From Pseudobutyrivibrio sp. (GTDB taxonomy: Bacteria; Bacillota; Clostridia; Lachnospirales; Lachnospiraceae): a DNA stretch of 58,108 bases. The first letter of the stretch is position 1, and each line of letters opens with the position of its first letter. Below, piece by piece: positions 1-58,108 of the stretch. A program made the position numbers and the translations under genes. The stretch covers positions 1-58,108 of the forward strand of contig JAIKWH010000016.1 in the NCBI GenBank assembly GCA_024684955.1, written 5' to 3'. The notes beneath the pieces were generated by a model. It did not search any database. It had not been told where the DNA came from and worked only from the letters and a program-made list of their open reading frames with translations.

Positions 1-111
1 TTGTCGCATTTCTTATTGAACGGAGAGGTAAAGCAACTATCCCTAAAGGACCTGCAAGATAATAAAAAACCTAGAGTGTCTGTGTCAGTCCCACATTTTT
101 TTGAATTGTAA
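1..111 (+). CDS. C-terminal fragment of an unidentified protein, cut by the window edge
   Basis: Frame 1 is open from the first base to a TAA at 109-111 and encodes 36 residues ending in VSVSVPHFFEL. The segment is soluble-looking and has no motif I recognise. After the stop, bases 112-287 hold no convincing gene; frame 3 stays open over about 110-218 (its tail reads ENMGQRIRATF) but has no start. The fragment could be the end of a real gene or a decayed remnant. The bidirectional terminator at 288-320 would suit a gene ending here. Confidence 0.3.
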   Translation: MSHFLLNGEVKQLSLKDLQDNKKPRVSVSVPHFFEL

Positions 112-287
112 AACCAGTTAAAAGACAGGTATGTGATGCTCTCTTGGGGCAATTAGAAAAACTTAGAATTTTAGCGGCGTCAGAGAATATGGGCCAAAGG
201 ATTAGAGCGACCTTTTAGAATATACTACATGGCAGGGGTATGTGGCCTGGGCTGGCCTATATTTGTTAGGCTGTGAATAGTAAAGAA

Positions 288-320
288 AGCCCTCCTTGTT
301 TTTTTTGCAAGGAGGGTTTT
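288..320 (-). terminator. Bidirectional rho-independent terminator between the left-edge fragment and the ABC transporter
   Basis: A perfect 9-bp stem (CCCTCCTTG at 290-298 with CAAGGAGGG at 308-316) encloses a T-rich loop on the plus strand and is flanked by AAAG and TTTT runs. It lies 19 bases past the stop of the ATP-binding protein gene on the minus strand, so it most likely ends that transcript. It could also act on transcription coming from the left edge. Confidence 0.8.
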
Positions 321-338
321 GTGGAAAGAATGAAAAAT

Positions 339-1073
339 TTATAAAACCTTTGATAGGAAGTCCTTGAGACGTGGGCTCTTTGGGTTGTCAAAGATTTCTT
401 CGGGAGTGCCCTGCTCCAGGATGCCCTTCTCCTCAAAGAAGAGGACTCTGTCAGCAACTTCCTTTGCAAATCCCATCTCGTGGGTAACGACAACCATGGT
501 CATGCCGTCATCGGCCAGTTCCTTCATGAGGGAGAGGACCTCTCCTACCATCTCAGGATCCAGGGCAGATGTTGGCTCGTCAAAAAGAATTACCTCAGGG
601 TTCATAGCAAGTGTTCGTGCAATAGCTATACGCTGTTTTTGTCCACCTGACAAATTGTCAGGATATGCGTCGATTTTGTCAGCAAGGCCAACTCGCTGTA
701 GGAGTTCCTCGGCTTTGGCATCAGCTAATGACTGGCTCATAAGACCTGTTTTTACAGGAGCTAGGGTGAGGTTTTCCTTTATTGTAAGATGAGGGAAGAG
801 GTTAAAGTGCTGGAATACCATTCCCACCTTGCGGCGGACCTCATTGATATCTACGCCCTTGCCAGATATTTCGTTTCCATCCAAGAATACCTGGCCACCT
901 GTAGGCTCCTCCAATTGATTTATGCAACGGATAAAGGTAGACTTGCCACATCCAGAAGGACCGATAATGGCAATCACCTCTCCCTTTGTAATATCAAGGC
1001 TAACATCCTTTAGAACTTCATTTTTCCCAAAGGACTTAGATAAATTCTTTACTTGTATTAATGTCTCTGTCAT
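339..1073 (-). CDS. Polar amino-acid ABC transporter, ATP-binding protein (GlnQ/HisP type)
   Basis: A 244-residue cytoplasmic ATPase that powers import of a polar amino acid through the permease encoded just upstream. Walker A is GPSGCGKST near residue 38, the Q-loop lies in [13 protein letters not shown], the ABC signature is [10 protein letters not shown] near 142, Walker B is [14 protein letters not shown] near 160, and the switch histidine is in VVVTHEMGF. Length and the FQHFNLFPH signature fit the PAAT family. It starts 13 bases after the fused binding-protein/permease gene and is the last gene of that two-gene operon. The exact substrate cannot be read from the sequence. Confidence 0.93.
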
Positions 1074-1086
1074 GACTATCTCCCTA

Positions 1087-2607
1087 CTAATTATTTACAA
1101 CTTCTGATTTTCTAAGGCTCTTTTCCCACTTGTTGACACACAGTGTTAATACTTCTACTATTGCCAGATAAATAAAGGCAACAGCTACAAGAGGAATAAA
1201 GGCTTCGTATGTCTGGCTGCGGATGATGTCGCCGCCTCGGGTCAAATCAACCAGTCCTATGTAACCACAGATAGATGTCTCCTTAATCAAAGAGATAAAC
1301 TCATTGGCCAGTGAAGGAAGTACTGTCTTTATTGCCTGTGGCAAAATAATTGCTGTCATGGTCTGCTTGTAGGTCAGGCCAAGAGAACGTCCAGCCTCCA
1401 TCTGTCCTGCATCTACTGCCATGATACCGCCACGCATAATCTCTGCAACGTAGGCTCCAGAGTTAATGGCAAAGGCTATTACCGCCACCAAAATCTTTGA
1501 TACAGAAACTGCCTGGAATACTACATAGTAGATAATCAAAAGCTGTACCATCATTGGGGTGCCACGGATAATTGTGACATATAATTTGCATAATAAATTT
1601 AATATCTTAAGATTGCCGGTCTTGTCGTAGGTGACGCGGACAATAGCAACCAAAAATCCAATGAAAACACCAAAGATTACTGCCAAAAGTGCAATTATAA
1701 GTGTGTTCTTGAGACCTGTAATCAGGTAATTGTATCTGCCGTTTTCAGCAAAGTTTTGATACATCTTTTCTGAGAAAGAAAGTTTTGAGCCAGCAGCCTG
1801 GCCATTTGTTGCAATGATTACCTGCTTTGTTAAAACATAAGAATCTGTAAAATTAATATTCTTTAGACGGTCCTCGGTAACAGTCATACCAGCAATACCG
1901 CAATCAGCCTTGCCAGAAGATACAGCAGTGATAATGGAATCAAATTCCATATCCTCTATCTTTACCTCCATGCCAATCTTGTCACCGATTGCTGTAATGA
2001 TATCTGTATCGATACCTACTATCTCATCACCCTCATAAAACTCGTATGGTTTGAAGGCTGCATTTGTTGCAACAACCAGAGTGCCATTGTCATAGGTCAC
2101 ATCCTCAGGACTCACATATGGGCTCTTGCCCTTTGTGCTATCTCCGATATAGTTTGAGATAATCCCATCAATTGTGCCATCAGCCTTTAATTCTGCCAGG
2201 GCTCCATTCATGGCCTCAACCAACTCTGTGTTTTCCTTTGCAATACAGATGGCATATTCTTCCTCTGTAAATGGCTCGTCCAAGATAACAAGTCCCTGCT
2301 CATTTTCTACTGAGGCAATAGCAGGCTGCTCATCAGCAATAACGCAATCAATCTTTGACTGCTTTAGGGCCTGGACTGCATCTGTAATCTTGTTGTATCT
2401 CTCAACAGTAGTACCTGCCTCATCCCCCTCGTAATCGCTGGCATAGATGTCACCTGTTGTGCCCAGCTGAACACCGATTCTCGCCCCTGTCAGGTCATCA
2501 ATGCTTTCTACTACTTTTACATTTTCATTTTCTTTTCCACTGCCGCATGCAACAAGTACTGTCGCCATTAAGGCAATGACTGTCAGGAATAATTTCTTTG
2601 CTTTCAT
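1087..2607 (-). CDS. Amino-acid ABC transporter, lipoprotein binding domain fused to permease
   Basis: 506 residues combining an extracytoplasmic substrate-binding module with an integral membrane permease. A signal peptide ends in lipobox LVAC (Cys21). Residues about 33-155 match the second half of an SBP_bac_3 domain ([15 protein letters not shown] onwards, ending DGIISNYIG). Residues about 175-267 match its first half ([14 protein letters not shown], then [16 protein letters not shown]). The binding domain therefore appears circularly permuted. From about 290 a HisM-type permease follows, with an EAA-like motif ([12 protein letters not shown]). The start has an upstream GGAGAG. It shares an operon with the ATPase downstream; SBP-permease fusion also occurs in GlnP-type importers. 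Confidence 0.92.
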
Positions 2608-2660
2608 TGGATATTTATTCTCTCCTATGTATTTTTATGCAATTACTATACCACAAGAAT

Positions 2661-2697
2661 AAAAAAAATAAAGTACTAAATTAAAATTTAATACTTT
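2661..2697 (-). terminator. AT-rich rho-independent terminator after the sce7726 gene
   Basis: On the minus strand a 13-bp stem with one mismatch (arms 2685-2697 and 2670-2682) has a 2-base loop and is followed by a run of eight T. It lies 12 bases beyond the stop of the sce7726-like gene and separates that gene from the amino-acid transporter. Confidence 0.7.
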
Positions 2698-2708
2698 ATT
2701 TTGCAAAT

Positions 2709-3458
2709 TTATTTATTTACCTTGGCTCTGCGCCTAATGCGGCGTACCCTGGTGGACTTCTTTGGGCCCCTGCGTCTCGGGCTATGTTCCTTCCTGTATT
2801 CATTGATTTGGGCCAGGAGGGCCTCATAATCTCTCTCGAATAATAATTCAGAGATTAGTATATTTAATTCATTGATATTAATTCTATACTCAGGAATAAT
2901 AATTTCCCTGTCAGGATTATTCTTTTGCTCTCTTTTGAGTCTAGTAATCTCAGCCTGGGTAGGAGGTATCCTGGTCCATTCAACAATCTTTTCCACCACC
3001 TGTCTCTTGCTCTTGCCCTTGTAGGCCGGCATAGAAAAGTGTTCTTGGATCATGGCTAGTTCTGGTCTCCAAAGGATTTCCATTTTCCGGCTGATATTTA
3101 CCTTAGGATTAGGGGATGGCTCTCTGAGAAAATAAAAATCAGCCTGTCCATCTAGCTCCTCCACAGTAATAATCCCCCAGTAATCCGGCACATGCTCAGC
3201 CACATGAGAGCCATGACTGCTGCCGACTACAGTAATATTGTAGTCGAAATATTTGTCATAGTCCTTTACCTGGGATGAAAGTCTGGTATAGGTGTCAGAA
3301 TCAGATTTTATCTCTAGTCCTACAAGGCCTCCATCAATCACCATCACCACGTCAGCCCTAGAGGACCCCACCATCTTTTCTTCTATTATTCTGGTTTTCC
3401 CATATATCTCTTCTAAATAATCAAAGAGGGGCTCCCTGATATCCTTATCTAATAGCAT
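2709..3458 (-). CDS. sce7726 family protein (PD-(D/E)XK-like), function unknown
   Basis: 249 residues with no signal peptide or membrane segment. The N-terminal half resembles sce7726 proteins: RADVVMVIDGGLVGLEIKSD followed by LSSQVKDYDKYFD and a VVGSSH segment. This is the arrangement of a PD-(D/E)XK fold (D..., LEIKSD, K/Q on the next helix), so a nuclease-like core is possible but unproven. The C-terminus is very basic (RRRGPKKSTRVRRIRRRAK), consistent with nucleic-acid binding. Its start lies 14 bases inside the end of the diguanylate cyclase gene, so the two are probably translationally coupled. Confidence 0.6.
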   Translation of the reverse strand: MLLDKDIREPLFDYLEEIYGKTRIIEEKMVGSSRADVVMVIDGGLVGLEIKSDSDTYTRLSSQVKDYDKYFDYNITVVGSSHGSHVAEHVPDYWGIITVEELDGQADFYFLREPSPNPKVNISRKMEILWRPELAMIQEHFSMPAYKGKSKRQVVEKIVEWTRIPPTQAEITRLKREQKNNPDREIIIPEYRININELNILISELLFERDYEALLAQINEYRKEHSPRRRGPKKSTRVRRIRRRAKVNK

Positions 3459-4584
3459 TGCAATCTTCTTTTGACTGTTTCTTGTTCTGATACATCTTTT
3501 CGTCGGCTTCTTTGACTAATTCATTAATCTTGTTGCCTCTGCCCACTGCATATCCAGCAGATGCGGTAATGGTCATTCCATTAAGTTCTTCCAACTGCAG
3601 TGTCTTTTGAACGTGGTTAATAATCCTTTCTGGTTCATCCTCGCTTGGATGATCAATAACCATAATAAATTCATCTCCACCCATTCTAAAGACGCTTCGT
3701 CTGCCATCATTAGACACAGACATAAGGGCATCAGCCAACTTTTTAATGTAGGCATCTCCCATGGCATGTCCTAAACTATCATTGATAGGCTTTAGGTCAT
3801 TCAGATCCCAAAAGATAACAGCAACCCAATTTACGTATGGATATATCTTGTCTGACATCTCCTCGAATTTGCCCTTGTTAAAGGTCTTGGTAGCATGGTC
3901 TGTACCAGATTTCCATTGGAGTTTGGCTATGCGAACAGCATCCTGCCTACTTTGAGTGTTTACCATCTGCAGAACAAAGACAAGAATCAAGGTTATCAAG
4001 GCCTTTGTTATGCCAGCATAAAACACCAGAATATAAACATAATTATCATTCAAAGTCAGGTTTTGAAGGGCGCCTGTCTCAGAATTAATGTAATAGTCAT
4101 AGGTATTGTTGCTGACTATCAGGACATTAAGATCACATAGTCCATTATAAAAACCGTATATAGAAGCACATATAAATGAAAAATTATCTATGGCATATGT
4201 AACCCAAAGAGCCAACCTGCTCTTGTACTGGCTGGCAAAAATAATAGGGATTGCCATTAGAAGTGGAGTGTGAAAACTCAACTGGGAAAAGGCCACTGAG
4301 CATGCCACTGACAGGCATGAAAGACAAAGCCACTTGTACCAGGTGGAAGACAAATCAATTGAATATCCCAGGGCCAAAGGGAAAACTGTAAATATAAGAG
4401 CACAAATAAGACCTGAGTTTATTGCATGCTTGTTTACATCAAATACACCCAGATAAGTAAAAATCCATATAATAGTAATCAGAGCAACCACTCCATAGAG
4501 TCCATACATGGTACGCCTGTTGGCCCTGGCCTCTTGGTCTTTCATCTCTTGCTCTAAAATACCTTGATCTAATCTTGTTTCCAA
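3445..4584 (-). CDS. Membrane diguanylate cyclase (GGDEF domain)
   Basis: 379 residues. About five to six hydrophobic segments between residues 25 and 210 form an uncharacterised membrane sensor, followed by a cytoplasmic GGDEF domain from about 235. The active-site loop is intact (FRMGGDEFIMVI), with the metal-binding aspartate in IFWDLNDLKPIND. The residues nine to six before GGDEF are DGRR, so the usual inhibitory RxxD site is missing. The enzyme should make cyclic di-GMP. The start is a TTG eight bases after AGAGG; an ATG at codon 14 is the alternative. The 3' end overlaps the sce7726 gene. The 168 bases upstream hold no further gene. Confidence 0.88.
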   Translation of the reverse strand: METRLDQGILEQEMKDQEARANRRTMYGLYGVVALITIIWIFTYLGVFDVNKHAINSGLICALIFTVFPLALGYSIDLSSTWYKWLCLSCLSVACSVAFSQLSFHTPLLMAIPIIFASQYKSRLALWVTYAIDNFSFICASIYGFYNGLCDLNVLIVSNNTYDYYINSETGALQNLTLNDNYVYILVFYAGITKALITLILVFVLQMVNTQSRQDAVRIAKLQWKSGTDHATKTFNKGKFEEMSDKIYPYVNWVAVIFWDLNDLKPINDSLGHAMGDAYIKKLADALMSVSNDGRRSVFRMGGDEFIMVIDHPSEDEPERIINHVQKTLQLEELNGMTITASAGYAVGRGNKINELVKEADEKMYQNKKQSKEDCNAIR

Positions 4585-4752
4585 TATAAATACCTCTAAC
4601 TAACTCTATACAGTTATAATTCTACCACACTTTTGTAAAAAGATAGATGTAGATTAACACTTTTCAAATATTTAATTAGTATATTCCCAAACTTTGAACT
4701 ATACTATTTTTAGATTAGTGCCTTTAATAATTTACGAAAACAGGAGGATAAT

Positions 4753-5451
4753 ATGTATTACGGTTATTATGATTGGACTTATCTCTTGGTTATACTGGGC
4801 GCTGTAATCAGCGGCATAGCATCTCTCAGGGTACAGTCCACCTACAAAAAATATAGTCAGGTAAGCAACGCCCAAGGCTACACCTCAAACCAGGTGGCTG
4901 AGCGGATTCTTCACGCCGCAGGCATCTATGATGTAAGAATCGAGAGAATCAGCGGAAACCTTACAGACCACTATTCACCAAAGGAAAAGGTCCTTCGCCT
5001 TTCTGATGCAGTATATGGCAAGACCAGCGTTGCTGCAATCGGTGTTGCGGCCCACGAGTGCGGACATGCTATTCAACATCAGGAAAATTACATGCCCCTT
5101 TCCCTCAGATCCTTGTCAGTACCTCTTGCAAATGTAGGCTCATGGATTTCATGGCCAGTAATCATCTTAGGTATTATTATTGGTTACACTCCACTGGCCT
5201 ATCTTGGTGTAATCCTTTTCACCTTTGTGGTGGCCTTTCAGATTATTACCCTGCCAGTAGAATTTAATGCCTCAAGCAGGGCTCTTGCCATCCTAGAGCA
5301 GGACCATATTCTCATTGATAATGAAAACAAAGATGCAAAAAAGGTGCTCAAGGCCGCAGCCATGACCTATGTGGCAGCCCTCTTTGCTACTATCCTACAG
5401 CTGCTTAGATTAATCCTAATCGTAACCGGCGGTGGCCGCAGAAGAGACTAA
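4753..5451 (+). CDS. Membrane zinc metallopeptidase, YugP family
   Basis: 232 residues with an N-terminal membrane segment, the zinc-protease motif AAHECGHAIQHQ near residue 100, and three further hydrophobic segments (about 130-150, 155-170, 205-222). This matches the YugP family of membrane-bound HExxH-type peptidases (here HECGH), whose substrates are unknown. A clear AGGAGG precedes the ATG. It is one of three plus-strand genes in the window, and its stop overlaps the stop of the convergent cobD gene by four bases, so no separate terminator fits between them. Confidence 0.9.
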   Translation: MYYGYYDWTYLLVILGAVISGIASLRVQSTYKKYSQVSNAQGYTSNQVAERILHAAGIYDVRIERISGNLTDHYSPKEKVLRLSDAVYGKTSVAAIGVAAHECGHAIQHQENYMPLSLRSLSVPLANVGSWISWPVIILGIIIGYTPLAYLGVILFTFVVAFQIITLPVEFNASSRALAILEQDHILIDNENKDAKKVLKAAAMTYVAALFATILQLLRLILIVTGGGRRRD

Positions 5452-6488
5452 TGGCCAATAGCCTTTTTTAGGGCTGATACAAGTGCGATATTTTCCTGGT
5501 GGCCTCTTACAGCGATCCTGTAAAAGCCCCTATGTAATCCCCTTATATCAGAGCAGTCCCTAATGAGGATTTTGTCCTTTAATAATTTTTCTTTTAGATT
5601 TAAATCATCTGTATAAAACAAAATATAGTTGGCATCAGAGATATATGCTTTGATGCCTTCTTTTTTTAATTCATTACTTAGGAATTCTCTTTCCCTGTCT
5701 ATGATTTCTCTTTGTTCTTTTACATAATCCAGATTATCCAGGCAGGCATCTGCCACCCCACTGGCAAATACAGATATGTTCCACTCAGGCAAATGATTCC
5801 TGATCAGCTGGCACAAATCTGCATTGGAGCAAAGCCCGTATCCTATCCTAACCCCAGGCACCCCAAAGGATTTAGTAAAGGCCCTGAGGATTATGATTTT
5901 GTCCTCTTCTTTTATAGAGCCTGCAAAGGATTTATCCCAGCCTCTAGATAGGGGAAGGAAACACTCATCAATTAAAAGATATATAGATAGTTTTCTGCAA
6001 AGCCCTACAATCTCTTTTAATAAATCAAAATCCACCAGTCTCCCATTTGGGTTGTTAGGATTAGTGAGAATGACAAGTTCTGGCCTCACTTTTTTTATTT
6101 CATCTAGTATGCCAGCATCTAGGGCAAAATCATTTTTTTCATCCAAGTCATAGTAGGAAATCTGGCAATGGTCCAGGCCAGCATTTATGGCATTTTCGTA
6201 TCCTGTAAAGCAAGGGGCTGTGACCATGACCCTGTCTGGTCTTAGACCATTTATCAGTCCCATGATTATTTCTGATGCCCCATTTCCATATACAATTTTT
6301 TGAGAATCGATATTAAAAATCCTGCCGGTTTTTTCCCTGATATCCTGATTTAAAATATCAGGATAGGTCCCTGCTTTATCAATGGCGGCCACCAGAGCCT
6401 CCCTGACAAATTGGGGCATTGGACCAGGACTTATATTAACTGAAAAGTCATGTTCCACCTTGTTTGAATATATATCTCCGCCGTGCAT
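5448..6488 (-). CDS. cobD: Threonine-phosphate decarboxylase, PLP-dependent (CobD)
   Basis: 346-residue fold-type I PLP enzyme. It resembles histidinol-phosphate aminotransferase, with LTNPNNPNG near residue 138, DECFLPLS near 173 and the PLP lysine in AFTKSFGVPGVRIGY near 208. In the cobalamin context it is best read as CobD, which decarboxylates L-threonine phosphate to aminopropanol phosphate for the nucleotide-loop arm. The N-terminal HGGD plus FSVNISPGPMP is typical of CobD rather than HisC. It is the last gene of the cobalamin cluster and lies 15 bases after cbiB. Confidence 0.85.
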   Translation of the reverse strand: MHGGDIYSNKVEHDFSVNISPGPMPQFVREALVAAIDKAGTYPDILNQDIREKTGRIFNIDSQKIVYGNGASEIIMGLINGLRPDRVMVTAPCFTGYENAINAGLDHCQISYYDLDEKNDFALDAGILDEIKKVRPELVILTNPNNPNGRLVDFDLLKEIVGLCRKLSIYLLIDECFLPLSRGWDKSFAGSIKEEDKIIILRAFTKSFGVPGVRIGYGLCSNADLCQLIRNHLPEWNISVFASGVADACLDNLDYVKEQREIIDREREFLSNELKKEGIKAYISDANYILFYTDDLNLKEKLLKDKILIRDCSDIRGLHRGFYRIAVRGHQENIALVSALKKAIGH

Positions 6489-6503
6489 TACTTTCCTTTC
6501 AAA

Positions 6504-7475
6504 TTAAAAAATAACAATTAGGTCAAGAATAAATAATATAATGGCAAAAACCAAAATGGAGCCAGCAAACATAAGGCGGTTGGCCCTTATGATATCCTTT
6601 TCCTCCACCTCTCTTTTGGCGTCCCCTATATATGGCTTGTCTACGAGATTTCCAAAATAGGATGCAGGCCCTGCCAGCCTGACTCCTAGGGCGCCGGCAC
6701 ATACACTTTCCGTCTGGGCAGAATTTGGGCTGGCATGACAATACCTATCCCTGATATATATTCTTTTTGCATCCTGGTAAGAATAGTCATTGCCCAAAAA
6801 TATACAAGAATAAATCATTGCCCAGGCGCTAATCCTAGATGGAATATAATTAATCAAATCATCAAACCTGGCCCCATAGTGGCCTAGGTCAATATATTTA
6901 TCATTCTTGTATCCAATCATGGAATCTATGGTATTTGCAGCCTTGTACATTATGCCAAGGACAGGACCACCGATACCTAAATATATGAGGGGAGCAATAA
7001 CCCCATCAGAGCTATTCTCAGCCACAGTCTCTACCGCAGCCTTTATCACCCCTGCCCTATCTAGGCTATCCGTATCCCTGCCCACAATCATGGACAGGGC
7101 CCTTCTTGCATCCTCAATGCTTACCTTTAGCGCCTTATATACTTTCATACTCTCTTTATAAAGAGACTTTGCAGCCATGCACTGGTAGGAAATAATAGTT
7201 TCTACAATCAGTCCAATGATAGGATCAATCCTGTAGGAAATAAACATAAGCAGTCCTACTATAAGGCCTGAAAGGCCCACAACAATTATTACTATATATA
7301 GTCCATATTTCTTTTTTGCACTTTTAATTTTGTCCTCAGCCCCCAAGGCCTCTGCCCTTTTTATAAATTTTTCACTCAGGGCAGAAATTAAGGCCCCTAT
7401 CCACCTAACGGGATGAGGCCAGCCCATAGGATCACCTATCAAAAGATCTAGCAGTGAGGCTGCTACAAGCGCCAT
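6504..7475 (-). CDS. cbiB: Adenosylcobinamide-phosphate synthase (CbiB)
   Basis: Integral membrane enzyme that attaches aminopropanol (phosphate) to adenosylcobyric acid, giving cobinamide (phosphate). Family signatures are LLIGDPMGWPHPVRWIG at the N-terminus, VAENSSDGVIAPLIY, and NTIDSMIGYKN; several hydrophobic helices and an ASPNSAQTE segment follow. I place the start at the internal ATG at 7475 (323 residues). The longer form from 7508 would overlap the upstream phosphatase gene by 77 bases. Neither candidate has a strong ribosome-binding site, so expression probably depends on coupling to the upstream gene. Confidence 0.88.
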   Translation of the reverse strand: MALVAASLLDLLIGDPMGWPHPVRWIGALISALSEKFIKRAEALGAEDKIKSAKKKYGLYIVIIVVGLSGLIVGLLMFISYRIDPIIGLIVETIISYQCMAAKSLYKESMKVYKALKVSIEDARRALSMIVGRDTDSLDRAGVIKAAVETVAENSSDGVIAPLIYLGIGGPVLGIMYKAANTIDSMIGYKNDKYIDLGHYGARFDDLINYIPSRISAWAMIYSCIFLGNDYSYQDAKRIYIRDRYCHASPNSAQTESVCAGALGVRLAGPASYFGNLVDKPYIGDAKREVEEKDIIRANRLMFAGSILVFAIILFILDLIVIF

Positions 7476-8007
7476 AAGATGATATATCAAAGGAATACCC
7501 CTTTCCATTTTCTACATGATAATTGTAATATTCTCCCCCAAACAAGGTAGAAAGCAGGGACATAATGGTCCCGCCGTGGACAATGGCTGCCACAGTTTTT
7601 ACCCCATCTGATTCTGCCAATAGTTTGTTAAACCCCACTATGGTACGGATGTTAACCACCTGCTGGCTCTCACCACCAGGAAAGCCTCCCATGCCCCCGG
7701 TCTCCAGCCAGGCCTCATAGGCCTTGTCGTCCTCCAGGTCCTGGTAATTTTTCCCCTCGAATTGTCCAAAATCTGTTTCTCTCAGCTCATCGATAATGCT
7801 CAAGGCCATATGAGGATATATAAGGTCTGCAGTCTCAATGCACCTTTTCATAGGAGAGGCAAAAACCATATCAACTGCTGGATAGGCCCGTGACTCTATC
7901 TCCTCTATGCCAATGCCACACAGGCTCTCATCAGTAGTGCCTATATATCGTTTTTCCAGGTTTCCTTTGGTCTTGCCATGTCTGATTAAATATATGGTTC
8001 TATCCAT
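7432..8007 (-). CDS. cobC: Histidine phosphatase, probable alpha-ribazole phosphatase (CobC-like)
   Basis: 191 residues of the histidine-phosphatase (phosphoglycerate mutase-like) fold. The catalytic RHG motif is in LIRHGKTKGN near residue 8, DFGQFEGKNY carries the second conserved region, and IVHGGTIMSLL near 145 holds the second catalytic histidine. Its position between the short cobU-like gene and cbiB suggests removal of the 5'-phosphate during alpha-ribazole or cobalamin assembly. Broad-specificity phosphatases look similar, so the assignment rests on context. Its ATG overlaps the stop of the preceding gene by one base, and its 3' end overlaps cbiB. Confidence 0.75.
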   Translation of the reverse strand: MDRTIYLIRHGKTKGNLEKRYIGTTDESLCGIGIEEIESRAYPAVDMVFASPMKRCIETADLIYPHMALSIIDELRETDFGQFEGKNYQDLEDDKAYEAWLETGGMGGFPGGESQQVVNIRTIVGFNKLLAESDGVKTVAAIVHGGTIMSLLSTLFGGEYYNYHVENGKGYSFDISSYGACSSLTARSFDR

Positions 8008-8339
8008 TATTTTATCCGCCTTCCAATGCCACAGACTACCCTGTATACTTCCTCAGCCTCCCTGGCTATCTCAATCAATATCCTGCCAGTCCACTCTCTT
8101 AATTGTCTATCCCAAGCATTAGCAGGCACGACTCCAGATCCTATTTCATCTGCAATTATTACCCACTTACCCTCAGAGCACATTTCAAAAATCTGACCCA
8201 GGATTTCCTCCTCTGTCATGCCCTCCTCCATTCTCTTTTTTACAAAGAGATGGAATTGATTTAAATAATTTGCCTGACCAAAATTATCTCTGGCAAATTT
8301 TGTTTTACCCTGGTAACTGCCACCAACAATCAGTATCAT
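8007..8339 (-). CDS. Short CobU-like P-loop protein
   Basis: Only 110 residues against about 175-180 for CobU. It keeps the P-loop (VGGSYQGKTKFA) and the C-terminal part of the family (ADEIGSGVVPANAWDRQL, then VYRVVCGIGRRIK). It lacks the central stretch that in CobU carries the guanylylated histidine and the LLEC segment. The neighbouring full-length CobU at 9115-9639 has those regions but has VSNNIFEDG where this protein keeps the family-typical EIGSGVVP. The two may therefore split kinase and guanylyltransferase work or form a heteromer; that is inference. It sits between cobS and the cobC-like phosphatase. Confidence 0.7.
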   Translation of the reverse strand: MILIVGGSYQGKTKFARDNFGQANYLNQFHLFVKKRMEEGMTEEEILGQIFEMCSEGKWVIIADEIGSGVVPANAWDRQLREWTGRILIEIAREAEEVYRVVCGIGRRIK

Positions 8340-8350
8340 TTCTATCCTCT

Positions 8351-9115
8351 CTAGTGGATCATATTTGTAATTCCAATGACTAAAGCGCAGGTCATTTCAC
8401 ATATGCAAACAAACCAGCCTGCCAAGTCTCCAGTGATTCCACCAAACTCCTTGTTAGCCATATTCTTGTAATATAAAAAACTAATAAGGCAGGCAAAGAT
8501 GCCCCCGATGGCATAATATTTTCCCAACATCACCATCAATAGCAGTCCTATAATAGTCTCCACTATCAGCCAAGTCCTAACCGTATTTTTTTCTGCCGTA
8601 TCCTTTTCTGTTTTTAGTATTCCATCCTCTCTTGCATTAGGAAAGGAAACAACTGCAATTCCTGATAGGCACCTGCTCAAAAAAAAGGAAAAGACAAAGG
8701 CCAAAAAAGCCATCTCGTTGTAAATCATGGACAGACCTGCAGCAAATAATAGTCCTAGGAGAGCCAGTTTGATAATGGCAAAGGCCCCTACATGACTGTC
8801 CTTTAATATGTCTAATTTTTTGTCCCTATCCCCCAGGCTGGCTCTGGCATCACAGGTGTCCATAAAACCATCTATGTGAAAACCACCTGTTATTATAATT
8901 GGAATGGCAAGGGCAATGGCCACATTTGCAATTGGGTTTGCCCAAAAATATCTATAGAATAATCTCCATGCATATTCCAAAAGCCCAATCACGATTCCAA
9001 TCCAGGGAAAGAATATTAAATGATATTTCATATCCTGGCTGTTCCAATTAAATTTTGGCATTGGAATTCTAGAATACATTGAAAATGCTACTGATATATT
9101 TTTTAAAATCTTCAT
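8351..9115 (-). CDS. cobS: Adenosylcobinamide-GDP ribazoletransferase (cobalamin synthase, CobS)
   Basis: Integral membrane enzyme joining adenosylcobinamide-GDP to alpha-ribazole(-phosphate), the last step of nucleotide-loop assembly. Family motifs are IPMPKFNW near the N-terminus, FFPWIGIVIGLLEY, and the polar ITGGFHIDGFMDTCDA segment near residue 85, which includes the catalytic acidic residues. About six to seven hydrophobic helices follow. The ATG at 9115 shares a base with the cobU stop (TGATG); a GTG one codon upstream is possible. It overlaps cobU and is followed 11 bases later by the short CobU-like gene. Confidence 0.92.
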   Translation of the reverse strand: MKILKNISVAFSMYSRIPMPKFNWNSQDMKYHLIFFPWIGIVIGLLEYAWRLFYRYFWANPIANVAIALAIPIIITGGFHIDGFMDTCDARASLGDRDKKLDILKDSHVGAFAIIKLALLGLLFAAGLSMIYNEMAFLAFVFSFFLSRCLSGIAVVSFPNAREDGILKTEKDTAEKNTVRTWLIVETIIGLLLMVMLGKYYAIGGIFACLISFLYYKNMANKEFGGITGDLAGWFVCICEMTCALVIGITNMIH

Positions 9116-9639
9116 CACTTTATCCTTACAGGAATGCCTACTACCACCTCATATACCTCATCAGCATCCTGACAAATCCTACTATTAATTAGGCCAAGGG
9201 CCCTCATATAATCTTGGGTAGGCTTTTCATATCTGAGCCCATCCTCAAAAATATTGTTTGATACAATAACTAAATCCTCCACCCTACTAGCAAGGGATAG
9301 GATATCCTCCACTATTTTGTTGGCACAAAGGAGGTAGTCCCCTGGCTTGTCATCCACAAACATCTCATTGGCCAAAAGGTTTGACAGGCACTCCAACAAA
9401 AGACAAGAATCCTCTTTTATCTCAGGTATAATCTCCCTGATATTTCTAGGACATTCTATGGTTTCAAAACCCTTGTCCTTTCTCAAGAGCCTGTGTCTTT
9501 CTATCCTCTTTATGCTCTCCTTGTCATAGGCTTCCATGGTGGCCAGGTAATATTTATTCTCATGATTGAGCCCTTGTATCCTCTCCTCCCCATATGCAGA
9601 TTTGCCTGAGGAGGAAGACCCATAAATAAATGTAATCAT
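9115..9639 (-). CDS. cobU: Adenosylcobinamide kinase / adenosylcobinamide-phosphate guanylyltransferase (CobU)
   Basis: 174 residues, full family length. The P-loop is YGSSSSGKSAY at the N-terminus. ERHRLLR near residue 47-53 carries the histidine expected to be guanylylated, LLLECLSNLLANE follows near 80, and the C-terminus ends VYEVVVGIPVRIK. The usual VTNE-VG-GIVP stretch is altered to VSNNIFEDG. It should phosphorylate adenosylcobinamide and transfer GMP from GTP to it, feeding CobS downstream. It follows cobT by two bases. See the separate short CobU-like gene for the duplicated function. Confidence 0.87.
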   Translation of the reverse strand: MITFIYGSSSSGKSAYGEERIQGLNHENKYYLATMEAYDKESIKRIERHRLLRKDKGFETIECPRNIREIIPEIKEDSCLLLECLSNLLANEMFVDDKPGDYLLCANKIVEDILSLASRVEDLVIVSNNIFEDGLRYEKPTQDYMRALGLINSRICQDADEVYEVVVGIPVRIK

Positions 9640-9641
9640 AT

Positions 9642-10709
9642 TTAAAACCTTTGATACTGGTCTACCCCAGAGTCTCCAAATCTAATCGCCTTGCCATAAG
9701 CCACATCAACCTGACGCAGCAAGGATACTAAAAGCACTGCTCCAGAGCCCTCGCCTAAAGCCATGTCCCCATGGATGACAGGATTTACTCCCAGTTTTTT
9801 TATCAATTTCTCGGTGACCATTTCTGCGCTTTTGTGGCTGCCAATTAAATAATCCTTTGAATTGGTCAAAAGCCTCTCAGCCACCAGGGCCGATACCATA
9901 GAAAGCATGCCATCTAGTACCACGGGAATGTGATAGATGGCACCACCAATGACAAGTCCCGTCAGGGCTGCCAGTTCCAAGCCACCAAAGTTTACACAAA
10001 TCTCCAGCGGAGAAAGGTCTCTGTACATAGACAAAGCCATAGAAACTACCGCCCTCTTTCTGCTAAATCCATCGTCAGAAAGTCCGGCCCCACGGCCTGT
10101 GACTGCCTCTGCATTTTGCTGGAGCAAATATCCTGCCATAACAGCGGCGCTGGTAGTATTCCCTATTCCCATCTCACCCATGAGCAGCATTTTGTATCCC
10201 TCCTCCTTGGATGAGTAAGCTATATCCATACCTACCTGGACAGCCTTTATAAATTCCTCCACAGTCATGGCTGGCTCCTTTAAAAAGTTTTTAGTGCCAG
10301 GTTTTACTTTTTTATCTACTGTGTTTTCTATCTTTTCTCGAGAATTAATTCCTACATCCACTGACACCAGGTCAATGCCCAGGCTCTTTGCCATAACCCC
10401 TGTGGTGGTGAGACCCTGTCCAATGGTAGAGGCACAAATGGCAGTGATAGACTGGTCAGTCTGGGTCACCCCCTCCTCCACTATGCCATGGTCTCCACAG
10501 AAAACTACTAGTCTGGCATTATTTAAATCAGGGTATTCCTGTCCTTGGATTGCCCCTATCTGGCAAAAAATATCCTCAAATTTTCCAAAGCCATTAATTG
10601 GTTTTGAAACCCTATCCCAATTATTTTTTACCCTATCTGCCATCTCCTTAGAAATGGGATCAACTGTAATTTTGTTTTCTAAAATATCTTCGAATTTACA
10701 CTTTTCCAT
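9642..10709 (-). CDS. cobT: Nicotinate-nucleotide-dimethylbenzimidazole phosphoribosyltransferase (CobT)
   Basis: 355 residues, normal for CobT. The enzyme transfers phosphoribose from nicotinate mononucleotide to a lower-ligand base to make alpha-ribazole phosphate. Recognisable segments are VFCGDHGIVEEGV near residue 88, GEMGIGNTTSAA near 178 and HGDMALGEGSGAVLL near 318, where the glutamate of GEGSG is the catalytic base known from CobT. It overlaps the end of cbiA by 14 bases and is followed two bases later by cobU. No dimethylbenzimidazole synthesis (bza) gene is visible, so the lower base is not determined here. Confidence 0.93.
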   Translation of the reverse strand: MEKCKFEDILENKITVDPISKEMADRVKNNWDRVSKPINGFGKFEDIFCQIGAIQGQEYPDLNNARLVVFCGDHGIVEEGVTQTDQSITAICASTIGQGLTTTGVMAKSLGIDLVSVDVGINSREKIENTVDKKVKPGTKNFLKEPAMTVEEFIKAVQVGMDIAYSSKEEGYKMLLMGEMGIGNTTSAAVMAGYLLQQNAEAVTGRGAGLSDDGFSRKRAVVSMALSMYRDLSPLEICVNFGGLELAALTGLVIGGAIYHIPVVLDGMLSMVSALVAERLLTNSKDYLIGSHKSAEMVTEKLIKKLGVNPVIHGDMALGEGSGAVLLVSLLRQVDVAYGKAIRFGDSGVDQYQRF

Positions 10710-12027
10710 AAACCATTACCCTTTCTACAAAGGCCAAAGGAAAGTCTGGATTTGAGGGATAGTAAAGATGAGGAAATCCAGCAAAAAGATTACCCCTTTC
10801 ATGAATGCAAGACCAACTTTTATCAGACATAGGCTTTGTGGCCAGGCAGTCTTTTCCGTTGTTGTCTGTATCGTAATAGTGGAATTCATGGCCCTTTATC
10901 TCTATTCCATTTTTATCCCTGATATTTACATATCCAAACCGCTGTAATCGGCCCTTCCAGCTGGCCTTGCCAGGAATCACATGGCAGAATTCGTATCCAT
11001 TGCCATCCTTGTCCTCTATCTCATCCATCAGGTACATAAAGCCTCCGCACTCAGCCAGGCAAGGCAGGCCTGCTGTCAGCTTTTCTTTTATGTCTAAAAG
11101 CATGGACTTATTAGATGATAGTTCTTTGAGGAAATTCTCAGGGTAGCCTCCCCCCAGAATAAGTCCTGATATATTTTCTGGTAGTTTATCATCCTCTAAT
11201 GGAGAAAAGGAGATGAGTTCCAGGCCCATTTCCTCCAGCAACTCTATGTTTTCCCTGTAGTAAAAGCAAAAGGCCTTGTCCCTTGCAATTGCAACCCTAG
11301 CCCTATTATTTGCTTCCTTTTTGACGGGGCTTTGGACCTCTAGCAGGGGGCCTGCCAATTTTAGGAGCCTATCCATATCCAGGCTATCCCCCATTTTTTG
11401 TCCTGCCCTATCTATTCTCTCTCTTATGTCATCAATTTCATCTGCAGTGACCAGGCCTAGATGCCTGCTATCAAAATCCAGGTCTGGATTAGATTCCACA
11501 GTACCTATATAGGCAATGGAAAGTTCCTCCTCTATTCTATTTCCCAGTTTGTCCCCAAATGCCTTTGGAGTCTTGTTTAATATAAAGCCCTTGATTAATT
11601 TATTTTCATCATAGTCAAGAAAACCCTTAATCTGAGCCATAAGGGAAATCCCAGCCCCCTTGGCATCCACCACCAGGACAATAGGGGCATCCAAACAAGT
11701 GGCCAGGTCATAACTAGACCCAAGTGACTCCACTCCCCCTACTCCGTCATATAGGCCCATGACTCCTTCCAAAATAGCCAGGGAGCCGGAATACTCTTTT
11801 TCAAACAATTCTCTAGTCCTGTCTGGGTCAGTGAAATAAGTATCCAGATTTCCTGCGGGTATCCCTATGGCCTTCCTATGAAACATAGGGTCAATATAGT
11901 CTGGGCCACATTTAAAGGAGCAAGGATTTTGTCCCATTGCCTTTAGGGCACCAAGTATGCCCACTGTGACTGCAGTCTTGCCGCTGCCACTTTTCATGGC
12001 AGCAATCATAAGTTTTGAATATGACAT
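10696..12027 (-). CDS. cbiA: Cobyrinate a,c-diamide synthase (CbiA)
   Basis: 443 residues. The N-terminal ATP-dependent synthetase domain has P-loop MKSGSGKTAVTVG near residue 10 and ILEGVMGLYDGVGG near 85. The C-terminal glutamine amidotransferase domain has LILGGGYPE and the nucleophile cysteine in LAECGGFMYLMDE near 330. It amidates the a and c side chains of cobyrinate using glutamine and ATP. It follows cbiJET by three bases and overlaps cobT. The GHEFHYYDT segment near the C-terminus is characteristic of CbiA and separates it from cobyric acid synthase, which is present elsewhere in the cluster. Confidence 0.94.
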   Translation of the reverse strand: MSYSKLMIAAMKSGSGKTAVTVGILGALKAMGQNPCSFKCGPDYIDPMFHRKAIGIPAGNLDTYFTDPDRTRELFEKEYSGSLAILEGVMGLYDGVGGVESLGSSYDLATCLDAPIVLVVDAKGAGISLMAQIKGFLDYDENKLIKGFILNKTPKAFGDKLGNRIEEELSIAYIGTVESNPDLDFDSRHLGLVTADEIDDIRERIDRAGQKMGDSLDMDRLLKLAGPLLEVQSPVKKEANNRARVAIARDKAFCFYYRENIELLEEMGLELISFSPLEDDKLPENISGLILGGGYPENFLKELSSNKSMLLDIKEKLTAGLPCLAECGGFMYLMDEIEDKDGNGYEFCHVIPGKASWKGRLQRFGYVNIRDKNGIEIKGHEFHYYDTDNNGKDCLATKPMSDKSWSCIHERGNLFAGFPHLYYPSNPDFPLAFVERVMVYGKV

Positions 12028-12030
12028 GTC

Positions 12031-14085
12031 CTACAATTTAAATGACATAATATATACAGGATTCTGTCCCTGCATCAAGTTGTAATCCCCAGCCTGCTTT
12101 GACTTGGCAATCACCACCTGGGTAATGTCATAATCCCCTATCTTATATTTTTTAATAACCTGATTTATCTCAGCAATTGTCTCTATGGTCACAGCATTGA
12201 TAACCACATTCACCGGCATCAGATTGGCTTTTAACCTGCCAATGATTTCGTCTAATCTGCCACCAGTGCCTCCTATGAATACATGGGTAGGCTTTGGCAA
12301 ATCCGAGAATACGTCCGGTGCAATTCCTGATATGACATGCAGGTTGTTTACGCAGTGCTTGCTGGCATTTTTGCTGATTAGTCTGCATGCATCAGAATTT
12401 AATTCCACAGCGTAAACCTGTGAATGTGGCGCAAGATAAGCCATCTCCACAGCCACAGATCCTGAGCCTGCTCCCACATCATAGATTACGCCTCCATCCC
12501 ACAAATCCAGTTTGCAAATGCTAAGGCTTCTGACCTCCTCCTTGGACATAGGAATCGATTCTCTGATGAAACTGTCGTCATTAAAACCAGGTGCCAGACG
12601 CTTAGTCTGAGGCGTTTCATTTTTTACAAATACAGTGCAGAGTCCATCAGCATCAAATGTCTTTGCCTTTTGTGGAGAAAAGATATAAATCTTTTCGTCA
12701 AAGCATAGGTTAAATCCAGCGGTAATAGTGTATTTGCCTACACCCTTGTCCTGGAGACTGGAAAGGACCTCTGCCATAATCCTCAGGTCTTTTGCCCCAG
12801 AGGTCACTGCAAAGAGTTTGGAATTAAATCTTGCTCCGTCTGTAAATTCTCCAATCCAATCCTTTTCTGACAGGCCATGGCTGGTCATCAGATAGGCATC
12901 ATCCCAGGATTCCTTTACACGGGCAGCCAGGGTTGATATAGATGAAATGCCAGGCAATACCTTTACAGCAAACCTGTCATTTCCCTCCAGGCACTGGCAC
13001 ATTTTTTTACATCCTGAGTAAAAGCCACTATCCCCAGAGAAAAGAATCAAAACATCTACTAGAGAATTTTCGTCCCACTCTAAATTTTCCAGAGCAGTCA
13101 TAATATCCTCAGCCTTGTAGTAAGGCAATTTTTTTGCCTTTGTATCTATCTCTACTAGAATCCTGGCAGAACCAAATACATAGTCAGCAGAAGCAATCTT
13201 TTCATACAATTCCTTGGTGTTGGTCTCCTTTGACATTCCATATCCAGCCAGGGTGACGCTAATTATCACATCCTTGTCTGGATTTTTGTATGGGAACTCA
13301 TCATAATCTTCCACAATAATTTTGCCTGTCAGTTCAGAAACCTTGTTTAATACCTGGACAAAAGTCAAAGTGGACTCAATACTCTCTGGCCTTTTTATCA
13401 CAAAGCAGGTAACACCTGCCTGCATGGCAGCATCAATCCTGGTCTCTTGGCCACCCTCCTTGCCGCTTTCCTTCATTACCAAATATTTGATATCATAATC
13501 TTTCATGGTGACCAGATTCATCTCCTCCGAGAATGGCCCCTGCATGGCAATTATCTGCTCACCCTTCAAGTCATTAAATTCACATATTTTAAGAGAGTCT
13601 AATCCAGGAATTACCCTGGCTACAATCCTGTCTCTAATCTCCTCATTTTTGCAAAATACAGAAAGCTCCTTGGAGCCTGTGGTGAGGAATATTTTGCCTC
13701 TAGTCTTTTCTAGAGCCTTTACACAGTCCTCTGCAGTCTCAAAATAAGTGCAGGCTCCCTCAGGAATCTCCACCTCTTTCCTGCTCAGTCTAAAGAATGG
13801 CAGGTCAGGGAATTTTTCAAGAGACTTGTCTATCTCTTTTTTGACCTCCTTGGCATAAGGGTGGGTTGCATCAATTACTGCAATAGGCCTTTCCCTAACG
13901 TAGAATGCAGCCATGTCCTCAGAGTTCATCCGTCCCACTCTGACTTCAATAAAATCTACGTTTGGCATAACCTCCTTGCCGTATTCTGTAGCCACCAGAT
14001 ATAAACTGGCAATCTCAGAACCCGCCAATGTCTCTGCCAATCTCCTTCCTTCTGTTGTTCCTCCAAAAATAATCACTCTACTCAT
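12031..14085 (-). CDS. cbiJET: Trifunctional corrin-ring enzyme CbiJ-CbiE-CbiT
   Basis: 684 residues joining three cobalamin enzymes. Residues about 1-255 are the cobalt-precorrin-6A reductase CbiJ (FGGTTEGRRLAE, then AVIDATHPYAKEV). Residues about 268-470 are the C5-methyltransferase CbiE of the tetrapyrrole methylase fold (VTLAGYGMS, ILFSGDSGFYSG). Residues about 500-684 are the decarboxylating C15-methyltransferase CbiT, a Rossmann SAM enzyme (IYDVGAGSGSVAVEMA, VFIGGTGGRLDEI). CbiE-CbiT fusions (CobL-like) are well known; addition of CbiJ puts three consecutive steps on one chain. It overlaps cbiGH by 8 bases. Confidence 0.93.
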   Translation of the reverse strand: MSRVIIFGGTTEGRRLAETLAGSEIASLYLVATEYGKEVMPNVDFIEVRVGRMNSEDMAAFYVRERPIAVIDATHPYAKEVKKEIDKSLEKFPDLPFFRLSRKEVEIPEGACTYFETAEDCVKALEKTRGKIFLTTGSKELSVFCKNEEIRDRIVARVIPGLDSLKICEFNDLKGEQIIAMQGPFSEEMNLVTMKDYDIKYLVMKESGKEGGQETRIDAAMQAGVTCFVIKRPESIESTLTFVQVLNKVSELTGKIIVEDYDEFPYKNPDKDVIISVTLAGYGMSKETNTKELYEKIASADYVFGSARILVEIDTKAKKLPYYKAEDIMTALENLEWDENSLVDVLILFSGDSGFYSGCKKMCQCLEGNDRFAVKVLPGISSISTLAARVKESWDDAYLMTSHGLSEKDWIGEFTDGARFNSKLFAVTSGAKDLRIMAEVLSSLQDKGVGKYTITAGFNLCFDEKIYIFSPQKAKTFDADGLCTVFVKNETPQTKRLAPGFNDDSFIRESIPMSKEEVRSLSICKLDLWDGGVIYDVGAGSGSVAVEMAYLAPHSQVYAVELNSDACRLISKNASKHCVNNLHVISGIAPDVFSDLPKPTHVFIGGTGGRLDEIIGRLKANLMPVNVVINAVTIETIAEINQVIKKYKIGDYDITQVVIAKSKQAGDYNLMQGQNPVYIMSFKL

Positions 14086-15736
14086 AAATTTTATAACCCC
14101 TTTTAGTTATAAGTTTACCTTCGTCAATATATGAATTGGAATTGCCAACAAAAACCGTTGTAAACATGTTTACCTGGGTCTCTTTTAGCTGAGCCAGGCT
14201 GCAGGTGTAGGTTTTGGTCCCCTTCCTGCCAATATTTTCTACGTATCCGCAGGCCCTATCTGGGCTAGCCCCCTGATCCAACATTATCTCCACAGCCTTT
14301 TTCAGATAATCCGCCCTCTTATGGCTGCTAGGATTGTATAGGGCCATGGCAAAATCTCCATCTATAGCTGCCCTAATTCTCCTTTCGATGGCCGACCATG
14401 GGGTCATTAAATCCGACAGAGAAATCAGGCAAAAGTCGTGATTTATCGGGCATCCCAGGGCTGCCGCTCCAGAGAGGGCTGCAGTCACTCCTGCCACCAC
14501 AGAGATCTCCACTCCTGGATATGCTGGTAAAAGTTCGTACATCGGCGCCGCCATCCCATACACTCCGCTATCACCAGAGCATACCAGGGCAACATTCTTA
14601 CCCTCCATGGCAAATTCAAAGCAAGCCTTGCACCGGTCTATTTCCTGCCTCATACCAGTGGCAAATATTTCCTTGCCATAACTAAAATCTCTAACCAAAT
14701 CAACATAGACAGTATAACCTACAATAATGTCAGAATTTTGTATTGCCTTAATAGCCTCTACTGTCATGTAATCTTTTTTGCCTGGACCTAGGCCCACCAC
14801 ATATATATGGCCATATTCTCTATTAGTAGACTTGATATTTTCCTCTGACCTCTGGGCCTCAGCCAGGGTAATTCCATCCTTTGCCCTTTTTTCTGCCATC
14901 AGGCTCCCCTTTAATCCAGCGGCTAAAAGGGCTGACCTTTCGCACACATTGCCTACGCCTACAGTCTTTTCCACAAAATCAGATTCTGTAAAATCTCCCT
15001 CTACAGCCCTTAATTCCTCTGCAGAATAAAAGAAAATCTTTGCCCCATAAAACATGGCAAGTTTGATAAGACCTGTCTCCTCTGCCTTTACATCAATTGA
15101 TGCAATGGAATAGAGATTATCCCTTAGATATTCATCCTCATAATATTCATTTATGAATTTTTTTAATTCCTCAAAAGACTTTCCCTTTTTGCATCCCATG
15201 CCCAGGACTAATCTTTTTTTAATCAGGACCCCAGGGAATTTCTCCTTTGGGTCAAAGTCCTTGTTACTTTTTATAAACTGGCCATTTATTTCTTTGATGG
15301 CCTTTCTATCACTTATCCTATAGCCATTTACCCTGGCATATTCATCTATTGCAAAAGCATTATTAACATCACTTGCAGTGGTTATAACGGGGTTTGCTCC
15401 AATTGCATGGGCCAATTCTTTGGCAAGGGCATTGGCCCCTCCCATGTGGCCTGACAAAAGGGATATTACATTTAGTCCCAATTCATCCACCACTAGAACC
15501 GGACTATCCCTTAGTTTGTCCTCTATAAATGGGCTAATAGTCCTGACACATATGCCACAGGCCCCAATGAAAAGTATAGGCAGGTGGAGCAAAAAGGATT
15601 CTTTAGTCCATTCCCTTAGGTCCTCATCCCTTCTATACTCAGGAATCCACTCCTGGCATTCCTCAAAGATTCTCTCTGCCAGTTCCTGACCCTTGTCTGT
15701 GAAATATACGCATCTAATGATTTTTCTACTTATCAA
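14078..15736 (-). CDS. cbiGH: Bifunctional CbiG-CbiH (cobalt-precorrin-5A hydrolase and precorrin-3B C17-methyltransferase)
   Basis: The N-terminal part to about residue 305 is CbiG, which opens the delta-lactone ring (ILFIGACGICVRTISPF, LLSGHMGGANALA, then VLGMGCKKGKSFEEL). The C-terminal 245 residues are the tetrapyrrole methylase CbiH (HIYVVGLGPGKKDYMTVEA, VCSGDSGVYGMA). I prefer the TTG start at 15736 (552 residues), eight bases after AGAGG and overlapping the end of cbiF by 11 bases. An ATG at 15793 would overlap cbiF by 68 bases and add residues unlike other CbiG N-termini. The fusion links two consecutive ring-contraction steps. Confidence 0.9.
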   Translation of the reverse strand: MISRKIIRCVYFTDKGQELAERIFEECQEWIPEYRRDEDLREWTKESFLLHLPILFIGACGICVRTISPFIEDKLRDSPVLVVDELGLNVISLLSGHMGGANALAKELAHAIGANPVITTASDVNNAFAIDEYARVNGYRISDRKAIKEINGQFIKSNKDFDPKEKFPGVLIKKRLVLGMGCKKGKSFEELKKFINEYYEDEYLRDNLYSIASIDVKAEETGLIKLAMFYGAKIFFYSAEELRAVEGDFTESDFVEKTVGVGNVCERSALLAAGLKGSLMAEKRAKDGITLAEAQRSEENIKSTNREYGHIYVVGLGPGKKDYMTVEAIKAIQNSDIIVGYTVYVDLVRDFSYGKEIFATGMRQEIDRCKACFEFAMEGKNVALVCSGDSGVYGMAAPMYELLPAYPGVEISVVAGVTAALSGAAALGCPINHDFCLISLSDLMTPWSAIERRIRAAIDGDFAMALYNPSSHKRADYLKKAVEIMLDQGASPDRACGYVENIGRKGTKTYTCSLAQLKETQVNMFTTVFVGNSNSYIDEGKLITKRGYKIYE

Positions 15737-16490
15737 TCCCTTTACCTCTAAATCCTGTCTCAAAATCTGGAGCATATAGTCTAGACAGGGCATATCCAGA
15801 TTTCGAAATCACATCCCCCACCAAAACCACTGCCAGGTTTTTAATATCATTATCCCTTGCAGTCTTTGCCAGGCTATCCACAGTGCAAATATACTTTTTC
15901 TCATCTGGCCAGCTGGCCTTGTATACTATGGCTGCAGGACAATCCTTACTATAGCCACCGCTGATTAGCCTCTCCTGCAATTCATCCATCATGCCAGCAC
16001 TCAAATATATGGCCATAGAAGCCTGGTGGCTGGCAAAACTTTCTATAGATTCTCTAGGAGGGACCTTTGTCTTTCCCTCCATCCTGGTGATAATCAAAGA
16101 CTGGCTCACATCAGGCAGGGTGTATTCCAAATTAAGGGAGGCAGCAGCCCCAAAACAAGCGCTGACTCCAGGGCAGGACTCATAGGAAATATTATTTTCA
16201 TCCAGCAAATGCATCTGCTCCTGGACAGCACCGTAGATGCTAGGCTCTCCTGTGTGGAGCCTAACTACCATCTGCCCCTTTTTATCAGCCTTTAGCATCT
16301 CCTCCATGACCTGATCCAGGGTCATATAGGCAGAATTAAAAACCTGACAGTCAGCCCTGGCATATTCTAAAAGCTGAGGGTTGACCAGGGAGCCTGCATA
16401 TATAATCACATCTGCTTTTTCTAGCAGTTTCATTCCTCTGACAGTAATTAAATCAGCAGCACCGCAGCCTGCCCCTACAAAATAAATCAT
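15726..16490 (-). CDS. cbiF: Cobalt-precorrin-4 C11-methyltransferase (CbiF)
   Basis: 254 residues of the tetrapyrrole methylase family. It starts IYFVGAGCGAADLITVRG, and has VIIYAGSLVNP near residue 33, MVVRLHTGEPSIYGAVQEQM near 75 and a VSQSLIITRMEG segment near 128. The ordering and the YAGSLVNP motif are specific for CbiF/CobM. It methylates C11 of cobalt-precorrin-4 with SAM. Its ATG overlaps the cbiD stop by four bases and its end overlaps the CbiG-CbiH start, indicating one translationally coupled message. Confidence 0.95.
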   Translation of the reverse strand: MIYFVGAGCGAADLITVRGMKLLEKADVIIYAGSLVNPQLLEYARADCQVFNSAYMTLDQVMEEMLKADKKGQMVVRLHTGEPSIYGAVQEQMHLLDENNISYESCPGVSACFGAAASLNLEYTLPDVSQSLIITRMEGKTKVPPRESIESFASHQASMAIYLSAGMMDELQERLISGGYSKDCPAAIVYKASWPDEKKYICTVDSLAKTARDNDIKNLAVVLVGDVISKSGYALSRLYAPDFETGFRGKGIDK

Positions 16491-17587
16491 AGATACTCCT
16501 TTATATTCTCAGACATGGCAAGGAGGCCATATTCTGTAGAAAATACTAAGACCTCAATATTTTTAATCTTGCCCTGGCTCCTAAAATTCAAATAAAACAA
16601 AATCTTTTCCAAGAGGATTTGCATTGTAGATGCAAGCAGGCCTGCCCCATCTAAAATCTTGATTGCCTCCTCTGTATTTAGGCACTCTAATATCTGTCTG
16701 GCCAGACCTACCTGGGACCCGGCCCTTATGGCAGCTGATGCCATTATTTCCATGCGGCAGTCTGCCTCATGGCTGTGGGTATTCATTATTCCGCCGGCCA
16801 CCTTGATTAGTTTTCCTATATGGCCTGTTATTACAAGGGTCTCAAAGCCCAATTCTCCAGCCAAATCCACAGTCTCCCCTATAAAGTTAGAGCATTTAAC
16901 AGACTTGTCCAAATCAAAGCCAAACTCTTCCTTCATAAAGGCCTGACCATAATTGCCAGGGGACACATATGCACAGTTTAGGCCCATGGCCTTCCTTTGT
17001 CTCAGTTCCACCCCTATGGTATCAATCAAAGCCTTTGAGGACATAGGCTCCACAATCCCTGTGGTGCCCAGCACCGATATACCACCTACAATCCCCAGGC
17101 GTGGATTAAAGGTATGACCAGCCAATTCCTCCCCCTCCGGGATGGAAATAACTACAGAAACAGACCCATGGAAATCATAGATTTTTAAGACCTCCATGAC
17201 CTCCTTTTCAATCATAGCCCTTGGAACAGAATTGATGGCTGGGCTGCCAACAGGCTGGTCCAGCCCTGGCAGGGTCACTCTACCAACCCCTCTTCCTCCC
17301 TCTATCAAAACCTGGCATTCTCCCTCTTCCAAATCCTTATCTAAAAGGGTCACCAAGGCGCATACATGGGAGCCGGTGGTTACATCCGGGTCATCTCCCC
17401 CGTCTTTAATCACTGCGCAGGATGCACTGTCCTCTTTAATTTCAATGTCCACAATCTCTGCATCAAAAGTAATCCCTGCTGGGGTTTCTATCTTAATATG
17501 AGTCTTTTTCTGGCCGAAAAAAAGCATTGAGCAGGCGGCCTTTGCTGCAGCCGCTGCGCATGATCCGGTGGTAAATCCTTTTCTCAT
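16487..17587 (-). CDS. cbiD: Cobalt-precorrin-5B C1-methyltransferase (CbiD)
   Basis: 366 residues with the diagnostic CbiD N-terminus RKGFTTGSCAAAAAKAA, GGDDPDVTTGSHV near residue 63 and VTLPGLDQPVGSPAINSVPR near 105. CbiD is the C1-methyltransferase of the anaerobic corrin pathway. It is the first gene of the second minus-strand block, with cbiF overlapping its end. The 156-base gap to the divergent xthA gene carries a small GAAA-loop hairpin (about 17611-17624) and AT-rich DNA but no cobalamin riboswitch that I can see, so regulation of this block is unclear. Confidence 0.94.
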   Translation of the reverse strand: MRKGFTTGSCAAAAAKAACSMLFFGQKKTHIKIETPAGITFDAEIVDIEIKEDSASCAVIKDGGDDPDVTTGSHVCALVTLLDKDLEEGECQVLIEGGRGVGRVTLPGLDQPVGSPAINSVPRAMIEKEVMEVLKIYDFHGSVSVVISIPEGEELAGHTFNPRLGIVGGISVLGTTGIVEPMSSKALIDTIGVELRQRKAMGLNCAYVSPGNYGQAFMKEEFGFDLDKSVKCSNFIGETVDLAGELGFETLVITGHIGKLIKVAGGIMNTHSHEADCRMEIMASAAIRAGSQVGLARQILECLNTEEAIKILDGAGLLASTMQILLEKILFYLNFRSQGKIKNIEVLVFSTEYGLLAMSENIKEYL

Positions 17588-17743
17588 TTCTTTCTCCCAT
17601 GTTTCTGATTTTCATCAGAAAAGCCAAAGAATTATGATTAAATTGTAACACATATACCAGCAAGAGTATTAATTCTCACCCCTATTGCCTATCCAAAAAT
17701 AATTAATTAGGGTATTATTAATGAAAACAATAGGAGGATTATT

Positions 17744-18568
17744 ATGCGATTCATATCATGGAATATAGATTCTATTAATGCAGCCTTGCTGGGCACCAGC
17801 CCTAGGTCTGACCTTTCCAGGGCTGTACTGGAGACCATTGCAAAAAATGACCCTGATGTAATAGGCATCCAGGAGACTAAACTCCCTGCTGGTGGAATGA
17901 ATGCAAAACAGGAGGAAGTACTAAGGACTTACTTCCCTGACTACGATTACAAATTTGTCAGTTCGGTGGAGCCTGCAAGAAAAGGCTATGCCGGCACTAT
18001 GGTCCTATACAAAAAGGAGCTGTGCCCTACATATACTGCACCTGCAATCGGCAGCCCTGACACAATGGATTGGGAAGGACGCATCTCCACCCTAGAATTC
18101 AAAGATTTTTATTTTGTAACTGTCTACACTCCAAATGCCGGAGATGGCCTTAAAAGACTATCCCTCCGCCAGGAATGGGACAAAAAATTTACTGAGTATT
18201 TGCAGGAACTGGACAAGAAAAAACCTGTCATTGCCTGCGGTGACTTTAATGTTGCCCACCAGGAAATCGACCTGGCAAACCCTGACAGCAATCACATGTC
18301 AGCAGGATTTACTGATGAGGAGCGAGCAGGCTTTACCACTCTATTGGCTGCCGGCTTTACAGACTCCTTTAGACATATCCACGGAGACATCAAGGATGTA
18401 TACTCTTGGTGGGCCCAGAGGGTAAAGACCAGCAAAATTAACAACTCAGGCTGGAGAATTGACTACTTTATAGTCAGCAACCGCTTTGCTGCAAATGTGT
18501 TAAAATCCGAGATGCTAGACTCCGGAGCCCGTCAGGACCACACTCCTCTCATCCTGGAGACTAAATAA
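17744..18568 (+). CDS. xthA: Exodeoxyribonuclease III / AP endonuclease (XthA)
   Basis: 274 residues of the EEP fold. Motifs include FISWNIDSINAAL at the N-terminus, the catalytic glutamate in GIQETKLP near residue 41, PVIACGDFNVAHQEIDL near 155 and the terminal histidine in ARQDHTPLIL. The product repairs abasic sites and degrades duplex DNA from 3' ends. AGGAGG precedes the ATG by seven bases. It is on the plus strand inside the cobalamin locus, between cbiC and cbiD, and its stop lies two bases from the end of the convergent cbiC gene. It has no evident role in cobalamin synthesis. Confidence 0.93.
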   Translation: MRFISWNIDSINAALLGTSPRSDLSRAVLETIAKNDPDVIGIQETKLPAGGMNAKQEEVLRTYFPDYDYKFVSSVEPARKGYAGTMVLYKKELCPTYTAPAIGSPDTMDWEGRISTLEFKDFYFVTVYTPNAGDGLKRLSLRQEWDKKFTEYLQELDKKKPVIACGDFNVAHQEIDLANPDSNHMSAGFTDEERAGFTTLLAAGFTDSFRHIHGDIKDVYSWWAQRVKTSKINNSGWRIDYFIVSNRFAANVLKSEMLDSGARQDHTPLILETK

Positions 18569-18569
18569 T

Positions 18570-19199
18570 TTACATACTGTATAAAATTCCATTTACTATG
18601 GCGGCAGCAATATTACTGCCGCCTTTTCTTCCCTCATTTATAATGTATGGCACCTGAGAATTTAAAAATAATTCCTTGGCTGCCACCACATTTACAAAGC
18701 CTACCGGTACCCCAATCACAAAGTCCGGCACAAACTTTTTTTCTTCCATCATCTCATATAAGGAGATAAGGGCTGTTGGGGCATTGCCAATGGCAAAAAT
18801 CACAGGAAGTCCCAGCTGTGCTGCCCTCTCCATGGAGACTGTAGCCCTGGTAACCTGCCTTGCTTTGGCCTCCGCTGCCACGTCTTCCTCTGCCATAAAA
18901 CAGTGGACTGCTCCCCCATATTCTGCCAGCCTCTTTTTGTTGATTCCAGCCATGGCCATGTTGGTATCTGTTACAATGTGGGCCCCATCTCTAATGAGAC
19001 CCCTGGCAATTTCTATGGCATCATTGGAATAACGCATAGTATTAACGTAGTCAAAATCTGCGCTAGTATGGATGACCCTCTTGGTAATAGGCTCCTGGTC
19101 TTTGGGCAAAACCAGGCCCATCTCCTCCAGCTCTTTTCCTATTATTTCAAAACTTCTTTTTTCAATTTCTGATGGAAGTACGTATTCTATATCTTTCAT
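18570..19199 (-). CDS. cbiC: Cobalt-precorrin-8 methylmutase (CbiC)
   Basis: 209 residues. The catalytic histidine sits in KRVIHTSADFDYVNTM near residue 45; VTDTNMAMAGINKKRL near 78 and FVIGVPVGFVNVVAAKE near 160 are family-typical. It moves a methyl group from C11 to C12 to form cobyrinate. It is three bases downstream of cbiP and is the last gene before the convergent xthA, so transcription of the riboswitch-led block probably ends here. No clear terminator hairpin is present between the two stops. Confidence 0.95.
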   Translation of the reverse strand: MKDIEYVLPSEIEKRSFEIIGKELEEMGLVLPKDQEPITKRVIHTSADFDYVNTMRYSNDAIEIARGLIRDGAHIVTDTNMAMAGINKKRLAEYGGAVHCFMAEEDVAAEAKARQVTRATVSMERAAQLGLPVIFAIGNAPTALISLYEMMEEKKFVPDFVIGVPVGFVNVVAAKELFLNSQVPYIINEGRKGGSNIAAAIVNGILYSM

Positions 19200-19202
19200 T
19201 AT

Positions 19203-20657
19203 TTACCCCAAGATTTTATAAACCATATCCATGTCTATGTTTTCTCTTGTCACCTTTGCCAGCAGATCATACTGGCTGTCCTTAAAGGCCTGATAATCCA
19301 TATTTTGATTCTCAAGGCTAAGTCCCCTTTTCTTTGCAAGAGCATTTACCAGCCTCTCAGCCAAATCTCCCTGGTCAAATATGCCGTGGACATAAGTGCC
19401 AAACACATTGCCCTCCTGGATCTCTCTAATATTTTCCTGGTCTTGATTTTGGGTAGTGCCCATATGAATCTCATAGCCCTTAAAATCAAGGCCATTTAAT
19501 TCTGCAAATATTCCTGACAAGCCCTCTAGCCTGCCCTCTGTCTGAGTCCTAGTCTTTTTAGGCATGAGCCTTGTCCTTGTAGATAGGAGCCCTAGGCCAG
19601 CCATGGCCCCTCCTTCTTCCAGCTCATCTGGGTCAGATACCTCCTGTCCCAACATCTGAAAGCCTCCGCAGATTCCTATTACAGGACCTTTACTTGCAAA
19701 TCTCTCTACTGCATTTGCCATCTTGGACTCTTTCATCCACCTCAGGTCAGCAATAGTATTTTTGCTGCCAGGCAATATGACAAGGTCTGCCCCCTCTATG
19801 TCCCTTGGGTCATCCACAAAGGAAACTAGCACATTGTCCAAGGCCTCAAAAGGAGCCAAATCGGTGTAGTTGGATATCCTAGGAAATCTCACAACAGCAA
19901 TATTTATAAGGCCAGCCTTTGAATAGGCATTGCTTAGTCGGCTGCTGAGGCTGTCCTCCTCGTCTATTAATAGATGGGTGTATGGCACTGTGCCAATCAC
20001 AGGCACCCCACCCCTTTGTTCCAGCATTTCTATACCAGAATCCAGTAGACTTTTGTCTCCCCTGAATTTGTTTATAATAAGGCCCTTTACCCTGGCCCTC
20101 TCATCCTCTTCTAAAAGTTCTAGGGTGCCCAGCAGCTGGGCGAAAACACCGCCTCTATCAATATCCCCTACCAATAGCACTGGGGCATCCACCATGGCAG
20201 CCAATCCCATATTTACAATGTCATTACTTTTTAGATTAATCTCCGCAGGGGAACCTGCCCCCTCGATTACTATTACATCCGCCTCTTTAGATAGTTCTTC
20301 ATAGGCCTTTAAAATATCAGGGACTAATTCCTTTTTGTAGGCAAAATATTCCCTGGCAGACATATTTTTTACCACCCTGCCATTTACAATGACCTGGGAC
20401 CCAACATCGCTGGTTGGCTTTAATAATATTGGATTCATGTAGACTGAGGGTTTTATTCTGGCGCACTCAGCCTGCATAGCCTGAGCCCTGCCAATCTCCA
20501 GCCCTTCCTCTGTCACAAAAGAATTCAAGGCCATATTTTGAGATTTGAAAGGCACAGCCCTCAATCCGTCCTGTTTAAATATCCTACACAAGGCTCCAAC
20601 CAAAAGACTCTTTCCCACATTGGACATGGTGCCCTGTACCATAATTACCTTTGCCAT
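19203..20657 (-). CDS. cbiP: Cobyric acid synthase (CbiP/CobQ)
   Basis: The enzyme amidates side chains b, d, e and g of cobyrinate diamide. The N-terminal synthetase domain has [13 protein letters not shown] and [15 protein letters not shown]. The C-terminal glutamine amidotransferase domain has the nucleophile cysteine in [12 protein letters not shown] near residue 325 and a histidine in GTYVHGIFD near 425. I start at the ATG at 20657, which has GGAG six bases upstream (484 residues); a GTG four codons earlier is the alternative. It follows btuD by 6 to 18 bases and precedes cbiC. Confidence 0.95.
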
Positions 20658-20675
20658 TTCCTGCTCCACTTTATA

Positions 20676-21464
20676 TTAATCCAGCAAAGTCCTGAGAGAT
20701 TTTGCATAATCCCACAGGCCACTTGCTGCCACTTTTCCCATGCCCTTTTTCATGTGATAAAGGCTCTCTATATTATCTCCTGTTATAATGTCCTCAGGCT
20801 TGCCATAGGCCCGCACTTTTGTCCCCTCTATAGCCACCACAGCATCTGCAATGGCAGGGACAAATTCCAACTCGTGAATGGACATAATAACTGCCACCTT
20901 ATTTTCCCTGGCCAGTCTTTTGATAATAGATAAAATATCAATCTTGTACTGCAAATCCAGAAAGGATGTAGGCTCATCTAATATGAGGAAATCCGGCTCC
21001 TGACAAATGGCCCTGGCCAGCATTATCCTCTGTCTTTGCCCATCACTTATCTTGGAAAAATCCATGTCTGCAATGGAAAGACCATTTACCAATTCAATAG
21101 CCTCATCCACTTTTTTATTGTCATGCTCTGACAGGATTCCAAGGATACCAGTATATGGGTAGCGGCCGGTGGCCACCAATTCTCTGCAAGTCATAATATT
21201 GGGATGAATTCTTTCTGTGGTAACCATAGAAAGTCTCCTGGCCATTTCCTGGGGAGAAATCCTAGACTCCTCCTCATCCCCTATATAAATTTTACCGCCT
21301 ATTTTTTTAATCTGACCGGTAATAGTTTTTAAAACTGTGGACTTGCCTGCCCCATTAGGGCCAATCAAGGCCAGAATCTGCCCCTCCTTAATATCCACAG
21401 TAAAATCGTCCACTACTATCTTTTCATAGCCTACCGAAAGGCCTCTTGTCTCCATTGATCCCAT
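20676..21464 (-). CDS. btuD: Corrinoid/siderophore-type ABC transporter ATPase (BtuD-like)
   Basis: 262 residues. Walker A is LIGPNGAGKSTVLKT near residue 33, the signature is ISDGQRQRIMLARAI near 140 and Walker B is FLILDEPTSFLD. The FepC/BtuD type is clear from the Q-loop region and length. Located between a FecCD permease and cobyric acid synthase in a riboswitch-led operon, it most likely energises cobalamin or cobinamide import. The ATG overlaps the btuC stop (TAATG). The C-terminus extends past the ATPase core with a YAKSLRTLLD tail of no known role. Confidence 0.88.
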   Translation of the reverse strand: MGSMETRGLSVGYEKIVVDDFTVDIKEGQILALIGPNGAGKSTVLKTITGQIKKIGGKIYIGDEEESRISPQEMARRLSMVTTERIHPNIMTCRELVATGRYPYTGILGILSEHDNKKVDEAIELVNGLSIADMDFSKISDGQRQRIMLARAICQEPDFLILDEPTSFLDLQYKIDILSIIKRLARENKVAVIMSIHELEFVPAIADAVVAIEGTKVRAYGKPEDIITGDNIESLYHMKKGMGKVAASGLWDYAKSLRTLLD

Positions 21465-22444
21465 TATCTGTCACCCCTTCTCTTTACCATCAAATAGATA
21501 ACAACTGGGGCAAGGAATACCGCAGTCACAGATGAAATAGAAACCTCCGTAGGGGCAAAGGCTGACCTGGCTATAGTGTCGCATACCAGGGTGATTATGG
21601 CCCCACCTACAAAACAAGCCGGCACCATCACTAGAGGCCTATCCGTTTTTAATACGGACCTCATGATATGAGGCACTGCAATTCCCACAAAGGAAATAGG
21701 TCCAGCAAAGGCCGTCACTGTTGCAGAAAGTAGGCTGGAAAGACCAATCAATCCTACTCTCAAAAGAGTAATATTTACCCCCATATTTCTGGCATAATTC
21801 TCCCCCAACTGGTAGGCTCCAATTGGCTTTGAGAATATAAATGAAAGGACCAGGCACAGCCCTACAATGCCTGCCCCAATCCACACATTAGGCCAATTCA
21901 TGCCCGAGAATGACCCCAGGGACCAGTTGTGTAAATTTACAATATTGCTGTCATTAGCAAAGGTTACAACAAAGTCTGTGATGGCTGAGCATATGTATCC
22001 AATCATCACTCCGCACACCACCAGCATAGACATGTTTTTAACTTTTGCTGATAATAGCAAAACCACTGTCATAGAAATCAAAGAACCAACAAAGGCAGCC
22101 AAAACCATGCCAAAGGATGAAATTGAAATACCCTGATTCAAGAAAAATACCATAACAAGGGCCACCACCAGTTTGGCACCTGAGGAGATACCAAGGACGT
22201 ATGGTCCTGCTATGGGATTTCCAAAAAATATCTGCAATAAATAACCAGACAAAGCCAGGGCTCCCCCTAAAACTGTGGCTGCCACAATCCTAGGCAATCT
22301 GACCTGAAAAATAATAGTAGCTGCCAGCTCAGAACTCTCAGTCAAATTTTGACTGCCAATTTTGCTTGCAAAATAGCAAAGCAGTCCTAGGACTGCCACT
22401 GCAATTGTTATTATTAAAATCTGTCTTTTAGTCTTTTCTTGCAA
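21464..22444 (-). CDS. btuC: Corrinoid/siderophore-type ABC transporter permease (BtuC/FecCD family)
   Basis: 326 residues with about ten hydrophobic helices. Family motifs are RLPRIVAATVLGGALALSG near residue 48, GNPIAGPYVLGISSGA near 75 and GPISFVGIAVPHIMR near 235 (the cytoplasmic coupling loop). It forms the membrane channel for the substrate delivered by the adjacent lipoprotein. The start is TTG, six bases after AGAGGA. It overlaps btuD and lies 26 bases after btuF. Substrate specificity for corrinoid is inferred from the operon. Confidence 0.88.
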   Translation of the reverse strand: MQEKTKRQILIITIAVAVLGLLCYFASKIGSQNLTESSELAATIIFQVRLPRIVAATVLGGALALSGYLLQIFFGNPIAGPYVLGISSGAKLVVALVMVFFLNQGISISSFGMVLAAFVGSLISMTVVLLLSAKVKNMSMLVVCGVMIGYICSAITDFVVTFANDSNIVNLHNWSLGSFSGMNWPNVWIGAGIVGLCLVLSFIFSKPIGAYQLGENYARNMGVNITLLRVGLIGLSSLLSATVTAFAGPISFVGIAVPHIMRSVLKTDRPLVMVPACFVGGAIITLVCDTIARSAFAPTEVSISSVTAVFLAPVVIYLMVKRRGDR

Positions 22445-22470
22445 ATCAATTCCTCTATTAATTGGGCCAA

Positions 22471-23994
22471 TTATTCAATCTTTTTTAAATATATGAGCCC
22501 CTGGTCCTGGCCATTTATGACCTTATTAATATCCTCTATAAATCCTGCCACATCCCTAGACTTTTGAAAGTAATCATGGGTAAGAAGGTATAGTTTCCCA
22601 TTTTTTACTGCCCCAAATTCTCCCAAAAGAGCATTCTTTTTTATCAACTCCTCTTTTGAGTTTATCTCCTCCTGGATTGTGGCGTTATAGATTAAAATAT
22701 CCACATCATGACACTGGGCAAAAAAGTCTTCCACTGTAATATTCATGGTGGACTTGTGGCTCTTTTCATCCAGTTTTAAATCCTCAGGTTTATAGCTGCC
22801 GCCAGCCATCTCCACCATAGAGGAAATATAGTCATTTGGCACTCTCACATTGATAGCCCCATTGCTGGTGATGGAGAATATCCCTATATCCTTACCCTCT
22901 TTTTGGCTTTTTATCACAGCCTCCACCCTGGCTTCCTGCTCATCAAACACTGCATCTGCCATATCCTCTTTTTCATATAGGTGGCCGTAGAGTTTTATCC
23001 ACTCCAGCCTGCCAAGAGGATTTGTCTCGTAGGCAGACCTTTCCACCATAACCGGGATCCCCAGCTCCTCCAGTTTTTCTTTTACCTCTGGAGAATGGTT
23101 TATCATAGTGTTTTCTATGGCAAGATTACAGCCCTTGCTAATGAGCAACTCATAGTCTGGGGCAGAGTACTTTCCTGCATATTCTATTTTACCAGATTTT
23201 AGGCCTTCTTTTGCCTCATCTATTGACCAGTCTTTTATGTCAGTTCCTGTAAAGGCAATGGAATCCATGGCATCAATGCCTGCCATCAAATCCATTACCG
23301 AGGTGGATACCAGGTAGGTATTGTCAATGTCTCCTAAAAAAACCACATTGTCAGATATGTCATCAGGCTTTTTTGCCCCCTTTAGGTAGTAGGCCTTTTC
23401 CCCCTGACTGCCTATGGTTATAAAGTAATAGGCATTTGCTTTATCATCCTCATAATAATCCAGGGTAAATTCCCTAGCGTATTTTAATTCTAGGCTAGCT
23501 GTTTTTTTCAGATTTCCCAGGCTGTAGCTCTCATCATTTTTACTGCCCTCAGCCTCCTTACTATGGCCATTATCCTGGCCTGTCTCAGGGCCATTTCCTG
23601 GAGAATATACTGTCAGTTCATACTCTATCTCGTGGGGAGTAGACATGGCTGTGGTATCTCCAATAACAGTAAATGCCTGGTCAAATTCTTTGAATGGAAT
23701 TGTAAAGGAAGAATTCTCCCCTGGCTGAGACTCATTGTCGTAGCGTATGTCATCTACCAGCATATAGTCATAATTTGAGCTGGACCATACCAGGGTGACC
23801 TCCATCTGGCCATCAGATATAACTACTGTGGCAGGGCTTTCTACACTAGCCTTTCCTGAGCCACCTGTCAGCACAAGAGGACAAGACAATTCCCCATCCT
23901 CTATACTCTTGTCATTATCTAATTCCCTTCCCTTGCAAGCAGTGAGGGCAAACAAGGCAAATAATATAAGGAATAATCTCTTAAAACTCTTCAT
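22471..23994 (-). CDS. btuF: Corrinoid-type binding lipoprotein (BtuF-like) with extra N-terminal beta domain
   Basis: 507 residues. The signal peptide ends in lipobox LTAC (Cys20). Residues about 35-132 form a beta-rich domain (DGQMEVTLVWSSSNYDYM, SFTIPFKEFDQAF, STPHEIEYELTV). From about 165 a class III (BtuF/FepB-type) binding domain follows: VVFLGDIDNTYLVSTS, SAPDYELLISKGCNLAI, GIPVMVERSAYETNPLGR. The N-terminal domain has the same motif order as the C-terminal domain of the exported CbiK encoded next to it, so both probably bind a related ligand or partner at the cell surface. SD GGAG precedes the ATG. Confidence 0.85.
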   Translation of the reverse strand: MKSFKRLFLILFALFALTACKGRELDNDKSIEDGELSCPLVLTGGSGKASVESPATVVISDGQMEVTLVWSSSNYDYMLVDDIRYDNESQPGENSSFTIPFKEFDQAFTVIGDTTAMSTPHEIEYELTVYSPGNGPETGQDNGHSKEAEGSKNDESYSLGNLKKTASLELKYAREFTLDYYEDDKANAYYFITIGSQGEKAYYLKGAKKPDDISDNVVFLGDIDNTYLVSTSVMDLMAGIDAMDSIAFTGTDIKDWSIDEAKEGLKSGKIEYAGKYSAPDYELLISKGCNLAIENTMINHSPEVKEKLEELGIPVMVERSAYETNPLGRLEWIKLYGHLYEKEDMADAVFDEQEARVEAVIKSQKEGKDIGIFSITSNGAINVRVPNDYISSMVEMAGGSYKPEDLKLDEKSHKSTMNITVEDFFAQCHDVDILIYNATIQEEINSKEELIKKNALLGEFGAVKNGKLYLLTHDYFQKSRDVAGFIEDINKVINGQDQGLIYLKKIE

Positions 23995-24025
23995 TCAAAA
24001 CTCCAAATATCTTTTATAAAAAGGT

Positions 24026-24055
24026 TAAAACCTCCGACAGGCGTCGAAGGTTTAC
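24026..24055 (-). terminator. Intercistronic hairpin between cbiK and btuF
   Basis: On the minus strand a stem of about 11 bp (AAACCTTCGAC pairing with GTCGGAGGTTT) with a short loop is followed by TTAACCTTTTTAT. It sits in the 72-base gap between the cbiK stop and the btuF start. It may be a partial terminator or an RNA-processing site setting a higher level of cbiK message than of the downstream genes. The interrupted T-tract makes full termination unlikely. Confidence 0.5.
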
Positions 24056-24066
24056 GTCATAAAATA

Positions 24067-25650
24067 TTATTTAGGTGAAGCAACGCTTACCATGTGGTCG
24101 TACCACTTTCCCTTTGTTCCTATTAGAGCACATTCAAACTCAGTGTCAAGTTTTTCAACAGGGATTGTAAAAGAATTAACTTCCTCACTGGTACCATCAT
24201 CATAGCTTACCTCTGCCACCTCTGGCATCAACCAGTTGGCCTCATCCTCTTCAGCATCCGCTGCTGTTCCCAGGTAGAGGTTTAAAATATTTTTGCTGGT
24301 CAAATTGATGGTGATTTCCATGCTGCCATCCTCAGCAACAGTGAGCACTCCCATTCCATTGTCAGCGTCGTTTACATGAAACATTCCAGAGTCTGTATTA
24401 AATGCCGCCTGGTACTGGCCTGGCTCAAGGCTAACAGCAGCTTCCTCTTCTGCTAAAGCCATAGGCTCACCATCAATTGCAGCCTTTACATGGTCTACAT
24501 ACATTTCCTGGACCTGAGGGATTTCTCCTAGTCCTGCAATCTGGCAATCTACTGTCTCAAATCCAGCAGCCTTAAACATTGAAAGCCAAGAGTCATCATC
24601 AGAGCCTGCCATATCATTATTTGCATGGTCACCAGCCACAACCATAAGTGGGCGGAGGATTGCCTTTGTATATCCTGCCTCCTGTACAGCCTTGATGATA
24701 TTCTCGCAAGAGGTCTCCTCTGGCTCCCCTTCTACTGTACCAATAAATACATTGTCATAGCCTAACTCATCAATAGCAGTCTGCATCTGAGAATATGTAA
24801 CCTTTGCTGTATGGCTAGTGCCATGGCCCATAAATACAAATGCTGTAGAATTGTCTGCGGCCTCATCCAGGCTCTCAAATGCTCCCTGACTAACAGCCTC
24901 AGCAGTGATTGCCTTTGCAACCTCAATCTTATCTTCATTAATTACGCTGGCGTCATTGCCAACAGGTCCAAGAAGAGGCTCAGCAACTTTGATTACCTCA
25001 AATTTGTCTACTCTAGCGCTAACTGCATCTATCAGTTCATCATACTCAGCCCCATGCATCAAATGGGTAGGGAGAATAACAAGTTCCTTTACCCCATTTG
25101 CCTCAGCCCTATCCAATGCCTGATTCATATTGTCAATTTTCTCATTATCCCTAGCCTGTATATGGTTGATAATAATCTGAGAGGTAAAGGCACGTCTTAC
25201 AGAGTAATCTGGGCAGGCCTCTGCTACAGCCTTTTCTACTGCGCTAATATCCTTTGCTCTGCTGTCATTAAATGATGTACCAAAACTTACAACCAGGATT
25301 TCCTTGTCGCCGATTTCATCTCCATTTAATGGGTCGTCTGCACTGGCATCACCGGTATCTCTACCAAAATAATCTGGGTCAGCAAACTCGCCCTCCACCA
25401 GTTCCTTCTGGGCATCTGTCAGATTATCCCATCCAGCCTTTGCTGCAGCACAAGCTGCATCCGTTTCTTCCGTCCAATCCTGCACATAGATTGCATCGAT
25501 AAGTGCAGCCACCTCATCAGCTGCCGCCTGATCATCCACCACTTCTGTTGTTACAGAATCAGTTTCCTCAATCTGATCAACCTTTGCTGTGCCGCAGGCG
25601 CTGAGCATCATGCAAAGGGCACTTGTTAGAACTAGTAATTTCTTTTTCAT
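24067..25650 (-). CDS. cbiK: Exported sirohydrochlorin cobaltochelatase lipoprotein (CbiK) with C-terminal beta domain
   Basis: 527 residues. A lipoprotein signal ends in LSAC (Cys19). Residues about 40-90 form a helical segment (LTDAQKELVEGEFA) of a type common in clostridial surface proteins. The chelatase core spans about 115-400: ILVVSFGTSFNDSR, VILPTHLMHGAEYDEL with His196/199, and LMVVAGDHANND with His342, comparable to the conserved histidines of CbiK. Residues about 413-527 are beta-rich and resemble the N-terminal domain of the next gene's product. CbiK inserts cobalt into sirohydrochlorin. Anchoring outside the membrane is the odd feature. First gene after the riboswitch; AGGAGG precedes the ATG. 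Confidence 0.87.
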   Translation of the reverse strand: MKKKLLVLTSALCMMLSACGTAKVDQIEETDSVTTEVVDDQAAADEVAALIDAIYVQDWTEETDAACAAAKAGWDNLTDAQKELVEGEFADPDYFGRDTGDASADDPLNGDEIGDKEILVVSFGTSFNDSRAKDISAVEKAVAEACPDYSVRRAFTSQIIINHIQARDNEKIDNMNQALDRAEANGVKELVILPTHLMHGAEYDELIDAVSARVDKFEVIKVAEPLLGPVGNDASVINEDKIEVAKAITAEAVSQGAFESLDEAADNSTAFVFMGHGTSHTAKVTYSQMQTAIDELGYDNVFIGTVEGEPEETSCENIIKAVQEAGYTKAILRPLMVVAGDHANNDMAGSDDDSWLSMFKAAGFETVDCQIAGLGEIPQVQEMYVDHVKAAIDGEPMALAEEEAAVSLEPGQYQAAFNTDSGMFHVNDADNGMGVLTVAEDGSMEITINLTSKNILNLYLGTAADAEEDEANWLMPEVAEVSYDDGTSEEVNSFTIPVEKLDTEFECALIGTKGKWYDHMVSVASPK

Positions 25651-25699
25651 GTCATCCTCCTATATTTGAGATTTGCCCCCAAGAAACAATCATAAGAAA

Positions 25700-25720
25700 A
25701 GGCTACCCAAGGGTAGCCTC
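25700..25720 (-). terminator. Riboswitch expression-platform terminator
   Basis: On the minus strand GGCTACCC and GGGTAGCC form a perfect 8-bp stem with a TT loop, followed by TTTTCTT. It is placed between the cobalamin aptamer and the start of cbiK. Ligand-bound aptamer would be expected to favour this terminator and switch off the operon. Confidence 0.85.
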
Positions 25721-25800
25721 AAAATCAGAAAAATATAGCCATCAAAATAAAGCGATAGCAGTATATAAGTAAGATTCGAGGTCCGCAAATCTAATCTTGT

Positions 25801-25955
25801 AATTTAGGCAGGTCTCCTGACTTCGATCATCATCTGCATTCCCTTCCCAGTTTCCCAGTGATATAAATGCAAACTCCCTAACACAGTGACGGCTTCGCTC
25901 CGGATTCTCACCGGATTCCCTTTTCACCCAAGGCATGCGCTTGGACACCTAAATC
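25801..25955 (-). promoter_or_regulatory. Cobalamin riboswitch (B12 element)
   Basis: The minus strand carries the conserved cobalamin aptamer blocks in order: the 5' P1 strand TTTAGGTG; AAAAGGGAATCCGGTGAGAA and CCGGAGCGAAGCCGTCACTG; then a CACTGGGAAACTGGGAAGG stretch; and finally GAAGTCAGGAGACCTGCC with the closing CCTAAA strand of P1. The terminator at 25700-25720 follows. It lies 150 bases upstream of cbiK and should repress cbiK-btuFCD-cbiP-cbiC when adenosyl- or other cobalamins are abundant. Confidence 0.95.
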
Positions 25956-25977
25956 CATATATATAATTATCTAGGAT

Positions 25978-26006
25978 AAGTTAACATTAGTCCTCTTTAA
26001 TGTCAA
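25978..26006 (-). promoter_or_regulatory. Candidate promoter for the riboswitch-led cobalamin operon
   Basis: On the minus strand TTGACA (26001-26006) is followed after 17 bases by TAACTT (25978-25983), which would start transcription close to the 5' end of the aptamer. The -35 box is perfect but the -10 is poor; AT-rich hexamers a little further downstream are alternatives. The -35 lies inside the 3' end of the upstream GTPase gene. Confidence 0.4.
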
Positions 26007-28536
26007 ACATTTCCCTCAGTTCTTTTGCCTTTCTCTCTACCTCCTCAATAAATTCTCTAGAGGAAATGAGATGGGCCCCTGCCCCTCTGATAATAATTTG
26101 CTCCAGACCATCAGAGGTGACCACTGTAATGTCATATTTTTTGCCATGCTCGTGAGTAAATCTCTCTATGTAGGCATCGGCTGTCTGGGCCTCAGCAGTA
26201 AATACCTGGTGGATATTTAGATAGTCTCCAAACTCCACCGGATGCCCCTTTAATTTGTATGCATCAAAGACAGCAATAACATTATAGTCCGTCATGGCCT
26301 TGTAATTGCTGAGAATATCTAATAATTTTCCTCTGGCCCCATCCAAATTTACATCTAAAACCTCTTTCAGCTGTGGCCACGCATAGATCAAATTGTAGCC
26401 ATCCACCAGGAGGAATTTCTCCCTAGGCTTTACTTCCTTGGGAGCCTGATAGACATAATCTGAATCCTTTCTTCTCACTCCACCACTGCCATACCTATTC
26501 CAGCCCTTTTTAGGATTTTTCCCTCCGTTGGAATGGGTGGCAGAATATAAAATGGCATCTATCTCATCTGGGCCTAATGCCATATCCAGTTTTGAAACCA
26601 AATCCTTATTAATAGGAATATTGCTTTCCTCTACTGCCCTTTTCTCCTTTAATGTAGGCACATGACAATTATCGTATACCTGATCAAAGGGAACTATGAC
26701 AGCAGCCCCGTGGGAGCAAAAAACAGATGAGGAAGGATTTTCTATATCTGACTCTGGGTCATATAAAATATCCTCCATTATTTCATCAGGCTTTTGGGCC
26801 TTCATATAACCATTAAATTCAAAATCTATCCTGCCCTGACCCTTGGAATAGGCCAAAAGATTTGCCTGATAGTTCCTGATATTTTTGGCCGGTGCCAGGC
26901 CTTTTAGAATGGACCTGCCTCCCTCCTCGTATGGAGAATCAAAACTGCCACCCATCTCTGTAATGTCAGTCATGGCCCTGCCAATATATTCTCCTGGTAC
27001 ATTTAATTCAAAAGCAAAACCAGGCTCCAAAATAATAGTGCCGGCAGTCATAAGACCCTGCCTTATGGCCCTATAGGTGGCCTCCCTAAAGTCTCCACCC
27101 TCTGTGTGCTTTATGTGGGCCCTGCCTCCGATAATGGTAAATTTAATATCAGTAATAGGAGCGCCAATAGCAACTCCCCTATGTTCCTTTTCTAAAATAT
27201 GGGTCTTTATCAGCCTCTGCCAGTTCAGAGATAAATCATCTGTGGACACATCAGACTCCACCAGGATTCCAGAGCCTGCAGGCAGCGGCTCCATCAACAG
27301 GTGAACCTCTGCATAATGTCTGAGGGGCTCAAAGTGGCCTACTCCCTCCACTTTTGTTTCTAGTGTCTCCTTATATAAGACTCCTGTTTCTTTAAAGCCC
27401 ACCTTTATACCAAGACACTGGCTAATCCTCTGGGTAAGGATTTCCGTCTGGACCTGCCCCATCAAATTTATTTTTATCTGGTCTAATTTGTCGTCCCAAA
27501 CCACAGATAAAGATGGGTCCTCCTCATTTAGACTCAAAAGTTTGGGATACGCCACCCTAGGGTCTGTCCCATCTTCAAATATAATCTGATACTGGAGAAC
27601 AGGAATCAGCCTCAGGCCTGGTCTATCCTTTTCTGTTCCAAGGCCCTGTCCGCTAAATGTGGACTTTGGCCCTTTGAAAGCTACTATCTGGCCGGCAGAT
27701 GCCCGGTCTACCTGCTCGTATTTTGCTCCAGAATAAACCCTGATTTGATCTACCTTTTCCCCGTTTGGCAAAAGATCTTTTACACCTATAGCGCCAGAAG
27801 TAATCTTTACAAAGGAGAGTCTTGTATCTACACCCAGGCTTTCTATCTTATAGACCCTTCCTCCAAATTCATCTGAAGGATTCTTTTTTACCCCTGCCAG
27901 TTTGGATATGTAATCCATCAAAGGCTCTACCCCTTGATTCTTTAGGGCTGACCCCATAAATACTGGGAAAATTTTCCTGTCAAAGATAAGATTTGAAATA
28001 GTGTCAAATCCAAGGGTCCCAGTCTCTAAAAACTCATCCATGGCAATCTCATCCTCTGTTGCCATGGCCTCATAATCCTCTGGTAAAATGGCGGCGCCAG
28101 TCAGTTCTCTTTTAATATTGTCTAAAACCAAACGGTCCCTAGTCCCCTCCTGGTCCATCTTGTTTACGAAAATAATGGTAGGAATACGGTTTTCTGTCAG
28201 TAGTCTAAAGAGGGTCTTGGTGTGAGGCTGTACACCATCCGGTCCACTAATGAGCAGGATACATCCATCCAAAGCCCAAAGGGCCCTCTCTGTCTCAGTG
28301 GCAAAATCCACATGTCCCGGGGTGTCAAGCAGGGTAAGCCCAGCCCCATGATAAGAAAAGTTTGCCATCTTTGAAAAGATGGTAATGCCTCTGGCCTTTT
28401 CCTGACTGTCTGTATCTAGAAAGGCATCTCCATGGTCCACTCTGCCTGTGGCTGAGATTATCCCAGCATTATATAAAATTGCCTCAGAAAGGGTTGTCTT
28501 TCCCGCATCAACGTGAGCTAATATTCCCCAAACCAT
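25987..28536 (-). CDS. TetM-like ribosomal-protection GTPase fused to a YacP/Rae1-type NYN nuclease domain
   Basis: 849 residues. The first about 650 are a translation GTPase of the Tet ribosomal-protection/EF-G group: G1 AHVDAGKT near residue 7, G2 ARGITIF, G3 DTPGHVDFA, G4 IIFVNKMDQ, and late domains with ITDIKFTIIGGRAH and ELNVPGEYIGRAMTDI. A charged linker (NGGKNPKKGWNRYGSGG) leads to a NYN_YacP domain at about 703-849: LLVDGYNLIYAWP (Asp712), VFDAYKLKG (Asp758), ADAYIERF (Asp787), VTSDGLEQ (Asp809). Bacillus YacP (Rae1) is an A-site mRNA endonuclease. Start supported by AGGAGA. Confidence 0.9.
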   Translation of the reverse strand: MVWGILAHVDAGKTTLSEAILYNAGIISATGRVDHGDAFLDTDSQEKARGITIFSKMANFSYHGAGLTLLDTPGHVDFATETERALWALDGCILLISGPDGVQPHTKTLFRLLTENRIPTIIFVNKMDQEGTRDRLVLDNIKRELTGAAILPEDYEAMATEDEIAMDEFLETGTLGFDTISNLIFDRKIFPVFMGSALKNQGVEPLMDYISKLAGVKKNPSDEFGGRVYKIESLGVDTRLSFVKITSGAIGVKDLLPNGEKVDQIRVYSGAKYEQVDRASAGQIVAFKGPKSTFSGQGLGTEKDRPGLRLIPVLQYQIIFEDGTDPRVAYPKLLSLNEEDPSLSVVWDDKLDQIKINLMGQVQTEILTQRISQCLGIKVGFKETGVLYKETLETKVEGVGHFEPLRHYAEVHLLMEPLPAGSGILVESDVSTDDLSLNWQRLIKTHILEKEHRGVAIGAPITDIKFTIIGGRAHIKHTEGGDFREATYRAIRQGLMTAGTIILEPGFAFELNVPGEYIGRAMTDITEMGGSFDSPYEEGGRSILKGLAPAKNIRNYQANLLAYSKGQGRIDFEFNGYMKAQKPDEIMEDILYDPESDIENPSSSVFCSHGAAVIVPFDQVYDNCHVPTLKEKRAVEESNIPINKDLVSKLDMALGPDEIDAILYSATHSNGGKNPKKGWNRYGSGGVRRKDSDYVYQAPKEVKPREKFLLVDGYNLIYAWPQLKEVLDVNLDGARGKLLDILSNYKAMTDYNVIAVFDAYKLKGHPVEFGDYLNIHQVFTAEAQTADAYIERFTHEHGKKYDITVVTSDGLEQIIIRGAGAHLISSREFIEEVERKAKELREMFDIKED

Positions 28537-28556
28537 AACATGTCTCCTATATTATA

Positions 28557-29879
28557 TTATCCCAGCAGTCTAAGACCCTTTGGGAAATGGTTTTTTATCT
28601 GTCCCTTTACAGCCTTGCCCCATCCTATAGAATATCCATCTACAAGCACTAGGGTCCATCCATCCTTTACATCTCCTGTCAGAGACTGGCCTTTTAGGTA
28701 ATAATTGGCCTCTTTGCTGCCAGATGATAAATTAAATGTGTTTTTAACTTCGCTATCTTTTAGTGCAAGAGCAAGGGCGTGGCTAGGCTCAAACCTATTC
28801 TTTTTGATGGTGCCTAGGAAGAGTCCGCCCCTAATTATATGAAGTCCACTCAAGTCCGGACATCCCTCAGGCAGTCTGTAAAGCAGGTCATTTATTAGGA
28901 GCAGATTGTCCTCAATACTGATATTAAGGGTCTCCTTTTGAAATGTTAAATAGTCATTTAATAATGCCTTATTTATGGCTTTTAATTTGGCCTTGGGCCT
29001 GTTTGCCCTTATTTCATCAGAACTGCCATCATCTGCTTTTTCTAAAAGGGCAACATAATGACCCTCACCCTTTACCTCATGAGGCCACAGCCTCTTTTCT
29101 TTTATGAGAGTCATATCTGGATGGCGACTAATAAAGGCAGCCACTGCCTCCTCGTCCTCCTCTTTTGAGAAGGTGCAGGTGCTATAGCACAGTCTGCCTC
29201 CAGGGATCAGCATGAGATATGCATTATCTAATATATCCCCCTGCCTTGCTGCGCACATGGTCACATTTTCCAGGGACCACTCATCTGCCGCCTCATGGTT
29301 CTTTCTAAACATTCCCTCTCCCGAGCATGGTGCATCCACCATTATCTTGTCAAAGTAATAGTGAAATTTAGAAGCTAATTTGTCTGGGTATTCAGAAGTG
29401 ACAATGGCATTTACTATGCCCAGCCTCTCCACATTCTCGGAAAGAATCTTTGCCCTGTTTTTCATAGGCTCATTGGATACTAAAAGCCCCTGCCCCATCA
29501 GTTTACCTGCAATCTGGGTGGACTTGCCACCAGGTGCTGCACATAGGTCCAGGCAATAATCACCAGGCCTAGGGTCTAAAAACTCTACAGGCAACTGGGC
29601 GCTGGCATCTTGGATATAGAATAGACCAGCCATGTGGTATGGATGGAGACCAGGCCTAGTGGCCTCATCATAGTAGTAGCCATTAGGGCTCCAATCCACC
29701 TGGCCTGTCAGCATAGGCTCCATAGTCTTTATAGCCTGAGAGTCTGCCTTTACAGGATTAAACCTGAGAGCCGATATTTTATTTTCCTCATAAGAAGACA
29801 AAAACGCATGGAAGTCAGGACCTAAGTCCTGCTCCATGCGATTTACAAAATCAATTGGTAAAAATGAAATGTCTGACAT
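28557..29879 (-). CDS. rsmF: RsmF-type rRNA (cytosine-C5) methyltransferase, NOL1/NOP2/Sun family
   Basis: 440 residues. The SAM-binding motif is LDLCAAPGGKSTQIAGKL near residue 108. IMVDAPCSGEGMFRK near 175 holds the first catalytic cysteine, and LCYSTCTFSKEEDEEAV near 230 holds the second. The C-terminal third (RGGLFLGTIKKNRFEPSHALALALK, split here only for reference) is a PUA-like RNA-binding region typical of RsmF/YebU-type enzymes. It should methylate a cytosine in 16S rRNA, though the exact position cannot be read. It overlaps the argS stop by one base and precedes the TetM-NYN gene by 20 bases, so three translation genes are co-transcribed. Confidence 0.88.
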   Translation of the reverse strand: MSDISFLPIDFVNRMEQDLGPDFHAFLSSYEENKISALRFNPVKADSQAIKTMEPMLTGQVDWSPNGYYYDEATRPGLHPYHMAGLFYIQDASAQLPVEFLDPRPGDYCLDLCAAPGGKSTQIAGKLMGQGLLVSNEPMKNRAKILSENVERLGIVNAIVTSEYPDKLASKFHYYFDKIMVDAPCSGEGMFRKNHEAADEWSLENVTMCAARQGDILDNAYLMLIPGGRLCYSTCTFSKEEDEEAVAAFISRHPDMTLIKEKRLWPHEVKGEGHYVALLEKADDGSSDEIRANRPKAKLKAINKALLNDYLTFQKETLNISIEDNLLLINDLLYRLPEGCPDLSGLHIIRGGLFLGTIKKNRFEPSHALALALKDSEVKNTFNLSSGSKEANYYLKGQSLTGDVKDGWTLVLVDGYSIGWGKAVKGQIKNHFPKGLRLLG

Positions 29880-31639
29880 TACATACGCTCCGGTGCCTTG
29901 AATCCAAGGAGGTCAATTGACTGCTCCAAAATATCTCTTGTCAGTGTAAGTAGTTTTAAGTAGCTTGCCTTTCTTGTCTGGTCTTCCTCTGCCAAAATCT
30001 TGGTGTCATGATAGAACCTGTTAAAGGCATTGGCAAGGTCGTAAATATAAGCACAAATCTTGTGTGGTGCCATATCCTCATATGCACTGCTAAGTGCTGC
30101 CATAAATTTGGTAAGCTCTAGGTGCAATGCCTTCTCAGAATCAGAATGTGCTGGAAGAATTGTTGCCAAAGCATCTACATCTTTCGCCTTGTTGAGGATG
30201 GATTTGCATCTAACGATTGTGTAAAGAATATATGGGCCTGTGTTGCCCTCGTTTGATGTAAATCTGTCTATATCAAAAATATAATCCTTTGAAGCCTGGT
30301 TTGATAAGTCACCATATTTGATGGCCGAAAGGGCAACGACAGAAGCTGTCTTTTCAGCCTCCTCATCAGACATAGTGCCGTTTTCTTTAATCTTTTCCAG
30401 CATCTTGTCCTCTACCTCTTTTAGCAGGTATTCAAGACGCATAACTCCGCCCTGTCTAGTCTTAAATGGCTTGCCGTCCTTGCCATTCATAGTACCAAAA
30501 CCAACGAAATATAGGTTTTTGTCTGCAGGTACGATGCCAGTCTTTTTAGCACATCTAAATACCTGGGTAAAGTATAATTCCTGTCTCTTATCAACCACGT
30601 AGATAACAGAATCAGGATTGTAATCCTGCATACGCCATACCAGGGTAGCAAGGTCTGTAGTATTGTAAAGGGACGCACCATCTGACTTTAAAATCATACA
30701 TGGTGGCACCTCTTTGGTATCAGTCTCCTCTTTTACATCTACAACCAGGGCTCCCTCTGAAATATAGGCAAAGCCATCATCTTTCATCTTTTGTACCATG
30801 TCAGGGATGTATGGCTGAGCATCACTTTCACCCTTCCACAAATCAAAGGTAACATCCAGTTTTTCGTAATTGCGCTTTAAATCAGAAACTGACACATTGA
30901 GAATGTGTGAAAGCAGGGCCTGATATCCCTTTCTGCCGTGCTGCAACTCATATGTAGCAGTCATAGCAGCCTCCTTGTATGCCTCATCCTCCTTTGACTT
31001 GCCAGAGGCGCATGGATAAATCTCCTCCAGCTCTGAGATTGTAAATGGTGGCTCACTAGGATACTCACCATCATAGTTTTCATCAAAGTACACAAGCTCA
31101 GGTTTTCTCAGTTTTAACTCTGTAATGATAAGTCCCATCTGAAGACCCCAGTCTCCCAGATGCACATCACCGATTACCTCATCACCCATAAAACGGGCAG
31201 TTCTCTTTATAGACTCTCCGATAATGGCAGAACGCAAATGACCTACGTGTAAAGGCTTTGCCACATTAGGTCCGCCGTAATCAATCATAATCTTTTTAGG
31301 GTTTGAAACCTTTTCTACCCCAAATCTATCCTTGTCTGATGCCATCTCAGAAACAAACTTTGCCAAGAATTCGTCAGATAAATCAATATTTAAAAATCCT
31401 GGAGGGCATGCCTCACATTTTGCAAACATCTCGTTGCCAGAAAGCTTTTGGGCAACCTCTGTTGCAATTGCTATAGGTGCCTTTTTGTATTCCTTTGCTG
31501 CAGCAAGAGCGCCGTTGCACTGGAACTGGCAAAGGTCCGGTCTATTTGAAAGGCTGACCATGCCGTATTTCTCATCATATCCGCAAGCCACAAAACCTGC
31601 TACCACTTCTTCTTTTATCTGTTGAAGTATCTCTTTCAT
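29879..31639 (-). CDS. argS: Arginyl-tRNA synthetase
   Basis: Class I synthetase, 586 residues from the chosen start. The HIGH-type motif is KPLHVGHLRSAIIGE. The ArgS-typical replacement of KMSKS is present in GFGTMNGKDGKPFKTR. The C-terminal DALR anticodon-binding domain ends DLLGFKAPERM. A frame-compatible start exists 13 codons upstream, but the ATG at 31639 has GGAGG four bases before it and gives the usual ArgS N-terminal additional domain start (MKEILQQIKEEV). It heads a probable argS-rsmF-TetM/NYN transcript. Confidence 0.95.
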   Translation of the reverse strand: MKEILQQIKEEVVAGFVACGYDEKYGMVSLSNRPDLCQFQCNGALAAAKEYKKAPIAIATEVAQKLSGNEMFAKCEACPPGFLNIDLSDEFLAKFVSEMASDKDRFGVEKVSNPKKIMIDYGGPNVAKPLHVGHLRSAIIGESIKRTARFMGDEVIGDVHLGDWGLQMGLIITELKLRKPELVYFDENYDGEYPSEPPFTISELEEIYPCASGKSKEDEAYKEAAMTATYELQHGRKGYQALLSHILNVSVSDLKRNYEKLDVTFDLWKGESDAQPYIPDMVQKMKDDGFAYISEGALVVDVKEETDTKEVPPCMILKSDGASLYNTTDLATLVWRMQDYNPDSVIYVVDKRQELYFTQVFRCAKKTGIVPADKNLYFVGFGTMNGKDGKPFKTRQGGVMRLEYLLKEVEDKMLEKIKENGTMSDEEAEKTASVVALSAIKYGDLSNQASKDYIFDIDRFTSNEGNTGPYILYTIVRCKSILNKAKDVDALATILPAHSDSEKALHLELTKFMAALSSAYEDMAPHKICAYIYDLANAFNRFYHDTKILAEEDQTRKASYLKLLTLTRDILEQSIDLLGFKAPERM

Positions 31640-31710
31640 ATTTACCTCCGAACCTAAAAATCCTAATAATTCTACCACAAATGCCGGTATGATTCTAGGC
31701 TTAGGCCCCC

Positions 31711-32949
31711 TTAAAAACTAAAGTCATAAAATAGATAGGAATTACCTAATTCATAAAAAATAGACTCCATATATTTATTATCCGAATCCTTATTATTTTT
31801 GTAGTATTCCAGCAATTCCTGGTCCAAATCTAAATCCCTTAAATCCCCAGAAAAATAGCCCCTGTTAATCTCAGAGAAAAATTCTGCATTCCTTTCATCT
31901 CCATCTCCGGACAGGATTTTATTCTTTGCCACCTCTTTAAAATATGAACTAGAATAGTCGGCAAAATCTAGGAGATTTGGGTCCTCTATCCCATTGTCCT
32001 TTGCCCAAGTGCTTACATCAGTAGGCTCCACCTCATAGTGGCCCTGGTGATCCTCTAGGTGGAGATTTGCAATATAATTTGGAGAAACTGCCTGGGCTGC
32101 AGTAACAAATTCTGGCAAACCATCCTCTGCTATGTGCTGTATGTGCATGTGGCCTGACAGGTTGCAAATAACCCCATACTCCTTGTACAAATCCAGGAGC
32201 TGTTGATTGTTTACCATCACATAGCCAAAGGTAAACATAGGATTATGCTCAAAAAGGGTTTGGTGACTGCCAGCTATTACATAGTCACCCTCTTTACTGG
32301 CATCCTTTAATTGGTCCTCCACCCACTCTAATACTTCTTTTTTAACCATGGAGCCTGCTCCGCCTCCATTTACGTCTACCATGAGCAGTCTCAGGTCGTC
32401 GCTGAGCCTAGCCACATAAGAGCAGGAATTCTCATCCAGGGCAATGGCCTCATCATATCCATAGTCACCATAGATATCCATAAACTCCTGGTCTGTAACA
32501 GAATCTACCAGCTCATATGAATCTCCGAAAAAACTGGCAGCATTGGCCTTGTTTAAATCGTGATTGCCCGGCAGGACAAAGACTGGTATTCCTGCATCCT
32601 CTAATGTCTTTAGCTCTTTTGCAAAATCAATATGGCTTTCCTTTGCCCCATTAAAAGATAAGTCCCCGGTGAGAATTACAGCATCCGCCCCTTTATCAAT
32701 CACCTGACTAAATCCAGCCTCTATTAATTCCTGGCAATATCTGGTCATCTTGCCATCTGCTGAATCCATCATATCAGTAAAATATTTTCCATGATCAGTT
32801 AAATCAGGGGAAAGGTAATGAGTGTCTGTAATAACAACTATATCAATTGGCTCAAGGCCCTCCTTGGAATTGGAATCCTGGGCAGAATCTGACCCGCAAG
32901 CCACAAGAGATATTGAAAGTAATGTGCTTAATAATAATAATTTCTTCAT
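31711..32949 (-). CDS. Metallophosphoesterase lipoprotein
   Basis: 413 residues from the ATG at 32949, which begins a signal peptide MKKLLLLSTLLSISLVAC with lipobox LVAC. The longer frame from 33030 would place 27 non-signal residues first. Calcineurin-like motifs are present: VVITDTHYL (D-x-H), VILTGDLSFNGAK (GD), VFVLPGNHDLNK (GNHD), VIAGSHQTL and NLSGHMHIQH (GHxH). The protein is an exported phosphoesterase of unknown substrate. It lies between ftsZ and argS, separated from ftsZ by a terminator, so it probably has its own promoter. Confidence 0.87.
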   Translation of the reverse strand: MKKLLLLSTLLSISLVACGSDSAQDSNSKEGLEPIDIVVITDTHYLSPDLTDHGKYFTDMMDSADGKMTRYCQELIEAGFSQVIDKGADAVILTGDLSFNGAKESHIDFAKELKTLEDAGIPVFVLPGNHDLNKANAASFFGDSYELVDSVTDQEFMDIYGDYGYDEAIALDENSCSYVARLSDDLRLLMVDVNGGGAGSMVKKEVLEWVEDQLKDASKEGDYVIAGSHQTLFEHNPMFTFGYVMVNNQQLLDLYKEYGVICNLSGHMHIQHIAEDGLPEFVTAAQAVSPNYIANLHLEDHQGHYEVEPTDVSTWAKDNGIEDPNLLDFADYSSSYFKEVAKNKILSGDGDERNAEFFSEINRGYFSGDLRDLDLDQELLEYYKNNKDSDNKYMESIFYELGNSYLFYDFSF

Positions 32950-33007
32950 GAAAATATGATATCCCCATGCACAGCCCCCTGTAAAGTGAAAGAACTGTGT
33001 CAGGGTA

Positions 33008-33036
33008 TAAAAAAATTGGGGTGAAATCACCCCAAT
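33008..33036 (-). terminator. Rho-independent terminator after ftsZ
   Basis: On the minus strand AATTGGGGTGA and TCACCCCAATT form an 11-bp stem with a two-base loop, followed by seven T. It starts 19 bases after the ftsZ stop and ends the dcw/ftsZ transcript. Confidence 0.9.
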
Positions 33037-33054
33037 TATATTAATTAGTTTTGA

Positions 33055-34281
33055 TTATTTTCTCATTGAATTCATGAAATCAGGCATCTTGATGTTGATT
33101 TCAGGAACAGTAGCCTCTGTAGGGACTGTAGGTCTAGCCTGTGAAAGGCCACCAAGAGGAGCAGTTGGTGTGGTAGGTCTAGAAGCAACAGATGAAGCAT
33201 TTGTCATTGCTGACTGAGATGCAGGAGCAGCCTGTCCTCCAGTTCTCATACCTGAGAAAAGGTCTGTGCCAGGTCTAGGTGTGGTGTTGTAAACCATACC
33301 AGATGTGCTTCTGAATGTGCCAGGAGCAGCAGGCTCCCCAAGGCCTGTAGCAATAACTGTAACAGAAACCTCGTCATCCATATTTTCATCAACTGTGATA
33401 CCAAGAATAATATTGGCATCAGCACCAGTCATATCCTGTACATAAGATGTAGCCTCAGATGCATCATTCAGTCCAACATCACCACAGATATTGACGATGA
33501 CATCTGTAGCACCGGCGATGCTTGTCTCAAGCAGTGGAGAAGCAACAGCTGCCTTAACAGCCTCAAGAGCTTTCTCATCACCCTTGGCAGAGCCGATACC
33601 TACGTGAGCTAATCCCTTGTCCTTCATAACAGTCTGAACATCTGCGAAGTCCAAGTTGATAAGCGAATTCTTTGTAATAAGATCTGTGATACCCTGAACA
33701 GCCTGGTGTAAAACACCGTCTGCCATCCTGAATGACTCACCGATACCCATGCTCTTGTTGCAGATCTCAATCAGTTTCTGATTAGGAATAACGATAAGTG
33801 TATCAACGTTTTCCTTGAGACGCTCAATACCATTAAGAGCATTATTCATACGAGGCTTACCCTCGAAAGTGAAAGGCTTAGTAACAATACCTACAGTAAG
33901 GATGCCCTGTTCCTTTGCAATCTTTGCAACAACAGGAGCAGCACCTGTACCAGTGCCACCACCCATACCACAAGTGATAAATACCATATCAGCACCTTTG
34001 ATAGCTGCAGAAATATCCTCTGCGCTCTCCTCAGCGGAACGCTCTCCAACCTCAGGGTTGGCACCTGCTCCCTTTCCTCCTGTAGTCTTCTCACCGATTG
34101 CAAGAAGTGTAGGTGCTTTACATAAATCAAGGGCCTGTTTATCAGTGTTGATACCGATAAATTCTACTCCCCCGATGCCCTCTTCAACCATTCGTTTAAC
34201 AGCATTATTGCCGGCGCCGCCTACGCCTACAACAATGATTCTGACAGGAGCTCCTATCTCGTCAGTTGTAATGTTAATCAA
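33055..34281 (-). CDS. ftsZ: Cell-division GTPase FtsZ
   Basis: 408 residues. The tubulin signature is [15 protein letters not shown] near residue 110. The N-terminal [13 protein letters not shown] and the T7 loop [11 protein letters not shown] near 210 are intact. A variable linker rich in Thr, Pro and Ala (about 320-395) leads to the C-terminal peptide PDFMNSMRK. FtsZ assembles the division ring. The start is TTG (34279-34281), eight bases after AGGAGG; no nearby ATG fits. A 122-base gap with TATAAT-like hexamers separates it from ftsQ, so it may have its own promoter as well as readthrough from the dcw cluster. Confidence 0.97.
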
Positions 34282-34403
34282 AACTATATCCTCCTTTTAT
34301 TAAACCTCTAAGGGAGGTCGAAAATTCCCTAATACCAAAATACTATTATAATATTATAGTTTTTTAGGCTAATTATCAACCTCTTTTTCAAATAAATAGC
34401 AAT

Positions 34404-35162
34404 TTATTCATCCACCTCAGCAGCCTTCTCAAATACAATATCTGTATTTGTATTTGAAAAATTCTCTAGATGTAGTGTCCCCTTCATTCCTTCTATCTGA
34501 GGGAGTATATATTGCAGCCTGTCAATCTTTTCCTCCAGATAAGACTGGCTGCCTAAGACGATATTGTAGTCTGAATAGACCAGTGTAATGTAGGAATTTT
34601 CATCATAAACTATCTTGTCCGGCATCAAATCCGTCTTGTAGATGAGTTTGATTAAGGACATCAAATATCCAACCTCATCATTATCTCCAAGAGACAACTT
34701 GTCTCCCACCTTTGGGTCCTGACAGGATACCCCTTCCAATTTCATATAACCCTCAACGTAGGTTTCTGAAATCTCTGCAATTATCCCCTGATAGTTGAAA
34801 TAGATATATTTCATGTCATCGTTTTGCATGTAACCTAAAATCTTCTTTTCATTGCAGTGGATTTCCACCGTGTTAAGATTTTTCAGTTTTACATCAAAGG
34901 AATCTATAAACTCTGCATCACCCTTTGGGAAAAGCTTGTTTTTAATAAAAACATACATGGCATTGTTAGAATATTCGTCATCTAATATATAGCCTGTAAT
35001 CTCTTCCTTTGTGTATAGGTCAGTGCCTGTGACCTCCACATTTTTAAGGGGACAAAAGAAATAGGCAAATCCCACAAAACCTGCCCCTAAAATAATAAGA
35101 GCAAGGATAAATTCAATTATAGCCAGGCCAAAGCCCTTTCTTCTCTTATTTTTTCTACTCAA
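34404..35162 (-). CDS. ftsQ: Cell-division protein FtsQ/DivIB
   Basis: 252 residues. A basic N-terminus (RKNKRRKGFG) and one membrane helix (about 15-35) precede a POTRA-like segment (LKNVEVTGTDLYTKEEI) and a beta domain (VEIHCNEKKILGYM). This is the bitopic divisome protein that links FtsL/DivIC-type partners with septal synthesis. The start is a TTG that shares the TTGA overlap with the ftsW stop, which suggests translational coupling. Sequence conservation is low, as usual for this family, but position and topology are convincing. Confidence 0.85.
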   Translation of the reverse strand: MSRKNKRRKGFGLAIIEFILALIILGAGFVGFAYFFCPLKNVEVTGTDLYTKEEITGYILDDEYSNNAMYVFIKNKLFPKGDAEFIDSFDVKLKNLNTVEIHCNEKKILGYMQNDDMKYIYFNYQGIIAEISETYVEGYMKLEGVSCQDPKVGDKLSLGDNDEVGYLMSLIKLIYKTDLMPDKIVYDENSYITLVYSDYNIVLGSQSYLEEKIDRLQYILPQIEGMKGTLHLENFSNTNTDIVFEKAAEVDE

Positions 35163-36310
35163 TCTCTTTCCCCAAATTCCATATTTTTTGAAACGCTAAG
35201 GGCCAATCCTATCTCCGACAGGAGAATGGATACTGAGGTACCACCGTAAGAAATCAAAGGTAAGGTAACACCAGTGTTTGGCATTGAATTGGTTACTACC
35301 GCAATATTTAAAATAACCTGCAAAGCAATGTGGGACATAATTCCAATACAGATAAATGACCCAAACATGTCTTTTGCATGATTAGCAATAAACAAAAGTC
35401 TGTACAAAAGCAGGATGTATAAGAGGATTACGCAAACTGCCCCAAATACTCCCAGTTCCTCGCAAATAATTGAAAAAATCATATCGTTTTGGGCCTCGGG
35501 AACAATATTCTTTTGCATACTCTCTCCCAAGCCTTTCCCAAAGAGGCCACCAGATCCAATGGCATATAAACCCTGTAGAATCTGAAATCCAGTGCCGGTC
35601 ACATATTTTTCCGGATGGAGCCAGGCATCAATACGGCCGGCTCTATATCCAGCCATGCTGATGTAAAAGACAACCACTAGCAGGCCAAGTCCGATTAGGC
35701 CTGCAAATTTCCAGTAGTTAGGTGATGCAATAAAGACCATGATAAAGGCTATTCCCAGGATAATAATGGCTGTTGAAAGGTTGTTGTAGGCAACAACAGC
35801 AAATATAGGGAATACCACTGCCAAGATTTTGATAGAGCCGCTTATTTTCCTCTGGCTCTTTGGATACAAGGCAATCAAATGGGATATATATAAAATGACT
35901 GCTACCTTTGCAATCTCTGATGGCTGCACAGAAACACCTGCGATATTGAGCCATCGAGATGAAGCATTAAGATTTGTACCTACAAAGATAACAAGTATAC
36001 AAAGGCCCAGGGCAATCAGATAAAACAAATCTGTAAATGGTCTCCACACCCTATAATCTACCTTTGCCAAAAAGGCCATACCGCAAAATCCCAAGACCGC
36101 AGCAAAGGCCTGTTTTTTTAGGTAAAAAAGAGAATCTCCCTTTTTCAAAGTGGCCGCATAGGCAGATGTGGAATAAAGCATAACAAATCCAAAGGCCAAA
36201 ATAAAAACAACTATAAACAAGAGGGTATAGTCGAAATTCAACATCTTATTAATTTTTATACGATTTTTAGCAGCACGTTTCTCGCTAACTACTCCCCCGT
36301 CTTTAACCAT
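35159..36310 (-). CDS. ftsW: Septal peptidoglycan polymerase FtsW (SEDS family)
   Basis: About ten membrane helices with SEDS motifs: ASSRWLNIAGVSVQPSEIAK near residue 120, PEAQNDMIFSIICEELG near 280, and NTGVTLPLISYGGTS near 350. It polymerises lipid II at the septum with the class B PBP of the same cluster. I favour the ATG at 36310, preceded closely by GGAGG. An in-frame TTG directly after the mraY stop (36328) is possible but adds only MTYGGY. It lies 18 bases after mraY and overlaps ftsQ. SpoVE would look similar, but the dcw position supports FtsW. Confidence 0.9.
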   Translation of the reverse strand: MVKDGGVVSEKRAAKNRIKINKMLNFDYTLLFIVVFILAFGFVMLYSTSAYAATLKKGDSLFYLKKQAFAAVLGFCGMAFLAKVDYRVWRPFTDLFYLIALGLCILVIFVGTNLNASSRWLNIAGVSVQPSEIAKVAVILYISHLIALYPKSQRKISGSIKILAVVFPIFAVVAYNNLSTAIIILGIAFIMVFIASPNYWKFAGLIGLGLLVVVFYISMAGYRAGRIDAWLHPEKYVTGTGFQILQGLYAIGSGGLFGKGLGESMQKNIVPEAQNDMIFSIICEELGVFGAVCVILLYILLLYRLLFIANHAKDMFGSFICIGIMSHIALQVILNIAVVTNSMPNTGVTLPLISYGGTSVSILLSEIGLALSVSKNMEFGERD

Positions 36311-36328
36311 GTAACCTCCATATGTCAA

Positions 36329-37276
36329 TTAAAGAAGATAATATGCAAACAGGCACAAGAAGATGGTAACTGTAGTAAATACAGCCACTACCTTTACCTC
36401 AGACCAGCCACCTAATTCATAGTGATGATGAATAGGAGCCATTCTAAAAATTCTCTTGCCGTGGGTCAGTTTAAAATATCTAACTTGTAAAATAACTGAT
36501 AGAACCTCTATCAAATATATAAATGCAATGATAATAAGGAAAAGTGGCATCTGCAGCATGTAGGCTGTGGCAGCCACAAAACCACCCAGTGCCAGGGAGC
36601 CAGTGTCACCCATAAAGACCTTGGCAGGATGGACATTGTACATCAAAAATCCGAAAAGAGCACCTATCATTACAGCGATTACAGGTGTTATATCTGACAT
36701 ATATTTGATGGAAGCAACCCCTAGGAAACCGCAAATTGCTAATGTCACCGAAGTTTCTAATCCATCCAATCCGTCAGTAAAATTCGATCCGTTAACAGTG
36801 CCTAAAACTGCAATAAATAAAATAACAATGGCAAAAAATCCCAAATCAATTCTAGCCTTAGAATAAGGGACAATCATTTCCATAGATACATCAGAAAATT
36901 TTACCATATAAAGGGCAAAGCCTGAGGTGACTAAAATCTGTCCTAGCATCTTCTGCCATGCCTTTAGTCCATCAGAACTTTTCTTTAAAGCCTTGATTAA
37001 ATCATCGATAAATCCAATAATTCCAAATCCCAGTGTGACAAGAATTATAGGAAGGGCATGAGGAATTGTCCTTGCAAAATAAAATCCACATAGGGCAAAG
37101 GATATCAGAATCATCACACCTCCCATAGAAGGAGTACCGTTTTTCTTTGCATGTTCCTTTATGTATTCCCTCTCTGTGTTTCCCATCTTAAGTCTGCGCA
37201 GGATAGGAATACAAATAGGGGCAAGAATCAAAACAATAAAAAAGGCTATAAGCATAGGTAAAAATACATCAAACAT
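36329..37276 (-). CDS. mraY: Phospho-N-acetylmuramoyl-pentapeptide transferase (MraY)
   Basis: 315 residues with about ten membrane helices. Family motifs are KKNGTPSMGGVMIL near residue 45, the metal-binding FGIIGFIDDLIKALKK near 85, GSNFTDGLDGLETSVT near 165 and FRMAPIHHHYELGGW near 280. It makes lipid I from UDP-MurNAc-pentapeptide and undecaprenyl phosphate. It lies between the class B PBP gene and ftsW. The Mur ligase genes that usually neighbour mraY (murF, murD) are absent. Confidence 0.95.
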   Translation of the reverse strand: MFDVFLPMLIAFFIVLILAPICIPILRRLKMGNTEREYIKEHAKKNGTPSMGGVMILISFALCGFYFARTIPHALPIILVTLGFGIIGFIDDLIKALKKSSDGLKAWQKMLGQILVTSGFALYMVKFSDVSMEMIVPYSKARIDLGFFAIVILFIAVLGTVNGSNFTDGLDGLETSVTLAICGFLGVASIKYMSDITPVIAVMIGALFGFLMYNVHPAKVFMGDTGSLALGGFVAATAYMLQMPLFLIIIAFIYLIEVLSVILQVRYFKLTHGKRIFRMAPIHHHYELGGWSEVKVVAVFTTVTIFLCLFAYYLL

Positions 37277-37302
37277 TTTAAAACTCCAATTCTATAATAA
37301 TT

Positions 37303-39360
37303 CTAATTAGTCAGTTCCTCTGTCTCGTCCACCTCAACCTCTGGAGTGGCTGTAGGATCCGCTGTGGAAGCCTCTCCCTCAGGAGTGTCCTCTGTGCTAC
37401 CCTCTTCTGCAGTAGAGGTATTAGATGTAGCAGCTTCTGTCAGAGCATCTGCCGCAGCAGCCTCCTCTTCCTCGGTCATGTCTGACTCCACTCCCATGTA
37501 AGGGAGAATCTGAGAGAAAATATTGTGACAAATCTCCTGGGCAAAACTAGAGTGGGCCTGATTGTCTCCAACAGCACCTGTACCTGGCTCATCTACAATA
37601 ACATACACAACCACCTGTGGGTCTTCTACTGGGGCAAAACCAATAAAGGAAACCAGGTATTTGTGGTTGCCACGAGGCAATTTCTCGGCGGTACCTGTTT
37701 TACCACCGATTCTATATCCCTCCACTCCTGCAGTATGTCCGGTACCATCAGATACAACATACTCCAGGTAGGATTTCAGCATATTTCCTGTCTCATCAGA
37801 AACAGTCCTCTTTAAAACAGTAGGCTCTATCTCTTCCACTGTGTTGCCATTGGCATCGGTAATTTTTGTCACAAGATGAGGCTCATAGAGGTAGCCTCCA
37901 TTGATCAAGGAGCAAAAGCCGCTGGCCAACTGAATCATGGTTGTATTAAAGTTTTGCCCAAAGGAATTGGTAGCAAGGTTAATAGAGGAATTCAAATCCT
38001 GGTTTGAATAGATAAGGCCTGCTGTGCTGGCCTCGCCTGGCAAATCAATCCCCGTCTTTTGGCCAAATCCAAAAACTGACTGGTATTTGGCAAAGGCGTC
38101 AGGACCTATGGCCCTAACCATCTGCATCAAAGCGTCGTTGCAAGAATTTGAAAGGGCATCTGCAATAGTCTGTGTCCCATGTCCACCCTTTTTATAAGCA
38201 GTACATTTAACCAGTTTGGGATAGCCGGAAATCATTTCTCCACCATCGCAAAAATAAGTCTCATTACCAGTAAGAGCACCTGTCTCCAGTCCCATCGCCA
38301 CAGTAAATGGCTTGAAAGTAGAACCAGGCTCGTAAGTGTATGTGGTGGTAAAATTCTGCCAGATCTTATTTAAGGCATCCATCTTTTGCTCTTCGTCCAG
38401 AGTCTCAAGATCAGCCTCTGAATAATATGCAGACAGATCTCTAGGATTGTTCAAATCAAAAGTAGGATACTGGGCCATGGCCAAAACCTGGCCATTGTTA
38501 GGATTCATAACAAGGACCGCTGTGTGAAGAGAACCAAAAGCCTCTGGCTCATCTGGATGGTCGGCATTGTATGTCTCCATGGTCTTAGCATTCCAATCTG
38601 CTATTTCCTTTTCTACTATAGTTTGAATATTCGCATCCAATGAGAGAATCAGGTTGTTTCCATTGGTGGCATCAATTGTGGTCTGCTCCAGGCTGGAGTC
38701 AGAATTCAAATAACCATATGTACGTCCATTGACTCCGTTTAAGATGTTGGAATATTTGTTTTCCAGTCCAATGACTCCCACATTACCAGATGAGGCATAG
38801 CCGATTGTGGCTGCAGCCAGGCTGCCATATGGATACTGTCTCACATACTCTTTTTCAAACCAGATTCCATACACCTTGCCCTTGTACTCTTCGCTGGCCT
38901 TTAATTCCTCAAAAGCAGCCATCTCCTCATAGGAAACTTTTTTAGCCAGTTTTATATATTGAGAAGTTGGGTTGTCAGCAAGTTTTTCCTTTATAGTGCT
39001 GGCCTCGATCTCCTGAAAGCAGGAGGTGATAGCTCGCACTGTGGTATCAATATGTTTATCGTTAGCATTTAATACCTTACAATCCAAAATTACATTATAT
39101 ACATCCACGCTGGTAGCCAGCACAGTGCCTCTGGCATCTACTATATCTCCCCTCTGAAAAGGAATGATAGTGGAATCATAATCCTGCTGAGACAAGACGA
39201 TTTTTTCATAGTAATCTCCGCTTGTGTACTGGATGTACATAATGCGGCCTATCAGTACAACAAAAAGAATGCAAACACCTCCATATACTAGCCAGAGCTT
39301 GCGTTGCATTCTTTTTAATAATTTATTTTTTATTTTTGATTTCTTTTTCTGTTGTTTCAT
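37303..39360 (-). CDS. Class B penicillin-binding protein (FtsI/SpoVD type)
   Basis: 685 residues. One N-terminal membrane helix (about 18-38), a dimerisation domain (IVDARGTVLATSVDVYNV), then a transpeptidase domain with active-site SxxK in YEPGSTFKPFTVAMG near residue 345, SxN in SNSCNDALMQ near 400 and KTG in YRIGGKTGTAEKLPRG near 560. It cross-links septal peptidoglycan with FtsW. No PASTA domain is present; the last 60 residues are a low-complexity acidic Thr/Glu/Ala tail. Gene order (ftsL before, mraY after) indicates the vegetative division PBP, although SpoVD-like paralogs look alike. It overlaps ftsL by four bases. Confidence 0.92.
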   Translation of the reverse strand: MKQQKKKSKIKNKLLKRMQRKLWLVYGGVCILFVVLIGRIMYIQYTSGDYYEKIVLSQQDYDSTIIPFQRGDIVDARGTVLATSVDVYNVILDCKVLNANDKHIDTTVRAITSCFQEIEASTIKEKLADNPTSQYIKLAKKVSYEEMAAFEELKASEEYKGKVYGIWFEKEYVRQYPYGSLAAATIGYASSGNVGVIGLENKYSNILNGVNGRTYGYLNSDSSLEQTTIDATNGNNLILSLDANIQTIVEKEIADWNAKTMETYNADHPDEPEAFGSLHTAVLVMNPNNGQVLAMAQYPTFDLNNPRDLSAYYSEADLETLDEEQKMDALNKIWQNFTTTYTYEPGSTFKPFTVAMGLETGALTGNETYFCDGGEMISGYPKLVKCTAYKKGGHGTQTIADALSNSCNDALMQMVRAIGPDAFAKYQSVFGFGQKTGIDLPGEASTAGLIYSNQDLNSSINLATNSFGQNFNTTMIQLASGFCSLINGGYLYEPHLVTKITDANGNTVEEIEPTVLKRTVSDETGNMLKSYLEYVVSDGTGHTAGVEGYRIGGKTGTAEKLPRGNHKYLVSFIGFAPVEDPQVVVYVIVDEPGTGAVGDNQAHSSFAQEICHNIFSQILPYMGVESDMTEEEEAAAADALTEAATSNTSTAEEGSTEDTPEGEASTADPTATPEVEVDETEELTN

Positions 39361-39848
39361 TTTGATGGTATATCCCTGTATTGGCTCATGTAGTCTGAAC
39401 CGCCTACATTATAATACACTATTTGGCTGCTAGTTGCATATACCATTCCAAGTTCATTTATTGCTTTATCCTTTATTTCTGTAAGGTTGGTAGTTGTGGC
39501 AATTCTGCTCTCAGCCGCCTTGTTGTCTGCATTTACAGTAGCAAGTTGGCTCTCTAATGTAGCAATCTGATTCATTCTCTCAGTAACCATAGTCTGCATA
39601 GATACATAACCTACAAACAGGAATACAGCAACAATAATTGCAGAAATCATGTAAGCAGTAAGCAAGCGATTGCTTCTAAGTTCTCTGACGTTTCTTCTGT
39701 CAGTAATCTTCTGCTTTCTTAAAAGCTCATCTCTTTTCTCCTGCTCTCTCTGCTCTCTAGTAGGAAGATTTCTGGCTGGTCTATAATTTACTTTTGTCTG
39801 TCTAACAACGTTTCCGTCGCTGTAATAATAGTCTCTTAATTCCTGCAT
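39357..39848 (-). CDS. ftsL: FtsL-like cell-division protein
   Basis: 163 residues. A highly charged cytoplasmic N-terminus (about 1-60), one membrane helix (TAYMISAIIVAVFLFVGYVS, about 64-84) and a following heptad-like coiled coil (MNQIATLESQLATVNADNKA). This is the septum-initiator/FtsL topology. Position between rsmH and the class B PBP is the usual site of ftsL. Sequence identity in this family is low, so the call rests on topology and order. Its end overlaps the PBP start. Confidence 0.8.
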   Translation of the reverse strand: MQELRDYYYSDGNVVRQTKVNYRPARNLPTREQREQEKRDELLRKQKITDRRNVRELRSNRLLTAYMISAIIVAVFLFVGYVSMQTMVTERMNQIATLESQLATVNADNKAAESRIATTTNLTEIKDKAINELGMVYATSSQIVYYNVGGSDYMSQYRDIPSK

Positions 39849-39874
39849 AACTAGTTACCTCAAGTGATAATTTA

Positions 39875-40810
39875 TTAGCCTCTCTCAAAAACTCTAAGTT
39901 TTGCGCTTTTTGATCTGGAATTTGCTTCCAGTTCCTCTTCGGATGGGAGAATTGGTTTTCTTGTAATTACCCTGCCCTTTGGCTTTTTACCGCAAACACA
40001 AACTGGAAAATCCGGTGGGCATGTGCAAGGGTTTTCATTTCTTTTAAATGCCAACTTTGTAATCCTGTCCTCCAGGGAGTGGAAAGTGATAATGCAAAGC
40101 CTGCCACCTGGATTCAGTAATTCAATCATGTCATCAATGTGGTCTTCCAAAACTGTCAATTCCCTGTTTAATTCAATCCTAAGGGCTTGGTATGTCCTCT
40201 TTGATGGATGACCCTGGCCTACCTGGGCTTTTTTAGGAATGCTCTCAGCAATGATTTTATTTAACTGACCTGCTGTAAGGATTGGAGCACTCTCTCTTGC
40301 CTTTACAATGTTTTTGACAATCTGTTTTGAATATTTCTCCTCACCGTATGTGAATAGGACTCTGGTCAAATCCTCAGGAGCATAATTGTTTATGATGTCT
40401 GCTGCTGTCTGTGGATTGTCCTTGTCCATTCTCATATCAAGAGGAGCATCCTCAACCCTGTATGTAAAACCTCTGTCTGCCTCGTCTAATTGGAAGGAAG
40501 AAACTCCCAGGTCCAGCATGATGCCGTCCACCTTTTTCACTCCCTGCTCCAGCAGTCTTTCTTTCATAAATTCATAATTGCTATGAATCTCTGTGACCTT
40601 GTCAGCAAATGGGGCAAGTCTCTCTCCCGCTGCCTTTAGGGCGTCTGTGTCCTGGTCAAATCCATATAGGTGACCGCTGTCCAGCCTTTTTGCTATCTCA
40701 AAGGAATGTCCCCCACCCCCAAGAGTGCCATCAACATAAATCCCATCAGGCTTAATATTCAAATTTTCAATTGTCTCCTGTAGGAGAACTGAATAATGAT
40801 TAAATTCCAT
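39875..40810 (-). CDS. rsmH: 16S rRNA (cytosine-1402-N4) methyltransferase (RsmH/MraW)
   Basis: 311 residues. The SAM site is [19 protein letters not shown] near residue 25. [19 protein letters not shown] near 100, APLDMRMD near 125 and [15 protein letters not shown] near 240 are family motifs. It methylates N4 of C1402 in 16S rRNA. It begins one base after the mraZ stop, the standard first pair of a dcw cluster. [17 protein letters not shown] stretch near the C-terminus contains four cysteines, common in the family. Confidence 0.96.
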
Positions 40811-40811
40811 A

Positions 40812-41243
40812 TTAGATTCCTAGGCCAAGTTCAGCCATGTGCTCAGCGATCTCATCCATGTCGTCGTAGGTGCCTTCCTCATTCCAACGGTCCTTAGACC
40901 AGATTTCAATTCGGTTGAGAACACCAACTGACACGATTTCTTTATCAATTCCTGCATATTCTTTTAGGTTGGCAGGAATCAGTGCTCTGCCCTGCTTGTC
41001 TATATCAATTTCAGCAGCGCCTGCAAAGAAGAATCTGGAGAATTTTCTGGCATCTTTTGTAGTGCGAGGTATCTCTCTAAATTTCTCCTCGATGGTTTTC
41101 CACTCGCTCATAGGATAAACGAAGAGGCATCCATCCAAGCCTTTGGTGGCTACGAAATGATCTCCCAATTGTTCACGAAACTTGGCAGGCATAATAAGAC
41201 GGTTTTTGCCGTCTATATTGTGACTGTACTCACCCATGAACAT
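40812..41243 (-). CDS. mraZ: Transcriptional regulator MraZ
   Basis: 143 residues with two copies of the SpoVT/AbrB-like MraZ repeat; the DxxxR-type motifs are in [18 protein letters not shown] and [19 protein letters not shown]. MraZ forms a ring-shaped oligomer that binds tandem repeats before its own operon and represses it. Here four about-10-bp repeats of AAAGTGG type lie directly upstream (41272-41313), just downstream of a good promoter. It is the first gene of the reduced dcw cluster. The RBS is AGGAGGAAG. Confidence 0.96.
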
Positions 41244-41271
41244 TTGGCCGCTTCCTCCTAACTAGTGAAAT

Positions 41272-41313
41272 CTACCACTTTGTGACACTTTTCTACCACT
41301 TTCCTCCACTTTT
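41272..41313 (-). promoter_or_regulatory. MraZ-box operator: four direct repeats
   Basis: On the minus strand four consecutive units read AAAAGTGGAGG, AAAGTGGTAG, AAAAGTGTCAC and AAAGTGGTAG, a 10-11-bp period, that is one helical turn. Tandem GTGG-type repeats at this spacing are the known MraZ recognition pattern. They lie at or just after the expected transcription start and 30 bases before mraZ, so binding should repress mraZ and the dcw genes. Confidence 0.8.
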
Positions 41314-41319
41314 AACTAC

Positions 41320-41348
41320 ATTCTACTCTATTTACCTCCCACTGGCAA
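41320..41348 (-). promoter_or_regulatory. Sigma-A-type promoter of the dcw cluster
   Basis: On the minus strand TTGCCA (41343-41348) and TAGAAT (41320-41325) are separated by exactly 17 bases. Transcription would start near 41313, at the edge of the MraZ boxes. A further TTTTCCTCCACT-like copy near 41402-41416 lies upstream and could be an additional MraZ half-site or chance. Confidence 0.65.
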
Positions 41349-41440
41349 GCCTTTCAGTGTGAAAAAATGGTGATTTTACAAGGTTTTTTCGACTTATAAC
41401 TTTAGTGGAGGAAAATCCCACAATAATTGATGACAAAAAA

Positions 41441-41486
41441 ATAAAGCCAGGCAAAGCAGCTTATTTCTGCTTTGTCTGGCTTTATT
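41441..41486 (-). terminator. Rho-independent terminator after lgt
   Basis: AAAGCCAGGCAAAGCAG pairs with CTGCTTTGTCTGGCTTT across a short loop, a 17-bp stem with one wobble pair, and the minus-strand side runs into TTATTTTTTTG. It lies 25 bases after the lgt stop and insulates lgt from the dcw promoter. Confidence 0.9.
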
Positions 41487-41510
41487 TATTTATCACTGAT
41501 TCAGTTAATT

Positions 41511-42377
41511 TTACTCTTTTTCTGGCTGGTTAATCTTTAGAAAGTAAATAAAGAGTCCGCATCCCAATACTACAAGGAGGGCTGCAAGGCACTGAGAAAC
41601 AGCCATATTGCTGCCCCAGATTTTTAACTGGTCTGTCCTAAGACCCTCAATCCAAAAACGTCCTGCCCCGTATCCTGCCAGGTATGTAAAGAATATTTGA
41701 CCGTCAAATTTCTTGCCCTTTCTGCTGGCAAGCATAATAATCAGTAGCCCCAAATTCCAAAGAGACTCATAGAGGAATGTAGGATGTACTGAAATAAATG
41801 TGGTGCCATTGATTTCTACCAGATGGGCCAACATTTCTGCTGTAACATCTGACTGAGACCTAATTGCATCTATTGGCAAAAGCATTGCAAACAATCCATC
41901 AGAATATTGGCCAAAGGCCTCCCTGTTAAAGAAGTTGCCCCAGCGGCCAAATATCTGTCCTATCACAACTCCAAATATGGCCACGTCCAAAACCTTAAGA
42001 AAACTCAAAGACTTGACCTTGGTAAAAATAAAGACTGTAAGGATACCAGCCAAGACTCCTCCGTAAATTGCAAGACCGCCCTGCCTTATATTAAATATAG
42101 AAAGCAGATTGTCCTTGTAACTATCCCAGGAAAAAGCCACATAATAAAGCCTAGCTCCTATCACTCCCACGATGATTGTTATAAGGGCCATGTCGAGAAT
42201 GGTGTCCTCATTGAGGCCTACCCTCTTAGACTCCTTTAGTATAAAACTCACTCCAACTAGCATCCCAATTGCAATAATAACCCCATAAAATGCAATGGTA
42301 AAACCTCCTATGGAGAAGGTTTTACCAACATTATCCAGAGTAATATGCAAATTAGGAAAAATAATACTGTTTTCCAA
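41511..42377 (-). CDS. lgt: Prolipoprotein diacylglyceryl transferase (Lgt)
   Basis: 288 residues with about seven membrane helices. The Lgt signature is GRWGNFFNREAFGQY near residue 145, and the conserved HPTFLYESLWNLG segment near 205 follows. The enzyme attaches diacylglycerol to the lipobox cysteine of prelipoproteins, which include four lipoproteins encoded in this window. The start appears to be TTG about ten bases after GGAG; the N-terminal residues before the first helix are poorly conserved. It lies 17 bases after the PilZ gene and is followed by a strong terminator. Confidence 0.95.
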   Translation of the reverse strand: MENSIIFPNLHITLDNVGKTFSIGGFTIAFYGVIIAIGMLVGVSFILKESKRVGLNEDTILDMALITIIVGVIGARLYYVAFSWDSYKDNLLSIFNIRQGGLAIYGGVLAGILTVFIFTKVKSLSFLKVLDVAIFGVVIGQIFGRWGNFFNREAFGQYSDGLFAMLLPIDAIRSQSDVTAEMLAHLVEINGTTFISVHPTFLYESLWNLGLLIIMLASRKGKKFDGQIFFTYLAGYGAGRFWIEGLRTDQLKIWGSNMAVSQCLAALLVVLGCGLFIYFLKINQPEKE

Positions 42378-42394
42378 AATTATGCCACTCCAAC

Positions 42395-42742
42395 TTATTC
42401 AACATCATTAAACAACTGATAGATCTCAATTTTGAGAGCATCGGTATCAGTCATTCCCACAAATATACATCCGTACTCATAGGTGTCATCATCAATCTTG
42501 TTTACACGGACTACCTTAAAGACTGTATCAATAGTTTCCTTTGTCCAGATTTGAATCCTTGCATCAAAGCAAGCCCCCTCTGAAAACTCAACGCCAGAAG
42601 CCCTGAAAGCCAAACCTGACTTTGAGATGTTTGTAACGTCAACATCTACATACTTTACAGTTGTAACCTTTGGCTCATCAATTCTTTCAATCTCGACTTT
42701 GACATTTATGTCCAGTCTTTTTGCTCTTCTCTTTTCTTCCAT
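42395..42742 (-). CDS. PilZ-domain protein
   Basis: About 115 residues from the ATG at 42742, which has GGGAGG ten bases upstream; a start at 42766 is also open. The PilZ pattern is visible: the RxxxR-type motif in EEKRRAKRLDI at the N-terminus and the (D/N)xSxxG motif in VTNISKSGLAF near residue 50, followed by a beta-barrel-like region. PilZ domains bind cyclic di-GMP; the two motifs needed are present. It stands alone with no catalytic domain, between pheT and lgt, and could respond to cyclases such as the one at 3445-4584. Confidence 0.8.
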   Translation of the reverse strand: MEEKRRAKRLDINVKVEIERIDEPKVTTVKYVDVDVTNISKSGLAFRASGVEFSEGACFDARIQIWTKETIDTVFKVVRVNKIDDDTYEYGCIFVGMTDTDALKIEIYQLFNDVE

Positions 42743-42767
42743 TGATCCCAGTCCTCCCGAATACATT

Positions 42768-45128
42768 TTACAGTTTCAAATTAATTCCTTTGTTTTTGAG
42801 ATTTTCGATAATCTCATCAACAACCTTTTGAACTTCCTCATGGGTAAGAGTTCTCTCATCATCACCAAAGAGGAGTCTTGTTGTAATTGACTTACTATCT
42901 CCATCAGAGTATACATCAGCCACACCGATGCTCTTTAAGATACTATAAGATTTCTCTTTTATTGTATCATTTATCTCTGCAAATTTCTCTGCTACAAAAG
43001 ATAAATCTACCTCGATTGAAGGATACTTTGATGGCTCTGCATATTTAATGCCCTTTCCATCAGCCTCTGTAAATGCTTCCATGTCAATTTCAGCAAAAAC
43101 AATGGCAGCCTTCTTGTCAATTTTCTTTGAAACAAGTGGATGAGCCACGCCAATCTTTCCGATTTGTTTGCCATCAATCAAAAGACCGTTCAGGTTCTTT
43201 GGATGCTCGTATGAGTGGCTGCTCTCCATTTTTTTGTATGAGATAGGCATGTGCTTGAGGTCATCAACCAACTCTGCAATCATATCCCTCAGTTCAAAAT
43301 AAAGTGTCTCTACCGACTTTGTCTTTGAAAAGAGGCTAATGCAAAGTTTCTTGCGCTCATCGCAAAGACCATCTGACTTGAGGCCTTCTACAACATGGCC
43401 AATCTCAAAAAGACCAAAGTCTGTATCATAGCCTGTGTTGTAACTTACCTGGCAAAGCTGTGTAGGGATAATTGAGTTTCTAAGAGTCTCAATATTAGGG
43501 TTTGTAGAACCGGCCAACTTGATGTTGTCCTCTACCTCCATGCCAAGTTTCTTGTATTCATCAGCATACTGCCAGAGGTATGAATGTACCTCGTGCAAAC
43601 TGAATCTCTTTACTAAAATATCTTTTGCCCTATCCTCAAGGCTAGTCTGAGCATCCATTCTAATAGGGAAAAGAGGTGCCTCAGTAGTCTTTAGAATAAA
43701 GTTGTCGTATCCATAGATACGGGTGATTTCTTCAATGATATCAGCCTTCATGCTAACATCCTTTGTAGCACGATATGAAGGTACATCTACCTTGAAATTG
43801 TCTCCACTATGCTCTACACCAAATCCTAATGATGTAAGTGTATCAACAATGTGCTCATCTGTAATCTCGATACCTGTGTACTTGTCCACAAATGTCTTGT
43901 CAAAGTCAAGGCTGATGTGTGGATAGTGGAAAGCGTATTCATCTGTAAGGGCAGATACTACCTTTGCATTTGAATCGATTTCAAAGAGAAGGTATAAAAA
44001 TCTTGCAATGGCTACTGTAGTCATTTCAGGATCAAGGCTCTTCTCATAGCGGGCGCTGGCATCTGTTCTGTGAGCCAAACGGACTGCAGACTTTCTGATT
44101 GAGGCTGCATTAAAGGTTGCAGACTCAAGAGTAAGTGTTGTGGTATCCTCCACAATTTCTGAATCGAGACCACCCATAATACCTGCAATGGCAACAGGTG
44201 TGTTGTCGTTGCAAATCATGAGAGTATTCTCGTCGCAGTTTCTCTCAATGCCGTCTAAGGTAGTAAATACGAATGGCTTGTCAAAACGCTTGATGCGGAT
44301 TTTGCCAACCTTTCTAGAGTCAAAGGCATGCATAGGCTGTCCCATCTCCAGCATAAGGTAGTTGGTTAAATCAGCCAGCAAATTGATTGCTCTCATGCCA
44401 CAGTAGAAAAGTCTGATTCGCATATTTACAGGAGCAACATTTTTTTCAATGTTTTCTACCTTGATTGCAGAATATCTCTGGCAGAGTTCGTCCTCGATTT
44501 TCAGGTCAATCTTTTCCAGGTTATCATATTTGCTAAGGTCAATTGTTGGAAGTGGCTTGAGAGGACGCTTTGCAATTGTAGCAATCTCTCTTGCTATTCC
44601 GTAGTGGCCCCAAAGGTCAGGTCTGTTTGTGAGAGACTTGTTATCAACCTCAAAGATAATATCATCGATCTCATAGAGGTCTTTTAAATCTGTACCCAGT
44701 GGGCAATCATCTAATATATCCATAATGCCATCATGGTTGTCAGAGATTCCGACTTCCTTTTCTGAACAGCACATTCCGTTTGATGGGAAGCCTGCCAGTG
44801 GCTTTGATTCAATAGTAATACCGCCGATATGGGCACCAACCTTGGCAAAGGCTGTTTTCATACCAACTCTTACATTAGGTGCTCCACAGACAACATCTGT
44901 GAGTTTGCCGTCGCCGGCATCCACCTTTAAAAGGTGCAGCTTATTAGATTCAGGGTGTGGCTCCACAGATTTAATCTCTGCTACAACAACACCTGAAAGG
45001 TCTTCACCCTTGAAATAAATATCATTTTCTACTTCTGCAGTTGCCAGGGAAAACTTTGCGATAAGGTCCATCTTATCGATTCCATCCAGGTCAACAAAAT
45101 CAGAAATCCAATTCATTGAAATAAACAT
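42768..45128 (-). CDS. pheT: Phenylalanyl-tRNA synthetase beta subunit
   Basis: 786 residues. An N-terminal tRNA-binding domain (VEPHPESNKLHLLKVDAG, about 55-75), the B3/B4 editing domain, the B5 domain and a C-terminal FDX-ACB domain (AEPSKYPSIEVDLSFVAEKF) appear in the expected order. With PheS it forms the alpha2beta2 enzyme charging tRNA-Phe. The start is supported by GGAGG nine bases upstream; an ATG at codon 5 is possible. It lies 15 bases downstream of pheS. Confidence 0.97.
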   Translation of the reverse strand: MFISMNWISDFVDLDGIDKMDLIAKFSLATAEVENDIYFKGEDLSGVVVAEIKSVEPHPESNKLHLLKVDAGDGKLTDVVCGAPNVRVGMKTAFAKVGAHIGGITIESKPLAGFPSNGMCCSEKEVGISDNHDGIMDILDDCPLGTDLKDLYEIDDIIFEVDNKSLTNRPDLWGHYGIAREIATIAKRPLKPLPTIDLSKYDNLEKIDLKIEDELCQRYSAIKVENIEKNVAPVNMRIRLFYCGMRAINLLADLTNYLMLEMGQPMHAFDSRKVGKIRIKRFDKPFVFTTLDGIERNCDENTLMICNDNTPVAIAGIMGGLDSEIVEDTTTLTLESATFNAASIRKSAVRLAHRTDASARYEKSLDPEMTTVAIARFLYLLFEIDSNAKVVSALTDEYAFHYPHISLDFDKTFVDKYTGIEITDEHIVDTLTSLGFGVEHSGDNFKVDVPSYRATKDVSMKADIIEEITRIYGYDNFILKTTEAPLFPIRMDAQTSLEDRAKDILVKRFSLHEVHSYLWQYADEYKKLGMEVEDNIKLAGSTNPNIETLRNSIIPTQLCQVSYNTGYDTDFGLFEIGHVVEGLKSDGLCDERKKLCISLFSKTKSVETLYFELRDMIAELVDDLKHMPISYKKMESSHSYEHPKNLNGLLIDGKQIGKIGVAHPLVSKKIDKKAAIVFAEIDMEAFTEADGKGIKYAEPSKYPSIEVDLSFVAEKFAEINDTIKEKSYSILKSIGVADVYSDGDSKSITTRLLFGDDERTLTHEEVQKVVDEIIENLKNKGINLKL

Positions 45129-45143
45129 CTACTTAGCCCTCCC

Positions 45144-46199
45144 TTACTCTTCATCATCGGTGAACTGAGCCAAACTGTTGAGATTGCCGCTGTTCAGATC
45201 ACGAATGTCTTTGATACCGTATTTCATCATTGCAAGTCTTGTAAGTCCAAGGCCAAAGGCAAAACCGGTGTATTTTTCAGGGTCAATGCCACCCTCTTTC
45301 AGTACATTAGGGTGAATCATTCCACATGGGCAAAGTTCCAACCATCCTGAGTGCTTGCAAGAAGGGCAACCCTTTCCGCCGCAAATCAGACAGTTGATAT
45401 CAAGCTCAAATCCAGGCTCCACAAATGGGAAAAATCCAGGTCTAAGTCTTACCTTGATATCTCTTCTGAAAACTTCTGAAAGCATGGTCTTCATAAAGTA
45501 GATAAGGTTTGAAATGGAAATGTCCTTGCCTACCATAACACCTTCCATCTGGAAGAATGTGTTCTCATGGCTGGCATCAGTAGCCTCATTTCTAAAGCAA
45601 CGACCAGGGAAAATAGCCTTGATTGGCTTGCCATTTTCAATAAGGTCCTTGCGGTATTTTTTGTAAATCGCATTCTGGGCAGCAGTTGTCTGTGACTTTA
45701 AAAGCTGACCATTCTCAAGATAATATGTATCCTGCATATCTCTTGCAGGGTGATATTTTGGAATATTAACAGACTCGAAACACTCGTAGTCAGTAACCAC
45801 CTCACTGTAGTCTTCCACTGTAAATCCCATGGATTTAAAAACTGTTTCACACTGGCGCTGAACAAGTGTGATTGGGTGGAAACTTCCCTGATTAAACTTA
45901 GAAGGTAAAGAAATATCAAAGTCAGGAACCTTGTCGATTTCCTTTTGCAGTTCTAATGCAGCAAGTTCTTCTTTCTTCTCAGAAATCTTGTCTGCAACAG
46001 CATTCTTTAAAGCGTTAACCTTTTGGCCAAACTCTTTTTTCTCCTCAGCCGACAGTTTGCCCATTTCCTTCATGGCAGCTGTAACGCTACCCTTTTTGCC
46101 AAGGTAAGCAACACGGATGTTTTCAAGTTCTTCTGAACTTTTGATTTTATCAAGTTCAGTTTCAAACTTGGCACTTAATTCTGAAATAATATCTCCCAT
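45144..46199 (-). CDS. pheS: Phenylalanyl-tRNA synthetase alpha subunit
   Basis: 351 residues. A coiled-coil N-terminal arm (about 1-90) precedes the class II catalytic core: SFHPITLVQRQCE near residue 105, the motif 2 region FRNEATDASHENTFFQMEG near 208, and GFAFGLGLTRLAMMKYGI near 310. A cysteine-rich insertion (CLICGGKGCPSC, then CPCGMIHP, about 268-300) lies just before motif 3 and could bind zinc; some bacterial PheS proteins have a similar insert. No T-box leader is visible upstream; queA ends 20 bases before it. Confidence 0.96.
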   Translation of the reverse strand: MGDIISELSAKFETELDKIKSSEELENIRVAYLGKKGSVTAAMKEMGKLSAEEKKEFGQKVNALKNAVADKISEKKEELAALELQKEIDKVPDFDISLPSKFNQGSFHPITLVQRQCETVFKSMGFTVEDYSEVVTDYECFESVNIPKYHPARDMQDTYYLENGQLLKSQTTAAQNAIYKKYRKDLIENGKPIKAIFPGRCFRNEATDASHENTFFQMEGVMVGKDISISNLIYFMKTMLSEVFRRDIKVRLRPGFFPFVEPGFELDINCLICGGKGCPSCKHSGWLELCPCGMIHPNVLKEGGIDPEKYTGFAFGLGLTRLAMMKYGIKDIRDLNSGNLNSLAQFTDDEE

Positions 46200-46219
46200 T
46201 TATGGATCTCCCTTCCTAT

Positions 46220-47245
46220 TTACTCTATAAGCATTGCATCTCCAAAGGAGAAGAATCTATATTTATCTTTAACAGCCTCTTCGTATGCATGCAGCACATG
46301 CTCTCTGCCTGCCAATGCTGACACTAGCATAATAAGTGTGGACTGTGGCAGGTGGAAATTAGTAATCAAAGCATCTATCACCTTAAACTCATATCCAGGA
46401 TATATAAATATCTGAGTCCAATCACTCTTTGGAACAAGAGGCTTGCCAGGCTCTGCTGCGGACTCAAGGGTGCGGGTGGATGTGGTGCCAACAGAAATGA
46501 CCCTGCCTCCCCTAGCCTTTGTCTCATTGATAATATCGCAGGCCTTTTGGTCTATCTTGTAATATTCTGAATGCATATGGTGGTCAAGGACATTGTCCTC
46601 CTTTACAGGTCTAAATGTGCCGAGACCAACATGCAGTGTAACCTCTGCTATATTTACGCCCATGGCCCTTATTTCCTCCAGCAACTCTGGGGTAAAGTGT
46701 AGACCGGCTGTAGGTGCAGCTGCAGAGCCGTCAAATTTTGCATAGACAGTCTGATACCTATTCCTATCCTCCAGCCTGTGGGTAATGTAAGGAGGCAGCG
46801 GCATCTCGCCCAGTTTGTCCAAAATCTCCTCAAAAATACCCTCATAAGAAAACTCTATAATACGGTCTCCATCATCAACAATATCAATGATTTTGCCCAT
46901 CAACAGTCCGTCTCCAAAGGAAATCTCCATGCCAGGTCTAGCCTTTTTGCCAGGCTTTACCAAACATTCCCACTGATTATCGCTGATTCTTTTAAGAAGG
47001 AGAATCTCCACCTTGCCACCAGAACCCACTCTGGCCCCGTATAATCTAGCTGGAATAACCCTGGTATTGTTGATAACCAGGCAATCTCCCGGATTCAAAT
47101 AATCTTTTATATCATAAAAATGACGGTGAGTAATCTCACCTGTCTGCTTATCTAAAACCATCAATCTGGAATTACTGCGCTTTTCAAGCGGATCCTGAGC
47201 GATAAGCTCCTCAGGAAGATTATAATCAAAATCTGAAACTCTCAT
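46220..47245 (-). CDS. queA: S-adenosylmethionine:tRNA ribosyltransferase-isomerase (QueA)
   Basis: 341 residues from the ATG at 47245; a GTG three codons earlier is possible. Motifs are [18 protein letters not shown] at the N-terminus, [15 protein letters not shown] near residue 58, [14 protein letters not shown] near 178 and [19 protein letters not shown] near 295. It builds epoxyqueuosine on tRNA from SAM. It lies between the YihY gene and pheS. No other queuosine gene is present in the window. Confidence 0.96.
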
Positions 47246-47265
47246 AACCCACACATTCTAACACA

Positions 47266-48144
47266 CTAATTAGCCTTTTTCCACTTGCCCAGGCCATGCT
47301 TCTGATAAAATTTATCTTTAATTTTTGTCCCTAGGACTAAAAAGCCATCGGCAAAGAATACATTGGCCTCCACCGACATAAGCATAAAATACATACAAAA
47401 GTATAGCCAAAACATAAATACCATCATGGTTGCCAGGGCCCCATACATGGAAAAGCCCTTAAAGATTCCAACCCATATAGCCATAAACATGGAGAATATA
47501 TACCAGGAAAGGGCGCATATAATTCCTCCTGGCAACTGGCTTAGAAAGGATATCTTTTTATTAGGAAGAACTGTAAATAAAAAGGTAAATACCACCACCA
47601 AAAACAGGAATACAAAAATCCCCCTAAACAAAGGTCTGATACCTACTACATAAGCAATAAAGCCATAGTAGTTTTGAGCAAAGTCCTGCAGTTTGTGGGT
47701 AAAAATAAGCATAAGCATTATTACAACAATTACAAAAAGGAGAATCATTGTATACAAAATCGCCCTAAGCCTGCGGGAAAACCAGCCCCTGGTTTCCTCC
47801 ACCTGATGTACCTGGTTGAGGCCTACCATAAGATTTTGAAAAGCCTTGCCCGATGACCAAATCGCCATGAGAATTGAGGTAAAAATGGCACCAGTTGAAG
47901 CCCTGGTAATAAGGCCAACTATCCTGGTGGCATATGGAGAAAATTCACTAGGAACCACCTCATAAATCATGTCATAAATGTACTGACCTATAGAAGGTGC
48001 AAAGCCTGATAACCATACTAAAAGCATTAAAAAAGGAATTGCCGATACTATGAGGAAATATCCGGTTTGGGCTGCATAGGCCCCAATGTTATCTCTGTTG
48101 CATTTATCAATATATGTTTTCCCATATCCTATAAAATTCCACAT
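47266..48144 (-). CDS. YihY/BrkB-family integral membrane protein
   Basis: 292 residues with about six membrane helices. The N-terminus DNIGAYAAQTGYFLIVSAIPF, the WSSGKAFQNLMVGLNQVHQV segment near residue 95, and MFWLYFCMYFMLMSVEANVF near 250 are typical of the YihY/BrkB (formerly ribonuclease BN) family. The function is not established; proposals include export or envelope roles. AAGGAGG precedes the ATG. It follows the 6S-like RNA and its terminator. Confidence 0.88.
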   Translation of the reverse strand: MWNFIGYGKTYIDKCNRDNIGAYAAQTGYFLIVSAIPFLMLLVWLSGFAPSIGQYIYDMIYEVVPSEFSPYATRIVGLITRASTGAIFTSILMAIWSSGKAFQNLMVGLNQVHQVEETRGWFSRRLRAILYTMILLFVIVVIMLMLIFTHKLQDFAQNYYGFIAYVVGIRPLFRGIFVFLFLVVVFTFLFTVLPNKKISFLSQLPGGIICALSWYIFSMFMAIWVGIFKGFSMYGALATMMVFMFWLYFCMYFMLMSVEANVFFADGFLVLGTKIKDKFYQKHGLGKWKKAN

Positions 48145-48207
48145 AGGCTACCTCCTTATTTTGCTTATATAAGAATATCAAACTAATTTATATCTTTCCA
48201 TAGAAAA

Positions 48208-48235
48208 AGGGACCATATCTGAGATATGGCCCCTA
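48208..48235 (-). terminator. Rho-independent terminator of the 6S-like RNA
   Basis: On the minus strand GGGGCCATATCTCAGATATGGTCCC forms a stem of about 10 bp (GGGCCATATC with GATATGGTCC, one wobble) followed by TTTTTC. Its position directly after the closing stem of the 6S-like RNA makes it the 3' end of that transcript. Confidence 0.85.
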
Positions 48236-48445
48236 TAAAAATCGAATCTAACCCAAAATGCCGGGCTTACCAATTGACTCCTAGCTTCAGCTAGGTGGAT
48301 CGCCGCAACCAACCTTTTGCCTTCCACTCTATGGAGGCCTGACAGCCGATTGGAAATGTAAGCATTCCATTTAAAGTAAATGTAGGTTCAAAACAGATAA
48401 GTTAAATCGAACACTCCAGGTTAGAAAGTTATCGGTAATCTTTTA
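48236..48445 (-). ncRNA. ssrS: Probable 6S RNA (ssrS)
   Basis: A structured non-coding segment read on the minus strand. The ends pair in a long stem (TTCGATTTAACTTA near 48395 with GGGTTAGATTCGAT near 48244, about 13 pairs with one bulge and wobbles), leaving a large internal bubble. It contains the stretch GAACCTACATTTAC, which I associate with 6S RNAs of Firmicutes, and internal hairpins (GCCTCCA with TGGAAGGC; CCTAGC-TGAA-GCTAGG). A TATAAT box lies at 48452-48457 and a terminator follows. 6S RNA binds RNA polymerase. I call it from shape and remembered family sequence only; another structured RNA is the alternative. Confidence 0.6.
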
Positions 48446-48451
48446 CCTGAG

Positions 48452-48487
48452 ATTATAGTACACCTTATTTGTGACAAATTAAAGAAC
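48452..48487 (-). promoter_or_regulatory. Candidate promoter of the 6S-like RNA
   Basis: On the minus strand a perfect -10 TATAAT (48452-48457) is preceded by TTGTCA (48482-48487). Their spacing of 14 bases, or of 15 if the -35 is read one base further downstream, is shorter than the usual 17, so the -35 assignment is tentative while the -10 is good. Transcription would start near 48445. Confidence 0.5.
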
Positions 48488-48579
48488 ATAAATGCCCCAA
48501 TTTTCGGGCTTTTTATATTAAATCTTAACAAAAGAAATCAGGTGTTTAAGCTATGTCTTCTAACCACTTTCCCACTAAA

Positions 48580-48612
48580 AAAAGTACTCAGGCCATGCCT
48601 GAGTACTTTAAA
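48580..48612 (-). terminator. Rho-independent terminator after pckA
   Basis: On the minus strand AGTACTCAGG and CCTGAGTACT form a 10-bp stem around a CATGG loop and are followed by seven T. It starts 16 bases after the pckA stop. Confidence 0.9.
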
Positions 48613-48627
48613 AAATTCATATAAGAA

Positions 48628-50241
48628 TTAAAGCTGTGGGCCTGCAGCAACAAGTGCCTTACCAGCCTCGTTTGTCTCATACTTCTTAAAGTTTTTCTGG
48701 AAGCGAGATGCAAGATCCTTTGCCTTCTCCTCCCACTCTGAAGGATTAGCATATGTATCTCTAGGATCAAGAATGCCAGTGTCAACTCCTGGAAGCTCTG
48801 TTGGAACCTCAAAATCAAAGTAAGGAATCTTCTTTGTAGGAGCCTTTAATACATCGCCTGAAAGAATTGCATCGATGATACCTCTTGTATCCTTAATAGA
48901 GATTCTCTTGCCTGTGCCGTTCCATCCTGTGTTAACAAGGTAAGCCTTTGCACCAGACTTCTCCATCTTCTTAACCAGCTCCTCTGCATACTTTGTAGGA
49001 TGCAACTCAAGGAATGCCTGTCCGAAGCAAGCTGAGAATGTAGGTGTTGGCTCTGTGATACCTCTCTCTGTACCAGCAAGCTTTGCAGTAAATCCTGAAA
49101 GGAAGTAGTACTTTGTCTGCTCTGGTGAAAGGATAGATACTGGAGGCAGTACTCCAAATGCATCTGCAGAAAGGAAGATAACATTGTCAGCATCTGGACC
49201 TGCAGACTTCTTATTTACATTAGCAACAATCTTTTCAATGTGATCGATTGGATAAGATACACGAGTATTCTCTGTAACTGACTTGTCATCAAAGTCAATC
49301 TTGCCATTTCCATCAACAGTAACGTTCTCAAGAAGAGCATCTCTCTTGATTGCGTTGTAGATATCTGGCTCAGACTCTTTGTCAAGTCCGATAACCTTAG
49401 CGTAGCATCCACCTTCAAAGTTGAATACTCCGTTGTCATCCCAACCATGCTCATCATCACCGATAAGACGACGCTTTGGATCTGTAGAAAGAGTAGTCTT
49501 TCCTGTTCCAGATAAACCGAAGAAGATAGCTGTGTGCTTTCCGTCCATATCGCAGTTTGCTGAACAGTGCATAGAAGCGATTCCCTTAAGTGGAAGATAG
49601 TAGTTCATCATTGAGAACATACCCTTCTTCATCTCTCCGCCGTACCATGTGTTGATGATAACCTGCTCGCGGCTTGTGATGTTGAAAGCTACACATGTCT
49701 CTGAGTTAAGTCCTAACTCTTTGTAGTTTTCTACCTTTGCCTTTGAAGCGTTGTATACTACGAAATCAGGCTCGAAGTTCTCAAGCTCAGCAGCTGTTGG
49801 CTGGATGAACATATTCTTTACGAAATGTGCCTGCCAAGCAACTTCTACGATGAAACGAACTGCCATACGTGTGTCAGCATTTGCACCACAGAATGCATCA
49901 ACTACAAATAATCTCTTGTTGCAAAGCTCTTTCTTAGCAAGATCCTTTACTGTAGCCCATACTTCTTCGCTCATTGGATGGTTGTCATTTGGATACTCAG
50001 GTGTGTTCCACCATACTGTATCCTTTGAGTTATCATCCATTACGATGTACTTATCTTTAGGAGAACGTCCTGTGTAGATACCTGTCATAACGTTTACAGC
50101 ATCTAACTCTGTGTTCTGTCCTACTTCATAACCTGTTAATTCAGATTTTGTCTCCTCCTCGAACAACTGCTCGTAAGAAGGATTGTAAACAACCTCAGTT
50201 GTTCCAGTAATACCATATTTTGTCAAATCGATATTTGCCAT
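48628..50241 (-). CDS. pckA: ATP-dependent phosphoenolpyruvate carboxykinase
   Basis: 537 residues, normal for the ATP-type enzyme. The nucleotide loop [18 protein letters not shown] near residue 243 and the metal-binding [19 protein letters not shown] near 262 are intact; RSPKDKYIV near 60 and [20 protein letters not shown] near 203 are substrate-site segments. It interconverts oxaloacetate and PEP with ATP/ADP and in fermenters often works in the carboxylating direction. It is monocistronic, with its own promoter (50293-50321) and terminator. Codon use is strongly biased, suggesting high expression. Confidence 0.97.
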
Positions 50242-50283
50242 AGTTTTTACCTATCCTTTCTATTTATGATTAAAAAATCCTAA

Positions 50284-50321
50284 TCGATTTCTATAATAAT
50301 CGAATTTTGTATAAAAATCAA
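50284..50321 (-). promoter_or_regulatory. pckA promoter with overlapping palindrome
   Basis: On the minus strand TTGATT (50316-50321) and TATTAT (50293-50298) are 17 bases apart. The palindrome TCGATT-8 bases-AATCGA (50284-50303) overlaps the -10 box and could be an operator for an unidentified regulator. The RBS AGAAAGGATAGG lies nearer the ATG. Confidence 0.55.
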
Positions 50322-50501
50322 TGTAAAGAATAGGGAATTGTTACTTATTTAACAGATGTTATTTGTAAAGTTAACTTCAACCCCTCCTACTCTAAGTGTA
50401 GAATTTACTACTTCTTAATAGATACTATGGAACTTACTTCTTCTTAATGCTACCTTATGTTTGTTCATCCTTCTCTTGCTCCGGCCGGAACAGGAGCTTT
50501 T

Positions 50502-51803
50502 ATGAATAAGAATAAGCATTTAGTATATGATGAACGACGTCGGATTAGAGATGGCCTTGATGCATCATCCAGTTTTAAGGCTATAGGAAGAAGTATCGGA
50601 AGAGACTGCACTACCATTTCAAAAGAAGTAAAGTCTCATCGTGTGTTCGAAAAGAAAGGTGCACCATACAGACCTTTTAATGATTGCCAACTTAGAAAAG
50701 GTTGTCCTCACAAAGGTGATATATGTAGTGAATGTAGCCGTGGTAAATCAAGAAATCTATGTTTCTCCTGTGGTAAATGCACAGATTTTTGCAAAGATTA
50801 CATCAAGGAAGTTTGCCCACATCTAAGCAAACCGCCTTATGTGTGCAATGGTTGCAGTAGCCTTAATACCTGTACACTGGAGAAATGTTTTTATAAGCCA
50901 CGTGAGGCACAGCAAGAATATGAAGATGTAAGAAGCGAATCTCGGTCTGGATTCAATCTAACAGAAAGTGAATTGGAACAGCTGAATAATGTAATAAGTC
51001 CTCTTTTAAAAAAAGGGCAGTCATTACATCATATAATAGTTAATAATCCCGATTCTATATCGATATGCGAAAAAACCGCCTATATTTATGCCGATAATGG
51101 ATTATTTGAAGCTAAAAACATCGATATGCCTCGCAAGGTTAGGTTCAGACCTCGCAAAAAGAAATCAAAGGAACTTAAAGTTGACAAAGCTTGTAGGATT
51201 GGACGAACCTTCGAAGATTATAATAAATACAGAGAAGATAATCCTTCTGTACCTGTAGCAGAACTGGATTCAGTTGAAGGCATTAAGGGTGGTGCTGTTT
51301 TACTTACCATACACTTTGTACTTCCCAAACTACAGATTGCATTTTTACGAAAAACTAATGATTCAAAATCTGTTACTGAGATATTTAATTATCTCTATAA
51401 ACGTTTAGGTGAAGATAACTATAAAAAAATACTTTCATTGTGCCTCGCTGATAACGGGACAGAGTTCTCGGACCCTACAGCAATCGAATGTAATGGTGAC
51501 GGTGTTATTAAATCGAATGTATTCTATTGTGATCCCTCATCACCAAATCAAAAAGGAGCATGCGAAAACAACCATGAATTCATAAGAAGGATTATTCCTA
51601 AACATACAGATTTAGATCAGTATACCCAAAATCAAATCAATCTTATGATGGACCATATCAATTCCTATGGTCGACCTGAACTCGGTGATAAATCACCTTA
51701 CGAAATGTTTGAATTCTATTATGGCAGAAGTATTTTGGATATCTTAGGTATACACAAAATCCCTGCCAACGAGATAATTCTGAAACCGGAATTATTAAGA
51801 TAA
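50502..51803 (+). CDS. IS30-family transposase
   Basis: 433 residues from the ATG at 50502, which has AGGAG six bases upstream; the open frame continues 15 codons further up without an RBS. An N-terminal HTH (YDERRRIRDGLDASSSFKAI, then CTTISKEVKSH) precedes a cysteine-rich zinc-ribbon-like region (CSECSRGKSRNLCFSC, CPHLSKPPYVCNGC). The DDE catalytic domain has Asp in VAELDSVEG, Asp in LADNGTEFSDP and Glu in KGACENNHEFIRR, with the IS30 spacing between the last two. All three catalytic residues are present, so the enzyme may be active. Confidence 0.92.
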   Translation: MNKNKHLVYDERRRIRDGLDASSSFKAIGRSIGRDCTTISKEVKSHRVFEKKGAPYRPFNDCQLRKGCPHKGDICSECSRGKSRNLCFSCGKCTDFCKDYIKEVCPHLSKPPYVCNGCSSLNTCTLEKCFYKPREAQQEYEDVRSESRSGFNLTESELEQLNNVISPLLKKGQSLHHIIVNNPDSISICEKTAYIYADNGLFEAKNIDMPRKVRFRPRKKKSKELKVDKACRIGRTFEDYNKYREDNPSVPVAELDSVEGIKGGAVLLTIHFVLPKLQIAFLRKTNDSKSVTEIFNYLYKRLGEDNYKKILSLCLADNGTEFSDPTAIECNGDGVIKSNVFYCDPSSPNQKGACENNHEFIRRIIPKHTDLDQYTQNQINLMMDHINSYGRPELGDKSPYEMFEFYYGRSILDILGIHKIPANEIILKPELLR

Positions 51804-51858
51804 TAGAAAACTGGACTACGCCTTCTTTTGACACAAGCACGCACAGCGCACTATTACC

Positions 51859-51989
51859 CTTACTTCGCTTGATTACAAAAAAATCTGGTTTGGACTATTA
51901 AGTCAAGGCCACAGCCACTTCGTGGTGCCGCCTGCGGCAGCCTTGACATACATAGTCCAACCAGATATATGACACCTAAGCGAAGTAAG
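51859..51989. repeat. Nested palindromic, cloverleaf-like module in the IS tail
   Basis: Three concentric arms pair in order: 51859-51870 with 51978-51989 (12 bp perfect, CTTACTTCGCTT), 51883-51898 with 51952-51966 (15 bp, one bulged base) and 51902-51909 with 51940-51947 (8 bp, GTCAAGGC). Two tiny hairpins sit at the tip: CCAC-TTC-GTGG (51915-51925) and GCCGC-CT-GCGGC (51927-51938). The fold is the same on either strand. It lies 56 bases after the transposase stop. It may act as a terminator-like or regulatory RNA, a cruciform, or an independent small repeat inserted in the IS; the sequence alone does not decide. Confidence 0.75.
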
Positions 51990-51999
51990 AATAATAAAT

Positions 52000-52030
52000 A
52001 TTTCTGCGATAGCAGAAATTACCTTTTTTA
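52000..52030 (+). terminator. Candidate terminator of the transposase transcript
   Basis: ATTTCTGC and GCAGAAAT form an 8-bp stem with a GATA loop, followed by TACC and six T. It is about 200 bases downstream of the transposase stop, beyond the palindromic module. The T-run starts four bases after the stem, so efficiency is uncertain. Confidence 0.5.
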
Positions 52031-52375
52031 ACTAAAATACATAAAAAGGCCGGAGTTCTACGCAGTTGGATGATTTTCATATACACTCTATCAAGGGGTG
52101 GAATTCACTAACTCTTACAAAGACCACGTGAACTCGACTTCTCATTTTCGTGCGCATTTTTCCGGCTTTTGTAATAATTATAAGATGTTTTTACTAAAAA
52201 TCCAGTGATTTTCGATTAAAACAAATGATTTTTAGTACAAAAATATTCCACCCCGTAGATTTTACTCATACAAGGTGGAATTTAATCCTACAAAGTGGAA
52301 TTAACTTTTACAAGTGACCTAATTTTATATATTTTTTCACATATATAATTAAACATTTTGCGACTCAATAAAATA
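52031..52375. other. Non-coding stretch at the right end of the IS and before the symporter terminator
   Basis: No gene was found. The stretch holds a long-range inverted repeat (AAAAGGCCGG at about 52044-52053 with TCCGGCTTTT at about 52161-52170), GTGGAATT-type units at about 52099, 52274 and 52296, and the proposed right inverted repeat ending at 52313. The remainder is AT-rich. Confidence 0.5.
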
Positions 52376-52411
52376 AAAAGAACAGGCGAGTTTCCTCACC
52401 TGTTCTTAATA
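52376..52411 (-). terminator. Rho-independent terminator after the GPH symporter gene
   Basis: On the minus strand AAGAACAGGTGAGG and CTCGCCTGTTCTT form a stem of about 12 bp with an AAA loop and one mismatch or wobble, followed by TTTTA. It lies about 27 bases after the symporter stop. Confidence 0.85.
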
Positions 52412-52437
52412 ATTCATAATACTAATATCTAATCAGA

Positions 52438-53943
52438 TTAAGCCTGCTCTACTGGCTGATCTGCAGCAATAGCCTCTCTCTTCTTCTTATTAGCTTCCTG
52501 AACAATTTCCATCTGCTCCTTATCCAATGTGTAATTCTTCATTGCAAGTAAGTTACATACAAATCCGATAATTGGAAGACCAAATGATAATACAACTGTC
52601 AAAACAAATATTGGTGTAGTAATTTTATCGCCCATCTGTGGAACTGTATTTACATAACCAACAAGTGATATTGCAACCGTTGCTACTGTAGCACAGATTG
52701 ATGACATACCCTTATCAAAGAGTGAGTAAACACCAGCGATAACTGATGGAAGGAAGTTTCCTGAACGATATTCCTCACCGTCAGTAACATCTCCTCTCAT
52801 AGTACCAGCTGCTACTGAAAGTAACATTCTTCCAGCTGTCATACCAACTGTACATACTACCCAAAGCATAAATACTACAGATCCTGTATCACCAATCTTC
52901 TCCATTCCTGTAGGTCCAAGAATTACACATACAGCAATCTGGATGGCTGAAATAATAATTGAGAACCATGAGAACCAAACCGTTCCCTTCTTAGCACCAA
53001 TTTTACCAATAATTACACCACCGACAAAGGCGAAAATCAAACCTACAGCAGAAGCATAGTTGTTAGCCACCTGTGTAGCAGCATAACTCTTGATCAATAC
53101 ACCACCTAAAAGTGTTAAGATAACTGACTGAGTAGCTGTTGTCTGTGCAAACTTATCTGATGCACATGTAACGATGTATCTCTGTACATCCTTGTTCTTT
53201 GAAAGAACTTCCCACATTTCTTTAAGACCAACTTTTTGATTCTTTTGGCTTACAGTAACAGAAGCTTCTTTCCAAACTTCCTCTGTATCATGTCGCCAGA
53301 TACCAACAAGTGATACCAAAGCACAAACCAAAGAAATTCCAATATAAAGTGTTGTCATCTCTTTTAACATTGGCATATTATACTGGTTATCATATTTTGG
53401 CAAAATATTGAATGTTACAATATTGTTCATGATAATTGGCAAACCATAGTTGTAAATTGTAGAAATAAATCCTAACATTGGTCGCTGCTTTGGATCGTTT
53501 GTCAAAACCGCATACTGTACATATCCAGCCATATTATTAACTGTATAACCGATAATATATACAACATAGATTGCAACGAAAATCACCAAACCTGCAACAC
53601 CCTTAAAGTGTCCTGCTGCTGCTGAATACATCATATAAACTGCTGCTGCTTCAATAAGCCATCCAATAAGTGTAAATGGACGACATTTTCCAAACTTTGC
53701 TGGAAACTTTTCAAAAATATATGCAATTGCTGTATCTGTTACCGCATCTAAGACACGAGTGAATGTAATAATTACACCAACTAAAGCTGTTGCAATACCA
53801 TATCCTTCACTACCGATATAACTTGCATAAACCATACACATGTACATACATATGTTGTTACCATTGATGGCTGGGGCTGTGATCATCTCCAACCATGTCG
53901 CTTTACGCGAACTTTCTGTCTTTACTGTTACGTTGTTACCCAT
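52438..53943 (-). CDS. GPH-family (glycoside-pentoside-hexuronide) cation symporter
   Basis: 501 residues with about twelve membrane helices. The N-terminal GVIITFTRVLDAVTDTAIAYI segment and the following KFGKCRPFTLIGWL loop are the GPH/MelB signature (D-x-x-x-D cation-binding region and RPF after helix 2). Near residue 380 GMTAGRMLLSVAAGTMRGDVTDGEEYRSG carries the second family motif. The substrate, probably a sugar or glycoside, cannot be read; no glycosidase gene adjoins it. AGGAGG precedes the ATG. The gene is monocistronic with its own terminator, next to the IS. Confidence 0.85.
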   Translation of the reverse strand: MGNNVTVKTESSRKATWLEMITAPAINGNNICMYMCMVYASYIGSEGYGIATALVGVIITFTRVLDAVTDTAIAYIFEKFPAKFGKCRPFTLIGWLIEAAAVYMMYSAAAGHFKGVAGLVIFVAIYVVYIIGYTVNNMAGYVQYAVLTNDPKQRPMLGFISTIYNYGLPIIMNNIVTFNILPKYDNQYNMPMLKEMTTLYIGISLVCALVSLVGIWRHDTEEVWKEASVTVSQKNQKVGLKEMWEVLSKNKDVQRYIVTCASDKFAQTTATQSVILTLLGGVLIKSYAATQVANNYASAVGLIFAFVGGVIIGKIGAKKGTVWFSWFSIIISAIQIAVCVILGPTGMEKIGDTGSVVFMLWVVCTVGMTAGRMLLSVAAGTMRGDVTDGEEYRSGNFLPSVIAGVYSLFDKGMSSICATVATVAISLVGYVNTVPQMGDKITTPIFVLTVVLSFGLPIIGFVCNLLAMKNYTLDKEQMEIVQEANKKKREAIAADQPVEQA

Positions 53944-54125
53944 AGACCCTCCTTACATAACAACCGAGGTTTCTCCTCGACCTTGTTTATTTATACATAA
54001 ATAATACAAAATAGAAACAAAATAACCATTTCTCTTTTAGTCTATTTGTGTCCATTTTTGTTTTAGCTTAATAATCTTTACTATTTTCAGTATATAAAAA
54101 CCAAAAATCTGACACATTTCAAAAA

Positions 54126-55037
54126 CTAGACATAAATAGAGGTTAATATTCCTCTCATATCGTCATAAACCCCCGCTTTAAATTGCATTTTTTCACCTGT
54201 AATCGGATGATTAAATTCAAGTTCTCCTGCATGTAAAGCCTGCCTCTTCAGCCTGTTATCAGACGGATTGTACAAAAAATCTCCCAACAAAGGATGCCCT
54301 ATTGCAGTCATATGTACTCGTATCTGATGTGTTCGTCCCGTCTCTAAATGCAATTCAACAAAAGCCCAGCCACCCCCACGAGATAAGACTTTATAATGCG
54401 TCACAGCCCTTTGACCATTTTCCATATCAACACACCTAGTTATCGAAGAATCATTTTGCCTACCTATGGGCAAATCTATAACTCCTTCATCTTTTATAGC
54501 TTCGCCCTCTTTTTCTTCCACAATTGCATAATAGGTTCTTTTAATTACATCATCAATAACCTGCTGATGTAAAATAGATGCACTCACCATATGTTTTGCA
54601 ATAATAGTCAGTCCAGAAGTATCTCGATCTAATCTATTAATGCATCTAAAAACAAAATTATTTTCCGGATATTTCTTCTTATAATAATACGCCAAAGCAT
54701 TGGCCAATGTATTTTCATAATTATTTAGCGATGGATGAATCGGCATAAAAGGCGGCTTATTAACAACAATAATATCTTCATCTTCATATACTATGTCTAT
54801 AGGAAGATTTACTGGCACAATTTTTTCTGATTTTTTCTCTTCAGGAATCGAAATCCTAAGATCATCCCCGTCTTGCAACAACCGATTCATATATACCTTG
54901 CAACCATTTAACACAATTGCGCCTTCCGTCCTTCTCATAACCGTCAGATTCTTTGATGAATATCCCCTGTCTTTTAAAAACGTTGATATTTTTTCATTAT
55001 TATATTTTATAGGAATAATATATTTTATAATTCTCAT
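54126..55037 (-). CDS. RluA-family pseudouridine synthase
   Basis: 303 residues. An N-terminal S4-like region (STFLKDRGYSSKNLTVMRRT, about 15-60) precedes the RluA catalytic domain. The conserved motif is CINRLDRDTSGLTIIAKH near residue 130, with the catalytic aspartate in RLDRDTSG. HLETGRTHQIRVHMTAIGHP near 230 is the second family motif. It isomerises uridine in rRNA or tRNA. Which of RluC/RluD-type targets it has is not clear. It stands alone, with noncoding DNA on both sides. Confidence 0.9.
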   Translation of the reverse strand: MRIIKYIIPIKYNNEKISTFLKDRGYSSKNLTVMRRTEGAIVLNGCKVYMNRLLQDGDDLRISIPEEKKSEKIVPVNLPIDIVYEDEDIIVVNKPPFMPIHPSLNNYENTLANALAYYYKKKYPENNFVFRCINRLDRDTSGLTIIAKHMVSASILHQQVIDDVIKRTYYAIVEEKEGEAIKDEGVIDLPIGRQNDSSITRCVDMENGQRAVTHYKVLSRGGGWAFVELHLETGRTHQIRVHMTAIGHPLLGDFLYNPSDNRLKRQALHAGELEFNHPITGEKMQFKAGVYDDMRGILTSIYV

Positions 55038-55068
55038 TTATCACTGGCTCCGTTTTTTTCTACAAAGT

Positions 55069-55097
55069 ATAACAGGACCCGCCTGACGACGAGTCCT
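55069..55097. other. Perfect 8-bp inverted repeat upstream of the pseudouridine synthase
   Basis: AACAGGAC and GTCCTGTT flank a 13-14-base centre. It lies 32 bases before the RluA-family start codon and has no adjoining long T-run, so it could be an operator or weak terminator of the upstream receiver gene. The remaining 55100-55279 gap holds AT-rich DNA with a tandem AGTAGGACAAA pair near 55228-55251 and no gene. Confidence 0.4.
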
Positions 55098-55279
55098 GTT
55101 AAGGAGAATTTGGAAGTTAACTATAAAAAGTTTTTACTAATATACTATTTTGTTAACTTGCGAATCGTTCATAGAAAATTTGCTTTTCCTATCCGGTTCT
55201 CATAAGTTGATTATATCTTACAACACCAAGTAGGACAAAAGTAGGACAAATATTTAAAAATATAAATTTTTTATAAAAA

Positions 55280-56155
55280 TTATTTTAAATATTCCATAAC
55301 ACGCTTTACATCAAGTGGTTTGGCCACATGTCCATTCATTCCGCTCTCAAAAGCTTGTTGTCTATCAATATCCATGGCATTAGATGATAATGCAACAATT
55401 GTAAGTTTTGGTATATCAGGTCGATCTATCGCTCTTATAAGTGTAGTTGTAATATAACCATCCATAACAGGCATAACTATATCCATTAAAACCAGATCAT
55501 AATAACCTTCAGGTTTTTCCTTTATAATATCAATTGCATCAGAACCTGAATTGACCGCCTCAACATTAAATCCAACCTCTGTCAAAACTTCTCGCGCAAG
55601 TTCTTCATTTATCTGATTATCTTCCACCACAAGGATTCTCTTACCCTGTGCCTTCTCTTTTATCTTCTGATGAATCTGCTTCTCCAAGCTAGACATATTA
55701 GTCTCGCTTACATCTTCACGCTTACAAGCAAAATTGACAATTAGTACAATTCCCTTTATATCAACTTCGCCTCTCATAGATCCGCCCATGGTATTCAATT
55801 CACTTTTAGCTGCAGAGAGCTTATCATCAAAGGACAAATCCTGCTTAAATTTCTCATCATCCACGTTAATATCTTTGCTTCGTAAAGAGAATTCATATGA
55901 TGCAAAATCAGCATTGGTTGATGCCGCCTGGTTAAGTGTCAATATAACATTCGACTCTGGTTTAGTTATATTGTATATATAATCAATAACGTATCCCAAC
56001 ATCTTACTTGGATTTTCACCATCAGAGTAAATCATATTATTGAGCATAAATACATTACTTACAAGATTTATATTCTTGCTAGCATACTCTGTGCCTTTGT
56101 CATCAATCAATTGTTCAACTAAATACTTTAAGTTCACTATTTTTTGTTCTCTCAT
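55280..56155 (-). CDS. Receiver-domain protein with degenerate histidine-kinase ATPase domain
   Basis: 291 residues. Residues about 1-155 align in order with a HATPase_c domain: YLVEQLIDD, IYSDGENPSKMLGYVIDYIYN (where an N-box would be), then SAAKSELNTMGGSM. The ATP-lid glycine motifs (DxGxG, GTGLGL) and the N-box asparagines are lost, and there is no phosphoacceptor H-box, so kinase activity is not expected. Residues about 172-291 are an intact receiver: VVEDNQINEELA, LMDIVMPVMDG (phospho-Asp), VALSSNA and HVAKPLD. It resembles the tail of a hybrid kinase. It lies between alr and the pseudouridine synthase gene. Confidence 0.75.
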   Translation of the reverse strand: MREQKIVNLKYLVEQLIDDKGTEYASKNINLVSNVFMLNNMIYSDGENPSKMLGYVIDYIYNITKPESNVILTLNQAASTNADFASYEFSLRSKDINVDDEKFKQDLSFDDKLSAAKSELNTMGGSMRGEVDIKGIVLIVNFACKREDVSETNMSSLEKQIHQKIKEKAQGKRILVVEDNQINEELAREVLTEVGFNVEAVNSGSDAIDIIKEKPEGYYDLVLMDIVMPVMDGYITTTLIRAIDRPDIPKLTIVALSSNAMDIDRQQAFESGMNGHVAKPLDVKRVMEYLK

Positions 56156-56226
56156 AAGATTTTCCCCTCTAAATCAGTCTCATAGTTACTTTTATAATAT
56201 CACAATAATAAAAAACAAAAAAGATT

Positions 56227-57396
56227 TTATGCACGAAGCATTAATTCTTTTTCTATTATCTCCCCATCTCTTTCGTACAGACGTGGCACTCTCTTACTTA
56301 CTGCACATGTCAGTTCATAAGGAATAGTCTCTGCAATCGCCGCCATTTCCTCAATTGGATTTTTCGGTCCAAACACTTCGATTTCAGAGCCTACATCAAC
56401 TTTGTATTTATCAGTCAAATCCACCATGCACATATCCATGCAAATCTTACCTCGAAGTTCAACAGGTCCTTCTGCCGACATGAGTTTATACTTATTAGAT
56501 AAGCTTCTAAAAAAACCATCTGCGTAACCATATGGCAACACACCCATTCTTGTCCTTTTATCAGTCACATATATACCTCCATAACTGATTTTTGTTCCTG
56601 CTTCATAAGTCTTAATAGTGCTGACAGTAGTTTTCAATGCCATCACAGGCTTTAAACCCATCTTATTTGCAAACTCACCATAGCCATATAACAAGAGTCC
56701 TGGTCTAACCATATCTAAATATGTATCAGGAAATCTTGCTACAGCTCCTGTATTGGCACAGTGTCGTATTTTAAATTTAATATTTCCTTGCTTTTCTACT
56801 TCATTAATTATATCGGTAAACAATTTAAATTGATTCATAGTATAATCATCATTTTCTTCACCAAACTCATCCGATACAGCAAAATGGGTAAATATTCCTT
56901 CTGCATCCAACCCCGGCAAGCTGCAAGCATGGCATATACCGTCCACTCCTGTTGTAAAATGATCTCCGTCGCATAGATACCCTAAACGACTCATACCAGT
57001 GTCAACCTTGATATGTACCTTTAACACTTTTCCAATATCTTGCGCTTCCTTAGAATACTCCAATGCTTTTGCTTCGCATGTTACCGCCTGAGTAATATTA
57101 TAATCTATCAAATTTTTCACCTGTTCTTTTGGTGTATGACCCAAAATCAAAACAGGCATTGTAATGTCATTTTCGCGAAGTTCTATGGCCTCATCTATAC
57201 TACTAACCGCAAGATAATCCGCCCCAGACTCTTGTAGAAGTTTGCTCACCTGAATCGCTCCATGTCCATAAGCATCAGCTTTTACAACCCCCAAAAACTT
57301 TACATCTTTTCCAATCTTTTCTCTTATTGTTTTGTAATTATATTCTAGAGCATCCAAGTCAATTTCTGCCCAAGTTCTACGTAATGTAGATTGCAT
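56227..57396 (-). CDS. alr: Alanine racemase
   Basis: 389 residues. The PLP lysine lies in VVKADAYGHGA near residue 38; the substrate-site arginine is in DTGMSRLGYL near 133; the second catalytic tyrosine is in GTKISYGGIY near 270, and ICMDMCMVDLT near 318 is conserved. It makes D-alanine for peptidoglycan. GGAGG precedes the ATG. It ends 71 bases before the start of the receiver gene, with no terminator hairpin visible between them. Confidence 0.96.
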   Translation of the reverse strand: MQSTLRRTWAEIDLDALEYNYKTIREKIGKDVKFLGVVKADAYGHGAIQVSKLLQESGADYLAVSSIDEAIELRENDITMPVLILGHTPKEQVKNLIDYNITQAVTCEAKALEYSKEAQDIGKVLKVHIKVDTGMSRLGYLCDGDHFTTGVDGICHACSLPGLDAEGIFTHFAVSDEFGEENDDYTMNQFKLFTDIINEVEKQGNIKFKIRHCANTGAVARFPDTYLDMVRPGLLLYGYGEFANKMGLKPVMALKTTVSTIKTYEAGTKISYGGIYVTDKRTRMGVLPYGYADGFFRSLSNKYKLMSAEGPVELRGKICMDMCMVDLTDKYKVDVGSEIEVFGPKNPIEEMAAIAETIPYELTCAVSKRVPRLYERDGEIIEKELMLRA

Positions 57397-57540
57397 TATG
57401 CGCCTCCATATATCAAATATGTAATTTTTTCTTCTATTATATACCTATTATAATTCTATTTCTATCACACGATTATAAATATGTATATAAATCAACATTC
57501 ATATCTATATTCTTTCTTTGCTCATATAAATTTATACAAT

Positions 57541-57575
57541 AAAAAAACTTGAAATCAACTCTTTGTGATCTCAAG
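57541..57575 (-). terminator. Rho-independent terminator after the tRNA cluster
   Basis: On the minus strand CTTGAGATCA and TGATTTCAAG form a 10-bp stem (one G-U pair) around CAAAGAGT and are followed by seven T. It lies 19 bases past tRNA-Leu, the last tRNA in transcription order. Confidence 0.88.
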
Positions 57576-57593
57576 CTTAAAATCTCTAATTAG

Positions 57594-57673
57594 TACGGGC
57601 GGAGGGACTTGAACCCTCACGGTCTCCCACTAGAACCTAAATCTAGCGCGTCTGCCAATTCCGCCACGCCCGC
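57594..57673 (-). tRNA. tRNA-Leu (anticodon UAG)
   Basis: The minus strand folds as a class II tRNA: acceptor GCGGGCG with CGCCCGT, D-arm with GGCAGACGC, anticodon stem CTAGA/TCTAG around TTTAGGT (anticodon TAG), a variable arm and the T-arm GAGGG-TTCAAGT-CCCTC. CCA is not encoded. Confidence 0.95.
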
Positions 57674-57711
57674 GTAAGGTTTTGTTAATAGACAACCTAA
57701 TCTCATGTGAA

Positions 57712-57784
57712 TGAGACACGGGGGATTTGAACCCCCGACAACCTGATTAAAAGTCAGGTGCTCTACCAACTGAGTTAGTATCCC
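57712..57784 (-). tRNA. tRNA-Lys (anticodon UUU)
   Basis: The minus strand gives acceptor GGGATAC with GTGTCTC, D-arm CTCAGTTGGTAGAG, anticodon stem CTGA/TCAG around CTTTTAA (anticodon TTT) and T-arm CGGGG-TTCAAAT-CCCCG. CCA is not encoded. Confidence 0.95.
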
Positions 57785-57796
57785 ATTTGCATATTT

Positions 57797-57830
57797 GCGG
57801 CGCTCCGCCTGTCGCGATTTCATCGCGACA
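57797..57830. repeat. Pair of short perfect hairpins between tRNA-Lys and tRNA-Gln
   Basis: GCGG-CGCT-CCGC (57797-57808) is followed at once by TGTCGCGAT-TTC-ATCGCGACA (57810-57830), a 9-bp perfect stem with a 3-base loop. No T-run follows on either side. They resemble in style the tip hairpins of the module in the IS tail, and may be RNA-processing signals or small mobile palindromes. Confidence 0.6.
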
Positions 57831-57832
57831 AA

Positions 57833-57906
57833 TCACGGCTAGCTGGATTTGAACCAGCGAATGCAGGAATCAAAATCCTGTGCCTTACCGCTTGGCAATA
57901 GCCGTA
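57833..57906 (-). tRNA. tRNA-Gln (anticodon UUG)
   Basis: The minus strand gives acceptor TACGGCT with AGCCGTG (first pair wobble), D-arm TGCCAAGCGGTAAGGCA, anticodon stem CAGGA/TCCTG around TTTTGAT (anticodon TTG) and T-arm GCTGG-TTCAAAT-CCAGC. CCA is not encoded. It is the first of the three tRNAs in transcription order. Confidence 0.94.
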
Positions 57907-57990
57907 TTCTATTATCCTTATGAATAACGTCCATATTTGCCTCATACAGGCTTTATTTGGGTTTAGACGATATCGGCATAGCCTAGACCT

Positions 57991-58107
57991 CTATAAATCG
58001 TAATTTGGGCGAAATACGAAGTTTCTTTTCTCGAATACTTTAAAACAAGTGTCAAGGATCTCATCGAAATATGTCATATCCGCCTCATCGATGTTATATT
58101 TGGCGAC
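57991..58107 (-). CDS. C-terminal fragment of an unidentified protein, cut by the window edge
   Basis: The minus strand is open from the window edge to a TAG at 57991-57993, giving 38 residues including MTYFDEILDTCFKVFEKRN and ending FRPNYDL. No motif is recognised. The shifted frame also stays open for about 34 codons (ending YRGLGYADIV), so the reading frame is not certain. The 84 bases between this stop and tRNA-Gln carry nothing I can name. Confidence 0.35.
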   Translation of the reverse strand, partial: VAKYNIDEADMTYFDEILDTCFKVFEKRNFVFRPNYDL

Positions 58108-58108
58108 A

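Follow-up and report, generated by a model that had tools for sequence, protein, structure and literature searches.

A translational GTPase fused to a Rae1-type NYN domain in clostridia: a candidate relocated Rae1

The window analysed here, a stretch of 58,108 nucleotides from Pseudobutyrivibrio sp., contains a minus-strand open reading frame that encodes a single protein of 849 residues (P0001), in which a translational GTPase is followed by an NYN/YacP nuclease domain (Table 1). The joining of both domains in one reading frame is real and far beyond chance. The reading that we favour, with a probability of roughly 0.55, is that the host's Rae1-type nuclease has moved onto a ribosome-binding GTPase and would cut mRNA on stalled ribosomes; this reading is drawn from sequence comparison. 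The strongest evidence for a relocated Rae1 is genomic replacement, that is, the near mutual exclusion of fused and stand-alone forms together with an empty slot at the usual place of the stand-alone gene.

Pfam assigns residues 3-212 to GTP_EFTU (E 2.8e-50), 386-498 to EFG_IV, 502-582 to EFG_C and 709-844 to NYN_YacP (E 3.8e-45; 154.3 bits against a cut-off of 24.6), whereas the matches to EFG_III and EF-G_D2 lie under their cut-offs. With its G motifs and EF-G-like domains, P0001 belongs to the EF-G/Tet type of translational GTPases. A scan of genome contigs yielded 180 stretches with 173 relatives, of which the best 80 were aligned with P0001 (81 rows); those matching best are Pseudobutyrivibrio-named loci with 65-71% identity. 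GKTT and DTPGH are present in 81 of 81 rows, as are N125, K126 and D128 of NKMD, while M127 is found in 71. D712 is likewise invariant (81/81), and D758, D787 and D809 are each kept in 80 rows, the exception in all three cases being L023, which has a frame that breaks off after 729 residues. A reading made earlier from the sequence alone (hereafter the sequence-only reading) had described intact GTPase motifs and a complete YacP/Rae1-like NYN domain with aspartates at exactly these four positions, and both descriptions hold. It had also named variability of the NYN acidic residues among fusion homologs as an observation that would count against it; this objection does not apply, because the aspartates are kept in 80-81 of the 81 rows. 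A plus-strand reading of the same interval is ruled out by stops that interrupt the frame. Chance or misassembly as the source of the fusion is ruled out as well, because 80 further loci carry it (L023 with a broken end).

Table 1. Features of the fusion gene and its surroundings, in positions of the window
Feature	Position	Strand	Basis or remark
Fusion gene, 849 aa	25987..28536	-	ORF and Pfam
AGGAGA, ribosome-binding-site-like, 6 nt before ATG	28543..28548	-	sequence
GTPase domain, residues 3-212, GKTT/DTPGH/NKMD conserved	27901..28530	-	Pfam and alignment
EF-G/Tet-like domains II-V, residues 227-582	26791..27858	-	
Domain IV tip HIKHTEGGDFR, residues 474-484	27085..27117	-	alignment with TetM
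Residues 580-582, A-Q-K	26791..26799		
C-terminal extension, residues 583-639, SVFC-HG...H; common to fused and unfused relatives	26620..26790	-	
Linker, residues 640-701	26434..26619	-	pLDDT (predicted structure)
Predicted linker helix, residues 656-667	26536..26571	-	
NYN/YacP (Rae1-type) domain, residues 709-844, D712 D758 D787 D809	26005..26412	-	Pfam, alignment, fold
rsmF, 20 nt upstream of the fusion gene	28557..29879	-	synteny limited to Pseudobutyrivibrio-type loci
argS, 1-nt overlap with rsmF	29879..31678	-	neighbour
Cobalamin riboswitch	25790..25967	-	Rfam RF00174, 98 bits
CbiK-like gene	24067..25650		

The first line of evidence concerns the identity of the nuclease. By sequence, the NYN part matches the Bacillus subtilis YacP/Rae1 chains 5mq8 and 5mq9 (PDB) at E 8.7e-20, and these are its sole matches under E 1. 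When the domain is folded alone, Foldseek retrieves the same two chains with the predicted fold (E 9.5e-10 to 6e-8, rmsd 1.8-3.8), the best match outside this pair lying at E 0.017. Moreover, the four aspartates align with those of four stand-alone YacP proteins. A domain match above the cut-off, the acidic residues and the solved Rae1 fold mark the NYN part of P0001 as Rae1/YacP-like. Two usual, although not strictly defining, traits are absent: Rae1 is a separate protein, its gene usually lying next to yacO/rlmB and ahead of a sigma gene, and has a full C-terminal tail, whereas the NYN domain of P0001 is fused, is located elsewhere and lacks this tail. For B. subtilis it is reported that Rae1 attacks mRNA within the A site of the ribosome (PMC12320835, PMC6613710).

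The truncation is a widespread property of the fused form. In P0001 the match to PF05991 covers positions 1-138 of 166. It stops at or before position 158 in 64 of 103 fused domains versus 1 of 88 stand-alone ones (Fisher p 4e-22), with 87 of the 88 stand-alone matches extending to position 159 or beyond; these hand-made counts, which exclude the fragments G460 and G639, do not represent independent events, because the fused genes seem to form a single clade and share the loss by descent. A missense change near the Rae1 C terminus, R166P, is one of the B. subtilis suppressors that were interpreted as loss-of-function mutations (PMC6613710). The GTPase body may therefore have taken over the job of the lost tail. 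In a tree of NYN domains, one branch (support 90/90, not starred) separates 27 fused rows from 23 stand-alone ones, and a single fusion event, as far as this tree can tell, is favoured rather than proved. Five stand-alone YacP proteins from the host's own family (L098, L105, L108, L109 and L111) form a supported group in the same tree. Their genomes (G335, G358, G193, G093 and G262) have an unfused GTPase; the yacP genes of L098 and L105 are not in the rlmB-sigma slot, and their products read VFDGY. This group possibly arose by fission of the fusion or by separate transfer.

The second line of evidence is the distribution of the two forms. In the class sample (presumably Clostridia), 293 genomes were searched with the GTPase and the YacP model, with E <= 1e-40 as the threshold for the GTPase part. 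The GTPase part was found in 123 genomes and YacP in 192 (191 above the cut-off). Both are fused in 103, with 96 frames of at least 840 residues and 7 that are broken or run off the contig; counting G541, in which YacP lies in a 313-residue frame at a contig edge, gives 104. Just one of these 104 genomes (G661) contains a second, stand-alone YacP above the cut-off, second matches in G507, G558 and G590 being under it. An unfused GTPase is present in 20 of the 293, of which 13 have a stand-alone YacP and 7 have no YacP match, one of the latter (G585) with a broken frame of 293 residues. In the phylum sample, the GTPase part occurs in 27 of 348 genomes. In the host genome the fusion is the sole YacP match, although a second one may have been missed because this genome is 86% complete.

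The third line of evidence is the slot itself. In B. subtilis, yacO (rlmB) and rae1 are reported to be adjacent and co-transcribed (PMC6613710). Among 23 stand-alone loci, which belong to the 30 YacP places with the highest scores in the order sample, rlmB (named by TIGR00186) directly precedes yacP in 15, and 14 of these also have a sigma gene downstream by a strict pattern; in L093 and L094 a sigma gene also follows, beyond that count. On host contig C48 the order is cysS-mrnC-rlmB-sigma gene, rlmB and the sigma gene overlapping by 4 nt, and yacP is absent from the slot. Apart from rlmB, the genes around the slot (cysS, mrnC and a sigma-H-like gene) are presumably what these names say, having been named from motifs and known families. 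The search was extended to 31 fused genomes (the host and 30 chosen ones): no yacP was found in the 1.2-1.5 kb downstream of rlmB in any of the 31. In 15 of them rlmB is followed by the sigma gene; the other 16 have no sigma gene by the pattern used and are uninformative on the slot. Of the 15 genomes with the sigma gene, 12 have 332 nt or less between it and rlmB, which leaves no room for yacP. In the remaining three the gap is 512-567 nt, roomy enough for yacP, and the only YacP match in these genomes is the fused one. It should be noted that the losses counted here are shared by descent and are thus not independent events. Taken together, the genomic pattern suggests that the fused NYN domain has replaced stand-alone Rae1 in many clostridia.

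Between the two domains lies a linker that is predicted to be mostly disordered, with pLDDT below 50 at residues 640-655 and 667-701 and a short helix in between. Its length, measurable by a pattern in 71 of the 81 sequences, ranges from 75 to 133 residues. Because of this predicted disorder, the reach of the NYN domain need not be limiting, and its position is undefined. The predicted helix is nearly invariant at E658 (77/81) and I662 (76/81) and might be a docking motif. In the adjacent C-terminal extension, C607 and H625 are present in all 81 rows, while at residue 580 the other 80 rows have a cysteine, mostly within C-H-N. Judging by these residues, the region around Cys580 could form a metal site with C607 and H625 that is degenerate in P0001.

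A long and variable linker with predicted disorder is what one might also expect if the NYN domain were simply a Rae1 that acts as it does in Bacillus, with the GTPase performing a separate task, raising the local concentration of the nuclease and exerting no gating by GTP. Such a loose tether would agree with the occurrence of unfused GTPases, seven of them in genomes without any YacP match, and with the retention of both fused and stand-alone forms in G661. Nevertheless, the near exclusion of a second YacP and the frequent loss of the Rae1 tail suggest that the nuclease depends on the body, and for this reason we regard a loose tether as unlikely.

The sequence-only reading had taken the adjoining argS and rsmF as support for a role in translation. 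A relative of rsmF is found near the fusion in 19 of the 22 loci L002-L023 and in none of the other 58 loci of the best 80, some of whose contigs end close to the gene. This neighbourhood is therefore confined to Pseudobutyrivibrio-type loci, and argS-rsmF was discarded as functional evidence. Outside the genus no conserved neighbourhood emerges: the commonest neighbour cluster, which by eye resembles an ABC transporter, is present in just 10 of the 58 loci. L004 and L018 contain, between rsmF and the fusion, an ORF of 288 residues, probably for a membrane protein, that is not there in the window. A cobalamin riboswitch separates the fusion gene from the CbiK-like gene.

Neighbouring genes also bear on the possibility that the GTPase takes part in ribosomal subunit assembly while the NYN domain trims rRNA or tRNA. 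The products of mrnC and rlmB, the usual neighbours of Rae1, act on 23S rRNA, and in the host genus the fusion adjoins rsmF. However, the restriction of rsmF to that genus argues against a role in rRNA or tRNA maturation, as does the nearest characterised NYN protein, Rae1, which is reported as a translation-dependent mRNA endonuclease; we consider such a role distinctly unlikely.

The GTPase body of P0001 is related to, yet separable from, the tetracycline ribosomal protection proteins. Among solved structures, TetO and TetM match it best in sequence (E 6.9e-76 and 2.9e-74), ahead of EF-G at 3e-62, and it shares with TetM/TetO the GTPase and EF-G-like domains, with an identity of roughly 30-33% across 68% of its length. 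Unlike them, it has a different domain IV tip, its own C-terminal extension and a nuclease, and it scores far under the Tet cut-offs: 400 bits with the best Tet model, tet_protect (cut-off 775), 292 with tet_protect_M_W (cut-off 1100) and 247 with tet_protect_M (cut-off 1420). A search of the host's own genome with the Tet models returned no match above the cut-off. The tip of domain IV reads YYSPVSTPADFR in TetM/TetO and HIKHTEGGDFR in P0001, Lys476/His477 of the latter being aligned opposite TetM Pro509/Val510; the SPVST tip of domain IV loop III that defines Tet proteins is thus absent from P0001. The HxKHT form of the tip is found in all 81 rows. In 30 loci of the class sample the strict HxKHTEGGDFR occurs in 21, and the other nine have KHTQGGDFR or KHTDGGDFR (eight) or QHTQGGDFR (one). 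By comparison, true Tet loci of the host's bacterial family keep YYSPVSTPADFR in 10 of 10 cases, drawn from 14 matches in 10 of 100 genomes of the family, and in a quick-mode GTPase tree with long branches three true Tet rows stand apart from the family of fused and unfused GTPases. The designation of P0001 as Tet-type in the sequence-only reading is for these reasons, the score and the tip, not supported in the strict sense, and the role other than plain tetracycline resistance that it had proposed looks likely.

TetM Pro509 overlaps bound tetracycline (PMC7456112); nevertheless, the altered tip alone does not exclude tetracycline release, since the triple mutant S508A/P509A/V510A of TetM is reported to be active (PMC4750697). 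That result, the closeness of TetO and TetM among solved structures and an earlier suggestion of RNase-based resistance (Atkinson 2015; PMC4342817) are consistent with a ribosomal protection protein that drives out tetracycline or a comparable A-site drug and adds an RNase step. Against this stand the scores of P0001 and its scanned relatives, which lie under all Tet model cut-offs, the consistent difference between their tip and that of true family Tet genes, and the presence of a true Tet gene as well as the fusion in two genomes or more (G283 and G271). Moreover, occurrence in 103 of 293 class genomes makes the fusion look more like a housekeeping than an acquired gene, and antibiotic protection is, in our opinion, highly unlikely as its function.

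The unfused GTPases resemble P0001 in the body, the HT-GGDFR-type tip and the SVFC...H-type extension; they differ in stopping before the linker and in having no NYN domain. In the order sample, the unfused relatives L120-L139 comprise 639-682 residues, except for the shorter L124 (451), and 20 of 20 have the HxKHT tip, whereas the relatives from Bacilli, in L. salivarius and Paenibacillus, have the looser HT-GGDFR form. Some are annotated as members of the TetM/TetW/TetO/TetS family, among them the L. salivarius protein (L180, 1968-3902), whose neighbours are a copy of rpsN and a putative metal homeostasis gene; a Monoglobus member is annotated as a translation factor GTPase family protein. 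The tetracycline-resistance label of the unfused relatives is unsupported by the tip motif and, for the scanned members, by the model scores, as far as such sequence features can tell. In the quick-mode GTPase tree, two changes between the fused and the single state are needed. An association of the unfused GTPase with stand-alone YacP was considered and is not relied on. It looks strong in the order sample, where an unfused GTPase (E 2.3e-54 or better) is present in 23 of 63 genomes with stand-alone YacP, picked from 91 such genomes, versus none of 17 without YacP; six more match at 6e-26 to 8e-29 and are EF-G-like. In the class sample it is weak (13 of the 88 genomes whose only YacP is a stand-alone one versus 7 of 101 without a YacP match; Fisher p 0.10). 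Because unfused GTPases do not clearly follow stand-alone YacP, the GTPase probably has some role without Rae1.

Under the favoured reading of a Rae1-type nuclease moved onto a GTPase, the body would bind the factor site and the A site of ribosomes with a free A site, either stalled or paused. GTP would then be hydrolysed and domain IV would withdraw from the decoding site, whereupon the NYN domain, on its flexible linker of approximately 80 residues, would reach the exposed mRNA and cleave it within or close to the A site; the cut would feed into mRNA decay and ribosome rescue. Ribosome binding, GTP gating or coupling, A-site cutting and the role in rescue are steps that we infer. Since the A site is the presumed location of both domain IV and Rae1, the two could not act there simultaneously. 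With a nuclease whose carrier itself probably goes into the A site, a sequential use of the site is suggested (bind, hydrolyse, withdraw, cut). A more specific proposal, which we advance tentatively and at somewhat less than even odds, is that of a GTP-gated ribosome nuclease: a GTPase lineage distinct from Tet, with the HT-GGDFR tip and sensing the open A site, would have captured Rae1 once in Clostridia, delivery by the GTPase would have become obligatory, and stand-alone Rae1 would have been lost from its operon. In yeast no-go decay, Hbs1/Dom34 with Cue2 combines GTPase-type rescue with an mRNA endonuclease at stalled ribosomes. The idea of working alike is what the two systems share; the yeast factors are separate proteins and, as far as we know, are not homologous to the fusion.

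The architecture as such has been known since 2015. Atkinson 2015 (PMC4342817) reports a YacP-like NYN domain in 'Tet' proteins of ten clostridial species, i.e., the same domain combination in the same bacterial group as P0001, a Tet/EF-G-like GTPase with a YacP-like NYN in clostridia. The part of that paper at hand is silent on Rae1, on the tip motif of the fused proteins and on the loss of stand-alone YacP, which the present analysis adds; the evidence for replacement of Rae1 is thus the new element. Among the literature matches listed, this is the only source that joins both domains, although Leroy 2017 and Condon 2018, on Rae1, may mention the fusion; the text at hand of Margus 2007 (PMC1780047) does not mention NYN.

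Nuclease-free relatives are annotated as tetracycline-resistance proteins, for example in L. salivarius, and this label could mislead resistance surveys. We know of no settled answer to the question of how Rae1 is brought to ribosomes, and the natural covalent fusion names a probable ribosome-binding GTPase as a candidate Rae1 delivery factor. Finally, because the fusion is common in the class sample, it may represent an important pathway by which clostridia couple mRNA decay to translation.
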